Origin: a virus
DNA: 42,865 nt
Virus record (IMG/VR): IMGVR_UViG_3300031746_000050
Span: 1 to 42,865 of that record
Direction: 5' to 3' (one strand)
Shown in pieces: positions 1 to 42,865 of the stretch. The notes beneath the pieces are model-generated. The model ran no database searches. It saw nothing but the letters and a program-made list of their open reading frames with translations, and was not told the DNA's origin. Both the position numbers and the translations under genes were made by a program. The first letter of the stretch is position 1; the number at the start of each line of letters is the position of its first letter.

Positions 1-288
1 CTATTAATACACTTATACCCGAAACTGAACAAGGGAAAAAGTTTAAAGAAAAGTTTGGTAAAGACCCTGACTGGGGAACGACATCAAGTCTTTTAAATAA
101 AATAGTAGAAGATTCTGAAAAGATAGCAACCAAAAGTGCAGAACAAGCAGAAAGTAAAAATTGGTTAAAAAAATTAGTTAGTACTGGTCTACAATCCGCA
201 CCACAAATAATTGGTGCAGGGATACTTGGGGCTGGTATGCCTGTTGTTGGTGGTATTTCTGCCGCTAAACCTACCGCAGAAATTGCTA
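1..288. repeat. Terminal direct repeat, left copy
   Basis: This segment matches 42578-42865 base for base in length. I count 11 substitutions and no indels. Both copies lie in the same reading frame of the same gene. The differences cluster at about 127-220, while the outer parts are identical. This is what an assembly of a circular or permuted genome from a mixed population would give. A real near-identical duplication at physical ends is less likely, because it would cut a gene. Confidence 0.85.
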
Positions 289-3200
289 CTCGTGTATCAC
301 AAATGATACCTTTCGGTGTAGGTGCAACTGGTGCGCACGCAAGAGATATTGAAAAAGAATATGAATCATTAGGTAAAGAAGCACCTTATTTAGCTATGGT
401 AGCAGGTGGTTTATTGGGTGGTGTTGGTGAAATGGCGACTGAATTACCGGTATTTTTAGGAGTTACTAAATTATTAAAAGTAGGTGGAAAAGCACTTATA
501 AATGAGGGAGCTAAAAACTTAATTGGTAAATATGGCAAATTAGGGGTTGAATTTATAAAAGACCTTGCTTTACAATCTTGGCAAGAAGCAGAGATGGAAC
601 CTATAGAAAAAGCGATTAAACAAGCCGTTGGATTACCTCAAGACTGGTCTATTAAACCATTAGTCAAACAGATGGGACAAGCTGCTTATGGTGGTTTGGC
701 TATGGCTTTAGTGTTAGGTGGGTTAGGTGGGAGTGCAGTAGGTAGTGTTTATATAACTAATAAAACAATGGAAGCGGTTGATAATGTTATAAAAAATAAA
801 GGGGATATAAAAGAAGCAATAAGAAAAGTAGCAGAAACACAGGGGATTATACTTGCCGAGCCAAAGGCAGTTGCTTTAGGATATGAGAAGAAAGAGGAAA
901 TACCGAAGGCAGAAGTTAAAGAACCTATTATCCCTAAAGAACTTAATCTACTTGCAGAAGAAACAAAAAAGTATAAAACAGAAGAAGAATGGGAGAAGGC
1001 AATTTATAATAGTGAACTCAAAACAATACCGAAAGCTCCTGTTCCTTATAATCAAATGGGTAATGTAGTTGAATTAACTAAATCAGCAGGGTTTAAAAGT
1101 ATTGAAGACTTTTATAATCAAGTTACAAAGGTAGAACCTAAAGTCCCAGTTACTCCCGAACTTCCTAAAGTCGAAGAACCTAAAAAAGTAGAACCTATCG
1201 TTGAACCCACTCCGAAGGTTGCTATCCCCAAAGAACTTGAACCGTTGGCAGAGGAAGCGAGGAAGTATGGGAATATAGAGGAATTTATAGAAGGATTAAA
1301 ACAAAAAGGGGAAATTGCCTATCACGGAACAAGTTCTATTCATTTGGAAGGAATAAAAAAAGAAGGACTAAAACCATTTACTAAATTAAATGGAGAATTT
1401 TTATATACACTTCCAGAGGCAAAGAATTTTGTTTATTTAACAAAAGATATTTTATCTGCAAAGGATTTTGCAATGGACATTACTGGAAGAATGGGAATGA
1501 TATCTAAATATAAAAATGCTACACCGCAGATTATAGAAGTGGATATATCACAATTAAAAATTAAAAATATATCCGATAAAATTGTAGAAGATGTATTATT
1601 TAATGAAAAAACAGAAGTAGAAAAAGCGGTTAAAGAAGGATATGATGCCATATCATTGGGAGGTACATCTAAATATCCCGTTCAAGAAATAATTGTAGCA
1701 AATCCCGAAAAACTTTTAAATAAATACCAACTTACCGATTTTTACAACCAAGCCGTTGGTCTAAAAGCAGAAGGCGAAGCAGAAGCGACTATACCAGTTA
1801 CCGAGAAACCTGCGGTAATTGAACCTGAAAAAGTCACGACTGAACCAGAAGTGGTTAGTGAAAAAGTTAAAGAAGAAGTTCCTATTAAACCTCCAATTCC
1901 ACCTTCTCCTCTTACAAAAGAGATGGCAAAAGAACCGATAGGCGATCCGATAGCTAAATTAAATGAATTAATTAAACAAGCTAAACCTTTAAGGGGACGT
2001 CTTGAAACGGAATATACAAAGGAAAGAGCAAAAAGAATTAGAGAAGTAGAAAGGGCAATTGATGATATTGGTGGAGAACAGGGATATATAGTTGCCTTAT
2101 CTAAATTAAAAGGAAAATTAGCCGAACCCAAATTAGCATTTGAACCTGTTAAAGATAAATTAACTAAACCAGAATTAGATGATCTTTATAATAGAACTTT
2201 TAAACATCCATTTTTAGATGAGTGGGAAAAAATAAGTGCCGCTAATGAATTAACTAAAATATTGTCTGGAGAACTTCCTACTCCCAAAGGATTAGTTTTA
2301 TTAGAGGAAATTTATGGGACTAATTTAATAAAAAGTATCCTCTCTAAAAGAACATTGGGATTTAAAATTGCTGATGTCCTTATTGATATAGCTAATATAC
2401 CGAGGGCAATATTAGCCACTGCCGATATGTCTGGTTTCTTAAGGCAAGGTGTTGTTTATGTTGCCTCTCATCCTGTAATTGCCGCAAAGGCAATGGGAGA
2501 GACTTTTCAATTTGCCTTTACTCCTAAAGCATTTGAACAATACTTTAAAGATTTACCCAAAGATAAATTATATCCTTTAATGAGAAAAAGCGATTTACCT
2601 ATTACTGACCCTGCAAGGTTTTCGGCAAGTGGACATGAAGAAGCATTTATCTCTCGTTTAATACAACAAATACCAATAATAGGGCAAATTATAAAATTTT
2701 CCGAAAGATGTTATGTAGGTTTTTTAACTAAATTAAGAGTAGATGTTTTTAAACTTTTTGCTAATGAATATTTATCAAGAGGATTTAGTCCAGTAAAAGA
2801 TATAAAATTATTCAAAGCTACCGCAGATGTGGTAAGTGTTTTTACTGGTAGAGGAAGTTTAGGAAGTTTAAATAGAATAACTCCGTTGTTAAATACTACC
2901 TTCTTTTCCCCCCGTTTAATTATGGCACGATTTAATGCTTTAAATCCTCTTTGGTATGCAAGACAACCTAAAGAAATAAGAATAAAATCTTTAGGTGATT
3001 TTGCTAAATTCGTTGCGGCGGGAGTAACGTTACTTGTATTAATTAAGGCAAGCGGTTTAGGGGATGTTGAACCTGACCCCAGAAGTTCTGATTTTGGGAA
3101 AATTAGAATAGGAAATACGAGATGGGATATTTGGGGAGGATTTATACAATGGTGTAGGGTTTTTTCTCAATTAATTACAGGAGAAAGAAAAAATACGGCA

Positions 3201-3605
3201 ACGGGAGAAATTATTTCTTTAAGTAAAGAAGAATATCCTTTTACTACCAGAAAAGAAGTTTTATTAAGATTTATTGAAGGAAAATTAGCTCCCGTTCCAG
3301 CATTAATAAATGAATTAATTTCTGGGGCAAAAACCTTTGAAGGTGAAGATATAACCTTTGAAACGGTAGTAAAAGAAAAATTTATCCCTATGTATATTCA
3401 AGACATAGCCGAAGCTTATGCTGATGGAGGATTTGGAAGGTCTGTAGGAGCTGGAGTTACAGCCTTCTTTGGAGTGGGTGTTCAAACTTGGGAAGAAAAA
3501 GGAGCAAAAGAACCATTTAAAATAACTATACCTAAAAGTGGTAAGTTAATATTTACTAAACCAAAATTGAATATACAATCTACTAAATTGAAATTTAATT
3601 TTTAA
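1..3605 (+). CDS. Large internal virion (ejection) protein with ART-like domain, 3' part
   Basis: The frame is open from base 3 and continues the gene that starts at 42223; joined across the terminal repeat the product is 1319 residues. Joined numbering is used here. The N-terminal region has Gly/Ala-rich hydrophobic stretches, followed by long acidic and proline-rich linkers. At about residues 555-690 there is an ADP-ribosyltransferase-like domain: YHGTS with H560, VYLT with Y597, and VQEII with E681, giving an H-Y-E triad. The C-terminal part (about 760-1200) is helical and resembles the large polyvalent proteins of podoviruses, with one hydrophobic segment. The gene follows two other presumed internal virion genes and a GNAT gene, the position of T7 gp16-like proteins. 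The probable role is ejection with the DNA, with possible modification of a host target. The virion role is inferred from context and size; the ART call rests on motif spacing only. Confidence 0.75.
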   Translation, partial: INTLIPETEQGKKFKEKFGKDPDWGTTSSLLNKIVEDSEKIATKSAEQAESKNWLKKLVSTGLQSAPQIIGAGILGAGMPVVGGISAAKPTAEIATRVSQMIPFGVGATGAHARDIEKEYESLGKEAPYLAMVAGGLLGGVGEMATELPVFLGVTKLLKVGGKALINEGAKNLIGKYGKLGVEFIKDLALQSWQEAEMEPIEKAIKQAVGLPQDWSIKPLVKQMGQAAYGGLAMALVLGGLGGSAVGSVYITNKTMEAVDNVIKNKGDIKEAIRKVAETQGIILAEPKAVALGYEKKEEIPKAEVKEPIIPKELNLLAEETKKYKTEEEWEKAIYNSELKTIPKAPVPYNQMGNVVELTKSAGFKSIEDFYNQVTKVEPKVPVTPELPKVEEPKKVEPIVEPTPKVAIPKELEPLAEEARKYGNIEEFIEGLKQKGEIAYHGTSSIHLEGIKKEGLKPFTKLNGEFLYTLPEAKNFVYLTKDILSAKDFAMDITGRMGMISKYKNATPQIIEVDISQLKIKNISDKIVEDVLFNEKTEVEKAVKEGYDAISLGGTSKYPVQEIIVANPEKLLNKYQLTDFYNQAVGLKAEGEAEATIPVTEKPAVIEPEKVTTEPEVVSEKVKEEVPIKPPIPPSPLTKEMAKEPIGDPIAKLNELIKQAKPLRGRLETEYTKERAKRIREVERAIDDIGGEQGYIVALSKLKGKLAEPKLAFEPVKDKLTKPELDDLYNRTFKHPFLDEWEKISAANELTKILSGELPTPKGLVLLEEIYGTNLIKSILSKRTLGFKIADVLIDIANIPRAILATADMSGFLRQGVVYVASHPVIAAKAMGETFQFAFTPKAFEQYFKDLPKDKLYPLMRKSDLPITDPARFSASGHEEAFISRLIQQIPIIGQIIKFSERCYVGFLTKLRVDVFKLFANEYLSRGFSPVKDIKLFKATADVVSVFTGRGSLGSLNRITPLLNTTFFSPRLIMARFNALNPLWYARQPKEIRIKSLGDFAKFVAAGVTLLVLIKASGLGDVEPDPRSSDFGKIRIGNTRWDIWGGFIQWCRVFSQLITGERKNTATGEIISLSKEEYPFTTRKEVLLRFIEGKLAPVPALINELISGAKTFEGEDITFETVVKEKFIPMYIQDIAEAYADGGFGRSVGAGVTAFFGVGVQTWEEKGAKEPFKITIPKSGKLIFTKPKLNIQSTKLKFNF

Positions 3606-3628
3606 AATCTAAATTTTAACTTCGTAGA
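3579..3628. terminator. Inverted repeat shared by two converging gene ends
   Basis: The last codons of the plus-strand virion gene (3579-3602) and of the minus-strand gene (3602-3628) form an imperfect inverted repeat, with arms close to TCTACTAAATTGAAATTTA. The stop codons of the two genes nearly touch. The AT-rich dyad is followed by short T runs on either strand, so it may be a weak bidirectional terminator. Because it is coding on both strands, both proteins end in STKLKF plus two residues. Confidence 0.4.
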
Positions 3629-3838
3629 TTCTCCACTTTTTTGGGGTGAATATCTTTCATAATTAGTATCTATATCGCCAGTTAGGGTATTTATTTTAGT
3701 AATTAATACAGTATCATCATCAACCCTAACCGACTGTATCTGATACTTCGGTATAACTAAATAAATTACTGTAATGATTAACAGTATAATTAAACCGATT
3801 AGAATGGTATGGGAAACTTTTTTAACATAGGTTTTCAT
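3602..3838 (-). CDS. Small single-TM membrane protein (possible moron)
   Basis: 78 residues. A basic N-terminus is followed by one strong hydrophobic helix (about residues 11-29) and a polar C-terminal domain of about 45 residues ending in STKLKFRF, probably outside the cytoplasm. The start has a strong Shine-Dalgarno AGGAGG (complement of 3845-3850). It is one of only two genes on the minus strand. It has its own promoter-like sequence (TTGACA, 17 nt, TATATG) about 100 nt upstream, with a structured leader between. It converges on the big virion gene, ending within 3 nt of it. I do not recognise the family. Independent expression suggests a host-surface or exclusion role, which is inference. 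Confidence 0.7.
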   Translation of the reverse strand: MKTYVKKVSHTILIGLIILLIITVIYLVIPKYQIQSVRVDDDTVLITKINTLTGDIDTNYERYSPQKSGESTKLKFRF

Positions 3839-3843
3839 AATAG

Positions 3844-3925
3844 ACCTCCTGAAGTGATAGGCGAGCCAAGCAAGGAGATGACCTACCGAAATAGACTTCG
3901 GTATTTCAAAACTCGGTCCGCCTAC
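3844..3925 (-). promoter_or_regulatory. Structured 5' leader, candidate cis-regulatory RNA
   Basis: Read on the minus strand, the bases complementary to 3912-3925 pair with those complementary to 3857-3870 in a 14-bp helix with one A-C mismatch. Several of its pairs are G-U in this direction and would be A-C on the plus strand, so the RNA is on the minus strand. Inside is a perfect 7-bp hairpin (complement of 3884-3890 with 3897-3903, 6-nt loop). A CUCCU (complement of 3873-3877) can pair with the AGGAG Shine-Dalgarno of the small membrane gene (complement of 3845-3850). It matches no riboswitch class I know. Confidence 0.5.
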
Positions 3926-3942
3926 CCCGTTATTATGAATAT

Positions 3943-3971
3943 CATATATCAGAAAGTTAAATAAATGTCAA
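3943..3971 (-). promoter_or_regulatory. Sigma70-like promoter for the minus-strand membrane gene
   Basis: On the minus strand: TTGACA (complement of 3966-3971), a 17-nt spacer, and TATATG (complement of 3943-3948). The predicted start of transcription near 3936 gives a leader of about 98 nt, which holds the structured RNA. The -35 box overlaps the beginning of the plus-strand gene region. Confidence 0.55.
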
Positions 3972-3985
3972 CAGAGGTGAGCAAA

Positions 3986-4282
3986 ATGACCTGGACAGAA
4001 ACTTCTAAAAGTTCATCTAAATGGTTAAAAAAGAGGGGAGCAGTAAAAGTGCCTCGTGGTGCTTTTGGGACATATAATACCAGAGGAGAAATAGCATTAG
4101 CTATTCACGGTGATGCAGGGGCTACGGTAACTCGTAGAGATATGGAAGATTATTTCGGAATAAAAATTGATAATAATTTTACCGAAGCAGATAAGGATAA
4201 TTCCAACTTTGCTGAAGTTTCTAAAGGTTCATCAAGTTTTACCGAAAAATCTAAAGGTTCTTCGAATTGGAGTGAGACTTAA
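3986..4282 (+). CDS. Small virion-associated protein with W/F-T-E-x-S-K repeats
   Basis: 98 residues. The start chosen is ATG 3986, 5 nt after GAGGTGA; an earlier in-frame ATG at 3965 has no ribosome site. Short repeats of the type WTETSK, FTEADK, FAEVSK, FTEKSK, WSET frame a central Gly/Ala region with a possible helix at about 60-70. Such tandem W/F-T/S-E-x-S-K motifs occur in uncharacterised phage proteins near tail-fibre genes. It ends one base before the fibre gene, so it is probably co-translated with it and may be a fibre attachment or virion protein. Function unproven. Confidence 0.6.
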   Translation: MTWTETSKSSSKWLKKRGAVKVPRGAFGTYNTRGEIALAIHGDAGATVTRRDMEDYFGIKIDNNFTEADKDNSNFAEVSKGSSSFTEKSKGSSNWSET

Positions 4283-6628
4283 ATGAAAAAAATATTTATA
4301 CCTATATTTATATGTTTGTGTTTAATTGCCTATATAGTAGGATATTCTACCACTACAACTACTACTAATTTATTATTGGTTAAACCAGCAAGTGAAGATA
4401 CAACTGTGGATTACTTTGATACAGTCAATGCTAATATGGATTTAATCGATGCTATATTCAATACCGTGTCTTTAACCGAATTTGGTTATCTTGATGGGGT
4501 AACTTCGGCAATACAGACACAATTAGGACTTCGATATTTAAAGACTGAAATAGATGCTGAAACGGAAATGGAAGCAATTTGGGGTGTAGGATTGGCTCAT
4601 TCAGGGGCGAATTCTGACATAACTTCTTTAACTGGATTAACTACTGCTTTGGGTGCGGCTTATGGTGGTACTGGTATTGCCAACAATGCTGCCGAAACCA
4701 TAACTATAGGTGGGGCAGGGACTTATGCACTTACTTTGACCTTAACCAATACTACCAATGTTACTTTGCCGACTACTGGCACGGTATTAACCAATGCGGC
4801 TAATACTATTGATAGCGACCAATATGTTGACGCAAGTATAGACCACGAACATTTAGCTCCAGATGTAATAAGTGGATTAACCGATGTAACTTCGGCTGAT
4901 GCTGATTATATGATGATTTGGGATGCAACGGATAGTGCTTTAAAAAAAGTAGATATGGCAGAAGTAAGAGGTGCGGGTGGAGGTCTTGCAGCAACTGATA
5001 TTGATACTTCTGCCGAGATTGCAGCAATAGTAGGCGATGAGACTGGAACTGGTGTGTTGGTATATGGGACTTCTCCGACCTTTACGACTAATTTAACCGT
5101 TACTGATTTAATTTATTTTGATAATACAGTAGATTACAATATTAAATTAGGTTATCAGGCAGGGAAAAATGTAGCTTCTGGAGCGATAGATAATACTTTT
5201 GTTGGTTATCAAGCAGGTTATTTTGGTGCTACCAGCACCAATGCAGCAGATTATAACATTGCCGTTGGATATAAATCTCTCTATTCTAATACTACTGGTA
5301 GTGAAAACACAGCCATAGGAGTAAATGCTCTTTATTCTAATACTACAGGATACGAGAATTTAGCATTAGGATACGGTGCTTTATATTCTAATACCATAGG
5401 AATTGAAAACATAGCCATAGGATACAAAGCTCTTTATACTAACGTTAGCGGTAATGATAATTTTGCAATGGGAGTAGAGGTACTCCGTTGTAATACTACT
5501 GGTTATGAAAATACATCAATAGGAACATATTCTCTCTGGACTAATACTGAAGGTTATGATAACTCAGCTTTGGGGTATAATGCGCTTTATGCCAATAGTA
5601 CTGGCTATCAAAATACAGCAGTGGGAACTTATGCAGGTGATAAAATCACCACTGGAAATTCAAATACCTTTGTAGGATATGCTGCTGGAGATAATGCCTC
5701 CCAAAAAGTAGATGCTGTAAATTCAACAGCTTTGGGAGCAAATGTTTATACTACAAAGAGTAATCAAGTAGTTCTTGGGGATACAAATATAGTAGAAACA
5801 TTATTAAGGGGTAGTATCTATATAGGAAGTGACTATACTGCTCCTACTGCTCGTTTACATTTACCTGCAGGCACAGCAACTGCTTCTACTGCACCATTAA
5901 AGTTTACTTCTGGGACACCACTCACAACTCCTGAAGCAGGGGCAGTAGAGTTTCAGACGGACACTTATTATGCAACAATAACGACTGGTGCAGCAAGAAA
6001 AAGTTTTGCCTTTCGTGAAGATAAGTTATCTGCCTTTGCCGCCACTACTTCAGCCGAACTGGCAGGGGTAATAAGTGATGAGACTGGAACGGATAAGTTA
6101 GTCTATAATACTTCTCCAAGTTTGGTTACTCCGACTTTAGGTGCAGCAAGTGCGACCTCTATAAATCTTACAGGTGGTCAAATTGCCTTCCCTGCGACTG
6201 CTGCTCCCAGTGCGGATGCAAATACCCTTGATGATTATGAAGAGGGTACGTGGACAATGGGAGTATCCTTTGGTGGAGGAACAACGGGGATTACTTATAA
6301 TAGATACACTGGTTACTATACGAAGATAGGAAATTTGGTAACTATAAGTGGGCGGTTGACTTTAACATCAAAAGGTTCATCTACAGGAGCAGCATTACTT
6401 ACGGGTCTTCCATTTACGGTAGTAAATAATGATGCTGGGTGGGCTGCGGCAGTACTACGAGTATGGAATATAACATTTGCCAACCAAATAATGGGAAATA
6501 CTGTGATAAATACAACAACAATAGAATTACAGGAACTTACGGAAGCAGGAGCGAGTACAGCCTTAGCAGATACAGATTTTGCAAATACCAGTGAAATTAT
6601 AGTTGGTTGCACCTACAGAATAAATTAA
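4283..6628 (+). CDS. Tail fibre/spike-like protein with head-type beta repeats
   Basis: 781 residues. The N-terminus is a basic start plus a hydrophobic stretch (residues 5-22) that reads like a signal peptide or TM anchor, unusual for a phage fibre. Residues 25-60 (LLVKPASEDTTVDYFDTVN) resemble the N-terminal module of many phage fibres. From about 290 to 480 it carries imperfect repeats of roughly 20 residues with the core NTAIGxxAL.SNTTGYEN, which form beta-solenoid or trimeric head-like stalks. The C-terminal domain starts at DDYEEGTWT and contains YTKIGN, a receptor-binding domain common in phage fibres. The likely role is host recognition. The start is ATG directly after the preceding stop. 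Confidence 0.8.
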   Translation: MKKIFIPIFICLCLIAYIVGYSTTTTTTNLLLVKPASEDTTVDYFDTVNANMDLIDAIFNTVSLTEFGYLDGVTSAIQTQLGLRYLKTEIDAETEMEAIWGVGLAHSGANSDITSLTGLTTALGAAYGGTGIANNAAETITIGGAGTYALTLTLTNTTNVTLPTTGTVLTNAANTIDSDQYVDASIDHEHLAPDVISGLTDVTSADADYMMIWDATDSALKKVDMAEVRGAGGGLAATDIDTSAEIAAIVGDETGTGVLVYGTSPTFTTNLTVTDLIYFDNTVDYNIKLGYQAGKNVASGAIDNTFVGYQAGYFGATSTNAADYNIAVGYKSLYSNTTGSENTAIGVNALYSNTTGYENLALGYGALYSNTIGIENIAIGYKALYTNVSGNDNFAMGVEVLRCNTTGYENTSIGTYSLWTNTEGYDNSALGYNALYANSTGYQNTAVGTYAGDKITTGNSNTFVGYAAGDNASQKVDAVNSTALGANVYTTKSNQVVLGDTNIVETLLRGSIYIGSDYTAPTARLHLPAGTATASTAPLKFTSGTPLTTPEAGAVEFQTDTYYATITTGAARKSFAFREDKLSAFAATTSAELAGVISDETGTDKLVYNTSPSLVTPTLGAASATSINLTGGQIAFPATAAPSADANTLDDYEEGTWTMGVSFGGGTTGITYNRYTGYYTKIGNLVTISGRLTLTSKGSSTGAALLTGLPFTVVNNDAGWAAAVLRVWNITFANQIMGNTVINTTTIELQELTEAGASTALADTDFANTSEIIVGCTYRIN

Positions 6629-6640
6629 GGAGATGATATT

Positions 6641-6715
6641 ATGCCTGAAAAAACTACGGAAGAAATAAAGGAGATGATGAGATGTGTTAGAAATTCTAAA
6701 AATGGCACTGAATAA
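6641..6715 (+). CDS. Putative 24-residue peptide
   Basis: ATG at 6641 has a clear AAGGAGATGATATT ribosome site. The peptide is short and charged (MPEKTTEEIKEMMRCVRNSK...). It overlaps the next gene, whose Shine-Dalgarno lies inside it, so translation of this peptide could tune the downstream holin candidate. It has no recognisable family. Confidence 0.4.
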   Translation: MPEKTTEEIKEMMRCVRNSKNGTE

Positions 6716-6923
6716 TAGTGTGGCTCTTTTTTTTGCGGTTTTATTTTATCTAGATTTCCGTAAGAAGATTAATTCTTTAGATAATACAATTTCAAATCAT
6801 TTAACACATGCACTTGACCTTAATACGGAAGCAACGAAGAAGGATTCAGAAAGTGGGGAAAGGGTCGAGAGGGCAATAAATAATTTGATATTAAAGATAA
6901 CAGAATTTATAGAAAAAAAATAA
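6684..6923 (+). CDS. Holin-like small membrane protein
   Basis: 79 residues, start GTG 6684 with AAGGAG 10 nt upstream. One hydrophobic helix (about residues 9-24, NNSVALFFAVLFYL) is followed by a charged, coiled-coil-prone tail. The architecture resembles BhlA/UviB-type holin-like peptides. It lies with a second small membrane gene upstream of a GH73 endolysin, as expected of a lysis module. Alternative: a structural or inner-membrane protein of another kind. Confidence 0.5.
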   Translation: MLEILKMALNNSVALFFAVLFYLDFRKKINSLDNTISNHLTHALDLNTEATKKDSESGERVERAINNLILKITEFIEKK

Positions 6924-6937
6924 TAAGGAGGTAAATT

Positions 6938-7174
6938 ATGGCATTCATATTGGCTGTTTTAATAATGATAGGGATTGCATTTGCAACTGTAGGGATTATA
7001 TTAATTCCATACTTTTATGGTTGTTATATACTTTGGCTTAAATTGAGTTTAAGTTGGAAAATAATACTGCCGATTATATATATATCGTTTATATATCTTG
7101 CAATAAAATGTCAGTTCTTTCAAGTAGTCGCTGGATTTTTTGAAAAAAATAATAAGGAGGTGGTAAAGAAATAG
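6938..7174 (+). CDS. Two-TM small membrane protein, lysis-module candidate
   Basis: 78 residues, ATG after AAGGAGG. Hydrophobic segments at about residues 2-28 and 40-58 with a short charged tail make it a possible second holin or antiholin. Its last codons overlap the beginning of the phosphoesterase reading frame: its Shine-Dalgarno-like AAGGAGGT at 7154-7161 sits 9 nt before that frame's ATA codon. Confidence 0.5.
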   Translation: MAFILAVLIMIGIAFATVGIILIPYFYGCYILWLKLSLSWKIILPIIYISFIYLAIKCQFFQVVAGFFEKNNKEVVKK

Positions 7175-8298
7175 AAAAGTGTCCAGAATGTGGCTCTGAT
7201 AAATTAACTAAAAGAGGTTTTGATCCTCATAATAAGCAGAAGTATCACTGTGAGAATTGCGGGGCATACCCGACAGAAGGGGCGAAAAGACATAGGGATA
7301 AAAAAGATATAAAACCTATCCCTATAGATAAGAAGAAATCTTCTCGGGAGATATATAAAGATATTGAAGCTATCACTAAAAAGGTTATTGATAGTTTAGA
7401 ACCTAAAAATAGATTAGAACCAGTTATAGAAAAAGGCACTTTGAAAAAAGAAAAGTGGGTCCAGGAATTTTCGGATCTTCATTATGGTCTGGAAGTGAAT
7501 CCAATAGAGATAGGAGATTTGGGATATTATAATACCACCATTGCTAAAGAAAGGGTAAATTACCTTGCAGGCACTATGGCGAAGATATTAGAGTATTATC
7601 CTAACCGACCTGAAGAATTATATCTGATGTTACTTGGCGATAATATGGAAGGTGCTTATATGCGGGGTAATCAACAGGCTAATATTGAATTTGGGGTAAG
7701 CAGGCAAATAATTGAACTTGAAGAATTAATTACTGATTATATTATTTATCTATCTAAATACTTTCCAGTTATAAAAATATTTGCTGTTGTAGGTGGTAAT
7801 CACGGGAGACCTACGGCAAATAAAAAGGATTCATCTCCCAGTGATAATTTAGAGCAAATTATTTATAGTAATATTAAATATCGTCTTAAAGATTTACATA
7901 ATATATTTTTTGAATATTCCATTGCCAAACACATGATAGTAGAGATTAGCGGAATGAAATTTTGGTTAGAGCATGGCGATACTTCTCATAGTTGGTTAGG
8001 AATACCTTATTATGGACTGCAAAGAGAAATGCAAAATATCAATAAAATGTTAGCAATATTTAAAGAAAATGCCGACTTCTTGCTTTGCGGACATTTTCAT
8101 AGTAAGGCAGTTTTTGAAAGTGTAATAATGAATGGAAGTTTTGTAGGTGGAGATATACATTCAGTAGGAGATTTAAGAAGAATGGATTTGCCTTCTCAAA
8201 AGGTATTTGGGGTTAATGAGAAACACGGAATTGTCTGGGATAGGAATATATTTTTAATAGATGATCCCCGTAAGTTAAAGATAAAAATTTATAAATAG
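7171..8298 (+). CDS. Zinc-ribbon metallophosphoesterase, apparent ATA start
   Basis: About 375 residues. The N-terminal zinc ribbon (KCPECG ... YHCENCG, residues 3-30) leads through a basic linker to a calcineurin-like phosphoesterase: DLHYG (102-106), GDN (156-158), GNHGR (209-213), a later HGDT and GHFHS. These supply the two-metal ligands of the family. No ATG, GTG or TTG occurs in frame before TTG 7441, which would lose the ribbon. ATA 7171 lies 9 nt after AAGGAGGT, so I take ATA as the start. A frameshift from the overlapping membrane gene is an alternative. Probable role: a phosphodiesterase acting on nucleic acid or nucleotides. Related ribbon-phosphoesterase proteins occur in phages; the substrate is unknown. 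Confidence 0.75.
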   Translation: MEKCPECGSDKLTKRGFDPHNKQKYHCENCGAYPTEGAKRHRDKKDIKPIPIDKKKSSREIYKDIEAITKKVIDSLEPKNRLEPVIEKGTLKKEKWVQEFSDLHYGLEVNPIEIGDLGYYNTTIAKERVNYLAGTMAKILEYYPNRPEELYLMLLGDNMEGAYMRGNQQANIEFGVSRQIIELEELITDYIIYLSKYFPVIKIFAVVGGNHGRPTANKKDSSPSDNLEQIIYSNIKYRLKDLHNIFFEYSIAKHMIVEISGMKFWLEHGDTSHSWLGIPYYGLQREMQNINKMLAIFKENADFLLCGHFHSKAVFESVIMNGSFVGGDIHSVGDLRRMDLPSQKVFGVNEKHGIVWDRNIFLIDDPRKLKIKIYK

Positions 8299-8299
8299 T

Positions 8300-8398
8300 G
8301 GGGGCGTAAGGTTATCGAGGGGTAAGTCCTCCTTAATATTATAGACTGAAAGAGTAAGGCGGCACTCGACTCGGGTTCGATTCCCGACGCCTCCACCA
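8300..8398 (+). tRNA. tRNA/tmRNA-like RNA with encoded CCA
   Basis: The acceptor stem GGGGGCG (8300-8306) pairs with CGCCTCC (8388-8394, one G-U), followed by A and CCA. The T arm is perfect: TCGGG, loop TTCGATT, CCCGA (8371-8387). The 5' portion (AGGTTATCGAGGGG) resembles the D-loop side of tmRNA. The middle does not give normal D and anticodon arms: CCTTA (8331-8335) pairs with TAAGG (8355-8359) around a 19-nt loop. At 99 nt it is too long for an ordinary tRNA and far too short for a whole tmRNA. It starts 1 nt after the phosphoesterase stop. It could be an unusual tRNA, a reduced tmRNA, or a tRNA mimic. Confidence 0.6.
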
Positions 8399-8545
8399 TA
8401 TAGGTAAAGAATACAGAATTGTTTCCTGAGTCAATAATTCGGCGGGTATAGTATCATTTATATTACATCAGGGATGCACAAAACTAAAGCGATACACATT
8501 TTAATAAGTGTAAGCAGTTAAGACCAATAATAAAGGAGAAAATTA

Positions 8546-8713
8546 ATGATTTCCGATATAAAAGTAAATAAATTAATTAAAGATTTAGAAGTAGAAAAAG
8601 AACGTTATAGATTCGATGGTGTAGGAACCTATGCCTTATTAACCAAAATTATTAAAAGAATAAAAGAAGCAGAGACTGGTTATCTCGATGTTAAAGAATT
8701 TTATAAAGAATAA
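8546..8713 (+). CDS. Small helical protein, unknown
   Basis: 55 residues, ATG after AAAGGAG. Lysine- and glutamate-rich (MISDIKVNKLIKDL...). The composition suggests two or three helices and no membrane segment. The stretch 8399-8545 between the tRNA-like RNA and this gene shows no convincing gene or terminator. Confidence 0.55.
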   Translation: MISDIKVNKLIKDLEVEKERYRFDGVGTYALLTKIIKRIKEAETGYLDVKEFYKE

Positions 8714-8762
8714 ATAATTAACGCTTTATAATTTTAAGTATAATATTTTGGAGTATATTAAA

Positions 8763-8870
8763 ATGACCTATGAAGAAATATTAGATACTTTCGAGGATGC
8801 AACCGAACAGGAGAAATTAGAATTGGAATTGGAGATATTGGGTCGTCTATTATATTATACCGGCGACTAA
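8763..8870 (+). CDS. Putative 35-residue acidic peptide
   Basis: ATG at 8763 with a weak GGAG 12 nt upstream. Highly acidic helix (TYEEILDTFEDATEQEKLELE...) ending YYTGD. It sits between small genes just upstream of the endolysin. No family recognised; coding is plausible from codon use only. Confidence 0.4.
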   Translation: MTYEEILDTFEDATEQEKLELELEILGRLLYYTGD

Positions 8871-8977
8871 TATATTAGATTCAGTAAACGTTGATTATAC
8901 CGTAATGAACGAAGATGTTATTTATAGCACTTTCGGGAAATATGTCGTCTTTATGTATAGGAATGAGAGGAGAAGAT

Positions 8978-9511
8978 ATGAATTTTAGACAATGGTGGGT
9001 AGTAAGACAATTAAAAGATATTGCCTATGAGGTAAAAAAGATTTCTGGTTTTCCTGCCTCTGCTTTTATTTCTCAGGCTATCTGGGAAACGGGATGGTTA
9101 AAATATATACCTTGCGATACTATAACTAAAAAGAAATCTAATAATATTCTGGGCATAAAAGCTAAACCGGGGAAATATGAAGGAACGAATGGTTATGTAA
9201 CTTGTGGGACTCACGAATGGGATAAAGTATTAAATAAGTATATTTTTATACCAAAGGCAACCTTTAGAGCATACTTTACTTATAAAGAATGTATGTTGGA
9301 TTATGTGAACGTAATAAAAAATTCAACGATAATTATAGGTGGCGTAGAATTAAAAAGATACAGAAGGGCACTTACCAACGAGGCTTTAAGAGATATGCGG
9401 ATCTTCATTCAGGAAATTTGGGAAGCCGGATATGCAACCGATAAATTTTATCCGGCAAATGTTATTAAAATAGCGGAAAAGTGTGGGTTAATACCTAAAA
9501 TAATGGGTTAA
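8978..9511 (+). CDS. Endolysin, GH73 N-acetylglucosaminidase-like
   Basis: 177 residues. It resembles the FlgJ/LytG glucosaminidase domain: SAFISQAIWETGW supplies the catalytic glutamate (E37), NNILGIKA (56-62) and YATDKFYPANVIKI near the C-terminus are family landmarks. It would cleave the glycan strands of peptidoglycan for lysis. ATG 8978 is preferred over an in-frame ATG at 8915 because AGAGGAGA lies 4-11 nt before it. There is no signal peptide, so release would need a holin such as those encoded at 6684-7174. There is no separate wall-binding domain. Confidence 0.85.
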   Translation: MNFRQWWVVRQLKDIAYEVKKISGFPASAFISQAIWETGWLKYIPCDTITKKKSNNILGIKAKPGKYEGTNGYVTCGTHEWDKVLNKYIFIPKATFRAYFTYKECMLDYVNVIKNSTIIIGGVELKRYRRALTNEALRDMRIFIQEIWEAGYATDKFYPANVIKIAEKCGLIPKIMG

Positions 9512-9645
9512 AAAGGTCAAATGCCACCAGACGCATAATTACATAGCTACAATGCGAAAGAAGATTTTGAAGGTCATAAAGTACATAAATAAGGACGAAA
9601 GCGGGACAAAAAAGGACAATGTGTCCCTCTAAGAAGGATAAAATA

Positions 9646-10122
9646 ATGAAATCTATACTTATATCAAGGACGATTATCTTAACATTATTTTTCATAAGTC
9701 TATTTTTTATAACTGGTTTAAGTGATGAGATAAAATTTGTAGAACTAACCATTGATAATTTTCAAGAAGAAATTTTGGAAAGTAATATCCCCGTCGTAAT
9801 AGATTTTTGGGCTTCCTGGTGTAAACCTTGTGAGACGATGTCATCTATCATTGAGAGGTTGGCTGAGTTTCATAAAGATAAAGTTAAATTTGTAAAAATA
9901 AATGTAGACAAGAATAGAAAATTATTAGAGAAGTTTAGACCTTTGAGAGGATTACCATTATTGGTTTTTTATAAGAATGGGAAGGAAGTGGACAGGATTG
10001 TAGGACTTGTGCCATTCACTATTATTAACAATAAAATAATATTTCTATTAAAAGAAGAAAAGAAAGAGAAAAAGAAGGATAGTTGTGATGATGGAACTTG
10101 TGATCCGCCACCAGGGTACTAA
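9646..10122 (+). CDS. Membrane-anchored or exported thioredoxin-like protein
   Basis: 158 residues from ATG 9646 (AGAAGGA upstream). The N-terminal hydrophobic segment (residues 8-24) reads as a signal peptide or anchor. The thioredoxin fold follows, with WASWCKPC (active-site C59 and C62) and the cis-proline loop RGLPLLVF (P104). The C-terminus is lysine-rich and ends with a second cysteine pair in SCDDGTC plus a PPPGY tail. It probably acts outside the cytoplasm as a thiol oxidoreductase, perhaps on virion, lysis or host-envelope disulfides. A 5-bp palindrome, GGACA-ATG-TGTCC (9614-9626), lies just upstream. Confidence 0.85.
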   Translation: MKSILISRTIILTLFFISLFFITGLSDEIKFVELTIDNFQEEILESNIPVVIDFWASWCKPCETMSSIIERLAEFHKDKVKFVKINVDKNRKLLEKFRPLRGLPLLVFYKNGKEVDRIVGLVPFTIINNKIIFLLKEEKKEKKKDSCDDGTCDPPPGY

Positions 10123-10143
10123 ATGGAAAGAAGGTAAAAAATA

Positions 10144-10236
10144 ATGGAATTTGTAATGGAATTTTTGGCTAAATATTGGTGGGTTTTAGTAACTATAGTT
10201 CTTATTGTATTATTATTTTATCCGAAAGAAAAATAA
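10144..10236 (+). CDS. 30-residue single-TM peptide
   Basis: ATG 10144 after AGAAGG. Almost the whole peptide is one hydrophobic helix (KYWWVLVTIVLIVLLFY) with a lysine-rich end. It is typical of tiny phage membrane proteins and could assist lysis. No family assigned. Confidence 0.5.
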   Translation: MEFVMEFLAKYWWVLVTIVLIVLLFYPKEK

Positions 10237-10255
10237 AGAAATGGAGATGATTAAA

Positions 10256-10438
10256 ATGACAATTATGCAAGAAACTACTATAGTCAGGGCAAAAATATAT
10301 TCTGAACCTGTGGTAGATGTAATTGAATGGGAATGTCCTAAATGTGGACAAAATCAAAAAGAATATACCTATCATATTGAGGATAGAAAAGAATTGTATT
10401 GTGAACGTTGTGACAAAAGTTTTATAAGAGAAAATTAA
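10256..10438 (+). CDS. Small zinc-ribbon protein
   Basis: 60 residues. ATG 10256 follows GGAGATGATTAAA; upstream in-frame ATGs lack such a site. Two metal-binding pairs, ECPKCGQ and YCERCD, separated by about 20 residues, make a zinc ribbon covering most of the protein. Function unknown; possibly nucleic-acid or protein binding. Confidence 0.65.
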   Translation: MTIMQETTIVRAKIYSEPVVDVIEWECPKCGQNQKEYTYHIEDRKELYCERCDKSFIREN

Positions 10439-10498
10439 AAATAAATATAAAAAAGTTGGGATGGGAACAAAAATTTAAGAGAAAGGAGATGAAATAAA

Positions 10499-10675
10499 GT
10501 GGAAGATGTTATTCTTATAGTAATTCGTGCAATGGCTATAGTAGGAGAAAAAGGTATTCACTCTCTATTAGATTCGGTAAATAATGCAGTTATTAAAAGT
10601 CCGAATAAGATTGATAACGAGTTATTTAAAATTGTATTGGATTCAATTAAATCTTATGTCCCAAAAAACGTATAG
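10499..10675 (+). CDS. Small hydrophobic/helical protein, unknown
   Basis: 58 residues, start GTG with GAAAGGAGATG about 10 nt upstream. N-terminal hydrophobic stretch (residues 4-14, VILIVIRAMAI) then a soluble helical part. No family recognised. Confidence 0.55.
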   Translation: MEDVILIVIRAMAIVGEKGIHSLLDSVNNAVIKSPNKIDNELFKIVLDSIKSYVPKNV

Positions 10676-10704
10676 TAGAGGTTAATCCCAGTTACTGGAA
10701 TGCT

Positions 10705-10941
10705 ATGGGATATATATTGGGGTTATATGCTTTATATTGGTTCAAAAAATTGAAGTTAGATATAAAATACCAGAAAGAGATTGAGGAATGGTTATTATAT
10801 ACGAAGCAGGAAAAGTTTAGCAAAAAATTAGATAGACAAATGTTGGCAGAAATAGAAAGATATATGAGTGGAAAAAAGTCTATTGAAGAATTAATAAAAG
10901 AGAAATTTCCTCAAATATTACATCCTATAGAGTATCCTTAA
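10705..10941 (+). CDS. Small membrane-associated protein, unknown
   Basis: 78 residues. A short hydrophobic N-terminus (GYILGLYALYWF) is followed by an amphipathic, lysine-rich helical region. The start at ATG 10705 has only a weak site, and the frame stays open upstream, so the N-terminus is uncertain. It is the last gene before the terminator that closes the late operon. Confidence 0.5.
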   Translation: MGYILGLYALYWFKKLKLDIKYQKEIEEWLLYTKQEKFSKKLDRQMLAEIERYMSGKKSIEELIKEKFPQILHPIEYP

Positions 10942-10984
10942 ACCCGAAGCTGGCGGGAAATCCAGCCTTCATTTTTTCCTCCTG

Positions 10985-11020
10985 AAAGACCGGGAACACC
11001 TCCGCCCGGTCTTTTTTATT
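10985..11020 (+). terminator. Strong Rho-independent terminator ending the late operon
   Basis: AAAGACCGGG (10985-10994) pairs perfectly with CCCGGTCTTT (11005-11014) around a 10-nt loop, followed by a T run. A weaker GC hairpin (GAAGCTGG with CCAGCCTTC) lies just upstream at about 10945-10970. It sits about 80 nt before the promoter of the regulator gene, so it insulates the two. Confidence 0.9.
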
Positions 11021-11023
11021 TAT

Positions 11024-11083
11024 AGCAAGATATTACCTAAAAACAGCACTTTTTAATTAAAAGAAAAGCAAGATATTACCTAA
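11024..11083 (+). repeat. Direct repeats upstream of the regulator promoter, operator candidates
   Basis: The 17-mer AGCAAGATATTACCTAA occurs at 11024-11040 and again at 11067-11083, 43 nt apart. CCTAAAAA (11036-11043) is also inverted as TTTTTAGG (11087-11094). A third partial AAGATATT lies in the promoter spacer (11107-11114). Spacing and position suit binding sites for the HTH protein or a host regulator. Confidence 0.55.
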
Positions 11084-11100
11084 CTATTTTTAGGAAATGC

Positions 11101-11129
11101 TTGACAAAGATATTTTCATTTGATATTAT
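11101..11129 (+). promoter_or_regulatory. Consensus sigma70 promoter, leaderless
   Basis: TTGACA (11101-11106), 17-nt spacer, TATTAT (11124-11129). The ATG of the HTH gene begins at 11136, so the transcript should start at or within a base or two of the start codon. There is no Shine-Dalgarno. Confidence 0.85.
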
Positions 11130-11135
11130 TAGCAT

Positions 11136-11336
11136 ATGATAAAAGATGAAAGAATCCTAAAGTTAAAAGAAATTGTTGATAAGCATCAGATTAGTCCTGT
11201 AACTATGGCTCATATTGTTGGGATAAGTTTACCCACTTATTACAGATACATAAAGGGTGAAACTGTCCCGCATAGTCGGAATACTAGAGACATAATAGAT
11301 AGAATTATAGAAGAATATAATTTTAAAAAACTATAA
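11136..11336 (+). CDS. HTH (Cro/CI-like) transcriptional regulator
   Basis: 66 residues, a single helix-turn-helix domain: SPVTMAHIVGISLPTYYRYIK (about 20-40) has the pattern of helices 2 and 3 in Cro/XRE proteins. It is first in the early operon and is made from a near-consensus promoter with no leader, as for the lambda cI maintenance transcript. CATATGAT overlaps its own start codon (11133-11140) and recurs twice at 11423-11443, suggesting autoregulation. No partner repressor of opposite orientation is present. Confidence 0.75.
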   Translation: MIKDERILKLKEIVDKHQISPVTMAHIVGISLPTYYRYIKGETVPHSRNTRDIIDRIIEEYNFKKL

Positions 11337-11344
11337 TAAAAGGA

Positions 11345-11530
11345 GAAAACCGCTATGGTGCTCAAATATCCAAATTAATAACAATAGAATATTTTGGATA
11401 TCTGGGGAACGTCCTATAATATATCATATGTAAATCATATGATAATATAAAAAATAAAATTAAATAGCCAGATAATTAACCAGATATCCCAAACAGGTTG
11501 CGGTTTTCCTGTTAGATGTCTGGTTTTTTA
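11345..11530 (+). promoter_or_regulatory. Attenuator-like leader with alternative hairpins and terminator
   Basis: Four pairings compete. ATATCCAAA (11366-11374) pairs with TTTGGATAT (11393-11401). GGATATCTGG (11396-11405) pairs perfectly with CCAGATATCC (11480-11489). GAAAACCGC (11345-11353) pairs with GCGGTTTTC (11500-11508). The terminator arms 11480-11497 and 11508-11523 (CCAGATAT..ACAGG with CCTGTT..TGTCTGG) precede six Ts. The second and third pairings each exclude the terminator. The leader peptide lies in the first arm. It is placed between the regulator and the whole early operon. Confidence 0.65.
11355..11378 (+). CDS. 7-codon leader peptide
   Basis: AAAGGAG is followed after 9 nt by ATG and the reading frame MVLKYPN, then TAA. 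The last codons overlap the 5' arm of the first hairpin (11366-11374). This is the layout of ribosome-dependent attenuation leaders. Coding is inferred from the ribosome site and position only. Confidence 0.5.
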   Translation: MVLKYPN

Positions 11531-11556
11531 TTTGGCTTATTTTATTTTAAATTGCC

Positions 11557-11672
11557 TGCCCTGTGGCGTTCTGGCGAAAACGCTTATATCAATTCAAGTG
11601 ATTCGGGCAAAGCCGAATGGCGACGACAAAAAGCACGACCAGTTAAAACAGGTTCGAATCCTGTCAGGGCAG
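11557..11672 (+). tRNA. tRNA-like fold with UCA in the anticodon position
   Basis: Acceptor TGCCCTG (11557-11563) pairs with CAGGGCA (11665-11671), and the helix extends outward to 10 bp. The D-arm is GCGT..ACGC with GG in the loop. ATCA (11588-11591) pairs with TGAT (11599-11602) around ATTCAAG, placing TCA at 34-36. A 6-bp variable-type arm, ATTCGG..CCGAAT, follows, and the T arm is ACAGG-TTCGAAT-CCTGT. It departs from a normal tRNA: 3 extra bases before the anticodon stem, about 29 bases before the T arm, no encoded CCA. UCA would read UGA. A true suppressor or selenocysteine-like tRNA is possible; so is a tRNA mimic. Confidence 0.55.
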
Positions 11673-11697
11673 GCATATAGAAAGGAGGTGAAAAACA

Positions 11698-11898
11698 ATG
11701 AAATTAAATTGGGGAGAAGCAGAATATAATTATTTCCACAAAAAAATCCCAGTAGTAGAGAAAGAAAGTTGGCTAACTAAACTAATCGATAAATATTTCT
11801 TCTGGATTTTATTGGGAATATTAATTACTGCTAATGTTTGGGTTTGGTGGGGGATATACCAGCTTCATTTGTTTCAAATATTTGTGAGGTCGATTTAA
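11698..11898 (+). CDS. Small single-TM protein
   Basis: 66 residues, ATG after AAAGGAGGTG. A soluble N-terminal part of about 35 residues precedes one strong aromatic TM helix (about 38-57, FFWILLGILITANVWVWWG). First gene after the attenuator and tRNA-like element. No family recognised. Confidence 0.6.
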   Translation: MKLNWGEAEYNYFHKKIPVVEKESWLTKLIDKYFFWILLGILITANVWVWWGIYQLHLFQIFVRSI

Positions 11899-11926
11899 AA
11901 AATATTAATTATGGAGGTTAAATGAA

Positions 11927-12175
11927 ATGAAAATAAGTGAAATTAAAAGTGGAGAGATTTTTTGTATAGGTGGAACTAAATCTTATCCGAAATTAAAACT
12001 TGATGTTGGATATGTAGATATGAGAGATGAGATAAGAAAAGATGACGAATCTACTATGAATAATTTTGATTGTAGATTAATGACCAATGAAGAAGTTGAA
12101 ACTGAATTTAAAAAATATGGGATGAGTATGGATGATGTAAAAGAAATTAAAGAATATTATTTAATTAGGAGGTAA
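11927..12175 (+). CDS. Conserved-looking small protein, unknown
   Basis: 82 residues, ATG 11927 after GGAGG. Mixed alpha/beta composition, acidic, with a pattern like small phage early proteins (KSGEIFCIGG..SYPKLKL). No motif I can assign. Ends 5 nt before the next gene. Confidence 0.6.
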   Translation: MKISEIKSGEIFCIGGTKSYPKLKLDVGYVDMRDEIRKDDESTMNNFDCRLMTNEEVETEFKKYGMSMDDVKEIKEYYLIRR

Positions 12176-12180
12176 ATGAA

Positions 12181-12351
12181 ATGTCGAACGGTCATTTAGT
12201 AAAGTATTTAGCACAGGAGAAGGGAATTAGTATTGAAGAAGCGGAAAAAGTATGTGAGGAGAGAAAGAATTTTAGAAGATATTTTAAAGATTTAGATTTT
12301 TTAGGATTAAATAAAAATAGAAAAATGGAGGTTTTAAAAAATGGAAAATAA
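12181..12351 (+). CDS. Small helical protein, unknown
   Basis: 56 residues with GGAGG upstream. The sequence (VKYLAQEKGISIEEAEKVCEE) suggests a small three-helix or HTH-like fold. Its 3' end overlaps the Gam-like gene by 11 nt, so the two are probably translationally coupled. Confidence 0.55.
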   Translation: MSNGHLVKYLAQEKGISIEEAEKVCEERKNFRRYFKDLDFLGLNKNRKMEVLKNGK

Positions 12352-12889
12352 TGGAATTAAAAATTCAGTAGAAGAAGATTTAAAAGAAGTTAGAAAATGT
12401 AAATTGGATATTCTAATTCTACAAAGGCAAAATGAAGAACTTTGTCAAAAAAATAATGCAGAGATTACAAGATTAACTACAGTAATTGAGGATAGATTAT
12501 TTCAAGCAGAGGACGATTTGAAAAAATCCGTTGTTAATGAATTGAAAACAATCAAAGTAAAGACAGAAGAATTTAATACATTGTGGTGTAAAGGTATAGA
12601 ACTTCTTGCTATAGAAAAGCGGAAAATAGAAACTCCTGCAGGTTCAGTTACTTATAAACTTATGCCGGATAGTTGGGAATACGACCTTACTAAATTATTT
12701 AAATGGGCTAAAGAAGATGAGGACAGAAAAGAGAAGTATATTAAAGTAGTTGAAGAATTTAAGAAAGCCGTATTAAAGGATGATATTACAAAAGGATTGC
12801 TAACTTATGATGATATGGTTGACGAAGGATTGACTATAAAGAAACAAGAACCTAAATTTAATTACAAGTTAAATGGGGGTGTGCTATGA
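12341..12889 (+). CDS. Gam-like host-nuclease inhibitor
   Basis: 182 residues. A long N-terminal coiled coil (about 10-70) leads to a short beta segment ETPAGSVTYKLMPDSWEYD (about 99-117), then helices. This is the layout of the Mu Gam family, which binds DNA ends and blocks RecBCD-type exonucleases. It sits two genes before a candidate annealing protein, as Gam does in recombination cassettes. The family call rests on architecture and the beta motif, not on catalytic residues. Confidence 0.6.
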   Translation: MENNGIKNSVEEDLKEVRKCKLDILILQRQNEELCQKNNAEITRLTTVIEDRLFQAEDDLKKSVVNELKTIKVKTEEFNTLWCKGIELLAIEKRKIETPAGSVTYKLMPDSWEYDLTKLFKWAKEDEDRKEKYIKVVEEFKKAVLKDDITKGLLTYDDMVDEGLTIKKQEPKFNYKLNGGVL

Positions 12890-13095
12890 AATTAACTATC
12901 GAAGAATTTGAAGGAATGTGTGAAAAGGCAGGAGTTAAAAAAGAATCTTTATGCGATACGGTTTTTACAAGACAATTTAAAGAAGAAAAAGAGCATAAGA
13001 TTATCCCGATTAATCCTGAGAAACTTAATGAAATATTAATTAAGATCGGCAGGAGAAAGAAACCAAATCCAAAAGAAATTAAGGAGGTAATTTAA
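12886..13095 (+). CDS. Small charged protein, unknown
   Basis: 69 residues, ATG overlapping the stop of the Gam-like gene by 4 nt (ATGA arrangement). Lysine/glutamate-rich, with a basic C-terminal third. It is flanked by recombination-type genes, so it may be an accessory factor, which is inference. Confidence 0.5.
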   Translation: MKLTIEEFEGMCEKAGVKKESLCDTVFTRQFKEEKEHKIIPINPEKLNEILIKIGRRKKPNPKEIKEVI

Positions 13096-14055
13096 ATGTC
13101 TAATGAAATTTTAACCACTAAAATAATGCCAGTAATGAAAATTGATGAGATGGTTGCAACCTTTGATGAGTATCAAAAATTAAGAGAAAAATTAGAAAGG
13201 GAAGGGGATTTTATAAAATTTTCTACATCACAAGGGGACAAAAAAGCTCCCACTAAACAATGGAGAGTTAAACTGGAAAGATTCTTTGGATTATCGGTAG
13301 AGATAATTAAGGATTGGGATACCAAAGAAGATGACAATTCTATCACCTATCATAAAAGAGCAAGGGTAACACATTTGGGGAGTGGATTATTTCACGAAGC
13401 TACTGGAGCTTGTAATACTAAAGAAAAAGAAAGAGATATGGCTAAAAGATACCATAATGCTGAATCTCACGCTGAAACCAGAGCAAAAAATAGAACGGTT
13501 TTAGAATTTGTAGGGTTTGGTGAAGTATCCGCAGAAGAACTTACGGAAGTTATTCACAATGGAACAAATGAAGACAAAAAAAGTAATCCTGCTACTCCCA
13601 AACAAATAAATTATATCAAAGAAAAAATGATTGGTTCTTCGAAAGCCACCTTAAAAGAAAAACAAGAATGGGAAAAATTAATTGCTGAGGGAATAAGTTT
13701 TGAGGAAGCTTATGAAAAGTTAAGTTGGTGGATGGGAGATAGTAAGAAGGGGATTATTGGGGAAAGGAAAAAAAGAGAGGAAGCAAAAGCAAAAGATAAT
13801 CCAAAAGAAGAAACAAATCCAAATTTAGAGAAAATTGTAATTACTAAAGATGATTTTATTACCTTGGAGGCAATGGCTATTGATGCTCGTTTAGAAACTT
13901 GGGGAGATATTGTTTTAGAAGGTTGTAAAATTCCCTATAAGGATGGACATATCTTTAAGCCAGGAATGGGTGAAGAAGAAGCAAAAAAAGAATTAATAGA
14001 TAATCCAGAAAGGTATTTAGTGCTAGTTAATTATCTAAAGAAAAAAGCAAAATAA
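13096..14055 (+). CDS. Candidate single-strand annealing/recombination protein
   Basis: 319 residues. The N-terminal domain (about 1-150) ends in the motif ETRAKNRTVLEFVGFGEVSAEE, which I have seen in phage and archaeal-virus proteins suspected of a Rad52-like role. A linker with lysine and glutamate repeats and a C-terminal domain follow. ATG directly abuts the preceding stop, with AAGGAGG upstream. The neighbouring Gam-like gene and later VRR-NUC gene support a role in DNA recombination or repair. The assignment is tentative; a structure prediction would decide it. Confidence 0.5.
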   Translation: MSNEILTTKIMPVMKIDEMVATFDEYQKLREKLEREGDFIKFSTSQGDKKAPTKQWRVKLERFFGLSVEIIKDWDTKEDDNSITYHKRARVTHLGSGLFHEATGACNTKEKERDMAKRYHNAESHAETRAKNRTVLEFVGFGEVSAEELTEVIHNGTNEDKKSNPATPKQINYIKEKMIGSSKATLKEKQEWEKLIAEGISFEEAYEKLSWWMGDSKKGIIGERKKREEAKAKDNPKEETNPNLEKIVITKDDFITLEAMAIDARLETWGDIVLEGCKIPYKDGHIFKPGMGEEEAKKELIDNPERYLVLVNYLKKKAK

Positions 14056-14129
14056 GAGGGATAGTTTCTTCATTGCTATCTCTTTTCAAGGGGGGCAAGT
14101 AACGAGACACTAATGAAGACTTGCTCCCC
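14055..14129 (+). terminator. Weak terminator and a second strong hairpin
   Basis: AGAGGGATAG (14055-14064) pairs with CTATCTCTTT (14076-14085) and runs into Ts. Immediately after, GGGGGGCAAGT (14090-14100) pairs with ACTTGCTCCCC (14119-14129), a GC-rich 11-bp stem without a T run. Together they may reduce transcription into the mini-protein cluster or mark an RNA-processing site. Confidence 0.5.
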
Positions 14130-14175
14130 TCGCAATTATATTCATTATAAAAATTTATTAAATAAGGAGAAAAAA

Positions 14176-14331
14176 ATGAAAATAATAAAAGTTGATAAAT
14201 GCCTTCATTGCCCTTATTTTTTCGATATATGGGAATTTAGATGTAGATTTAATGGTTGCAAAATAATAGATCCATACAAAGAAGATATTCCTGTTGGTTG
14301 TGCTTTGAATGATAAGGATAGGGAGGGATAA
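14176..14331 (+). CDS. Cysteine-cluster mini-protein
   Basis: 51 residues from ATG 14176 (AAGGAG upstream). CLHCPYF and RCRFNGC, plus a later VGC, form a likely zinc or iron-sulfur knuckle like those in small phage Cys-rich proteins. The first of a chain of tiny genes. Confidence 0.6.
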   Translation: MKIIKVDKCLHCPYFFDIWEFRCRFNGCKIIDPYKEDIPVGCALNDKDREG

Positions 14332-14334
14332 AAG

Positions 14335-14439
14335 ATGTTATTAATAATAGTCCCAATTATTATGTTTATTGGTTCTTTACTTGGTTATTCTTATGCAACA
14401 GATGTAAGGTTGAATCAATTAAGGAGGAGGAAAAGATGA
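14335..14439 (+). CDS. 34-residue single-TM peptide
   Basis: ATG after GGGAGGGATAAAAG. One hydrophobic helix (residues 2-20) and a strongly basic end (LRRRKR). The stop overlaps the next start by 4 nt. Confidence 0.5.
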   Translation: MLLIIVPIIMFIGSLLGYSYATDVRLNQLRRRKR

Positions 14440-14585
14440 AAGATTGTAAAAATTGTAAATGGTTTGAAAAGGGAAATTTTATGAATTTTTGCAATAAGGA
14501 GAAATGTGGTATTTTTTTAACTTTACCTAAAGCTGGATGTATTATATGTCAAGATTGGGAAAAGAAGGAAAAAAAATCACAATGA
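14436..14585 (+). CDS. Cysteine-cluster mini-protein
   Basis: 49 residues, AAGGAGGAGG upstream. Cysteines come as CKNC, C..KEKC and CIIC around aromatic residues (KWFEKGNF), a pattern similar to the 14176-14331 product, so the two may be diverged paralogues. The stop overlaps the next ATG. Confidence 0.55.
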   Translation: MKDCKNCKWFEKGNFMNFCNKEKCGIFLTLPKAGCIICQDWEKKEKKSQ

Positions 14586-14695
14586 AACTTCTCGATTACT
14601 TCATATTGTTTTTAGGCATCGTCTTTGTTATTATCCCTCAAGTGATAGTGCATTATTTTCTGGAGTGGGTGGATTGGATGAGGGAGGCTTCCTAA
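14582..14695 (+). CDS. 37-residue single-TM peptide
   Basis: ATG overlaps the preceding stop. One hydrophobic helix (DYFILFLGIVFVIIPQVIV) then an aromatic acidic tail. The 25-nt repeat TTCCTAAAAATAATCTATAA.. begins in its last codons. Confidence 0.5.
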   Translation: MKLLDYFILFLGIVFVIIPQVIVHYFLEWVDWMREAS

Positions 14696-14713
14696 AAATA
14701 ATCTATAAATGAA
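14689..14713 (+). repeat. 25-nt direct repeat, copy 1
   Basis: TTCCTAAAAATAATCTATAA plus ATGAA is identical at 16293-16317. Both copies span the stop of one small gene and the gap before the next, which suggests duplication or recombination of the small-gene modules. Confidence 0.75.
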
Positions 14714-14730
14714 ATATAGGGAGGTAAATT

Positions 14731-14832
14731 ATGAATAAAATTCTAATTTCATACGGATTATTTGTGATGTCCTTGATCATATATAAATTATTACACAAAA
14801 TATATATAAAATATTGGAGCAAGATAAAATGA
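14731..14832 (+). CDS. 33-residue single-TM peptide
   Basis: ATG after GGGAGG. One hydrophobic helix (LISYGLFVMSLIIY) with a basic tail. Its last bases overlap the methyltransferase start as ATGA, suggesting coupling. Confidence 0.5.
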   Translation: MNKILISYGLFVMSLIIYKLLHKIYIKYWSKIK

Positions 14833-15449
14833 TTAGAACGCTTGAGTTATTTGCAGGGACTTGTTCTTTTAGTAAAGTAGCAAGAGAAATGGGATGTGAA
14901 ACCTTTACTACCGATATTGATCCACGATTTGATGTAGATATAATATGCGACATAATGGATTATGATCCGTTACAATATATCGATCCTTATATTATTTGGG
15001 CTTCTCCACCTTGCACAACTTTTAGTATAGCAAGTATTTCTAAACATTGGAAAAATAACTATATCCCGAAAACAATAGAGGCAGAACAAGGATTAATGAT
15101 ATTAAATAAAACAATAGAAATAATTAAATACTTATCTCCAAGATATTTTTTCATCGAGAACCCACGGGGGATGATGAGAAAAGTTATATCTGGATTACCT
15201 AAAGGGACTATTCGTAGGACCGTGACATATTGTCAATATGGGGCTAAATATATGAAACCAACGGATATATGGACAAACTGTTCAGAATGGATACCTCGAC
15301 CTATATGTAAAAATGGGGATACTTGCCACGAGAAAGCACCAAGAGGATCGAAAACAGGGACACAAGGAATTAAGAACAGAATAAACCGTTCTTGTATACC
15401 TTATGAATTATGTAGAGAAATTCTACGAACTATTATAAATGAACTATAA
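14829..15449 (+). CDS. Short C5 cytosine DNA methyltransferase
   Basis: 206 residues from ATG 14829. Motif I is LELFAGTCSF (5-14) for AdoMet binding, motif IV is ASPPCTTF with catalytic C62, and motif VI is IENP (109-112). It is much shorter than bacterial C5 enzymes and lacks an obvious target-recognition domain, as in the small phage family of this type. It would methylate cytosine in DNA, perhaps protecting phage DNA from restriction. No cognate nuclease is adjacent. Confidence 0.85.
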   Translation: MIRTLELFAGTCSFSKVAREMGCETFTTDIDPRFDVDIICDIMDYDPLQYIDPYIIWASPPCTTFSIASISKHWKNNYIPKTIEAEQGLMILNKTIEIIKYLSPRYFFIENPRGMMRKVISGLPKGTIRRTVTYCQYGAKYMKPTDIWTNCSEWIPRPICKNGDTCHEKAPRGSKTGTQGIKNRINRSCIPYELCREILRTIINEL

Positions 15450-15481
15450 AAATATATAAATAATATTAGGTTTTCTATAAA
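15434..15481 (+). repeat. Intergenic repeat module, copy 1
   Basis: TATAAATGAACTATAAAAAT and, further on, AGGTTTTCTATAAA recur in the same order at 16308-16356, in each case just before a small gene with an AAGAAAGG ribosome site. Confidence 0.65.
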
Positions 15482-15504
15482 TTTTAAGAAAGGGGATGAA
15501 TAAA

Positions 15505-15717
15505 ATGAGTGACTTTACTGTTGATGAAGGGGAAAAATACTATAGTTATAAAGGAAAAGATTGGGTAGTCCTGCAGAATGGTGAAAATATTCTATTTACA
15601 AAAAGAGAAAAATTGATGAAATTTAGTAAATACGCACATATACTACTTTGCGATAAAGACATTAAAGACATAAAACTTAACATTTCTGATGTAGATAGAA
15701 TATTCATAAAAAAATAA
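15505..15717 (+). CDS. Small beta-rich protein, unknown
   Basis: 70 residues from ATG 15505, about 9 nt after AAAGGGG; an ATG at 15496 is too close to the site. Alternating hydrophobic pattern (KDWVVLQNGENILFTK) suggests a small beta barrel. No family recognised. Confidence 0.55.
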   Translation: MSDFTVDEGEKYYSYKGKDWVVLQNGENILFTKREKLMKFSKYAHILLCDKDIKDIKLNISDVDRIFIKK

Positions 15718-15736
15718 GGAAAGGAGGTAAAAAATA

Positions 15737-15895
15737 ATGATATTATTAGCTTTGCATATATTCTTCGCAATATTTTTTACGAATCTTGGAACATATTATT
15801 TTAGCAGTAGGCAACCAGTTCTATTTATTGTTTGTTGCATAACTGCTTTATTGAATATGATAAATGTATTAAGAATGTTTAAGAAAAGGAGATGA
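15737..15895 (+). CDS. Two-TM mini-protein
   Basis: 52 residues after AAGGAGG. Hydrophobic helices at about 2-20 and 28-44, with a basic tail KKRR. Another member of the small membrane protein collection of the early region. Confidence 0.55.
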   Translation: MILLALHIFFAIFFTNLGTYYFSSRQPVLFIVCCITALLNMINVLRMFKKRR

Positions 15896-15899
15896 TTAA

Positions 15900-16193
15900 A
15901 TGAACACGAAGAAAGCGATTGAATTTTTAGAATTTGAAATTAAATGTCTTGAGAAAGAAATTGAAATTTGTAATCCAAATGATGATATAGATATACAAAT
16001 AATCGAAGATAATAAAAATATAATTATAAAATATAACCAAGTAATTATCCTACTCCAGCAAGGCGAGAAGTATCAGTTAATGTGGGGAGAAATGAGTCAA
16101 GGAAAATATGCATTAATAGAATTCGACAATGAAGGTTATGAGAAGGAAGGGACCAAAAGTTTTAAAGTTTTTGAGCAGAAATACTTCACTTAA
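15900..16193 (+). CDS. Small protein of the LLQQG..KYF family
   Basis: 97 residues, AAAGGAGATG upstream. Helical N-terminus (TKKAIEFLE), a central VIILLQQGEKYQLMWG and the end FEQKYF are shared with the product of 19067-19366; FEQKYF also appears in 26384-26545. These are diverged paralogues of unknown function. A frame-2 stretch after the stop still looks coding (see 16226-16312). Confidence 0.6.
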   Translation: MNTKKAIEFLEFEIKCLEKEIEICNPNDDIDIQIIEDNKNIIIKYNQVIILLQQGEKYQLMWGEMSQGKYALIEFDNEGYEKEGTKSFKVFEQKYFT

Positions 16194-16225
16194 CTTATTT
16201 TCTAAGTAAAGAAGATAATGAAAAA

Positions 16226-16312
16226 TTGACTGAGGAAGAAAGAAAATTATGTTGGGAATGTTATAAGGATAAAAAGTTTTGGGAGAAGGAATTTCCTAAA
16301 AATAATCTATAA
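16226..16312 (+). pseudogene. Possible gene remnant or tiny gene
   Basis: The frame from TTG 16226 reads as charged, plausible protein (TEEERKLCWECYKDKKFWEKEFP) with a CWEC pair, and is open back to the stop of the preceding gene. It has no good ribosome site. It may be a truncated gene fused out of frame by the repeat-associated rearrangement. Confidence 0.3.
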
Positions 16313-16356
16313 ATGAACTATAAAAATACTATAAGAATTTACAGGTTTTCTATAAA
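16293..16356 (+). repeat. Intergenic repeats, second copies
   Basis: Contains the second copy of the 25-nt repeat (16293-16317) and of the TATAAATGAAC.. and AGGTTTTCTATAAA modules (16308-16356), so it looks like a junction of the two earlier repeat types. Confidence 0.65.
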
Positions 16357-16379
16357 AAATAAGAAAGGAGATAAATAAG

Positions 16380-16583
16380 GTGAGCAATAAAAAATTTATT
16401 GAGGGTATGAATATAATTGCAAAATATATACCAAAAGACAAAATGGACGATTATGATTATCGGGCAGAACACGATCAAATATGGTTTTGTGAGTATAGTT
16501 TAGTTACCGATAAAAATGATATAGCAAAACTTTTAGAATTAGGTTGGTTTGAAGATGAAGATAGTTGGTCTTTTTTTACTTAA
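16380..16583 (+). CDS. Small acidic protein, unknown
   Basis: 67 residues, start GTG after AAGGAGATAAATAAG. Acidic with many aromatics (YDYRAEHDQIWF, WFEDEDSWSFF). Composition recalls small DNA-mimic or anti-restriction proteins, but that is speculation. Confidence 0.5.
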   Translation: MSNKKFIEGMNIIAKYIPKDKMDDYDYRAEHDQIWFCEYSLVTDKNDIAKLLELGWFEDEDSWSFFT

Positions 16584-16626
16584 CATTAATTAAAAAGAAA
16601 GGAAAAATAATAAGGAGGAAAAATAA

Positions 16627-16980
16627 ATGACTGATTTAGAAAAATCTATTTTATCTATTCTTAAATCCCACGTAGGTTATGAGAGGTCTATAACACAACA
16701 TAAGATAACTTGGGAATATAATAATATCATCTCTGATTTTATCGAAAAAGATATAAGTTGTCGTCAGGTTAGAAACATAATTGCAGACTTAATTGAGCAG
16801 GGATATCCCATAGTTAGCACACCTCGAAACAAAGGTGGCTATTGCTGGATGGAGAATAAAGAAGAAGGATTAGAGTGCTATAGACGAATAAGAAGGCAGG
16901 CCATAAAATTATTTTTGAAGGCAAGAAGGATTAGGTCAAATTCCAGAACCGGGCAGTTAGATTTAGATGTTAGGTTTTGA
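16627..16980 (+). CDS. Winged-helix DNA-binding protein
   Basis: 117 residues, AAGGAGG upstream. SCRQVRNIIADLIEQGYPIV (about 43-62) is a recognition-helix pattern followed by the wing STPRNKGGYCW. The C-terminus is strongly basic (YRRIRRQAIKLFLKARRIR). It is located two genes before the replication initiator, suggesting a role in replication or early regulation. Ends with TGA. Confidence 0.65.
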   Translation: MTDLEKSILSILKSHVGYERSITQHKITWEYNNIISDFIEKDISCRQVRNIIADLIEQGYPIVSTPRNKGGYCWMENKEEGLECYRRIRRQAIKLFLKARRIRSNSRTGQLDLDVRF

Positions 16981-16989
16981 GGAGGTAAT

Positions 16990-17154
16990 ATGAAAAATAA
17001 TAAATGGAGAATATCAAAAATAAATGAAGGATTAGAAATGACCAGAATTAGTGGTCAAGCAATAGAAATCAGAAAGTTAAATTATTTTGAAAGAGTTATT
17101 TATTATAGAAAAATTAGGAGAAATAAATGGCAAGACCAATTAAAGAAGGGTTAG
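16990..17154 (+). CDS. Small basic protein, unknown
   Basis: 54 residues, GGAGG upstream. Very basic (YYRKIRRNKWQ), overlapping the first 28 nt of the initiator gene in another frame. Probably coupled in translation. Confidence 0.5.
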   Translation: MKNNKWRISKINEGLEMTRISGQAIEIRKLNYFERVIYYRKIRRNKWQDQLKKG

Positions 17155-17849
17155 ATTATTTTCCTCACGATACCGATGCTTCAACTGATGAAAAGATAGA
17201 AGCATTAAGGGTCTTATATGGAAATAATGGTTATGCTTTTTACTTTATCATTTTGGAGCGGATATTTAGAACGAACAATTTTGAGATTGATGTTTCTGAC
17301 GCAGAAACTATCCAGATACTCGCCAGAAAAGTAGAAGTAACTGTAGAAGAATTTAATAAGATGTTAAAAACTGCACTTAAATGGGGATGTTTTGATAGTG
17401 AAATTTATGAAGAAAGGAAGGTTTTAACCTCTAATGGTATAAAAAAGAGAGCAAGTGTAGTCATTGAAAAGCGAGAAGAAATGCGGGTCTTGTATCATAA
17501 AAAGGTTTCTGGGGTAGTTTCTGACGCAGAAACCCAGCAGAAACCCGACAAAGCAAAGCAAAGTAAAGTAAAGCAAAGTACACAACAAGATGTGGTGTGT
17601 GTTTCTCCTGTGGAAACTGTGGAAACTGTGGATAACTCCTCTAAGGAAAAAGAGAAGTTATTAAAGAAAGAGATGCTGGACCTGGTGTCTGGTTGCTTTA
17701 AGGAAAGTTTTTTAGATGGCCTATTTAAAAAATATCCGGTGGATAGAATAGAGAAATATTTTGAGGAGCTTAAATATTTAGAGAATATTAGGAGCCCGGT
17801 GGGGTGGCTGGTAACGGCTTTAAAGAATGATTTGGATAAAGGAGGTTAA
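17127..17849 (+). CDS. DUF4373 (Lin1244/Lin1753-type) replication initiator
   Basis: 240 residues. The N-terminus MARPIKEGLDYFPHDTDAS and GNNGYAFYFIILERIF are the signature of the Lin1244/Lin1753-like domain found in phage replisome-organiser proteins. A low-complexity lysine/glutamine linker (about 140-175) joins it to a C-terminal helical domain ending SPVGWLVTALKNDL, like DnaD-type proteins. It should bind the origin and recruit host helicase; the window has no polymerase or helicase. The linker-coding DNA holds iteron-like repeats and a DnaA box (17550-17635). Confidence 0.8.
   Translation: MARPIKEGLDYFPHDTDASTDEKIEALRVLYGNNGYAFYFIILERIFRTNNFEIDVSDAETIQILARKVEVTVEEFNKMLKTALKWGCFDSEIYEERKVLTSNGIKKRASVVIEKREEMRVLYHKKVSGVVSDAETQQKPDKAKQSKVKQSTQQDVVCVSPVETVETVDNSSKEKEKLLKKEMLDLVSGCFKESFLDGLFKKYPVDRIEKYFEELKYLENIRSPVGWLVTALKNDLDKGG
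17550..17635 (+). other. Candidate replication origin inside the initiator gene
   Basis: Six tandem 5-mers AAAGC/AAAGT occupy 17550-17579. CTGTGGAAA occurs at 17608-17616 and 17617-17625, followed by CTGTGGATA at 17626-17634. The last contains TGTGGATAA (17627-17635), the exact reverse complement of the DnaA box TTATCCACA. Iterons within the initiator gene are the arrangement of lambda O and oriLambda. Confidence 0.6.
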
Positions 17850-17854
17850 TTAAA

Positions 17855-18070
17855 ATGACTGGTGCTTATGTCCGAGTAAAACGTAAAGGCAAATGGGAGA
17901 ACGTAGAATTTGAATTGCTAACTGATAAGGAAATGGCTGAATTTGCTTACGATTCAGAAGTAGGCTGGCAGTGGGCTATATTCTTTGCAAAATATATACG
18001 AGATAAAATAAAACCAATTATGGATGGATTGGTTAAGGAAGGAATATTAAAAGAGGGGGAAAATTATTAA
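17855..18070 (+). CDS. Small phage protein, unknown
   Basis: 71 residues, AAAGGAGG upstream. Beta-type N-terminus (GAYVRVKRKGKWENVEFELL) followed by helices. The stop overlaps the next start by one base. Follows the initiator, so it may aid replication, which is only positional. Confidence 0.6.
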   Translation: MTGAYVRVKRKGKWENVEFELLTDKEMAEFAYDSEVGWQWAIFFAKYIRDKIKPIMDGLVKEGILKEGENY

Positions 18071-18261
18071 TGGAAAATGAATTTAGAGAAAATAACCATA
18101 CTATTGATGATTTTGAAATAGAAGTGCATTGCTGGAATTGCGGTAAGGGATTTTATATGGGTCTTAAAGGTATACATTATTGGGGTAGGGGACATTTATT
18201 TTGTAGTGATAAATGCAGAAAAGAAGATTATAAAAAATGGTTGGTAATAAAAGGAGGTTAA
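18070..18261 (+). CDS. Small zinc-finger protein
   Basis: 63 residues. HCWNCGKGF and FCSDKCRKED form a four-cysteine zinc site typical of MYM/TRASH or HNH-like small fingers, without nuclease residues. GGGGG-rich weak ribosome site. Confidence 0.6.
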   Translation: MENEFRENNHTIDDFEIEVHCWNCGKGFYMGLKGIHYWGRGHLFCSDKCRKEDYKKWLVIKGG

Positions 18262-18262
18262 A

Positions 18263-18556
18263 ATGTATTACCAAGATTATATGAAACTTTATTATTTGGA
18301 GCACAAGGAAAAAATAAAAAAGCAAGCTAATGAATGGAAAAAGAATAATCCTGATAAGGTAAAAATTATTGCACAAACATATAGGGAAAATAAATCAATA
18401 TGTAATGATATTGAAGTAATGCCTTTTGAGAAAAGGGTGAGCCAAGAATTATTAGCTAAAATAAAGGAGAATAGTCAGGTTAATCAGAAGTTAGTGAAGC
18501 ATTATGAGTGGCAAGAGGATTGGATACCGAAAAAAAAGATATTGGAAGGGGGGTGA
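18263..18556 (+). CDS. Small basic helical protein, unknown
   Basis: 97 residues, AAGGAGG upstream. The first half (YYLEHKEKIKKQANEWKKNN) resembles the basic helical repeat seen beside HNH nucleases in phage proteins, but no HNH motif is present. The C-terminal half is charged. Confidence 0.55.
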   Translation: MYYQDYMKLYYLEHKEKIKKQANEWKKNNPDKVKIIAQTYRENKSICNDIEVMPFEKRVSQELLAKIKENSQVNQKLVKHYEWQEDWIPKKKILEGG

Positions 18557-18562
18557 AAAGTA

Positions 18563-18805
18563 ATGATTAGTTTGGAGGTGAGATTAAAAAAGGATTGGCA
18601 TAAATTTAATGATGCTTGCCTGAAAAGATTCAAATCAAATAAAAAGAAGGGTTGGTTTGAGTGGGATAATCCAGTATATAAAGAAGGATTATTAAAAGAA
18701 ACTTTATTTGAATGTAAAAACTATCAAATAAGGCAAAAAGATTTGGTAGATATTGCTAATTATTGTAATTTTTTATGGAATTTAATTGAAAAAAAGAAAG
18801 AGTGA
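18563..18805 (+). CDS. Small protein, unknown
   Basis: 80 residues, GGGGGGTG a few bases upstream. Lysine- and tryptophan-rich (KKKGWFEWDNPVYK), then a helical part. No family recognised; part of the tightly packed early operon. Confidence 0.55.
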   Translation: MISLEVRLKKDWHKFNDACLKRFKSNKKKGWFEWDNPVYKEGLLKETLFECKNYQIRQKDLVDIANYCNFLWNLIEKKKE

Positions 18806-18813
18806 GGGAAAGA

Positions 18814-19065
18814 ATGAGTAAAAACTTAGACTTATTAAAAAAAGAATATTTTTATGCACAAGATAAAGTGATAATAAGAGATATTGTTGAAGTTTTGGAA
18901 GATTTTGAAAAGCGGATAACTGAATTGGGAGAAAAAGTTAAGAAATTAGAGCAGGCACAAACTTATTTTCCAATGGAATATCAAATTGACGGTTATGATA
19001 ATCAAATAGGCGGGCAAGATGATCGAGGGAATATATTCAATTTATATGAAAAGAAAGGAGGTTAA
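18814..19065 (+). CDS. Coiled-coil small protein, unknown
   Basis: 83 residues. ATG 18814 with GAGGGAAAG is preferred to the in-frame GTG at 18802. Predicted coiled coil (about 17-48), then a Gln/Gly/Asp-rich tail with YDNQIGGQDD. Ends just before the next ribosome site. Confidence 0.5.
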   Translation: MSKNLDLLKKEYFYAQDKVIIRDIVEVLEDFEKRITELGEKVKKLEQAQTYFPMEYQIDGYDNQIGGQDDRGNIFNLYEKKGG

Positions 19066-19066
19066 T

Positions 19067-19366
19067 ATGGATACGAAGGAAGCGATTGAATGGATAGAAG
19101 ATTTAGTAAATGATTATTCGGAGGTTGAAGGAAATGAATCAATAGTAGATGATTTTAGAAAAATTATCTTTTTACTCCAACAAGGCAAGAAGTATAAGAA
19201 GTATAAGTTGATGTGGAAGGGCTTAGAACCATTTAAAGAAATATTAGTAACTGCTGATTGTTTCATTTCTGAATATGGGAAAGAAAGTTTAGGAATGAAA
19301 ATGTATGAATTAAAGCAAAAATACTTTCCAAAGGAAACTAATGAGTATAAAGAAGGCGAAGAATAG
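19067..19366 (+). CDS. Paralogue of the 15900-16193 product
   Basis: 99 residues, ATG 19067 after AAAGGAGG. Shares TKEAIEWIE, IIFLLQQGKKY, KLMWKGL and KQKYF with the protein at 15900-16193, so the two probably arose by duplication. Function unknown. Its 3' end overlaps the nuclease gene by 26 nt. Confidence 0.6.
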   Translation: MDTKEAIEWIEDLVNDYSEVEGNESIVDDFRKIIFLLQQGKKYKKYKLMWKGLEPFKEILVTADCFISEYGKESLGMKMYELKQKYFPKETNEYKEGEE

Positions 19367-19685
19367 AATGAAATTAACTCCAAGAAAAATAAGTGAGAAC
19401 GAGATAAAACATCAAGTAAAACAGTATCTAAGTATCAAGGGATACTTTCATTTCCATTTACTGGCGGGGATGGGCTGCTATCCTGGACTGCCAGACCGCA
19501 TTGCTATAAAGGACGGGCAAGTTTATTTTATCGAAGTGAAAAAGCCAGTGGGAAGCAAGCATAACGATAATCAGAAAGAATTTAAAAAGAGGATAGAGAA
19601 GGAAAAAGGTATATATCTATTAGTTAAGAATTTAGAGGATTTAATAAAAGGATTGGAAGGAGGTGAAGAAGATGGGATTATTTAG
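19341..19685 (+). CDS. VRR-NUC domain nuclease
   Basis: 114 residues. The VRR-NUC landmarks are in order: E21 and Q25 in the first helix, AGMGCYPGLPD with D52, IEVKKPVGS with E65 and K67, and Q78. This PD-(D/E)XK family includes phage Holliday-junction or flap nucleases. It would act in recombination or replication intermediates. The start ATG 19341 overlaps the preceding gene; ATG 19368 is an alternative that keeps the domain. Confidence 0.85.
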   Translation: MSIKKAKNRMKLTPRKISENEIKHQVKQYLSIKGYFHFHLLAGMGCYPGLPDRIAIKDGQVYFIEVKKPVGSKHNDNQKEFKKRIEKEKGIYLLVKNLEDLIKGLEGGEEDGII

Positions 19686-19950
19686 GAGAGATAGAGATAT
19701 AGAAGATGATATTAATGATTTAAAATCAGAACTTAATGAATTATCTAATTTTGTTTATGAAGAAGCTGGCAAGGTGAACGATTTATTTGTAAGGGATTCT
19801 CATAAAACCCTGAGACCAAAAGTAGATTTATTAGATGATGAGTTTAATAAATTCGAAATTGACGTTTGGAATCATTTTAGAATGTTGCAGGAGAAGATAG
19901 AGAAATTAGGAAAGGCCGAAGTAGATTTAAGTGAAAAAACTGAACGATAA
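19672..19950 (+). CDS. Coiled-coil protein, unknown
   Basis: 92 residues from ATG 19672, 9 nt after GGAGG. Almost entirely charged helix (DRDIEDDINDLKSELNELSN), probably an oligomerising coiled coil. It overlaps the end of the nuclease gene. The gap 19951-20034 contains no gene. Confidence 0.55.
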   Translation: MGLFRRDRDIEDDINDLKSELNELSNFVYEEAGKVNDLFVRDSHKTLRPKVDLLDDEFNKFEIDVWNHFRMLQEKIEKLGKAEVDLSEKTER

Positions 19951-20034
19951 GTAAGGTATAATCACAAGCGGGATTTTCTATACCCCTGTCACGGAACGAA
20001 TTTAGAGGGTGATTTTAATAAAAAAGGAGGAAAT

Positions 20035-20328
20035 ATGAATAAAGAAAAATATACTATACCGAAGGAATTTCATGACAAGAGGATAATTAAGCAATTCATT
20101 GAATTAAATAAAAAAGGAGGGAATATGAATAAATTAAAAGAATTAAGCATAGATGAATTAAGGGTAAATAGTGATACATTACGCAAGATTGTTAGTGATT
20201 TAAGCGAATTTAGATTTCAACATTCAGGGTATATTCCGAACGATAGTGAAAATAAAATTAACATACTTATGGTAAAGATTTCTAAAATTTTTACAGAATA
20301 TATTAGTGATATACAAAATAAAAAATAA
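20035..20328 (+). CDS. Small protein with two in-frame start sites
   Basis: 97 residues from ATG 20035, or 67 from ATG 20125. Both ATGs have the same upstream text, AATAAAAAAGGAGG(A/G)AATATGAATAAA, 90 nt apart and in frame, so both starts may be used. The shared C-terminal part is helical (KLKELSIDELRVNSDTLRK). No family recognised. Confidence 0.55.
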   Translation: MNKEKYTIPKEFHDKRIIKQFIELNKKGGNMNKLKELSIDELRVNSDTLRKIVSDLSEFRFQHSGYIPNDSENKINILMVKISKIFTEYISDIQNKK

Positions 20329-20330
20329 AT

Positions 20331-20359
20331 TTGACATTAAAAGATTTTTGTGTTATATT
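20331..20359 (+). promoter_or_regulatory. Sigma70-like promoter
   Basis: TTGACA (20331-20336), 17-nt spacer, TATATT (20354-20359). It starts a short unit of one small gene that ends at the terminator near 20630, ahead of the methyltransferase/nuclease pair. Confidence 0.7.
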
Positions 20360-20374
20360 TTTAAGGAGAATATA

Positions 20375-20533
20375 TTGACAGAGAATAAAAGATATGAAAT
20401 AATAAAAAAAATATTAATAAAGTTGAAGGAGATTTTAGAAGATAACCCTGATTATTGTGGGTCTATAACGATTAATTTTTACAAAGGTGGAATATCGGAT
20501 ATTCAAAAGACCCAAAGCATAAAAGTTAAATAA
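20375..20533 (+). CDS. Small protein, TTG start
   Basis: 52 residues from TTG 20375, with AAGGAG 8 nt before it. Helical lysine-rich first half (YEIIKKILIKLKEILEDN) then a short beta part. It is the only gene between its own promoter and its own terminator. No family recognised; a small regulator is possible. Confidence 0.55.
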   Translation: MTENKRYEIIKKILIKLKEILEDNPDYCGSITINFYKGGISDIQKTQSIKVK

Positions 20534-20538
20534 TATTT

Positions 20539-20591
20539 AGAGACACTCTAAAGAAGCTCTTATTTATTTAAGAGACACTCTGCGAAGCTCT
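20539..20591 (+). repeat. Tandem 32-nt-spaced repeats before a terminator
   Basis: AGAGACACTCT followed shortly by GAAGCTCT occurs at 20539-20560 and again at 20571-20591. Each unit contains AGAG and CTCT, able to form small hairpins. The second unit runs into the terminator stem. Confidence 0.6.
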
Positions 20592-20638
20592 AATGATTGA
20601 ATTTTAATTAATTCAATTGTTAGGGCTTTTTTTATTTT
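20586..20638 (+). terminator. Rho-independent terminator
   Basis: GCTCTAA..ATTGAATT pairs with AATTCAAT..TTAGGGC (20587-20626), with one small internal mismatch, and is followed by seven Ts and more T-rich sequence. It isolates the small unit at 20331-20533 from the methyltransferase gene. Confidence 0.8.
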
Positions 20639-20650
20639 ACAGGAGGATTA

Positions 20651-21505
20651 ATGAACGATATAAAAATAATAAATAATTGGTATTTAGAATTAATCAATGA
20701 TTTAAGAAAATTAGAATTTACAGGTATTGTTTTAACTAAATGGAATATAGGAAAAAGAATTGATTTAGATATAGAAAAATTCGGTAAACCTGAATATGGC
20801 AGTAAAAAAATTGAAAATTTAGCAAAGGATTTAAATGGAAGTGCCGATGATTTGTGGGCTTGTCATAGATTTTTTAAAAAATATAAAGAAAGAGAAAAGT
20901 TGGACGGTGTCCAACAATTCAGTTGGAGATATATTTGGCACAAACTTTTACCAGAACCTAAAGAACCGAAAGAAATAATATCATTACCAGAAGGTAAATT
21001 TTCAACAATTTATATTGACCCTCCCTGGCCTGTTGGTTCTATTGTAATGGATAAATGGGAAAGTCCAATAGAAGAAAAATATCTTACAATGAATTTAGAA
21101 GAAATAACAAATTTACCCATAGAAAGTTTATCGGCAGATAATTGTAATTTGTTTTTATGGACAACACATACTTTTCTTCCCGATGCATTGGAAATTATTA
21201 AGAAATGGAATTTTAAATATCATTGTTTAATAACTTGGGATAAAGGTAATGGTTGGACACAATTTGGATTTAATAGAAGAACGGAATTTTTGATTTATGC
21301 TTATAAAGGAAAAATACTTATAAACTATTATGGAGAATCAATACCAACCTTAATTAGTGAAGCCAAAACATATCATTCTAAAAAACCTGATAAAATAAGA
21401 GATTTAATAAAATCTAAAACTCCTGAAGGAAGATTAGAAATGTTTGCAAGAGAAAATTATGAAGGATGGATATGTTGGGGTAACGAAATAAAGAATAATG
21501 ATTGA
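20651..21505 (+). CDS. MT-A70 family adenine methyltransferase
   Basis: 284 residues, AGGAGG upstream. The N-terminal helical region (1-100) resembles DUF1016-like N-termini. The catalytic domain begins with STIYIDPPWPVGS; DPPW (123-126) is the MT-A70/IME4 catalytic motif. NLFLWTT and ITWDKGNGW, then RRTEFLIYAYKG, and PDKIRDLIK follow in the family order. It methylates the N6 of adenine, most likely in phage DNA. The gene overlaps the next one by 8 nt, and the pair sits after a terminator, consistent with an acquired cassette. Confidence 0.9.
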   Translation: MNDIKIINNWYLELINDLRKLEFTGIVLTKWNIGKRIDLDIEKFGKPEYGSKKIENLAKDLNGSADDLWACHRFFKKYKEREKLDGVQQFSWRYIWHKLLPEPKEPKEIISLPEGKFSTIYIDPPWPVGSIVMDKWESPIEEKYLTMNLEEITNLPIESLSADNCNLFLWTTHTFLPDALEIIKKWNFKYHCLITWDKGNGWTQFGFNRRTEFLIYAYKGKILINYYGESIPTLISEAKTYHSKKPDKIRDLIKSKTPEGRLEMFARENYEGWICWGNEIKNND

Positions 21506-21890
21506 AGAATTTAAAGAAAGATTAAAAGAAGGATTAGAAGGAGAAAAAGTTATAAGAGATTTTTTAATTAAAAAGGGAATTCAATTTTTTCAAGCAGATT
21601 TAATATTTAAAAGAAATAAGAAATGGTATTTAGGAGAAGTCAAACATCAAGAAATTTTTGAACCTCCCCCTTTTTATGGACACGGTCTTCCTTTATGGCA
21701 AGTAGAAACACGATTAAATTTTCAAGAAGAAAAAGGAATAAGAGTTATACTTTTTATTGTAGACAAAAAAACAAATATAATTTATTGGCAATTTATGGAT
21801 ATATTAATCAAAAGAAAATATTTTCAAACTAATGGAAAAAGTCCAAGAATAATTTTTTCATTAGAAAGTTTTAAAATTTTAAAAAGATAG
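21498..21890 (+). CDS. PD-(D/E)XK-like nuclease paired with the methyltransferase
   Basis: 130 residues, ATG inside the end of the methyltransferase gene. GLEGEKVIRDFLIKKGI (E15/E16), ADLIF (D34) and LGEVKHQ (E47, K49) fit a PD-(D/E)XK core, followed by LILFIVD-type strands. Its overlap with an adenine methyltransferase suggests a restriction-modification pair or a sequence-specific nickase. Alternatives are a repair nuclease or an inactive relative. No ribosome site, so translation is probably coupled. Confidence 0.65.
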   Translation: MIEEFKERLKEGLEGEKVIRDFLIKKGIQFFQADLIFKRNKKWYLGEVKHQEIFEPPPFYGHGLPLWQVETRLNFQEEKGIRVILFIVDKKTNIIYWQFMDILIKRKYFQTNGKSPRIIFSLESFKILKR

Positions 21891-21898
21891 GAAGATTT

Positions 21899-22090
21899 AT
21901 GGGAAAAATAGAATTTATTGCAAGTTTACCTGACATCTTAAGTGCGATTAATATTGCCGGGCAGGATGGGAACAGCAGGATAAAACTTGATATACCTGCT
22001 TCAGAGATTGAGGCAATATTGAAATTAATATCAATGAAGGGGCAGGCTTTTAAGGTAACGATTGAAGAAATGGGCGAAGGTGATTGGTAA
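21899..22090 (+). CDS. Small protein before the terminase genes
   Basis: 63 residues (MGKIEFIASLPDILSAINIAG..). Alpha/beta pattern with an acidic end. Its stop shares a base with the start of the small terminase (TAATG). Similar short genes precede terminases in other phages; function unknown. Confidence 0.6.
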   Translation: MGKIEFIASLPDILSAINIAGQDGNSRIKLDIPASEIEAILKLISMKGQAFKVTIEEMGEGDW

Positions 22091-22431
22091 TGGGCAAATC
22101 CCAAAATATCCCAAATGATCCAAATTATACTATAGGCGAGAAAACTAAAAGAAGATTATTTGCCAAAGGCAACCAAATAGGTCGCATGAAGAAAAAAGGC
22201 TATACCCTTCTTGACCTTACCAAAGTAGCGATTCAATATGACAAGACTCACGATGTAAGTATCTTGAAACATTATATTGAAGAATTGAGAAAAGATAACC
22301 GGCTCCTTGAAAATTTTATAAATAGGTATGTGCCGACTAAAACTATTAGTGAACTTACCGGTAAAGACGGATCACCGTTAACCGTTATTATTGAGAAGAC
22401 TTATGAACAGCCAAAACCAAATCCGAGTTAA
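22090..22431 (+). CDS. terS: Small terminase subunit (candidate)
   Basis: 113 residues from ATG 22090. GNQIGRMKKKGYTLLDL and the helices after it resemble the DNA-binding part of small terminases, and the C-terminal part (ISELTGKDGSPLTVIIE) is typical of TerS proteins with a helix-turn-helix and a short tail. It overlaps the large terminase gene. It would recognise phage DNA and start packaging. Confidence 0.75.
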   Translation: MGKSQNIPNDPNYTIGEKTKRRLFAKGNQIGRMKKKGYTLLDLTKVAIQYDKTHDVSILKHYIEELRKDNRLLENFINRYVPTKTISELTGKDGSPLTVIIEKTYEQPKPNPS

Positions 22432-23782
22432 ACTAACCCTCAAACAAACTGCCTGCTGGGATGCCTTTTTTGACCCTAACATTTTTTCTATTCTCTTTGG
22501 TGGGGCGATGGGGGGCGGGAAAACCTTTATAGGATGCTGGCTATTATTTCAGTTTGCAATTCAGATAATAGAAAAATATAAGTTATCTATGACTAAATAT
22601 CCTATTCCACTTGGTTTTATGGGCAGGAACCAGGGAGTAGATTTCAATAAGACAACTTTAGAAATGTGGAAAAGGATTATACCACAAGAACAATATTATA
22701 TTAGAGAGCAAAATAAAGAGATTGTTTTTCAAGATAAGATAAAGTATTTTTATGGCGGACTAGACCGAGAAGAAGACATATCCAAGTTTAGTAGTGCTGA
22801 GTTTGCAGTTATATTTATAGACCAAGCAGAAGAATGCGACAGAGATAAATTGTCGATGTTGCGGTCAAGGTTTAGGTTGCAAATTAACGGTGAACCATTA
22901 CCTTATAAAGAACTCTTTACTGCAAACCCCAGAAATTGCTGGCTAAAAGATGAGTTTGTATTAGGTAATGACCCTAAGAAAATTTACATACCTGCCTTAC
23001 CATCGGAAAATCTTAATTTACCTGTGACTTATCTTGATACCATAAGAGAAGCCTTTAAGCATAGACCAGAACAACTACTCGCTTTATTAGAGGGTAGTTG
23101 GGATAGTCTTGAAGGTGCAGATATTGTCATTAAGGATATTTGGATTCGAGATGCAGCAAATGTAGTAAAAAGTTATATAGGCAGGGCTAAACGAGTATTC
23201 GGGGTAGATGTAGCAAGGTTTGGCGATGATACGACAGTTGTTTATTACTTGGAAGGCACGGATATCAAAGACGAAATGATATTCGGTCAGAAAGATACTA
23301 TGTATACTGCTGGGATGATACATATCTGGGCACAGGAGAAAAACCCCGACTTGATTGGTGTAGATGTGATTGGTTTAGGTGCAGGAGTAGCAGATAGATT
23401 AAGGGAAATGGGTGATAAAGTTTTGGATGTGAATAGTGCAGAGAAGACAGAGGAAGAAGAAAAATATTATAATCTACGAGCTGAGATGTGGTGGAATACC
23501 GGGAGAAGATTTGCAGAAAAGGATATCAAATTAACTTGGCAAGACAAGGATTTAGCAAGGGAATTATCGGGTGTATCATATCTGATACGTAATGGCAAGA
23601 TACTAATTGAACCAAAGGAAAAAATTAAAGAGAGATTGGGTAGAAGTCCTGATAAAGCAGATGCTTATATTATCGGTTTACATACTCTAGAACACGCAGT
23701 TATAAGTAAAAAGTGGTTGAGTTGGGAAGCAGAGCAAGACGCAGAGGCACTGGCAAGGGCGAATAAATATACAGGATCATAA
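22403..23782 (+). CDS. terL: Large terminase subunit
   Basis: 459 residues from ATG 22403. Walker A is GGAMGGGKT (33-41), Walker B is VIFIDQAEE (136-144), giving the packaging ATPase. The nuclease domain begins at FGVDVARFGDDTT (about 267-278), with a second acidic site in IGVDVIGLGAG and a third in SPDKADAYIIGL. Cleaves concatemers and drives DNA into the prohead through the portal encoded just downstream. Start chosen at ATG over TTG 22391. Confidence 0.95.
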   Translation: MNSQNQIRVKLTLKQTACWDAFFDPNIFSILFGGAMGGGKTFIGCWLLFQFAIQIIEKYKLSMTKYPIPLGFMGRNQGVDFNKTTLEMWKRIIPQEQYYIREQNKEIVFQDKIKYFYGGLDREEDISKFSSAEFAVIFIDQAEECDRDKLSMLRSRFRLQINGEPLPYKELFTANPRNCWLKDEFVLGNDPKKIYIPALPSENLNLPVTYLDTIREAFKHRPEQLLALLEGSWDSLEGADIVIKDIWIRDAANVVKSYIGRAKRVFGVDVARFGDDTTVVYYLEGTDIKDEMIFGQKDTMYTAGMIHIWAQEKNPDLIGVDVIGLGAGVADRLREMGDKVLDVNSAEKTEEEEKYYNLRAEMWWNTGRRFAEKDIKLTWQDKDLARELSGVSYLIRNGKILIEPKEKIKERLGRSPDKADAYIIGLHTLEHAVISKKWLSWEAEQDAEALARANKYTGS

Positions 23783-23796
23783 GGAAGGGGGAAATT

Positions 23797-23991
23797 ATGA
23801 TAACTAAAGATTTTTGGAAAGAACTTAAAAGTATGGAAATTAATAAAAATAATGCAGACAAAATGATATGTTTGCTACACATTTTAGGAGACATCGAAAG
23901 ATACAAAGAGAAATCTATTTTTCTTTTATGCGAATCTATTGATCAAGCTGTAAGGATACAGTTTGGGATGCTGAATAATGTATGTTTATAG
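23797..23991 (+). CDS. Small helical protein, unknown
   Basis: 64 residues with AAGGGGG upstream. Helical, with a few cysteines (MICLLHILGD, FLLCESIDQAV). Lies between terminase and portal; no family recognised. Confidence 0.55.
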   Translation: MITKDFWKELKSMEINKNNADKMICLLHILGDIERYKEKSIFLLCESIDQAVRIQFGMLNNVCL

Positions 23992-24004
23992 TAAGGGGGA
24001 AATT

Positions 24005-24157
24005 ATGGAAGATAAACTTTATGCTAAAGATTTGAGAAGGGCGGCCAAAAGATTAGAACGTAAGATTGAGCCAGATAGTGATGGACTTATTACTATAGAA
24101 AATCCAAGAATATTTAGGGGAAAACTTATTAGTATAACAGATTTCTTTAAGAGGTGA
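24005..24157 (+). CDS. Small basic protein, unknown
   Basis: 50 residues with AAGGGGG upstream. Basic helix (DLRRAAKRLERKIE) and a short beta end. Its TGA overlaps the portal gene's GTG. Confidence 0.55.
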   Translation: MEDKLYAKDLRRAAKRLERKIEPDSDGLITIENPRIFRGKLISITDFFKR

Positions 24158-26100
24158 TTATACTGCCAAAAAAAACAAATATAAATAATATGACTTCACA
24201 AGAGAAGAAGGTCATCAATACCAAGGAAGATTTGCTAATTGATTATGTTAAGACTCTTTATGAGATTGCGAGAACGTATTGGGGACCTATTCAAGATAGA
24301 TGGAGAGACATCAAAAGCATTTATACCGGCGTTTGGACTGATGAGAAATCTACTGAGGCTAATATCAATGTTCCTATTTTGAAGAAGATTATCCGCAATA
24401 AGACAGCTCACTTTGCGGAGATGCTTCTATCTCGTGGTGCAGAAAGTTTTGATTTAGAGCCAGGAGAGGAATCCGACGAAGAAAATGCAGAACTTCTAAG
24501 ACTTAAAATAGTCTATGACCTGAATAATGCTGAAATAGAAAGAAAATTAGTCCCCTGGATTCAGAACTACGAGACCTATGGATATGGTGTGGTCTGTGTC
24601 CCCTGGAAATTAATTAAGGAGAAGCAAAAAGTTGGAAAGGATAGTTATAAAGACGTAGTTTTGTTTGACGGTCCAGATATAGAAGATGTAGATATTGTGG
24701 AAGAATTTTTATCTGACCCCTTTAACAAAGATTTAACTTCCTGGAAGATATTCCAGAAGAAAAATGTCCCTGCCACCTACCTGAGACAGAAAGAGAAAGA
24801 AGGCGTATACATTAATATCAAAGATCTTGCGGAGACAAAATATCCTTCTTCCTTCGAGCAGGCTTCTCTTACTGCACCTAAAGATTCAGTTGAACTATTA
24901 GAATATCATGGATTAGTACCACAACGATTAATCGAAGGAAAACTAAACGATACTACCGATATCAACCCCTTTCAAGAAGATTATGTTTGGAGCATTATCA
25001 CTTTAGCAAATAGGGTTAAAGTCATCAGAGCGGCAAAATATCCTTATTGGTGTGGTAATATATTCGTCCCAGTGTGGAAAGATAAATTAACCGGCGAGAA
25101 TAAGGGGATAGGGACGGGCGAAGACGTATCTGCTTTAGTCCCGATGGTTACTAACCTATACAATAAACTGACTGACATCGTAAATTACATTGCCAACAAT
25201 ATGTATGAGTTGGTAATAGATGATTATGCGGGTAATCCCAAGGCAGTCAAGGCACGTCCTGGTAAGTTTTTCCCGGTAAAAAGGGCTGGCACTATCATTC
25301 CCCTTAACACCACTGCTCAGGCTGCTGCCTTATCCTCTCTATATCAAATTATCGGTATGTTTGAGAAGGTAATCGAAGAATTGACTTCTACTCCGCCTCA
25401 GGTTATGCCCTCCGGGGATAAGGAAGATGTGCATTCAACCTTCAGGGGATTGATGAAGATGCAGGAACAGGCACTATTGCCCATTAAAACCGAGGTCAAG
25501 AATAATTTAGAACCTGCTTTCAAGAAGATTTTAGAGATATTTTATAAGCATAATATACAGTTTATGGAGAAGGTTAATGCTATACGTGTCTTAGGAAAAG
25601 AGAAAGCCAAAGAATTAGAACTTACCGAGATTACTCGTGAAAATATTGCGCTAAAGGGAAACCCTGACTTTATTCCTACTGGTGTATCAGGATTCTTAGA
25701 GAAAATGACCGAGCTCAAAAACTTGTTCGCTTTCTTAGATGTCGCCTTAAAGGCGGTTGCTGCGAAGTTAGATGATGCTGGCAATCCACAACCAGGACCA
25801 GATGGAAAGACCATTATGGAAGCCATTATCGATATTAGAGAAATCTGCAAGAGGATAGCCGATAGATTTATGTTCAAGGATGTTGAAAAACTAATACCTT
25901 CACTCAAGAAAGAGAGAGAGGCAAAGGAATTTAATAATAAGCAGAAGAAAGCGGTGGAAGAATTGAAGAAAAAGAGTTCTTCCCCAGGACCGGGCGTAAA
26001 CCCCGTACCCGGTCGTTTACCGGGCGGGGGTATGCTTTCCTCTGTATCCTCGCCTGGTGGACAACAAGGACAGTCTTCAGAGGCTAAGGGGGAAGTATAA
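24154..26100 (+). CDS. Portal protein
   Basis: 648 residues if GTG 24154 is used. The ribosome site GAGGTG overlaps that GTG, so CTG 24163 (6 nt after it) is a real alternative start. The sequence has the P22/N4-type portal pattern: VKTLYEIARTYWGPIQDRWRDI, the region NAEIERKLVPWIQNYETYGYG, and the stretch VTNLYNKLTDIVNYIANNMYE. The C-terminal tail is proline/glycine-rich. It forms the dodecameric ring for DNA entry. Position right after the terminase supports the call. Confidence 0.85.
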   Translation: MIILPKKTNINNMTSQEKKVINTKEDLLIDYVKTLYEIARTYWGPIQDRWRDIKSIYTGVWTDEKSTEANINVPILKKIIRNKTAHFAEMLLSRGAESFDLEPGEESDEENAELLRLKIVYDLNNAEIERKLVPWIQNYETYGYGVVCVPWKLIKEKQKVGKDSYKDVVLFDGPDIEDVDIVEEFLSDPFNKDLTSWKIFQKKNVPATYLRQKEKEGVYINIKDLAETKYPSSFEQASLTAPKDSVELLEYHGLVPQRLIEGKLNDTTDINPFQEDYVWSIITLANRVKVIRAAKYPYWCGNIFVPVWKDKLTGENKGIGTGEDVSALVPMVTNLYNKLTDIVNYIANNMYELVIDDYAGNPKAVKARPGKFFPVKRAGTIIPLNTTAQAAALSSLYQIIGMFEKVIEELTSTPPQVMPSGDKEDVHSTFRGLMKMQEQALLPIKTEVKNNLEPAFKKILEIFYKHNIQFMEKVNAIRVLGKEKAKELELTEITRENIALKGNPDFIPTGVSGFLEKMTELKNLFAFLDVALKAVAAKLDDAGNPQPGPDGKTIMEAIIDIREICKRIADRFMFKDVEKLIPSLKKEREAKEFNNKQKKAVEELKKKSSSPGPGVNPVPGRLPGGGMLSSVSSPGGQQGQSSEAKGEV

Positions 26101-26102
26101 CG

Positions 26103-26384
26103 ATGGACGAGAAAACTGAACTAATTATATCTATTGCCCAGGCTGATAATCTAAAGAAAATGACTAAAATGCCTGGATGGAAGATTATAGAGGATTTCTT
26201 AGGCAAATATGAGAAAGATAACCTTAATAAACTACAAGATATAGAAAATAATGATTTAGCAACTATTCAATCTTGCCGCAGGATAATAAAGTTTGTCAAG
26301 GATTTTAGAGATTTATTAAGGTTTACAGATATTGCAGCTGAGGAAGATCAGCGAGAATTAAATAGAATAAAAGGAGGGAAATAA
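26103..26384 (+). CDS. Small helical head-region protein
   Basis: 93 residues. Helical, with KKMTKMPGWKIIEDFLGKYE in the middle. Similar short genes lie between portal and scaffold in many phages. Its stop overlaps the next start. No function assigned. Confidence 0.6.
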   Translation: MDEKTELIISIAQADNLKKMTKMPGWKIIEDFLGKYEKDNLNKLQDIENNDLATIQSCRRIIKFVKDFRDLLRFTDIAAEEDQRELNRIKGGK

Positions 26385-26545
26385 TGAATACAAATGAAAA
26401 GTTTAAAAAAATGTGGGAAGAATTTAAAGAAAAATATGGTGCTCAATCTATAGTTTTAGAAGGTAAACTTCAAAATTTGGAAGATAAAATGAATTGGTTT
26501 GAGCAAAAATACTTCAAACCATTAAAAATAAAAGGAAAGGAGTAA
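26384..26545 (+). CDS. Small helical protein, unknown
   Basis: 53 residues, AAGGAGG upstream. Charged helix ending in FEQKYF, the same end motif as the LLQQG family at 15900 and 19067, so it may be a truncated relative. Confidence 0.5.
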   Translation: MNTNEKFKKMWEEFKEKYGAQSIVLEGKLQNLEDKMNWFEQKYFKPLKIKGKE

Positions 26546-26551
26546 TATCGA

Positions 26552-27511
26552 ATGGTAACTAAAGACACCACCCTCAAAAAGGAAGCTCCCGTAAAGGAGA
26601 CCACCCCTTCAGAGAAGGTCGAAAAGACTGTTGATATTAGAAAAGACCTGACAATGGAAGAAGCCGAGAGATTAGTAGCCCAAGAAGATGGCGAAACTCC
26701 CGAAGTTCCTCTGATTCAGGCAATCAAGAAAGAGAAGGTAGAAGAGTCGAAAGTGGAATTACCTGAACGATATAAGGGAAAATCAGCCGAAGAATTAGTT
26801 AAATTATTGGATGAAAAAGAGAAATTTATTCAAAGTCGTTCTGATGAGATTGGAGAATATAGACAAAAGGAAAAAGAGGCAAAAGAATTAAGGGAAAAGG
26901 TTGATAAGATTGAAGAAGAGGCTATAAAAGAGTCTCAACAACCGAGCAACTTGCCCCAGAAACCTCAACCTCCAATCATAAGTGATAGTGAATATTACGA
27001 AGATCCAGTAAAGGCATTCAATAAACAGTCTAAATACAATAAAGAGTTATTGGACTATGTTGACCAGCTGACCAGTGCTAAGACTGCTCCCTTTTATCAA
27101 AGTGATATAGAAAAAAGAAGGGAAAAACTTTATATCGAAATGGAAAATAAGTATAAAGATTTTCCCGTAAAGTTTGACCGAGAAAAGGTTCAAGGATTTT
27201 TAAATCAAAATCCCCAATATTTCACTAAATATAAGACCAATGCTTACGAACAGGCTTACCACGACATGTCAGCAACGGACTTTTCTCAACAACAAAAAGT
27301 AGAAAGAGAAACAATGCGAGAACAGGTTAAACGTGAGGTTCTGGAAGAGATGAAGAATCAGAGCCAGGCAAGTAATGTTGGGTTGAGTGACCTGGAAACT
27401 CAATCGATTAATCCAACGGGTTCAGCTCCAAAATATGATATAGAAAAAATGGAAGATGATCCCGAATATAACCGACAAGTTATAGCCGATATGGAAAAGA
27501 GAAGAAGATAA
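26552..27511 (+). CDS. Scaffolding protein (candidate)
   Basis: 319 residues, strongly charged and low in hydrophobic residues, with long coiled-coil stretches (SRSDEIGEYRQKEKEAKELR), a proline-rich segment at about 130-143 and a basic C-terminus (MEKRRR). Composition and position between portal and capsid fit a phage scaffold that guides prohead assembly. The stretch 27512-27659 holds no gene that I can support. Confidence 0.75.
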   Translation: MVTKDTTLKKEAPVKETTPSEKVEKTVDIRKDLTMEEAERLVAQEDGETPEVPLIQAIKKEKVEESKVELPERYKGKSAEELVKLLDEKEKFIQSRSDEIGEYRQKEKEAKELREKVDKIEEEAIKESQQPSNLPQKPQPPIISDSEYYEDPVKAFNKQSKYNKELLDYVDQLTSAKTAPFYQSDIEKRREKLYIEMENKYKDFPVKFDREKVQGFLNQNPQYFTKYKTNAYEQAYHDMSATDFSQQQKVERETMREQVKREVLEEMKNQSQASNVGLSDLETQSINPTGSAPKYDIEKMEDDPEYNRQVIADMEKRRR

Positions 27512-27659
27512 ACGGGGAATAGGTAAGATATAAGATTTTAAGCAACACCCCTGAAGCAAACCGAAAGGACACTCTGCCGAAGGAAGGCTAAAAAAGAATA
27601 TATCTCCATAAGTAGAAAAAGAGGAAAACAAAATATATTAAATAAGGAGATGACTTTTT

Positions 27660-28835
27660 ATGGCAGGATTTACTGATTATGGAACGGTTGTAGGTGTACC
27701 TTTTAATAAAACCTATTATCAAGGGAAGTTCTTACAAGGTAGAGAGAATTTTGTAGTCTGGGATCAGTTTGCCGCCAGAGAGAAAAATGCAGAAATACCC
27801 AAAAATGAGGGAGATACTGTAAAATTTACTCGTGTATCACCTTTTGATTTATCAAGGACTGCCTTAACTGAAGGAACTAACCCTACTGCAACCAAGATTT
27901 ACGGTAATACCGTATCAGCGACTGTGCTTGAATATGGAGACTATGTACAACCATCAAAGAAATATTGGCTAACTAATATGGATGCAGATTTAGCCGAGAC
28001 TGCAGTAGAACAAGGTAAGGCTTCCGCTTCTACCATTGACTCTCTTATCTGGGAAGTTGTAGCAGAAGGTGGAATTGGACTATTAGCTGATGCTGATAGT
28101 GCAAATTCAGGCGAGAGGACTATTTCCGCTGCTTGTACTACTACTTCAATTATTTGGTCAGTTGCATTAAGTGGAGTAGTTAGTACTGAAGTTGGAATAA
28201 TAGTATTTCTAACTGGTAAAAATTATGGACAAGTAAGAGCAATAACTTTTGGTTCTACTACTACTGGTACAGTAACCGCTTTAGACAATGCACCAGCGGC
28301 AGGTGATCTTATAAGGTTAGTATCTACTACAGATTTAACTACTGCCGATACCGTATCTTGCGAATTGATTAGAAAAGCAGTGGCACTATTAGAATCTAAT
28401 GGTTCTGCGGTCTTTGATGATGGTTTCTATCATGCCGTTTACAGTCCATTAACGAAATATGATTTCCAAAGAGATAGCGAATGGGTAAATATGCAACATT
28501 ATGCCGCACCTAAAGATTTATACCGTAATTTAGATGGTGAAATGTTTAATGTACGTTTCCATAAGGATACTAACCCTTATAGACATACTGCTGGAACAAT
28601 CGGTACTTATGTGGCAGGTGGTGCAGTTTATGTTATTTCTATCTTTGGTAAGAATTCTTTTGGTAATGTGAGACTAAAGGGTTTAAATAAGAAATTCTAT
28701 ATGTGTCCACCTGTGGCTGATCCTAATAATCCTTTAGCTATGTACGGAACAATGGGCTGGTATGAGCTGTGCGCTCCCACGGTACTGAACGGAGCAAACA
28801 TAGTAAATATTTTTAATGTTCCTACGAATGTTTAA
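27660..28835 (+). CDS. Major capsid protein, N4-gp56 family
   Basis: 391 residues, AAGGAGATGACTTTTT upstream. The N-terminal arm is followed by the ipk..GDTVKFTRVSPF and LTEGTNPTATK segments and by the ATVLEYGDYVQ strand, which match the N4-gp56 capsid family with the HK97 fold. An extra beta-rich insertion lies at about 140-215. The end has DPNNPLAMYGTMGWYELCAPTVL, typical of the family. It builds the icosahedral shell. Confidence 0.85.
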   Translation: MAGFTDYGTVVGVPFNKTYYQGKFLQGRENFVVWDQFAAREKNAEIPKNEGDTVKFTRVSPFDLSRTALTEGTNPTATKIYGNTVSATVLEYGDYVQPSKKYWLTNMDADLAETAVEQGKASASTIDSLIWEVVAEGGIGLLADADSANSGERTISAACTTTSIIWSVALSGVVSTEVGIIVFLTGKNYGQVRAITFGSTTTGTVTALDNAPAAGDLIRLVSTTDLTTADTVSCELIRKAVALLESNGSAVFDDGFYHAVYSPLTKYDFQRDSEWVNMQHYAAPKDLYRNLDGEMFNVRFHKDTNPYRHTAGTIGTYVAGGAVYVISIFGKNSFGNVRLKGLNKKFYMCPPVADPNNPLAMYGTMGWYELCAPTVLNGANIVNIFNVPTNV

Positions 28836-28850
28836 CTAACATAATAAATT

Positions 28851-28878
28851 GATAGGGGGAGTATAATCTTCCCCTATC
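28851..28878 (+). terminator. Intercistronic hairpin after the capsid gene
   Basis: GATAGGGG pairs with CCCCTATC, with further pairs inside around a 6-nt loop. No T run follows, so it may be a partial terminator, an mRNA stabiliser or a processing site rather than a full stop. Confidence 0.6.
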
Positions 28879-28918
28879 CTAAAAGTATAAAAATAATTTT
28901 GAAAGGAGATGACTTTTT

Positions 28919-29293
28919 ATGGAATGGACTCCGATTGTAGATACAGCTTATGATGCAAGTTTTACCATAGTATCAAGTGACCCAGCAGTTGTAACTATTC
29001 AACTAAAAGACTTTGCAGGTAATGATTTAGATGTCCCCGCTGTTGTTCGTGCTTATGTGTCAAGTACTTCGACTGGACTTGACCCTTCTGCTTTATCTGG
29101 AGAAATAGCATTGACATCAGGTGGAGATGGATTTGTACAAATTCTATTGACACATCTAAGTTATCAGTTGATTAGTGAAGCAGATGGAGATATTGCTGTG
29201 ACTATTACTGACACTGGCACTACTGCTCAATATCTTACTTTAGTAATGCCTAATGGAAAATTAGTTGTAAGTACAACACTTGGTTTTGCTTAA
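28919..29293 (+). CDS. Capsid decoration/Ig-like protein (candidate)
   Basis: 124 residues. Rich in T, V, S and D, beta-sandwich-like (FTIVSSDPAVVTIQLKDFAGN). The ribosome site and start (GGAGATGACTTTTTATGG) repeat those of the capsid gene. Directly after the capsid, it is a good candidate for a decoration or head-stabilising protein. Confidence 0.55.
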   Translation: MEWTPIVDTAYDASFTIVSSDPAVVTIQLKDFAGNDLDVPAVVRAYVSSTSTGLDPSALSGEIALTSGGDGFVQILLTHLSYQLISEADGDIAVTITDTGTTAQYLTLVMPNGKLVVSTTLGFA

Positions 29294-29306
29294 AAAATCT
29301 AATAAA

Positions 29307-29331
29307 CAGGCAGGGTGAAACTCCCTGCCTG
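29307..29331 (+). terminator. Intercistronic hairpin
   Basis: CAGGCAGGG pairs perfectly with CCCTGCCTG around a 7-nt loop, with A-rich flanks and no T run. Same style as the hairpins at 28851 and 29677. Confidence 0.6.
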
Positions 29332-29352
29332 CTTAAAAAAGGAGAGAATATT

Positions 29353-29670
29353 ATGCCAAAAATTGAAAAGAAACACGCACAAGGTTTTGGAACGGGTTAT
29401 TTATATACTTTACTGGTTGCACTTAAAGCTGATGTGGCTGCACAAAAAGTGATAATTGATGAAATGATACTTGACCACGCCATACTTGTAACTCAGTTAG
29501 GTGATATATCAGATAAATATGCAGATCATCGTCATAGTGTTGCAGGTGCGGCAAGCACAGGAACTAAACCATCTACAGCTGGTGCAACAGCAGATACTAC
29601 TGCCAGTACTATAGCAAAAACTCTTGCAACTTTAACAGCGGTTACCACTGCCTTAACGGTAACAAGTTAA
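29353..29670 (+). CDS. Small virion-region protein, unknown
   Basis: 105 residues. Helical, with a Thr/Ala-rich low-complexity end (STGTKPSTAGATADTTAS). The N-terminal helix (TGYLYTLLVALKADV) may be amphipathic. Located among head genes; no family recognised. Confidence 0.5.
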   Translation: MPKIEKKHAQGFGTGYLYTLLVALKADVAAQKVIIDEMILDHAILVTQLGDISDKYADHRHSVAGAASTGTKPSTAGATADTTASTIAKTLATLTAVTTALTVTS

Positions 29671-29676
29671 AAAGGT

Positions 29677-29698
29677 TTGCGGTGAACCAAAACCGCAA
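29677..29698 (+). terminator. Intercistronic hairpin
   Basis: TTGCGGT pairs with ACCGCAA around an 8-nt loop, then AT-rich sequence. Third in the series of hairpins that follow virion genes. Confidence 0.5.
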
Positions 29699-29718
29699 TA
29701 TTTTAGAAAGGGGGATAT

Positions 29719-29931
29719 ATGGAAAGAAGTAGATTTGTTGATTTAAAATTTAACGAACCGAATTGCATAATATTTTGGCTAAATGGTAGAGAAATCGGAA
29801 AACTATCCTTTGAAAAAGACGGGATAAAATTTGAGGGAGATGCCGATGATTCAGCCAAGATATTCTTTAATCAATATGTGAAACCATTAGTGGATGGTTA
29901 TTTTAAAGAAAAATTAGAATTGTTTAATTAG
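29719..29931 (+). CDS. Small conserved phage protein
   Basis: 70 residues, GAAAGGGGG upstream. KFEGDADDSAKIFFNQYVKPL matches a short conserved region I have seen in many phage proteins of unknown role. Alpha/beta. Probably a virion or head accessory protein. Confidence 0.55.
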   Translation: MERSRFVDLKFNEPNCIIFWLNGREIGKLSFEKDGIKFEGDADDSAKIFFNQYVKPLVDGYFKEKLELFN

Positions 29932-29940
29932 GGGGGATAT

Positions 29941-30276
29941 ATGGAATTAGATATAAAAAAGTCAAAGATACTTGGTAGTTATTATGACGTAGAGTATGTT
30001 GAAGATTTGAGAGACCCAGACGATGGTCACAAAATATCCGGAAGAATAATCGAGGCAGATAAGTTAATAAAAATAGAAAAATCTCTTGGTCTTCAAAATA
30101 GACTTCAAACTTTAATGCACGAAGACATTCATGGTCTTTGTTGGGAGTATGCGGTTGATGACCCAGAAAAATATGTGAGGGTATTTAGTAGTGGATTGTT
30201 CGCTTTGATAGTAGATAACCCAGAATTTATTAAGAAGATATTAGAATTTGCAAGTTTACAAGAAAAGGGGGGATAA
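29941..30276 (+). CDS. HExxH zincin-like protein
   Basis: 111 residues. LQTLMHEDIHGLCWEY contains the H60-E61-x-x-H64 zinc-binding motif of metallopeptidases, in a helix as in ImmA/IrrE-like and phage zincin proteins. It could be a protease for virion maturation or a decoy. There is no signal peptide. Confidence 0.65.
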   Translation: MELDIKKSKILGSYYDVEYVEDLRDPDDGHKISGRIIEADKLIKIEKSLGLQNRLQTLMHEDIHGLCWEYAVDDPEKYVRVFSSGLFALIVDNPEFIKKILEFASLQEKGG

Positions 30277-30280
30277 GTAA

Positions 30281-30442
30281 ATGCCAGAAGATTTTGAAAG
30301 ATGTGTAAGAAACGGTGGTAGGGTTAGAACTAAAAAATTACCTAATGGAAAATATATTAAATTATGTTTTTTAAATGGTAAATCCTACTCTGGAGAAGTA
30401 CACACTAAAGAAAAAAAGAAAAGTAAAAAATCTAAAAAGTAG
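30281..30442 (+). CDS. Small basic protein, unknown
   Basis: 53 residues, ATG after GGGGGGATAAGTAA. CVRNGGRVRTKKLPNGKYIKLC with a lysine-rich tail (KKKSKKSKK) is the pattern of short phage proteins often seen in head/tail clusters. Possibly nucleic-acid binding. Confidence 0.6.
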   Translation: MPEDFERCVRNGGRVRTKKLPNGKYIKLCFLNGKSYSGEVHTKEKKKSKKSKK

Positions 30443-30451
30443 GTGATTATT

Positions 30452-30736
30452 ATGGTAATTAAATCAAGTGGTAAATTAGGAGCAAGTGGACTTATCTTTA
30501 CAGGACCTTGTCACTTAATAGGGGTATCTTATACAGCGGATACTGCCACGGAAACTACTATCACTGTTTATGATAGCATTACGGCGGCTAATACTGCCGT
30601 TGCTTTTTTAATGCCAAGTGATGAAGTACATACAATTAATATAATGTTTCCTGGAAAAGGTGTACCTTGTTCTGCTGGATTATATGCTTCTATGTCAGCA
30701 GAAACAGGGGATTATATAATTTATTATTCGCTATAA
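30452..30736 (+). CDS. Small beta-rich virion protein (candidate)
   Basis: 94 residues from ATG 30452. Beta pattern (ETTITVYDSITAANTAVAFL) and the end GLYASMSAETGDYIIYYSL resemble small phage head or tail structural proteins. AGGTGATTATT upstream. Confidence 0.55.
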   Translation: MVIKSSGKLGASGLIFTGPCHLIGVSYTADTATETTITVYDSITAANTAVAFLMPSDEVHTINIMFPGKGVPCSAGLYASMSAETGDYIIYYSL

Positions 30737-30768
30737 AGAATTAAGAATAAAGAAAGGAGATGATATAA

Positions 30769-31227
30769 ATGGCTAAATTTAAAAAACTGTTATTGCAACT
30801 TTTATTGTTGCCTGTTTTTCCTATATGGTATGCACTTTTAGTCCCAGATGAAGGAGAAGTTTATTTAATGAACTATATGTTAAACAAAGTTGCTTCGGCA
30901 GATGTAAAATTATGTCTTTACACCAATGATTATACCCCAGTTGAAGGAAGTGTATACGCAAGTTTTACAGAGGCAGTAGCAGCAGGTTATGCGAGGATAA
31001 CTCTAGCGGGTGCAGATTGGACAATTGCGACAAATACTGGAGTTACCACAGCGGAACAACCACAGAAAACTTTTACCTTAACTGCCGCAAGCACCGATTA
31101 TGGTTATTTTGTAATAAACAACGCAGGTACAAAAGTATTGTGGGCTGAAAGATTCTCTGATGCACCACATAGTATTCCAAGTGGTGGTGGAACAGAAAAA
31201 ATAACTGTAAAGTTAATAGGTGAATAA
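30769..31227 (+). CDS. Virion structural protein with hydrophobic N-terminus
   Basis: 152 residues, AAAGGAGATG upstream. The first 26 residues are very hydrophobic (KKLLLQLLLLPVFPIWYALL), like a signal or anchor. The rest has the LMNYMLNKVASADVKLCLYTNDYTP and TEAVAAGYARITL pattern of a family of phage tail/head proteins of unknown role. Confidence 0.55.
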   Translation: MAKFKKLLLQLLLLPVFPIWYALLVPDEGEVYLMNYMLNKVASADVKLCLYTNDYTPVEGSVYASFTEAVAAGYARITLAGADWTIATNTGVTTAEQPQKTFTLTAASTDYGYFVINNAGTKVLWAERFSDAPHSIPSGGGTEKITVKLIGE

Positions 31228-31233
31228 AAGGTT

Positions 31234-31268
31234 TGGGGATTATCTTCAAATCCCCAGTATTTTTTAAG
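31234..31268 (+). terminator. Rho-independent terminator-like hairpin
   Basis: TGGGGAT pairs with ATCCCCA (31234-31256), followed by TATTTTTT. It is the only one of this series of hairpins with a clear T run. Confidence 0.65.
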
Positions 31269-31275
31269 GAGAAAT

Positions 31276-31551
31276 ATGAATATAAAAGTTAGTATTCAAA
31301 GAAATCAGATACATCATTGGATTAATGCAGATTTAAGTGAAGTATTGGAATTTGGTATGCGATGTCCTGAATATCCTGATTTGCCTACTTACGGCATGAG
31401 AATTGATTATCCCATTAATCAAAATAAAATTCTTACCGCAATACAAACAAGATTAATTATAGTAAGAGACCAGATAACAAGGGATAATTTAATTAGACAG
31501 CAAATCGAAACTATGGGTTATCTTAATTTTACAGTGACTATACCAGATTAA
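31276..31551 (+). CDS. Small protein, unknown
   Basis: 91 residues, AAGGAG upstream. Short helices and beta end (MGYLNFTVTIPD). No motif recognised. Located between structural genes. Confidence 0.55.
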   Translation: MNIKVSIQRNQIHHWINADLSEVLEFGMRCPEYPDLPTYGMRIDYPINQNKILTAIQTRLIIVRDQITRDNLIRQQIETMGYLNFTVTIPD

Positions 31552-31561
31552 GGAGATTAAT

Positions 31562-31897
31562 ATGAAAATAGAATTAGAAATTCCTGATGATGTGGTAGAA
31601 GATTTAAGTTATCGCAATTTATATCTCATTGCTGGGATTGAAACTATTGCCTTTAAAAATAGGGATGATAAATGGAAAATCAAAACTAGTGCTTGTTCTA
31701 TGTGTGGTAAATGTTGCAAAAAATTGAAGGAAGGTTTTACCTTTCCCGTAGTCAATGGACAATGTGTTTATCTTCAAAATCCTGCTGGATATGGTGATAA
31801 ATGGATTTGCGGATTGGGTCTTAATCGTCCATTAGGTTGTAGTGTGGTAGATTTTACCGCTGATTACTGCACCGTAAAATATGAATATGTGAAGTGA
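31562..31897 (+). CDS. YkgJ-like cysteine-cluster protein
   Basis: 111 residues. CSMCGKCCKKL matches the CxxCGxCC start of YkgJ/UPF0153 proteins, with further cysteines at QCVYL, ICGLG, GCSVV and YCTV. These bind zinc or iron. Here it is encoded among tail genes and its stop overlaps the next gene. A metal or redox role in the virion or in host manipulation is possible but unproven. Confidence 0.65.
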   Translation: MKIELEIPDDVVEDLSYRNLYLIAGIETIAFKNRDDKWKIKTSACSMCGKCCKKLKEGFTFPVVNGQCVYLQNPAGYGDKWICGLGLNRPLGCSVVDFTADYCTVKYEYVK

Positions 31898-31902
31898 GAG
31901 AT

Positions 31903-34404
31903 ATGAATATAAGATGTTGCTCTTGTAAAAAAGAATACAGTTTAGAGAGTAATATCTTTGAATATGAAAAGGGTTCGAGATATCCTATTCTAATTTGTCC
32001 TTATTGCGGACTTCGACACATAATAAATTTTATGCTCTTTGACAACAAAATAGAGAAATTAAAGAAAGTAGAGAAGTTAAACTTAACTAGTTATTATCCT
32101 ACTTTGGGTGCTTCGAGGATTGCCGATGCGAATAGGGTAGATAAATCTCTTGCTGATGATGGTGATGTAACAGGTTGGGTTAAGACTAATCCTTTTATTT
32201 TGGCAACAAGAATTTACGGTTCTAAAGGTGTTTACAACTATGCCTATACTTTGAAATGGAGAAATGTTACCGATAGCGGGAGTTTTGCGGCAGTAGGGTC
32301 AACAGGGGAAATATCCTATGCCGCTGATACCGTTTTGGTAGATGGGCAGGCATTACCAACGGAAAGTAAAATTTGTTCTGCTCAAACTAATTATACCTGG
32401 CAAAATGGAATGGAAAACGAAGGGGATAATATTCTACCTGACTCAGGAACATATTCCCTTGCAGATGAAAAATATACCGAACTGCAATGGGCTTTAGATT
32501 GTAGTGGTGCTCACGATAATGATGTATATGAATTTGCACTATATACCAATTCGACTTTAATTGGGACTTGTTTGGCAAGTATACAAATGGGACCTTATAA
32601 TTGGTTATCTCCGACTGGATATGTTGATCCTGATAATGTTTGGATTGAGGAAGTAAAGGCTTACGATGAGGATTTAGGTTTGGCAACTAAATATACCATC
32701 CCCCCCACCTCGTGGTCTTCATATTTAGAACTTACCATTGCTGCTATAAGTTGTTCTAAAGTAAGATTTTCTGCCTATTATAATGCTTCATATATTAATC
32801 AAATAAGTTTAGATGTTTATTATTCTTCTGGTTGGCATAATATTTATGAGGGTACTTATGCTCATAGAGTTTGGGTAGAAAAGGAAATTGGTTCTACTCA
32901 AACAGTTACAGCGATGAGGGTTAAATTTTATAATAGCGGCAATGAAGATATTGCGTATATGTATGAAGCAGATTTTTGGGGAGTGGCAGCAGGTGGCGAT
33001 TTTACTTATACAGGAACTGGAACGTTTGTTTATTCAGGAACGGCTACCCAATCCCATACAAGGGATTATCTTACTACAGCAGAAGGTCAGTTTGCTTACT
33101 CTGGGAGTGCTCTTTATACACACGATTATTTATACGTAGGAAATGGGAGTTTAGCTTTTTCTGGAAGTGCAGTAATAATTGTTGGTCTTGTTTATGTAGG
33201 AAGCGGTTCATTTGCCTATTCTGGCGAGACAATTCAGATTCATACAAGGGATTATCTTACTACAGCAGTTGGTGAGTTAATCTACTCAGGGCAAGCGATA
33301 ATATCTTATTTACTTAATTTCTTATTTACGGGTAGTGGAGAACTTGCTTACTCAGGGGTAGCCGAGTGTAGTTTTGGTCTTGTTTATGTAGGAAGCGGTT
33401 CACTAAATTATTCGGGTGTAGCAATATGTGAATACACTATTGCAGGTGCAGATTTTCAATATGTAGGTAGTGGTTCATTTACCTTTAGCGGGATAGGTTC
33501 TTATGAGTTAGGGTTATCCTATGTAGGAAGCGGATTATTAACTTACTCAGGAGAAGCAGTTCAACTTTATACCTTTAATTTTAATACAACAGGAACTGGT
33601 TCTTATACCTTTAGTGGTGCAGGTTCTTATGTTTTGAGTTTTGCTTACATAGGCGATGGAACACTAACTTACTCTGGAAGTGCAGTTTGTGAATATACAA
33701 CTGAAGGTGCAGATTTTACCTATACGGGTAGCGGGTCATTTACTTTTAGTGGAACTGCCACTCAGGCATATACTTTTAATTATTCGTATTTAGGTGATGG
33801 TTCTTATAACTTTAATGGAAGTGCTCTTTATAGTATTGGATTTTCTTATGTAGGCGATGGAACATTCGTCTATTCAGGAACTGCAACACAAATACATTCA
33901 CGTAATTACTTATATACGGGCAGCGGAGAATTAACTCTTTCGGGTACTGCGATAGCAACAGTCGGTTTTACTTATACTGGAAGTGGGCAACTTACATATT
34001 CAGGTACTGCCACTCAATCTTATGAATTTAATTTTAACACAGTAGGGATTGGTTCTTGTAATTTTAGCGGTGTAGGAATTTATATTTTAGGTTTTTCTTA
34101 TGTAAGTAGTGGAACATTTAACTATTCTGGAAGTGCAGAATATAGTTATGAGATTGCAGGTGCAGAATATACCGGGACTGGAATATTCAATTATTCGGGA
34201 ACTGCAACCCAAGCTTGGACATTTAACTATCCATATTATGCAACCCTTGCAATAAAAGAAAATGAATCGAAATTATCAATAGTTCAAAATGAAAGTTTAT
34301 TAAGTATAAAAGAAAATGAATCGAAATTATCAATAGTTCAAAATGAAAGTTTATTAAGTATAAAAGAAAATGAATCGAAATTATCAATCGAGGAGTGTGG
34401 TTAA
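31903..34404 (+). CDS. Zinc-ribbon tail fibre with long beta repeats
   Basis: 833 residues from ATG 31903 (GTG 31894 possible). The N-terminal zinc ribbon (CCSCKKEY..CPYCG, about 1-40) is followed by a jelly-roll-like region (about 70-360) and a stretch of imperfect repeats of the type YxGSGSFxYSGxA (about 365-790), which looks like a beta-solenoid stalk. It ends with the 9-residue units IKENESKLS/IVQNESLLS in a perfect 54-bp tandem. A tail fibre or tailspike is likely. Its place is between tail accessory genes and the adaptor gene. Confidence 0.7.
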   Translation: MNIRCCSCKKEYSLESNIFEYEKGSRYPILICPYCGLRHIINFMLFDNKIEKLKKVEKLNLTSYYPTLGASRIADANRVDKSLADDGDVTGWVKTNPFILATRIYGSKGVYNYAYTLKWRNVTDSGSFAAVGSTGEISYAADTVLVDGQALPTESKICSAQTNYTWQNGMENEGDNILPDSGTYSLADEKYTELQWALDCSGAHDNDVYEFALYTNSTLIGTCLASIQMGPYNWLSPTGYVDPDNVWIEEVKAYDEDLGLATKYTIPPTSWSSYLELTIAAISCSKVRFSAYYNASYINQISLDVYYSSGWHNIYEGTYAHRVWVEKEIGSTQTVTAMRVKFYNSGNEDIAYMYEADFWGVAAGGDFTYTGTGTFVYSGTATQSHTRDYLTTAEGQFAYSGSALYTHDYLYVGNGSLAFSGSAVIIVGLVYVGSGSFAYSGETIQIHTRDYLTTAVGELIYSGQAIISYLLNFLFTGSGELAYSGVAECSFGLVYVGSGSLNYSGVAICEYTIAGADFQYVGSGSFTFSGIGSYELGLSYVGSGLLTYSGEAVQLYTFNFNTTGTGSYTFSGAGSYVLSFAYIGDGTLTYSGSAVCEYTTEGADFTYTGSGSFTFSGTATQAYTFNYSYLGDGSYNFNGSALYSIGFSYVGDGTFVYSGTATQIHSRNYLYTGSGELTLSGTAIATVGFTYTGSGQLTYSGTATQSYEFNFNTVGIGSCNFSGVGIYILGFSYVSSGTFNYSGSAEYSYEIAGAEYTGTGIFNYSGTATQAWTFNYPYYATLAIKENESKLSIVQNESLLSIKENESKLSIVQNESLLSIKENESKLSIEECG
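34252..34388 (+). repeat. 54-bp perfect tandem repeat, 2.5 copies
   Basis: Units run 34252-34305 and 34306-34359, then a partial unit to 34388. They encode IKENESKLS-IVQNESLLS twice plus IKENESKLS. Perfect identity at DNA level suggests recent expansion of the fibre tip. Confidence 0.9.
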
Positions 34405-34686
34405 ATGAATTATCTTATAGGGGATACAATACGTTTCTTGGCAATAATAAAAAATTTTGAAGGTGTAGAAGAAGCACCAGCAGTTATAAAGGTTTCGGTT
34501 TATAAACAAGATAGGACTGAAATATTACCTCCCACTACACCAGATTTGATAATTGGAACAACTGCACAATATAAATATGATTGGCAAATACCGACAGGAA
34601 CAGCGAAGAATTCAACTTTAATAGTTGTTTGGAATTGGAGTGGTCCACAAAAAAAAGAGATGAATTTTATTGTTGCAAATTTATAG
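34405..34686 (+). CDS. Small beta-sandwich tail-region protein
   Basis: 93 residues, GAGG 7 nt upstream. Beta pattern (NYLIGDTIRFLAIIKNFEG, AQYKYDWQIPTGTAKNSTL) resembles Ig-like phage structural proteins. No catalytic motif. Confidence 0.55.
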   Translation: MNYLIGDTIRFLAIIKNFEGVEEAPAVIKVSVYKQDRTEILPPTTPDLIIGTTAQYKYDWQIPTGTAKNSTLIVVWNWSGPQKKEMNFIVANL

Positions 34687-34708
34687 AATAAAGAAAGGGG
34701 GATAAATA

Positions 34709-34849
34709 ATGCCTATTCCTATTAGTAGAGATGAAGATTTTAGACCTGCGATAAAAAAGATAATGGATGAACTTGCCAAGTTAGAAGAAAAGATTGATTT
34801 AATCAAGTCAAATACAGAATTACAACTAAAAACAAAGAAGGTGAAATAG
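34709..34849 (+). CDS. Small helical protein, unknown
   Basis: 46 residues, AAAGGGGG upstream. Charged helix MDELAKLEEKIDLIKSN. Ends directly before the adaptor ATG. Confidence 0.5.
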   Translation: MPIPISRDEDFRPAIKKIMDELAKLEEKIDLIKSNTELQLKTKKVK

Positions 34850-35578
34850 ATGTCCATATTAACCAACATTGCCGACCTTGAAGAAGATGTCAGAGATATT
34901 ATCAATGAAACGACAGCAAATTTCTGGTCTTCTGCCTATATCGTAAGACAATTAAATAAGGGTCATCAGATTGCCTCTACCAAGATAAAAATGGTAAAGA
35001 TGCTCTGGACGGTTACTTTAGTTACTGGAACAGCAAGTACCGGGCAGGCTCAAATTGTAGATGATAGGGAAATATTATTGCCTTCTACTTTCATATCCAT
35101 TGATGATGGCGGGGTTTATTACAATGATGATGTTTGTGCGGCAACGAGTATTAAGCAGATTAAAGATTCTGATGAAGACTGGTTGGAACGCTCAGGTACC
35201 CCCGCCCGATATTATTTAAGAGGGGATATGCTGGGTTTCGATAATAAAATATCCGCAGCAGATACAGTCAGGATTTATGGAACTAAGATGCCTACTGAAC
35301 TTACAGGGACACAAGCTCCCTTCGATGGTGATTATCGGACCGTAGGTTATCGTTATCTATTAGTTGATTATGCAATAGGGATGTGCTGGAAGAAAAAGAA
35401 TGAGATAGAGAAATTTGCCTTTTATCTTGCTCCAAAAGTAGGAAGTTTTTGGGTAGGATTGGCTGAAATGAAATCGGAGTTATTAGAGGATGGAGATGAA
35501 GGTTACAATATGATAGCAGAAGATAATCCTGCACATTATCATAAGGCTGAGAGATGGCCAGATTGGTCACAGTTTTAA
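34850..35578 (+). CDS. Head-to-tail adaptor protein (candidate)
   Basis: 242 residues. MSILTNIADLEEDVRDIINETTANFWSSAYIVRQLNKG at the start, then a beta region and the YRYLLVDYAIGMCWKKKNEIEKF helix, is the pattern of phage adaptors placed between portal and tail proteins. It would bind the portal and start the short tail. Confidence 0.7.
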   Translation: MSILTNIADLEEDVRDIINETTANFWSSAYIVRQLNKGHQIASTKIKMVKMLWTVTLVTGTASTGQAQIVDDREILLPSTFISIDDGGVYYNDDVCAATSIKQIKDSDEDWLERSGTPARYYLRGDMLGFDNKISAADTVRIYGTKMPTELTGTQAPFDGDYRTVGYRYLLVDYAIGMCWKKKNEIEKFAFYLAPKVGSFWVGLAEMKSELLEDGDEGYNMIAEDNPAHYHKAERWPDWSQF

Positions 35579-35597
35579 TTAAATATAAGGTGGTTTT

Positions 35598-37397
35598 ATG
35601 GCAAAAACTATAATAAAATTTTTAGACGCACTTTCGCCGTCTGAACTTAAACTAACAGATTTACCTCGTAAACCTGATGGTTTATATAACCTTGCTTTTA
35701 ATGAATATGGGCAGTTAGTCAAGCGTGCAGGTTATGCAAAATATAATACAGGAGATGCTATAAATGCAACCCATAAGATAGTAGGGATGCATCGTTTCTA
35801 TAAACAAGCAACGACTTCTAAAGAATTTATCGTTGCTTGCAATACCAGTCTATATAAATTATCCGAAACTACTCCCTGGGGTGCAACCGCCTTAACTGGA
35901 TGTCCAGCATTGACTGCTGACAGTGATACTTATTTTGCAGACTTTGCCAATCATTGTTATATCGTCAATGGTGCGAACGATATGATGAAATACAATATGA
36001 CCAATGTCAGGACTGATGGAATAACCGTTCCAGGTGCTCCGACTTATAATACCACTATTGATGGTTCGTTGACTGCAGGAACTTACTATTTTAAATATAC
36101 CTTTGTAGATGAGGATGGTTATGAATCTAATGGTGGGACTGCCTCTGCTGCAATGACTGCGGCAGCCACTCCCAACGACGGAATTAAAATTAATATTGCT
36201 GCTTCAGGTGACGCTAAAATAGCCAAACGCAGAATATACAGGACTACCGTAGGCGGTTCAATTTATTATTATGATGGAGAAGTTGCAGATAATAGTGATA
36301 TTACTAGTCCTACTTATTCTTCTACCATATCGGATGCAGATATATCACTTAAATCCGTTTTACATACCGATCATAATGCACCACCTTCCGCACCTGATTT
36401 AGTGGTTAAAAGGTTAAGCAGAGTAAATGTAGCGGTAGATGATAAATTATATGTATCAAAAAATTATGACAAGACCACAGGGGTTAGAAGTGTAGAATAT
36501 TTCCCCTCCACTAATTATTATCCTACTGGTAATGGACAGAATATAACGGGTTTAATAGAACAATTAAATGGACTTCCTGTCTTTACCGAGAATACCATTG
36601 AAAGATTGGTGGGGACGGATGAGGGTAATTTCGAATATAGCAATGCCCATCAAGAAGATGGTTGTATAGCTAAAAGGTCAGTATCCAATTGGAAAAATTA
36701 TGTGCCTTACTTATCTTTTAATGGAATATACATTTTTGATGGAGAGAGTGCCAGTGCGATAGATATTTCCTCTGGCGGAAGACTCAATAAATATATAAGA
36801 GATAATATCTACTATACTTATGCCCACTTATCTTGTGCCACTTGTTATGACAATAAATATCTACTTTGTATCCCGACAGGGACAAGTGCCGTTCCTAACG
36901 TAACCATATATTATGACTTTTCAACAGGTAGATATGGGATATATTCCTTTGCCTTCTCTTGCTTTAGTAAATGGGATAAGGGGGGAGACGGACTTTCTTT
37001 AAAAGGTGGAAGTAATACAGAGGGACGAATTTATAAAGTTCTCTCAGGGTTGGATGACGATGGTTCTGCTATTACTGCCTATGACGATATAGAACCATTA
37101 GATTTTGGAACACCTGAAGTATATAAACAATTCTATTCAATATTTATAAAAGTGAAATCTACTACTGCGACAACTCTTACCATGAATTATACCTTAGATA
37201 ATGCAAGTGAAATAACTTCTCAAACAAAAACTATAACTGCAAATACCACAAAATGGTATCGAATTGGTTTAGTTTCTGGTGGTAATAGGGCAAGGGCAAT
37301 TTCAATCAGACCTTATATATCAGATAAATATGCCTTTGAGATACACGGATTAGCTATTTGTTATGATGACGAGGCATTTGCCGAGGAGAAGGAATGA
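35598..37397 (+). CDS. Tail nozzle / tail stabilisation protein (candidate)
   Basis: 599 residues. Beta-propeller-like: a repeated pattern of MHRFYKQ..IVACNTSLYKL, YFADFANHCYIVNG, GDGLSLKGGSNTEGRIYKVLSG. This is typical of podovirus nozzle proteins (P22 gp10/T7 gp12-like). It would close the tail after DNA packaging. Direct neighbour of the adaptor. Confidence 0.75.
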   Translation: MAKTIIKFLDALSPSELKLTDLPRKPDGLYNLAFNEYGQLVKRAGYAKYNTGDAINATHKIVGMHRFYKQATTSKEFIVACNTSLYKLSETTPWGATALTGCPALTADSDTYFADFANHCYIVNGANDMMKYNMTNVRTDGITVPGAPTYNTTIDGSLTAGTYYFKYTFVDEDGYESNGGTASAAMTAAATPNDGIKINIAASGDAKIAKRRIYRTTVGGSIYYYDGEVADNSDITSPTYSSTISDADISLKSVLHTDHNAPPSAPDLVVKRLSRVNVAVDDKLYVSKNYDKTTGVRSVEYFPSTNYYPTGNGQNITGLIEQLNGLPVFTENTIERLVGTDEGNFEYSNAHQEDGCIAKRSVSNWKNYVPYLSFNGIYIFDGESASAIDISSGGRLNKYIRDNIYYTYAHLSCATCYDNKYLLCIPTGTSAVPNVTIYYDFSTGRYGIYSFAFSCFSKWDKGGDGLSLKGGSNTEGRIYKVLSGLDDDGSAITAYDDIEPLDFGTPEVYKQFYSIFIKVKSTTATTLTMNYTLDNASEITSQTKTITANTTKWYRIGLVSGGNRARAISIRPYISDKYAFEIHGLAICYDDEAFAEEKE

Positions 37398-38434
37398 TGG
37401 ATATAAATAGTTTATTAGGATTAGAGAATATAAAACCTGAAGATATAAACAAAATAAAACTACAATTACAGGAGATAAACGATACTATTCGGGGCGGACT
37501 ACGTAGTGCCAACCTAAAGGAATACAGGAATACCTATGTCATAAATGCTCAAGATAGTTTAGACGCAACTTATCCGATGTATGTGCATTTTAACATTATC
37601 CCTGAAATGGTAAAGATAGTTTCTATCAATATTTCCTTCTGGTTTCAAAATTTCAGGGCTTATGCTAAATCAGCAAGTAGTGGAGGAGGGTCAACCAGTG
37701 GTTCAGGTGGTGGACAGACCAGTTCATCTGGTGGAGCACAGACTTCTTCATCTGGTGGAGCACAAACACCAACTTCAAGTTCTGGTGGTGGACAGACTTC
37801 GTCAAGTGGTGGTGCACAGACTTCTTCAAGTGGTGGTGGACAGACCAGTTCATCTACTTCTACCCCAAGTGGGGGAGGTTCAACTTCGGGAGCAAGTGAG
37901 GCAGGTAGTAATAGATGTTGGACTCCTGTTGCGTTTGTTGCTCACGCTGATGGTTATTTGGGTTCGACAGCTGATGGTTATTCGGTATGTAATGCAGCAC
38001 ATACCCATACTACTCCTGACCATACCCATCCAGGCCATACCCACACCGTAGATAATCACACCCATACAGTAGATAACCATACCCATACGGTAGCAGACCA
38101 TACCCACACAGTAGCAGTCGCAAATCACACCCATACAGTAGATAACCATACCCATACGGTAGCAGACCATACCCACTCTACACCTAATCATACACACGAT
38201 ATTACTTATGGGATTTATGAGGATTCGACATCTCCTACGGTTATGTTTTATGTCAGTAGAGATAACGGTTTGACTTATTCACTACCAGTAGGGAGTTATA
38301 CCGCAGACCACGAAAATTTAGATATTACCAGTATGATAGATACAGCAGGGGGAAAATTAATTAAATTTACATCTAATGCGAGGACTCGATTAAGTGTTCA
38401 AATTACGATTTCATTGAATATTAAAGTGAGGTGA
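37394..38434 (+). CDS. Tail fibre with SSGGGQT linker and HxH array
   Basis: 346 residues from ATG 37394 (37397 also possible; overlaps the preceding stop). Helical/beta N-terminus (1-90), then a flexible Ser/Gly/Gln/Thr linker of SSGGxQT units (about 92-168). A segment with ten HTH triplets (about 195-265, NHTHTVDNHTHTVADHTH) follows, similar to the iron-binding HxH needles of T4 gp37 and other phage fibres. The C-terminal domain contains TYGIYEDSTSPTVMFYV. Likely a metal-stabilised trimeric fibre or tail needle. Confidence 0.8.
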   Translation: MMDINSLLGLENIKPEDINKIKLQLQEINDTIRGGLRSANLKEYRNTYVINAQDSLDATYPMYVHFNIIPEMVKIVSINISFWFQNFRAYAKSASSGGGSTSGSGGGQTSSSGGAQTSSSGGAQTPTSSSGGGQTSSSGGAQTSSSGGGQTSSSTSTPSGGGSTSGASEAGSNRCWTPVAFVAHADGYLGSTADGYSVCNAAHTHTTPDHTHPGHTHTVDNHTHTVDNHTHTVADHTHTVAVANHTHTVDNHTHTVADHTHSTPNHTHDITYGIYEDSTSPTVMFYVSRDNGLTYSLPVGSYTADHENLDITSMIDTAGGKLIKFTSNARTRLSVQITISLNIKVR

Positions 38435-38438
38435 TTAA

Positions 38439-38576
38439 ATGAAAGAGGAAATATTAAAAGAGATTTTGCAAGAACTTAAAAATATGCATTTTCATTTGGA
38501 TAATTTGGAAACTTTTTATAGGTTTGTGAATAGGGTAGATATAAAGGAAAAGGAAATTACGGAAGATAAAAAATGA
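38439..38576 (+). CDS. Small helical protein, unknown
   Basis: 45 residues, GAGGTGATTAA upstream. Charged coiled coil (KEEILKEILQELKNMHFHL). Ends 5 nt before the converging lipoprotein gene. Confidence 0.55.
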   Translation: MKEEILKEILQELKNMHFHLDNLETFYRFVNRVDIKEKEITEDKK

Positions 38577-38581
38577 AGGGA

Positions 38582-39091
38582 TTAGGTTACTTGTTCGATT
38601 ATATTCATATTATAATCATAGACTATATAATTTTTACAATAGAAGAATTGCATAATCTCACTAAAACTATTATAAACTTTTTCGTGTAAATAATCCCAAT
38701 CGGAAACGAGATAACCATTATCTATTTTATAAACAGCAATAATATGGGAAAAGTCAGGAAATATTAACCATATCTGGTAAGTTTCATAATTGTGATAATT
38801 AGCACAGAATATAGCAAAACTTGCATAATCATTACAATCACCTGTTTTAACTTGCCACATAGTATAAGGGTCAAAGACATTTTCATTATATTCTATTGGA
38901 ATAAAATTATCATTCATATAATTACATATTTTATCAAGAGTGTCTAAACTTTCGATGGTCTGTATAAACTCTTTATCATCAGGCAAGGTAAAGTTGCCTA
39001 AATTATATATATAATCATTCAGGTCAAATACAGAATTACAACCTGATAAAAATATAGTTAATATAATAAAAAGGACTAATAATTTTTTCAT
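38582..39091 (-). CDS. Lipoprotein with transglutaminase-like fold
   Basis: 169 residues. The signal peptide (MKKLLVLFIILTIFLSGC) has a lipobox LSGC with C18 as the lipid site. TGDCNDYASF (C86), FSHIIAVYK (H116) and YLVSDWDY (D131) give a Cys-His-Asp triad of transglutaminase-like or cysteine-protease proteins. The minus strand and its own leaderless promoter separate it from the flanking tail and ejection genes. This is the layout of a lysogenic conversion or superinfection-exclusion gene. The activity and target are inferred. Confidence 0.8.
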   Translation of the reverse strand: MKKLLVLFIILTIFLSGCNSVFDLNDYIYNLGNFTLPDDKEFIQTIESLDTLDKICNYMNDNFIPIEYNENVFDPYTMWQVKTGDCNDYASFAIFCANYHNYETYQIWLIFPDFSHIIAVYKIDNGYLVSDWDYLHEKVYNSFSEIMQFFYCKNYIVYDYNMNIIEQVT

Positions 39092-39097
39092 AGTTTT

Positions 39098-39126
39098 AAA
39101 ATATCATAGAATTTATAATATGTCAA
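39098..39126 (-). promoter_or_regulatory. Consensus leaderless promoter for the lipoprotein gene
   Basis: On the minus strand: TTGACA (complement of 39121-39126), 17-nt spacer, TATTTT (complement of 39098-39103), then 6 nt to the ATG. This is the same spacing as the HTH-gene promoter at 11101. No Shine-Dalgarno precedes the start. Confidence 0.85.
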
Positions 39127-39152
39127 ACAAGAAATTTAAGGAGATGATTTAA

Positions 39153-40538
39153 TTGGCAACAAAGTCATGGTTTACAAATATATTGGATACAACTCTTAAT
39201 CCAGCACCTGGGTTTCAGTGGGGTACTGAAGAAACTGGTTCTCCAATGGATTATGCCACATTTAAAACAAAATATCAAAATGGGTATGGACTTAATACTT
39301 CAACTAAATTAACCGATGCTTACAGTAAGTATAAGTTAACTGGAGTATTGCCAGTTGCTATAGGAACGACGGTTACACCAGCAGCAGCAGCACCAGCAGC
39401 AACGACTACTACGACTACTACTGCACCTACTACACCTACTACAACAACACCAACGACTACCACTCCAAGCGTTGAGGAACAGATGGCGTTAATGCCTCAA
39501 GCACCTACACCTGTAGCACCTGCATTAGCACCTATGCCTACAGTTACTCCTGCGTCTATAGTTGAAGCACCTACTGTTCCAGTGATGCCGGCAATTACAC
39601 CAGCTCCTACCATAGCAGCACCAGTAGTAACGCCTGCACCAGAATATAAACCAACAGCAGAAGAACAGGCGTGGTCAGGTATGACCGGCGGAGAGATAAA
39701 AAGTATTATTGAGGCACGTGGATTAGGTATTGATCAACCGACTCAAGATTTAATGATCCGCCAACAGACTCAAGCATTAACGGCAAGGGAAGATGAAAAT
39801 TTGAGGTTGATGGCTAATGATATGGAGCGGAGAGGGATTACTAATTCGGGATTGCTTTTTTGGAATACAGAAAAGATTAAATCCGCAACTACCACCGCAA
39901 TCGCTGCGAGCATAACCGATATTCAAATTAAAAGTTCATTAATGAAGATGGCGAGTTTTGAAAATGCTTTAGGACAGGCAGGACAGTTTCTTGGTTATTT
40001 ACAAGAACAATCTAAAATGGTCTATACGGGTAAAATGGCTACCTGGGAAGCACAGACTCAAGCTGACCTTATACAATATCAAGCTCAAATTAGTGTTGAT
40101 TTAGACCAATGGAAAATGGAAAATCAATATAATTTAGTAGGTTGGCAGGCAAATACAGAGGCTATATTTGCTGCCTGGGATAAGAATAGTACTAGTATGG
40201 TTGAAGCGTGGAAGATGGCAAATCAATTCAATATAGCCGAATGGGAAACCCAGGCTAATTATGATTTAGCAGTATTCCAAATTAAAACTCAAGCTACTAT
40301 GGCAAATTGGGCAGCCAAGATGGATATCTATAAATTGGGCATTAATCAGGCCTATCAACAAGCCAATATGAATTTAGCGGCACAGATTGATTCAGCCGCA
40401 GCATCACAACAACATATTTGGGATGTTGAAATGGCAGAAATGGAAATAGAGGCAAATCAAAAAGCGGCAGCCGCTGAAGGTGGAGGAAAAATTGTTGGGA
40501 CCCTTTTAGGTGGGTTACTCAGTTTAATAACAGGATGA
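39153..40538 (+). CDS. Internal virion (ejection) protein, Pro/Thr-linker type
   Basis: 461 residues, start TTG with AAGGAG. An N-terminal region is followed by a Thr/Pro/Ala-rich linker (about 70-165), then a long helical region with Trp/Gln-rich repeats (EAQTQADLIQYQAQISVDLDQWKMENQYNLVGW) that suggest coiled coils. The C-terminus is GGGKIVGTLLGGLLSLITG, a hydrophobic glycine-zipper-like tail. These features suit proteins ejected to form a channel across the envelope. It overlaps the GNAT gene by 4 nt. Confidence 0.7.
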   Translation: MATKSWFTNILDTTLNPAPGFQWGTEETGSPMDYATFKTKYQNGYGLNTSTKLTDAYSKYKLTGVLPVAIGTTVTPAAAAPAATTTTTTTAPTTPTTTTPTTTTPSVEEQMALMPQAPTPVAPALAPMPTVTPASIVEAPTVPVMPAITPAPTIAAPVVTPAPEYKPTAEEQAWSGMTGGEIKSIIEARGLGIDQPTQDLMIRQQTQALTAREDENLRLMANDMERRGITNSGLLFWNTEKIKSATTTAIAASITDIQIKSSLMKMASFENALGQAGQFLGYLQEQSKMVYTGKMATWEAQTQADLIQYQAQISVDLDQWKMENQYNLVGWQANTEAIFAAWDKNSTSMVEAWKMANQFNIAEWETQANYDLAVFQIKTQATMANWAAKMDIYKLGINQAYQQANMNLAAQIDSAAASQQHIWDVEMAEMEIEANQKAAAAEGGGKIVGTLLGGLLSLITG

Positions 40539-40954
40539 TTATATTATGTGAAGATAGTAATGAATTTTTAAATATATGCGATAAATTACAAGAAGTAAAA
40601 GGGGCAAGATTGACCCAGAAAATTTTATATAACTATATGATAAGTGGACTTTACAATAAATGTGTTTTTACCTATGTAAGTTATGATAAAGATGAAATGA
40701 ATGGTTGTTTAGTTTTGTTATATATGAAAGATTTGGTGAATGAGGCAACTCTTAATCTTCTTTTTATTTGGGTAAATGCCCATTATCCTAATTTACTTGA
40801 AGAATTTATAGATATTGCAGTAAAAAAAGCAAAGGAATTGCAAGTTAAAAAAATTGCTTTTATTACCAATAGAAATGAAAAAGTTATCAATAAAAGAGTG
40901 GGTAAATTTGAATTTTATAAGACTTGCAGTATTTTCGAAAAGGAAGTGATTTAA
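40535..40954 (+). CDS. GNAT-like acetyltransferase fold protein
   Basis: 139 residues. The beta-strand and helix pattern (CLVLLYMKDLVNEATLNLLFIWV, LLEEFIDIAVKKAKELQVKKIAFITN, FYKTCSIFEKEV) fits a small GNAT fold. The classical Q/RxxGxG/A acetyl-CoA motif is not clear, so activity is uncertain. Similar GNAT-like genes sit between ejection-protein genes in other podoviruses. Confidence 0.55.
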   Translation: MIILCEDSNEFLNICDKLQEVKGARLTQKILYNYMISGLYNKCVFTYVSYDKDEMNGCLVLLYMKDLVNEATLNLLFIWVNAHYPNLLEEFIDIAVKKAKELQVKKIAFITNRNEKVINKRVGKFEFYKTCSIFEKEVI

Positions 40955-42211
40955 ATGGCAATTAAATATACTGGTTCTTTCTTAAAAGGATTAGGTGAAG
41001 GATTAGGAACTGGTTTCCAAATGGCACAACAAGCAAAGGAATGGAAATGGCAAAAAGAACAAAAAGAAAAAATACAAAAAGAAAAAGATGACCTTACGGA
41101 AGCTGTGTCTATTTTTAATAAAAAAATAGAAGGTTATTATGCAGATGGGACACTTTCCGATGATGAAAAACTACAATTGAATACGGCATATTTAGCCTCT
41201 GCTTATAATGTCCAGGAAGTAATTCAAGGTTCTTATGACGCTATAATGAAAATGGATAAAGATACATTAGAAAATAACCTTAATTGGTTTAAATTTTATA
41301 AAGAGTCAATAGGAGATTTCGATCCCAGCAACATACCAGGATTATATGAATTTACAAAAGGTCAAATGATAGGTGAAAAAGGAAAGCAGATGTTTGTGGC
41401 TGGTGATAATTTGTTAAAAAAGCAGTATGAGGAAAAACAGGGACAACAACCAGAAGGATTTAATTCACCAGAGGAACTTCTTAAGGTCCATCCGGGTGCA
41501 GACTGGGAATTTAATTCCTCTTTAAAGAAGTATATTGTAAAACAAACAAAACCAACGGAAGTTAAAGTAGCAGGCATTTCTGATTATAACAGTGCCGCTA
41601 CTTATTTATCTAAATTTGTTAATGCTCCTCCTGAAACATTTAATAAGGTTTTGGCAGGTTTACAAAAACAATTTCCTGATATAGATATGTCTTCTATTAC
41701 GCAGGAATCATTGAGAGAACCTGTCAGTGGTGGAGAAAAACCACGAGTTACCTCTTTACCACAATTAGAAGAATATAGAGCAAAAGCATTAGACGCCGAT
41801 ACCTGGGAAGATGCACAAAAAATTATAAATGATTATACCCAAGCGGGTTATGATGCATCACAATTAGGAGTAACACAAAAGGATTGGGCGAATAACCAAA
41901 CAACATATCTTGATAAAATAAAGACAGCTCTCGATAATATTACTGATGAAAAAGGTTGGCTAAAAACCGGAACATTAACAAGCAATGAAGTTGGTATTGA
42001 TTTTAAAGGTGAACAAAAGGTCGAAGAAATATATAAGCAATTATATGAACAATATATGCAATATAGAAATATGTTAGAAAAAATGGGTATAGATGTCAGT
42101 CAATTCCCCAAATTAAAACCGTTAAATGAAATTGAAAAGGTTGGTTTTATAGAAGGACTTAAAACTTTTGGTGGAGTAGGCAAAGGTCAGTATAAATCAA
42201 TTTATAAATAA
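40955..42211 (+). CDS. Internal virion protein, helical
   Basis: 418 residues. Glycine-rich amphipathic start (SFLKGLGEGLGTGFQMAQQA) followed by long charged helices and several short repeats of the DAQKIINDYTQAGYD type. The composition and position between the GNAT and the large ART protein match the middle protein of a three-protein ejection set. Confidence 0.65.
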   Translation: MAIKYTGSFLKGLGEGLGTGFQMAQQAKEWKWQKEQKEKIQKEKDDLTEAVSIFNKKIEGYYADGTLSDDEKLQLNTAYLASAYNVQEVIQGSYDAIMKMDKDTLENNLNWFKFYKESIGDFDPSNIPGLYEFTKGQMIGEKGKQMFVAGDNLLKKQYEEKQGQQPEGFNSPEELLKVHPGADWEFNSSLKKYIVKQTKPTEVKVAGISDYNSAATYLSKFVNAPPETFNKVLAGLQKQFPDIDMSSITQESLREPVSGGEKPRVTSLPQLEEYRAKALDADTWEDAQKIINDYTQAGYDASQLGVTQKDWANNQTTYLDKIKTALDNITDEKGWLKTGTLTSNEVGIDFKGEQKVEEIYKQLYEQYMQYRNMLEKMGIDVSQFPKLKPLNEIEKVGFIEGLKTFGGVGKGQYKSIYK

Positions 42212-42222
42212 AAAGGTGAATG

Positions 42223-42865
42223 ATGTCTAAACTTAAATTTACATTTGATGAAGAAGAAGAAAAAGAAAAGACTGGTTGGCTTCAAAGGACCAGAGGCATA
42301 GGTGAATTACCTGAAGAACCTATTTCTACTAAATTAAAATTTACTGTTGGATTGGGTATAGGCGCAAAAGTCACAGGCGGTATATCTTTGCCTGGAACTA
42401 CTTCTGTAACAAAACCTTTAATCGAAGGATTGCCAATATCTAAACCAGAAGAAAAACCTGACCCTACTTGGGGAAATATTATCAAATATTCCCTTAAATC
42501 AGGTTTAGCTCAATATCAATCTTCATTGGTCAATGTATTGAGATTAATAGATATGGGAATAATAAAATTAACTGACCCTATTAATACACTTATACCCGAA
42601 ACTGAACAAGGGAAAAAGTTTAAAGAAAAGTTTGGTAAAGACCCTGACTGGGGAACGACATCAAGTCTTTTAAATAAAATAGTAGAAGATTCTGAAAAGA
42701 TAGCTTCTAAAAGTGCAGAACAGGCAGAAAGTAAAAATTGGTTAAAAAAATTAGTTAATACTGGTCTACAATCCGCACCACAAATAATAGGTGCAGCAAC
42801 AATGGGGGCTGGTATGCCTGTTGTTGGTGGTATTTCTGCCGCTAAACCTACCGCAGAAATTGCTA
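42223..42865 (+). CDS. Large internal virion (ejection) protein, 5' part
   Basis: Start ATG 42223 (ATG 42220 also in frame), with AAGGTGA just upstream. Encodes residues 1-214 of the 1319-residue protein that continues at base 1. The N-terminus MSKLKFTFDEEEE and a second STKLKF at about 35-40 repeat the motif found at the C-terminus. A glycine- and hydrophobic-rich stretch (LGIGAKVTGGISLPG) follows. The last 288 nt are the right copy of the terminal repeat. Confidence 0.75.
   Translation, partial: MSKLKFTFDEEEEKEKTGWLQRTRGIGELPEEPISTKLKFTVGLGIGAKVTGGISLPGTTSVTKPLIEGLPISKPEEKPDPTWGNIIKYSLKSGLAQYQSSLVNVLRLIDMGIIKLTDPINTLIPETEQGKKFKEKFGKDPDWGTTSSLLNKIVEDSEKIASKSAEQAESKNWLKKLVNTGLQSAPQIIGAATMGAGMPVVGGISAAKPTAEIA
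42578..42865. repeat. Terminal direct repeat, right copy
   Basis: Second copy of the 288-bp sequence at 1-288, with 11 substitutions, including a cluster near 42704-42710 and another near 42787-42797. See the left copy. Confidence 0.85.

Follow-up and report, generated by a model that had tools for sequence, protein, structure and literature searches.

What does the DNA between the regulator gene and the early genes of this phage respond to? The window (the whole analyzed stretch of 42,865 nucleotides) contains terminase and portal genes and belongs to a tailed phage. A sequence-only reading had described an attenuator-like set of parts between a phage regulator and its early genes, with the logic of amino-acid operon attenuators, so that the translation state of the host could decide early transcription. 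The placement was correct: the parts lie between an HTH gene at 11136-11336 and the first early gene at 11698, and the evidence supports mutually exclusive RNA helices of the attenuator type here, conserved and covarying among relatives. The named parts were found as well, but a 28-bp dif-like site at 11409-11436 and the outer stem of the terminator had been omitted, and the presence of the dif-like core likely changes what the device senses. The best explanation, which we consider rather probable, is a transcription attenuator built around the Xer-type attachment site of the phage, with control complete only in unintegrated DNA.

The element and its relatives

The features of the element and its surroundings are listed in Table 1.

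Table 1. Features of the element and neighboring genes, in window coordinates.
Feature	Position	Strand	Basis
HTH gene promoter, TTGACA-17-TATTAT, TG ahead of second hexamer	11101..11129	+	11/12 consensus matches
Cro/C1-type HTH regulator, 66 aa	11136..11336	+	Weak Pfam HTH_26/HTH_3 and PHROG transcription-regulator matches; relatives 56-95% identity
Leader-frame Shine-Dalgarno (SD) AAAGGAG	11339..11345	+	Sequence; SD-like stretch in all leader-bearing relatives
Leader segment GAAAACCGC, complement of terminator loop 11500-11508	11345..11353	+	9 perfect pairs
Putative leader peptide frame MVLKYPN, stop codon included	11355..11378	+	Start codon and (V/I)LK(Y/C)P codons recur in relatives
Arm1 ATATCCAAA of hairpin 1, within leader frame	11366..11374	+	Fold and duplex energies
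Arm2 GGATATCTGG, pairs with arm1 or terminator 5' arm (antiterminator)	11396..11405	+	Perfect in 14/14 attP-type loci
dif-like XerC/XerD site, proposed attP core: XerC arm ACGTCCTATAA, centre TATATC, diverged XerD arm ATATGTAAATC	11409..11436	+	B. subtilis dif likeness; near-identical in relatives
Palindrome ATCATATG-TAAAT-CATATGAT overlapping XerD arm; candidate RNA hairpin 2 or HTH-protein operator	11423..11443	.	TCATATGATAATAT recurs in L014 HTH promoter
Extended terminator hairpin: inner T run 11524-11529, second T-rich tail 11538-11548 past outer stem	11466..11548	+	MFE structure; both stems conserved in relatives
Terminator 5' arm CCAGATATCC	11480..11489	+	Partner 11515-11523 or arm2
Terminator loop segment GCGGTTTTC	11500..11508	+	Complementary to 11345-11353
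tRNA-like structure past terminator, ahead of first early gene; acceptor-like stem TGCCCTG/CAGGGCA, T arm ACAGG-TTCGAAT-CCTGT	11553..11675	+	Fold; only in some relatives
First early-operon gene, 66 aa, likely membrane protein	11698..11898	+	ORF

The MVLKYPN frame with its own ribosome site and the overlap with arm1, as previously described, are all present at 11339-11378; the frame ATGGTGCTCAAATATCCAAATTAA (11355-11378) reads ATG GTG CTC AAA TAT CCA AAT TAA, and in hairpin 1 arm1 ATATCCAAA pairs with TTTGGATAT. Arm2 (11396-11405) and the terminator 5' arm (11480-11489) are perfect complements over 10 bp. The 9-bp pairing proposed between the leader start and the terminator loop is likewise perfect (11345-11353 with 11500-11508). 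The terminator 3' arm GATGTCTGG at 11515-11523 is followed by TTTTTT at 11524-11529, and with its outer stem, in which the sequence from 11466 onward pairs with T-rich sequence reaching about 11537, the terminator hairpin has roughly double the length first described. The 216-nt region folds at -62.3 kcal/mol, compared to -35.2 ± 4.1 kcal/mol for shuffles (z = -6.7), and the element matched no family in Rfam searches at gathering and permissive thresholds.

The relatives carrying the element are many uncultivated viral contigs, identified with either the HTH protein or conserved DNA as query. Those found by the HTH protein (L025, L027/L028, L029, L099 and L104/L106) all carry the element directly 3' of the HTH gene, so its conservation is not a product of the DNA pattern used for searching. 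In L007/L010 an additional gene intervenes between the HTH gene and the element, which is thus a unit of its own. The DNA at 11100-11900 had no relatives among 50,697 named phage records, and a query with the leader start returned, beyond two known relatives, chance matches only. One of the relatives, L013, encodes at 4489-5505 a reverse transcriptase of 338 aa resembling part of a diversity-generating element.

The dif-like core

The block at 11409-11436 (ACGTCCTATAATATATCATATGTAAATC) is the best conserved in the element. It shares 22 of 28 positions with the experimentally confirmed B. subtilis dif sequence, as quoted in PMC3025954; this is the best place in the window, and only 2 of 300 simulated windows reach 22. 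The phage cores keep the XerC arm and the centre, with a diverged XerD arm (ATC[A/G]TATG), and elements exploiting Xer are known to combine a conserved XerC arm with a diverged XerD arm in attP (PMC5357621). A 41-base query made from the canonical version hit non-coding sites on 301 plasmid records, mostly of Enterococcus. A TATAAT promoter at 11416, within the core, was considered and dropped, as its -35 hexamer is not conserved and the block fits dif. In G003 (L070) a canonical dif core occurs in the opposite orientation relative to the HTH gene.

No match to PF00589 or PF00239, i.e., no integrase, was found in the window. A tyrosine recombinase was detected in neither the window nor 14 of 16 related records (15 of 17 in total), and a serine recombinase in none of the 17. 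Two relatives, L080 (G016) and L081 (G014), encode a short tyrosine recombinase (about 200 aa) of their own alongside the dif-like core, which counts against the explanation favored here.

Alternative pairing and its covariation

In the 70 bases examined to the left of the core, arm2 pairs perfectly with the terminator 5' arm over 8-11 bp in all 14 attP-type loci, and the alternative pairing claimed from the single sequence (10 bp in the window) is thereby upheld. Compared with shuffles, the pairing has P = 0.004 in the window and 0.002-0.008 in each of the 14 loci; it is broken (P = 0.16-0.19) in two loci whose left flank is foreign and contains neither HTH gene nor leader. When covariation was counted in one register over nine distinct sequences, 6 of the 12 pairs changed on both sides, giving 11 double-change cells, a result reached by none of 500 shuffles; sliding the register lowered the proportion of paired cells from 81.5% to 17-42%, a shift of one base being enough to bring it to 42% or less. 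In-register pair counts and shuffles were used because a matrix of own versus cross pairing was blurred by close relatives.

It could be argued that only the terminator matters and that arm2 resembles its 3' arm through an old duplication, which would make the alternative pairing a by-product. The two arms are indeed similar and pair with the same 5' arm, but arm2 differs from the 3' arm within each phage and is nevertheless a perfect complement in 14 loci, including the unrelated letters of L044; we regard this explanation as very improbable. Another one places the function of the repeats at the level of DNA, as Xer accessory sites, a hairpin substrate or HTH operators, with the terminator as a mere insulator. 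The attP of CTX phage is a folded single strand (PMC5357621), and the HTH promoter contains a stretch similar to the palindrome next to the core. The CTX-type core, however, is formed by pairing of two sites, while the core here is a complete double-strand site; several compensated arm2 pairs pass through G-U, which favors RNA, and the pairing arm is at the same time one strand of a terminator with T runs. Function in DNA alone appears, on this evidence, improbable. As a separate observation, TCATATG-like stretches occur both in the spacer of the HTH promoter (11101-11140) and in the palindrome beside the XerD arm (11423-11443), and it is possible that they serve the HTH protein as operators on its own gene and on the attachment site.

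The pairing of leader start with terminator loop has P = 0.002 in the window and 0.002-0.30 in single relatives. Its letters differ by lineage (ACCGC/GCGGT, ACCGT/ACGGT, AGCGT/ACGCT); it covaries more weakly than the arm2 pairing, and some loci have only a short version of it. The energy of hairpin 1 stays between -9 and -14 kcal/mol, with a register varying among loci.

In the folding model, when the RNA ends at the terminator 5' arm, arm2 pairs with this arm in most loci once a ribosome covers the leader. In L010 and L014 this happens mainly with the leader masked, and in L025 the arm2 pairing is 0.88 with a ribosome at the start codon and 0.31 at the stop codon. In several loci the arm2 pairing wins at equilibrium before the 3' arm is made, even without a ribosome, so that the need for translation is not evident, a further point against the favored explanation. 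The model always favors the terminator in the full-length RNA, so that antitermination would have to depend on kinetics, as it does in known attenuators.

The leader frame

The sequence-only reading stood or fell with relatives keeping both the frame and the alternative pairing. The pairing is general, as described above, and 13 of the 14 attP-type loci have the leader SD and start codon. The leader peptides (MVLKYPN, MVLKCPD, MVLRCPVQLQ, MILKCP, MILKCL, MVLKYPH, MVLKYPD and MVLKYPKPAKIEY) are 6 to 24 codons in length, and the frames of L039 and L034, with 24 and 20 codons, run across arm2. A regulatory codon run is absent from MVLKYPN and its relatives, and the operon is not biosynthetic. Since the shared codons coincide with arm1, selection on the peptide is inseparable from selection on the RNA. 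L044/G004, with another HTH type, has no leader at all and keeps arm2 (CACTCGGTTT), the core, the antiterminator partner (AACCGAGTG) and the terminator.

These results bear on the simplest alternative, a plain leader-peptide attenuator reporting translation capacity, in which the dif-like site would be incidental, attP and early control being often neighbors. The SD, start codon and LK(Y/C)P codons of the 13 loci agree with it, and so does the shift of arm2 to the antiterminator on ribosome masking in the folding model. It does not explain why L044 keeps antiterminator and terminator without a leader, why the frame varies so widely in length, covers arm2 in L039/L034 and lacks a codon run, or why the recombination core is conserved better than any other block; the conservation of the codons, moreover, cannot be told apart from that of arm1. 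Overall, a plain attenuator seems unlikely.

Attenuators of the trp/his/tna type share with this element an SD leader, a hairpin arm within the frame, mutually exclusive hairpins and a terminator ahead of the operon. The element differs from them in having no regulatory codon run and a leader of varying length; moreover, one relative is leaderless, a recombination site lies between the antiterminator arm and the terminator, and the leader start makes an extra pairing with the loop. The amino-acid attenuator logic holds for the SD leader and the exclusive helices and fails for the codon run, the leader length and L044/G004; on these grounds, and with the frames of L039 and L034 crossing arm2, the translation state of the host is not supported as the essential signal. 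Because L044/G004 retains arm2, core and terminator without a leader, leader translation is likely a modulator in the attenuator around the attachment site and not its essence.

Junction-like relatives

In G001 and G002 the phage side (the HTH gene, and in G001 also the leader) runs into the core, the right half of which is canonical, with the XerD arm TTATGTAAAG; the junction-type cores share 23-24 of 28 positions with dif, and the canonical dif version of G002 is ACGTCCTATAATATATCTTATGTAAAGT. The right flanks of both follow the pattern TAAAG[CT]AATATA..TTTTATTATATTTCC and have 39 of 49 positions in common despite the different HTH types, compared to at most 20 of 49 with any attP right flank. 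G006 and G007 have neither HTH gene nor leader to the left of the core; their left flanks, which agree at 39 of 45 positions, lead into the core and the phage terminator, and these are the two loci in which the arm2 pairing is broken. From their sequences, G001/G002 look like phage-to-host junctions and G006/G007 like the reciprocal ones, with the crossover at the core. The left flank of 45 nt in G006/G007 is also similar to that of the L039 attP (32 of 45) and may thus be phage-derived, which weakens the case for the favored explanation. The right flanks span 50-95 bases and the left ones 82-710, and the junction-like reading rests on these short stretches, as the searches yielded neither a junction with a long host flank nor a host genome carrying this dif. 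Scans of genome collections returned no host or prophage; the first of them used the phage XerD arm, which is not expected in a host dif, and hence does not exclude a host. The matching prophage end for G002 was not found either.

Of 19 contigs, 7 have the core no more than 200 bases from an end, compared to 0.27 expected, as if assemblies broke at the core; one of the seven, G021, is a circular genome cut nearby. The end of the L104 contig exactly at the core was rejected as a junction, since the contig ends overlap by about 100 bases and the genome is circular. Taken with the likeness to dif, the sequences of these relatives lead us to infer Xer-mediated integration of the phage at the core.

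Early transcription and the proposed mechanism

Between 11000 and 20300, the promoter at 11101-11129 is the single promoter-like site on the (+) strand with 11 of 12 matches, the next such sites being at 20331 and 20375. Most relatives likewise have TTGACA and, ahead of the -10, a TCATATG-like stretch upstream of their HTH genes. From 11698 to about 20.3 kb the genes, one of them related to Mu Gam, are tightly spaced on one strand, and in L071 a relative of the first early gene (38% identity) directly follows the terminator. Given this sole strong promoter and the closely spaced genes on the same strand, early transcription probably must cross the element. Near the end of the early region, at 20331-20403, there are two strong tandem promoter-like sites (11/12, TG before the second hexamer).

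The model that we infer from these parts, their order, conservation and covariation, the dif likeness and the junction-like relatives involves Xer integration, termination and antitermination in vivo, a role for leader translation and a shut-off by integration. Transcription would start at the HTH promoter and pass through HTH gene, leader and dif-like core before meeting the terminator. Arm2, just left of the core, would hold the terminator 5' arm, and RNA polymerase would read on into the early operon; hairpin 1 (arm1 with arm2) would block antitermination unless a ribosome on the leader occupies arm1. The attachment core lies between the promoter (11101) and the controlled genes (from 11698). 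The promoter, HTH gene, leader and arm2 would thereby fall to the left of the crossover and the terminator and early genes to the right, which is why control would be whole only in unintegrated phage DNA. Upon integration at a host dif, the early genes would lose their promoter and arm2, and the terminator would face read-through from the host alone. As a tentative, though quite possible, extension, the attenuator may read the intactness of attP: arm2 would allow read-through in free DNA, and integration would swap arm2 for host sequence, the terminator then silencing the early genes without a repressor there.

Several structured sequences were observed nearby. The tRNA-like structure at 11553-11675 has a GG-containing D-like arm and a loop that resembles an anticodon loop and reads UCA, and ARAGORN called no tRNA there. 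Recoding of UGA, hinted at by the UCA anticodon, was dropped, as TGA terminates 5 of 24 checked ORFs. tRNA-like or closed-stem structures also follow the terminators of L013, L025 and L027, and other relatives are without them; L009, L012, L016 and L039 have a different conserved hairpin in this place (CCGCAAGGUUGA opposite ACCUAAACGG, with a variable tip), with no Rfam match in the loci searched. Elsewhere in the window, the 99 bases at 8300-8398 form a tmRNA-like gene (Rfam tmRNA, 49.1 bits); its ends are tRNA-like with a CCACCA terminus, but it is too short for a tag frame or pseudoknots, and ARAGORN did not call it.

Comparison with known systems

In Tn916 the attenuator lies ahead of tet(M) and is not known to span the attachment site. 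According to PMC9632896, citing Celli and Trieu-Cuot 1998, Tn916 combines leader-type attenuation with transcription across the joined attachment site, whereby genes beyond it are expressed from the circular form alone; in both respects it is like the element proposed here. It differs as an integrative conjugative element with its own integrase. In phage lambda, int and sib are split by attP on integration. Lambda int is retroregulated by sib (PMC5300877). The two cases have in common an RNA structure beyond attP that is uncoupled by integration, but sib acts on int mRNA decay and not on early-operon termination. In mycobacteriophage BPs, attP lies within the repressor coding sequence and integration truncates the protein (PMC4557955); there, too, attP sits in a control element and integration alters regulation, with the difference that a protein is truncated, while here an RNA device would be split.

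Filamentous phages and islands use Xer recombination (PMC5357621, PMC9765430), and IMEX attP sites are described for the CTX, VGJ and TLC phages and the gonococcal island (PMC5357621). Two features of IMEX membership, a dif-like attP (XerC arm, 6-bp centre, XerD arm) and the lack of an own integrase, are found in the window, and the conserved XerC and diverged XerD arms are alike. The described phage examples are filamentous, in contrast to the tailed phage here, and no attenuator is described around their sites. The open-access literature searched contained neither an attenuator with a dif-like attP placed between its antiterminator arm and its terminator nor a tailed phage so arranged. Attenuators, Xer-using elements and switches split at att sites are each known; no report of their combination was found. 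If true, one device of 190 bases would join Xer-dependent integration, leader-peptide attenuation and regulation by splitting of the attachment site; in this way a tailed phage that lacks an integrase might couple its early genes to its state of integration.
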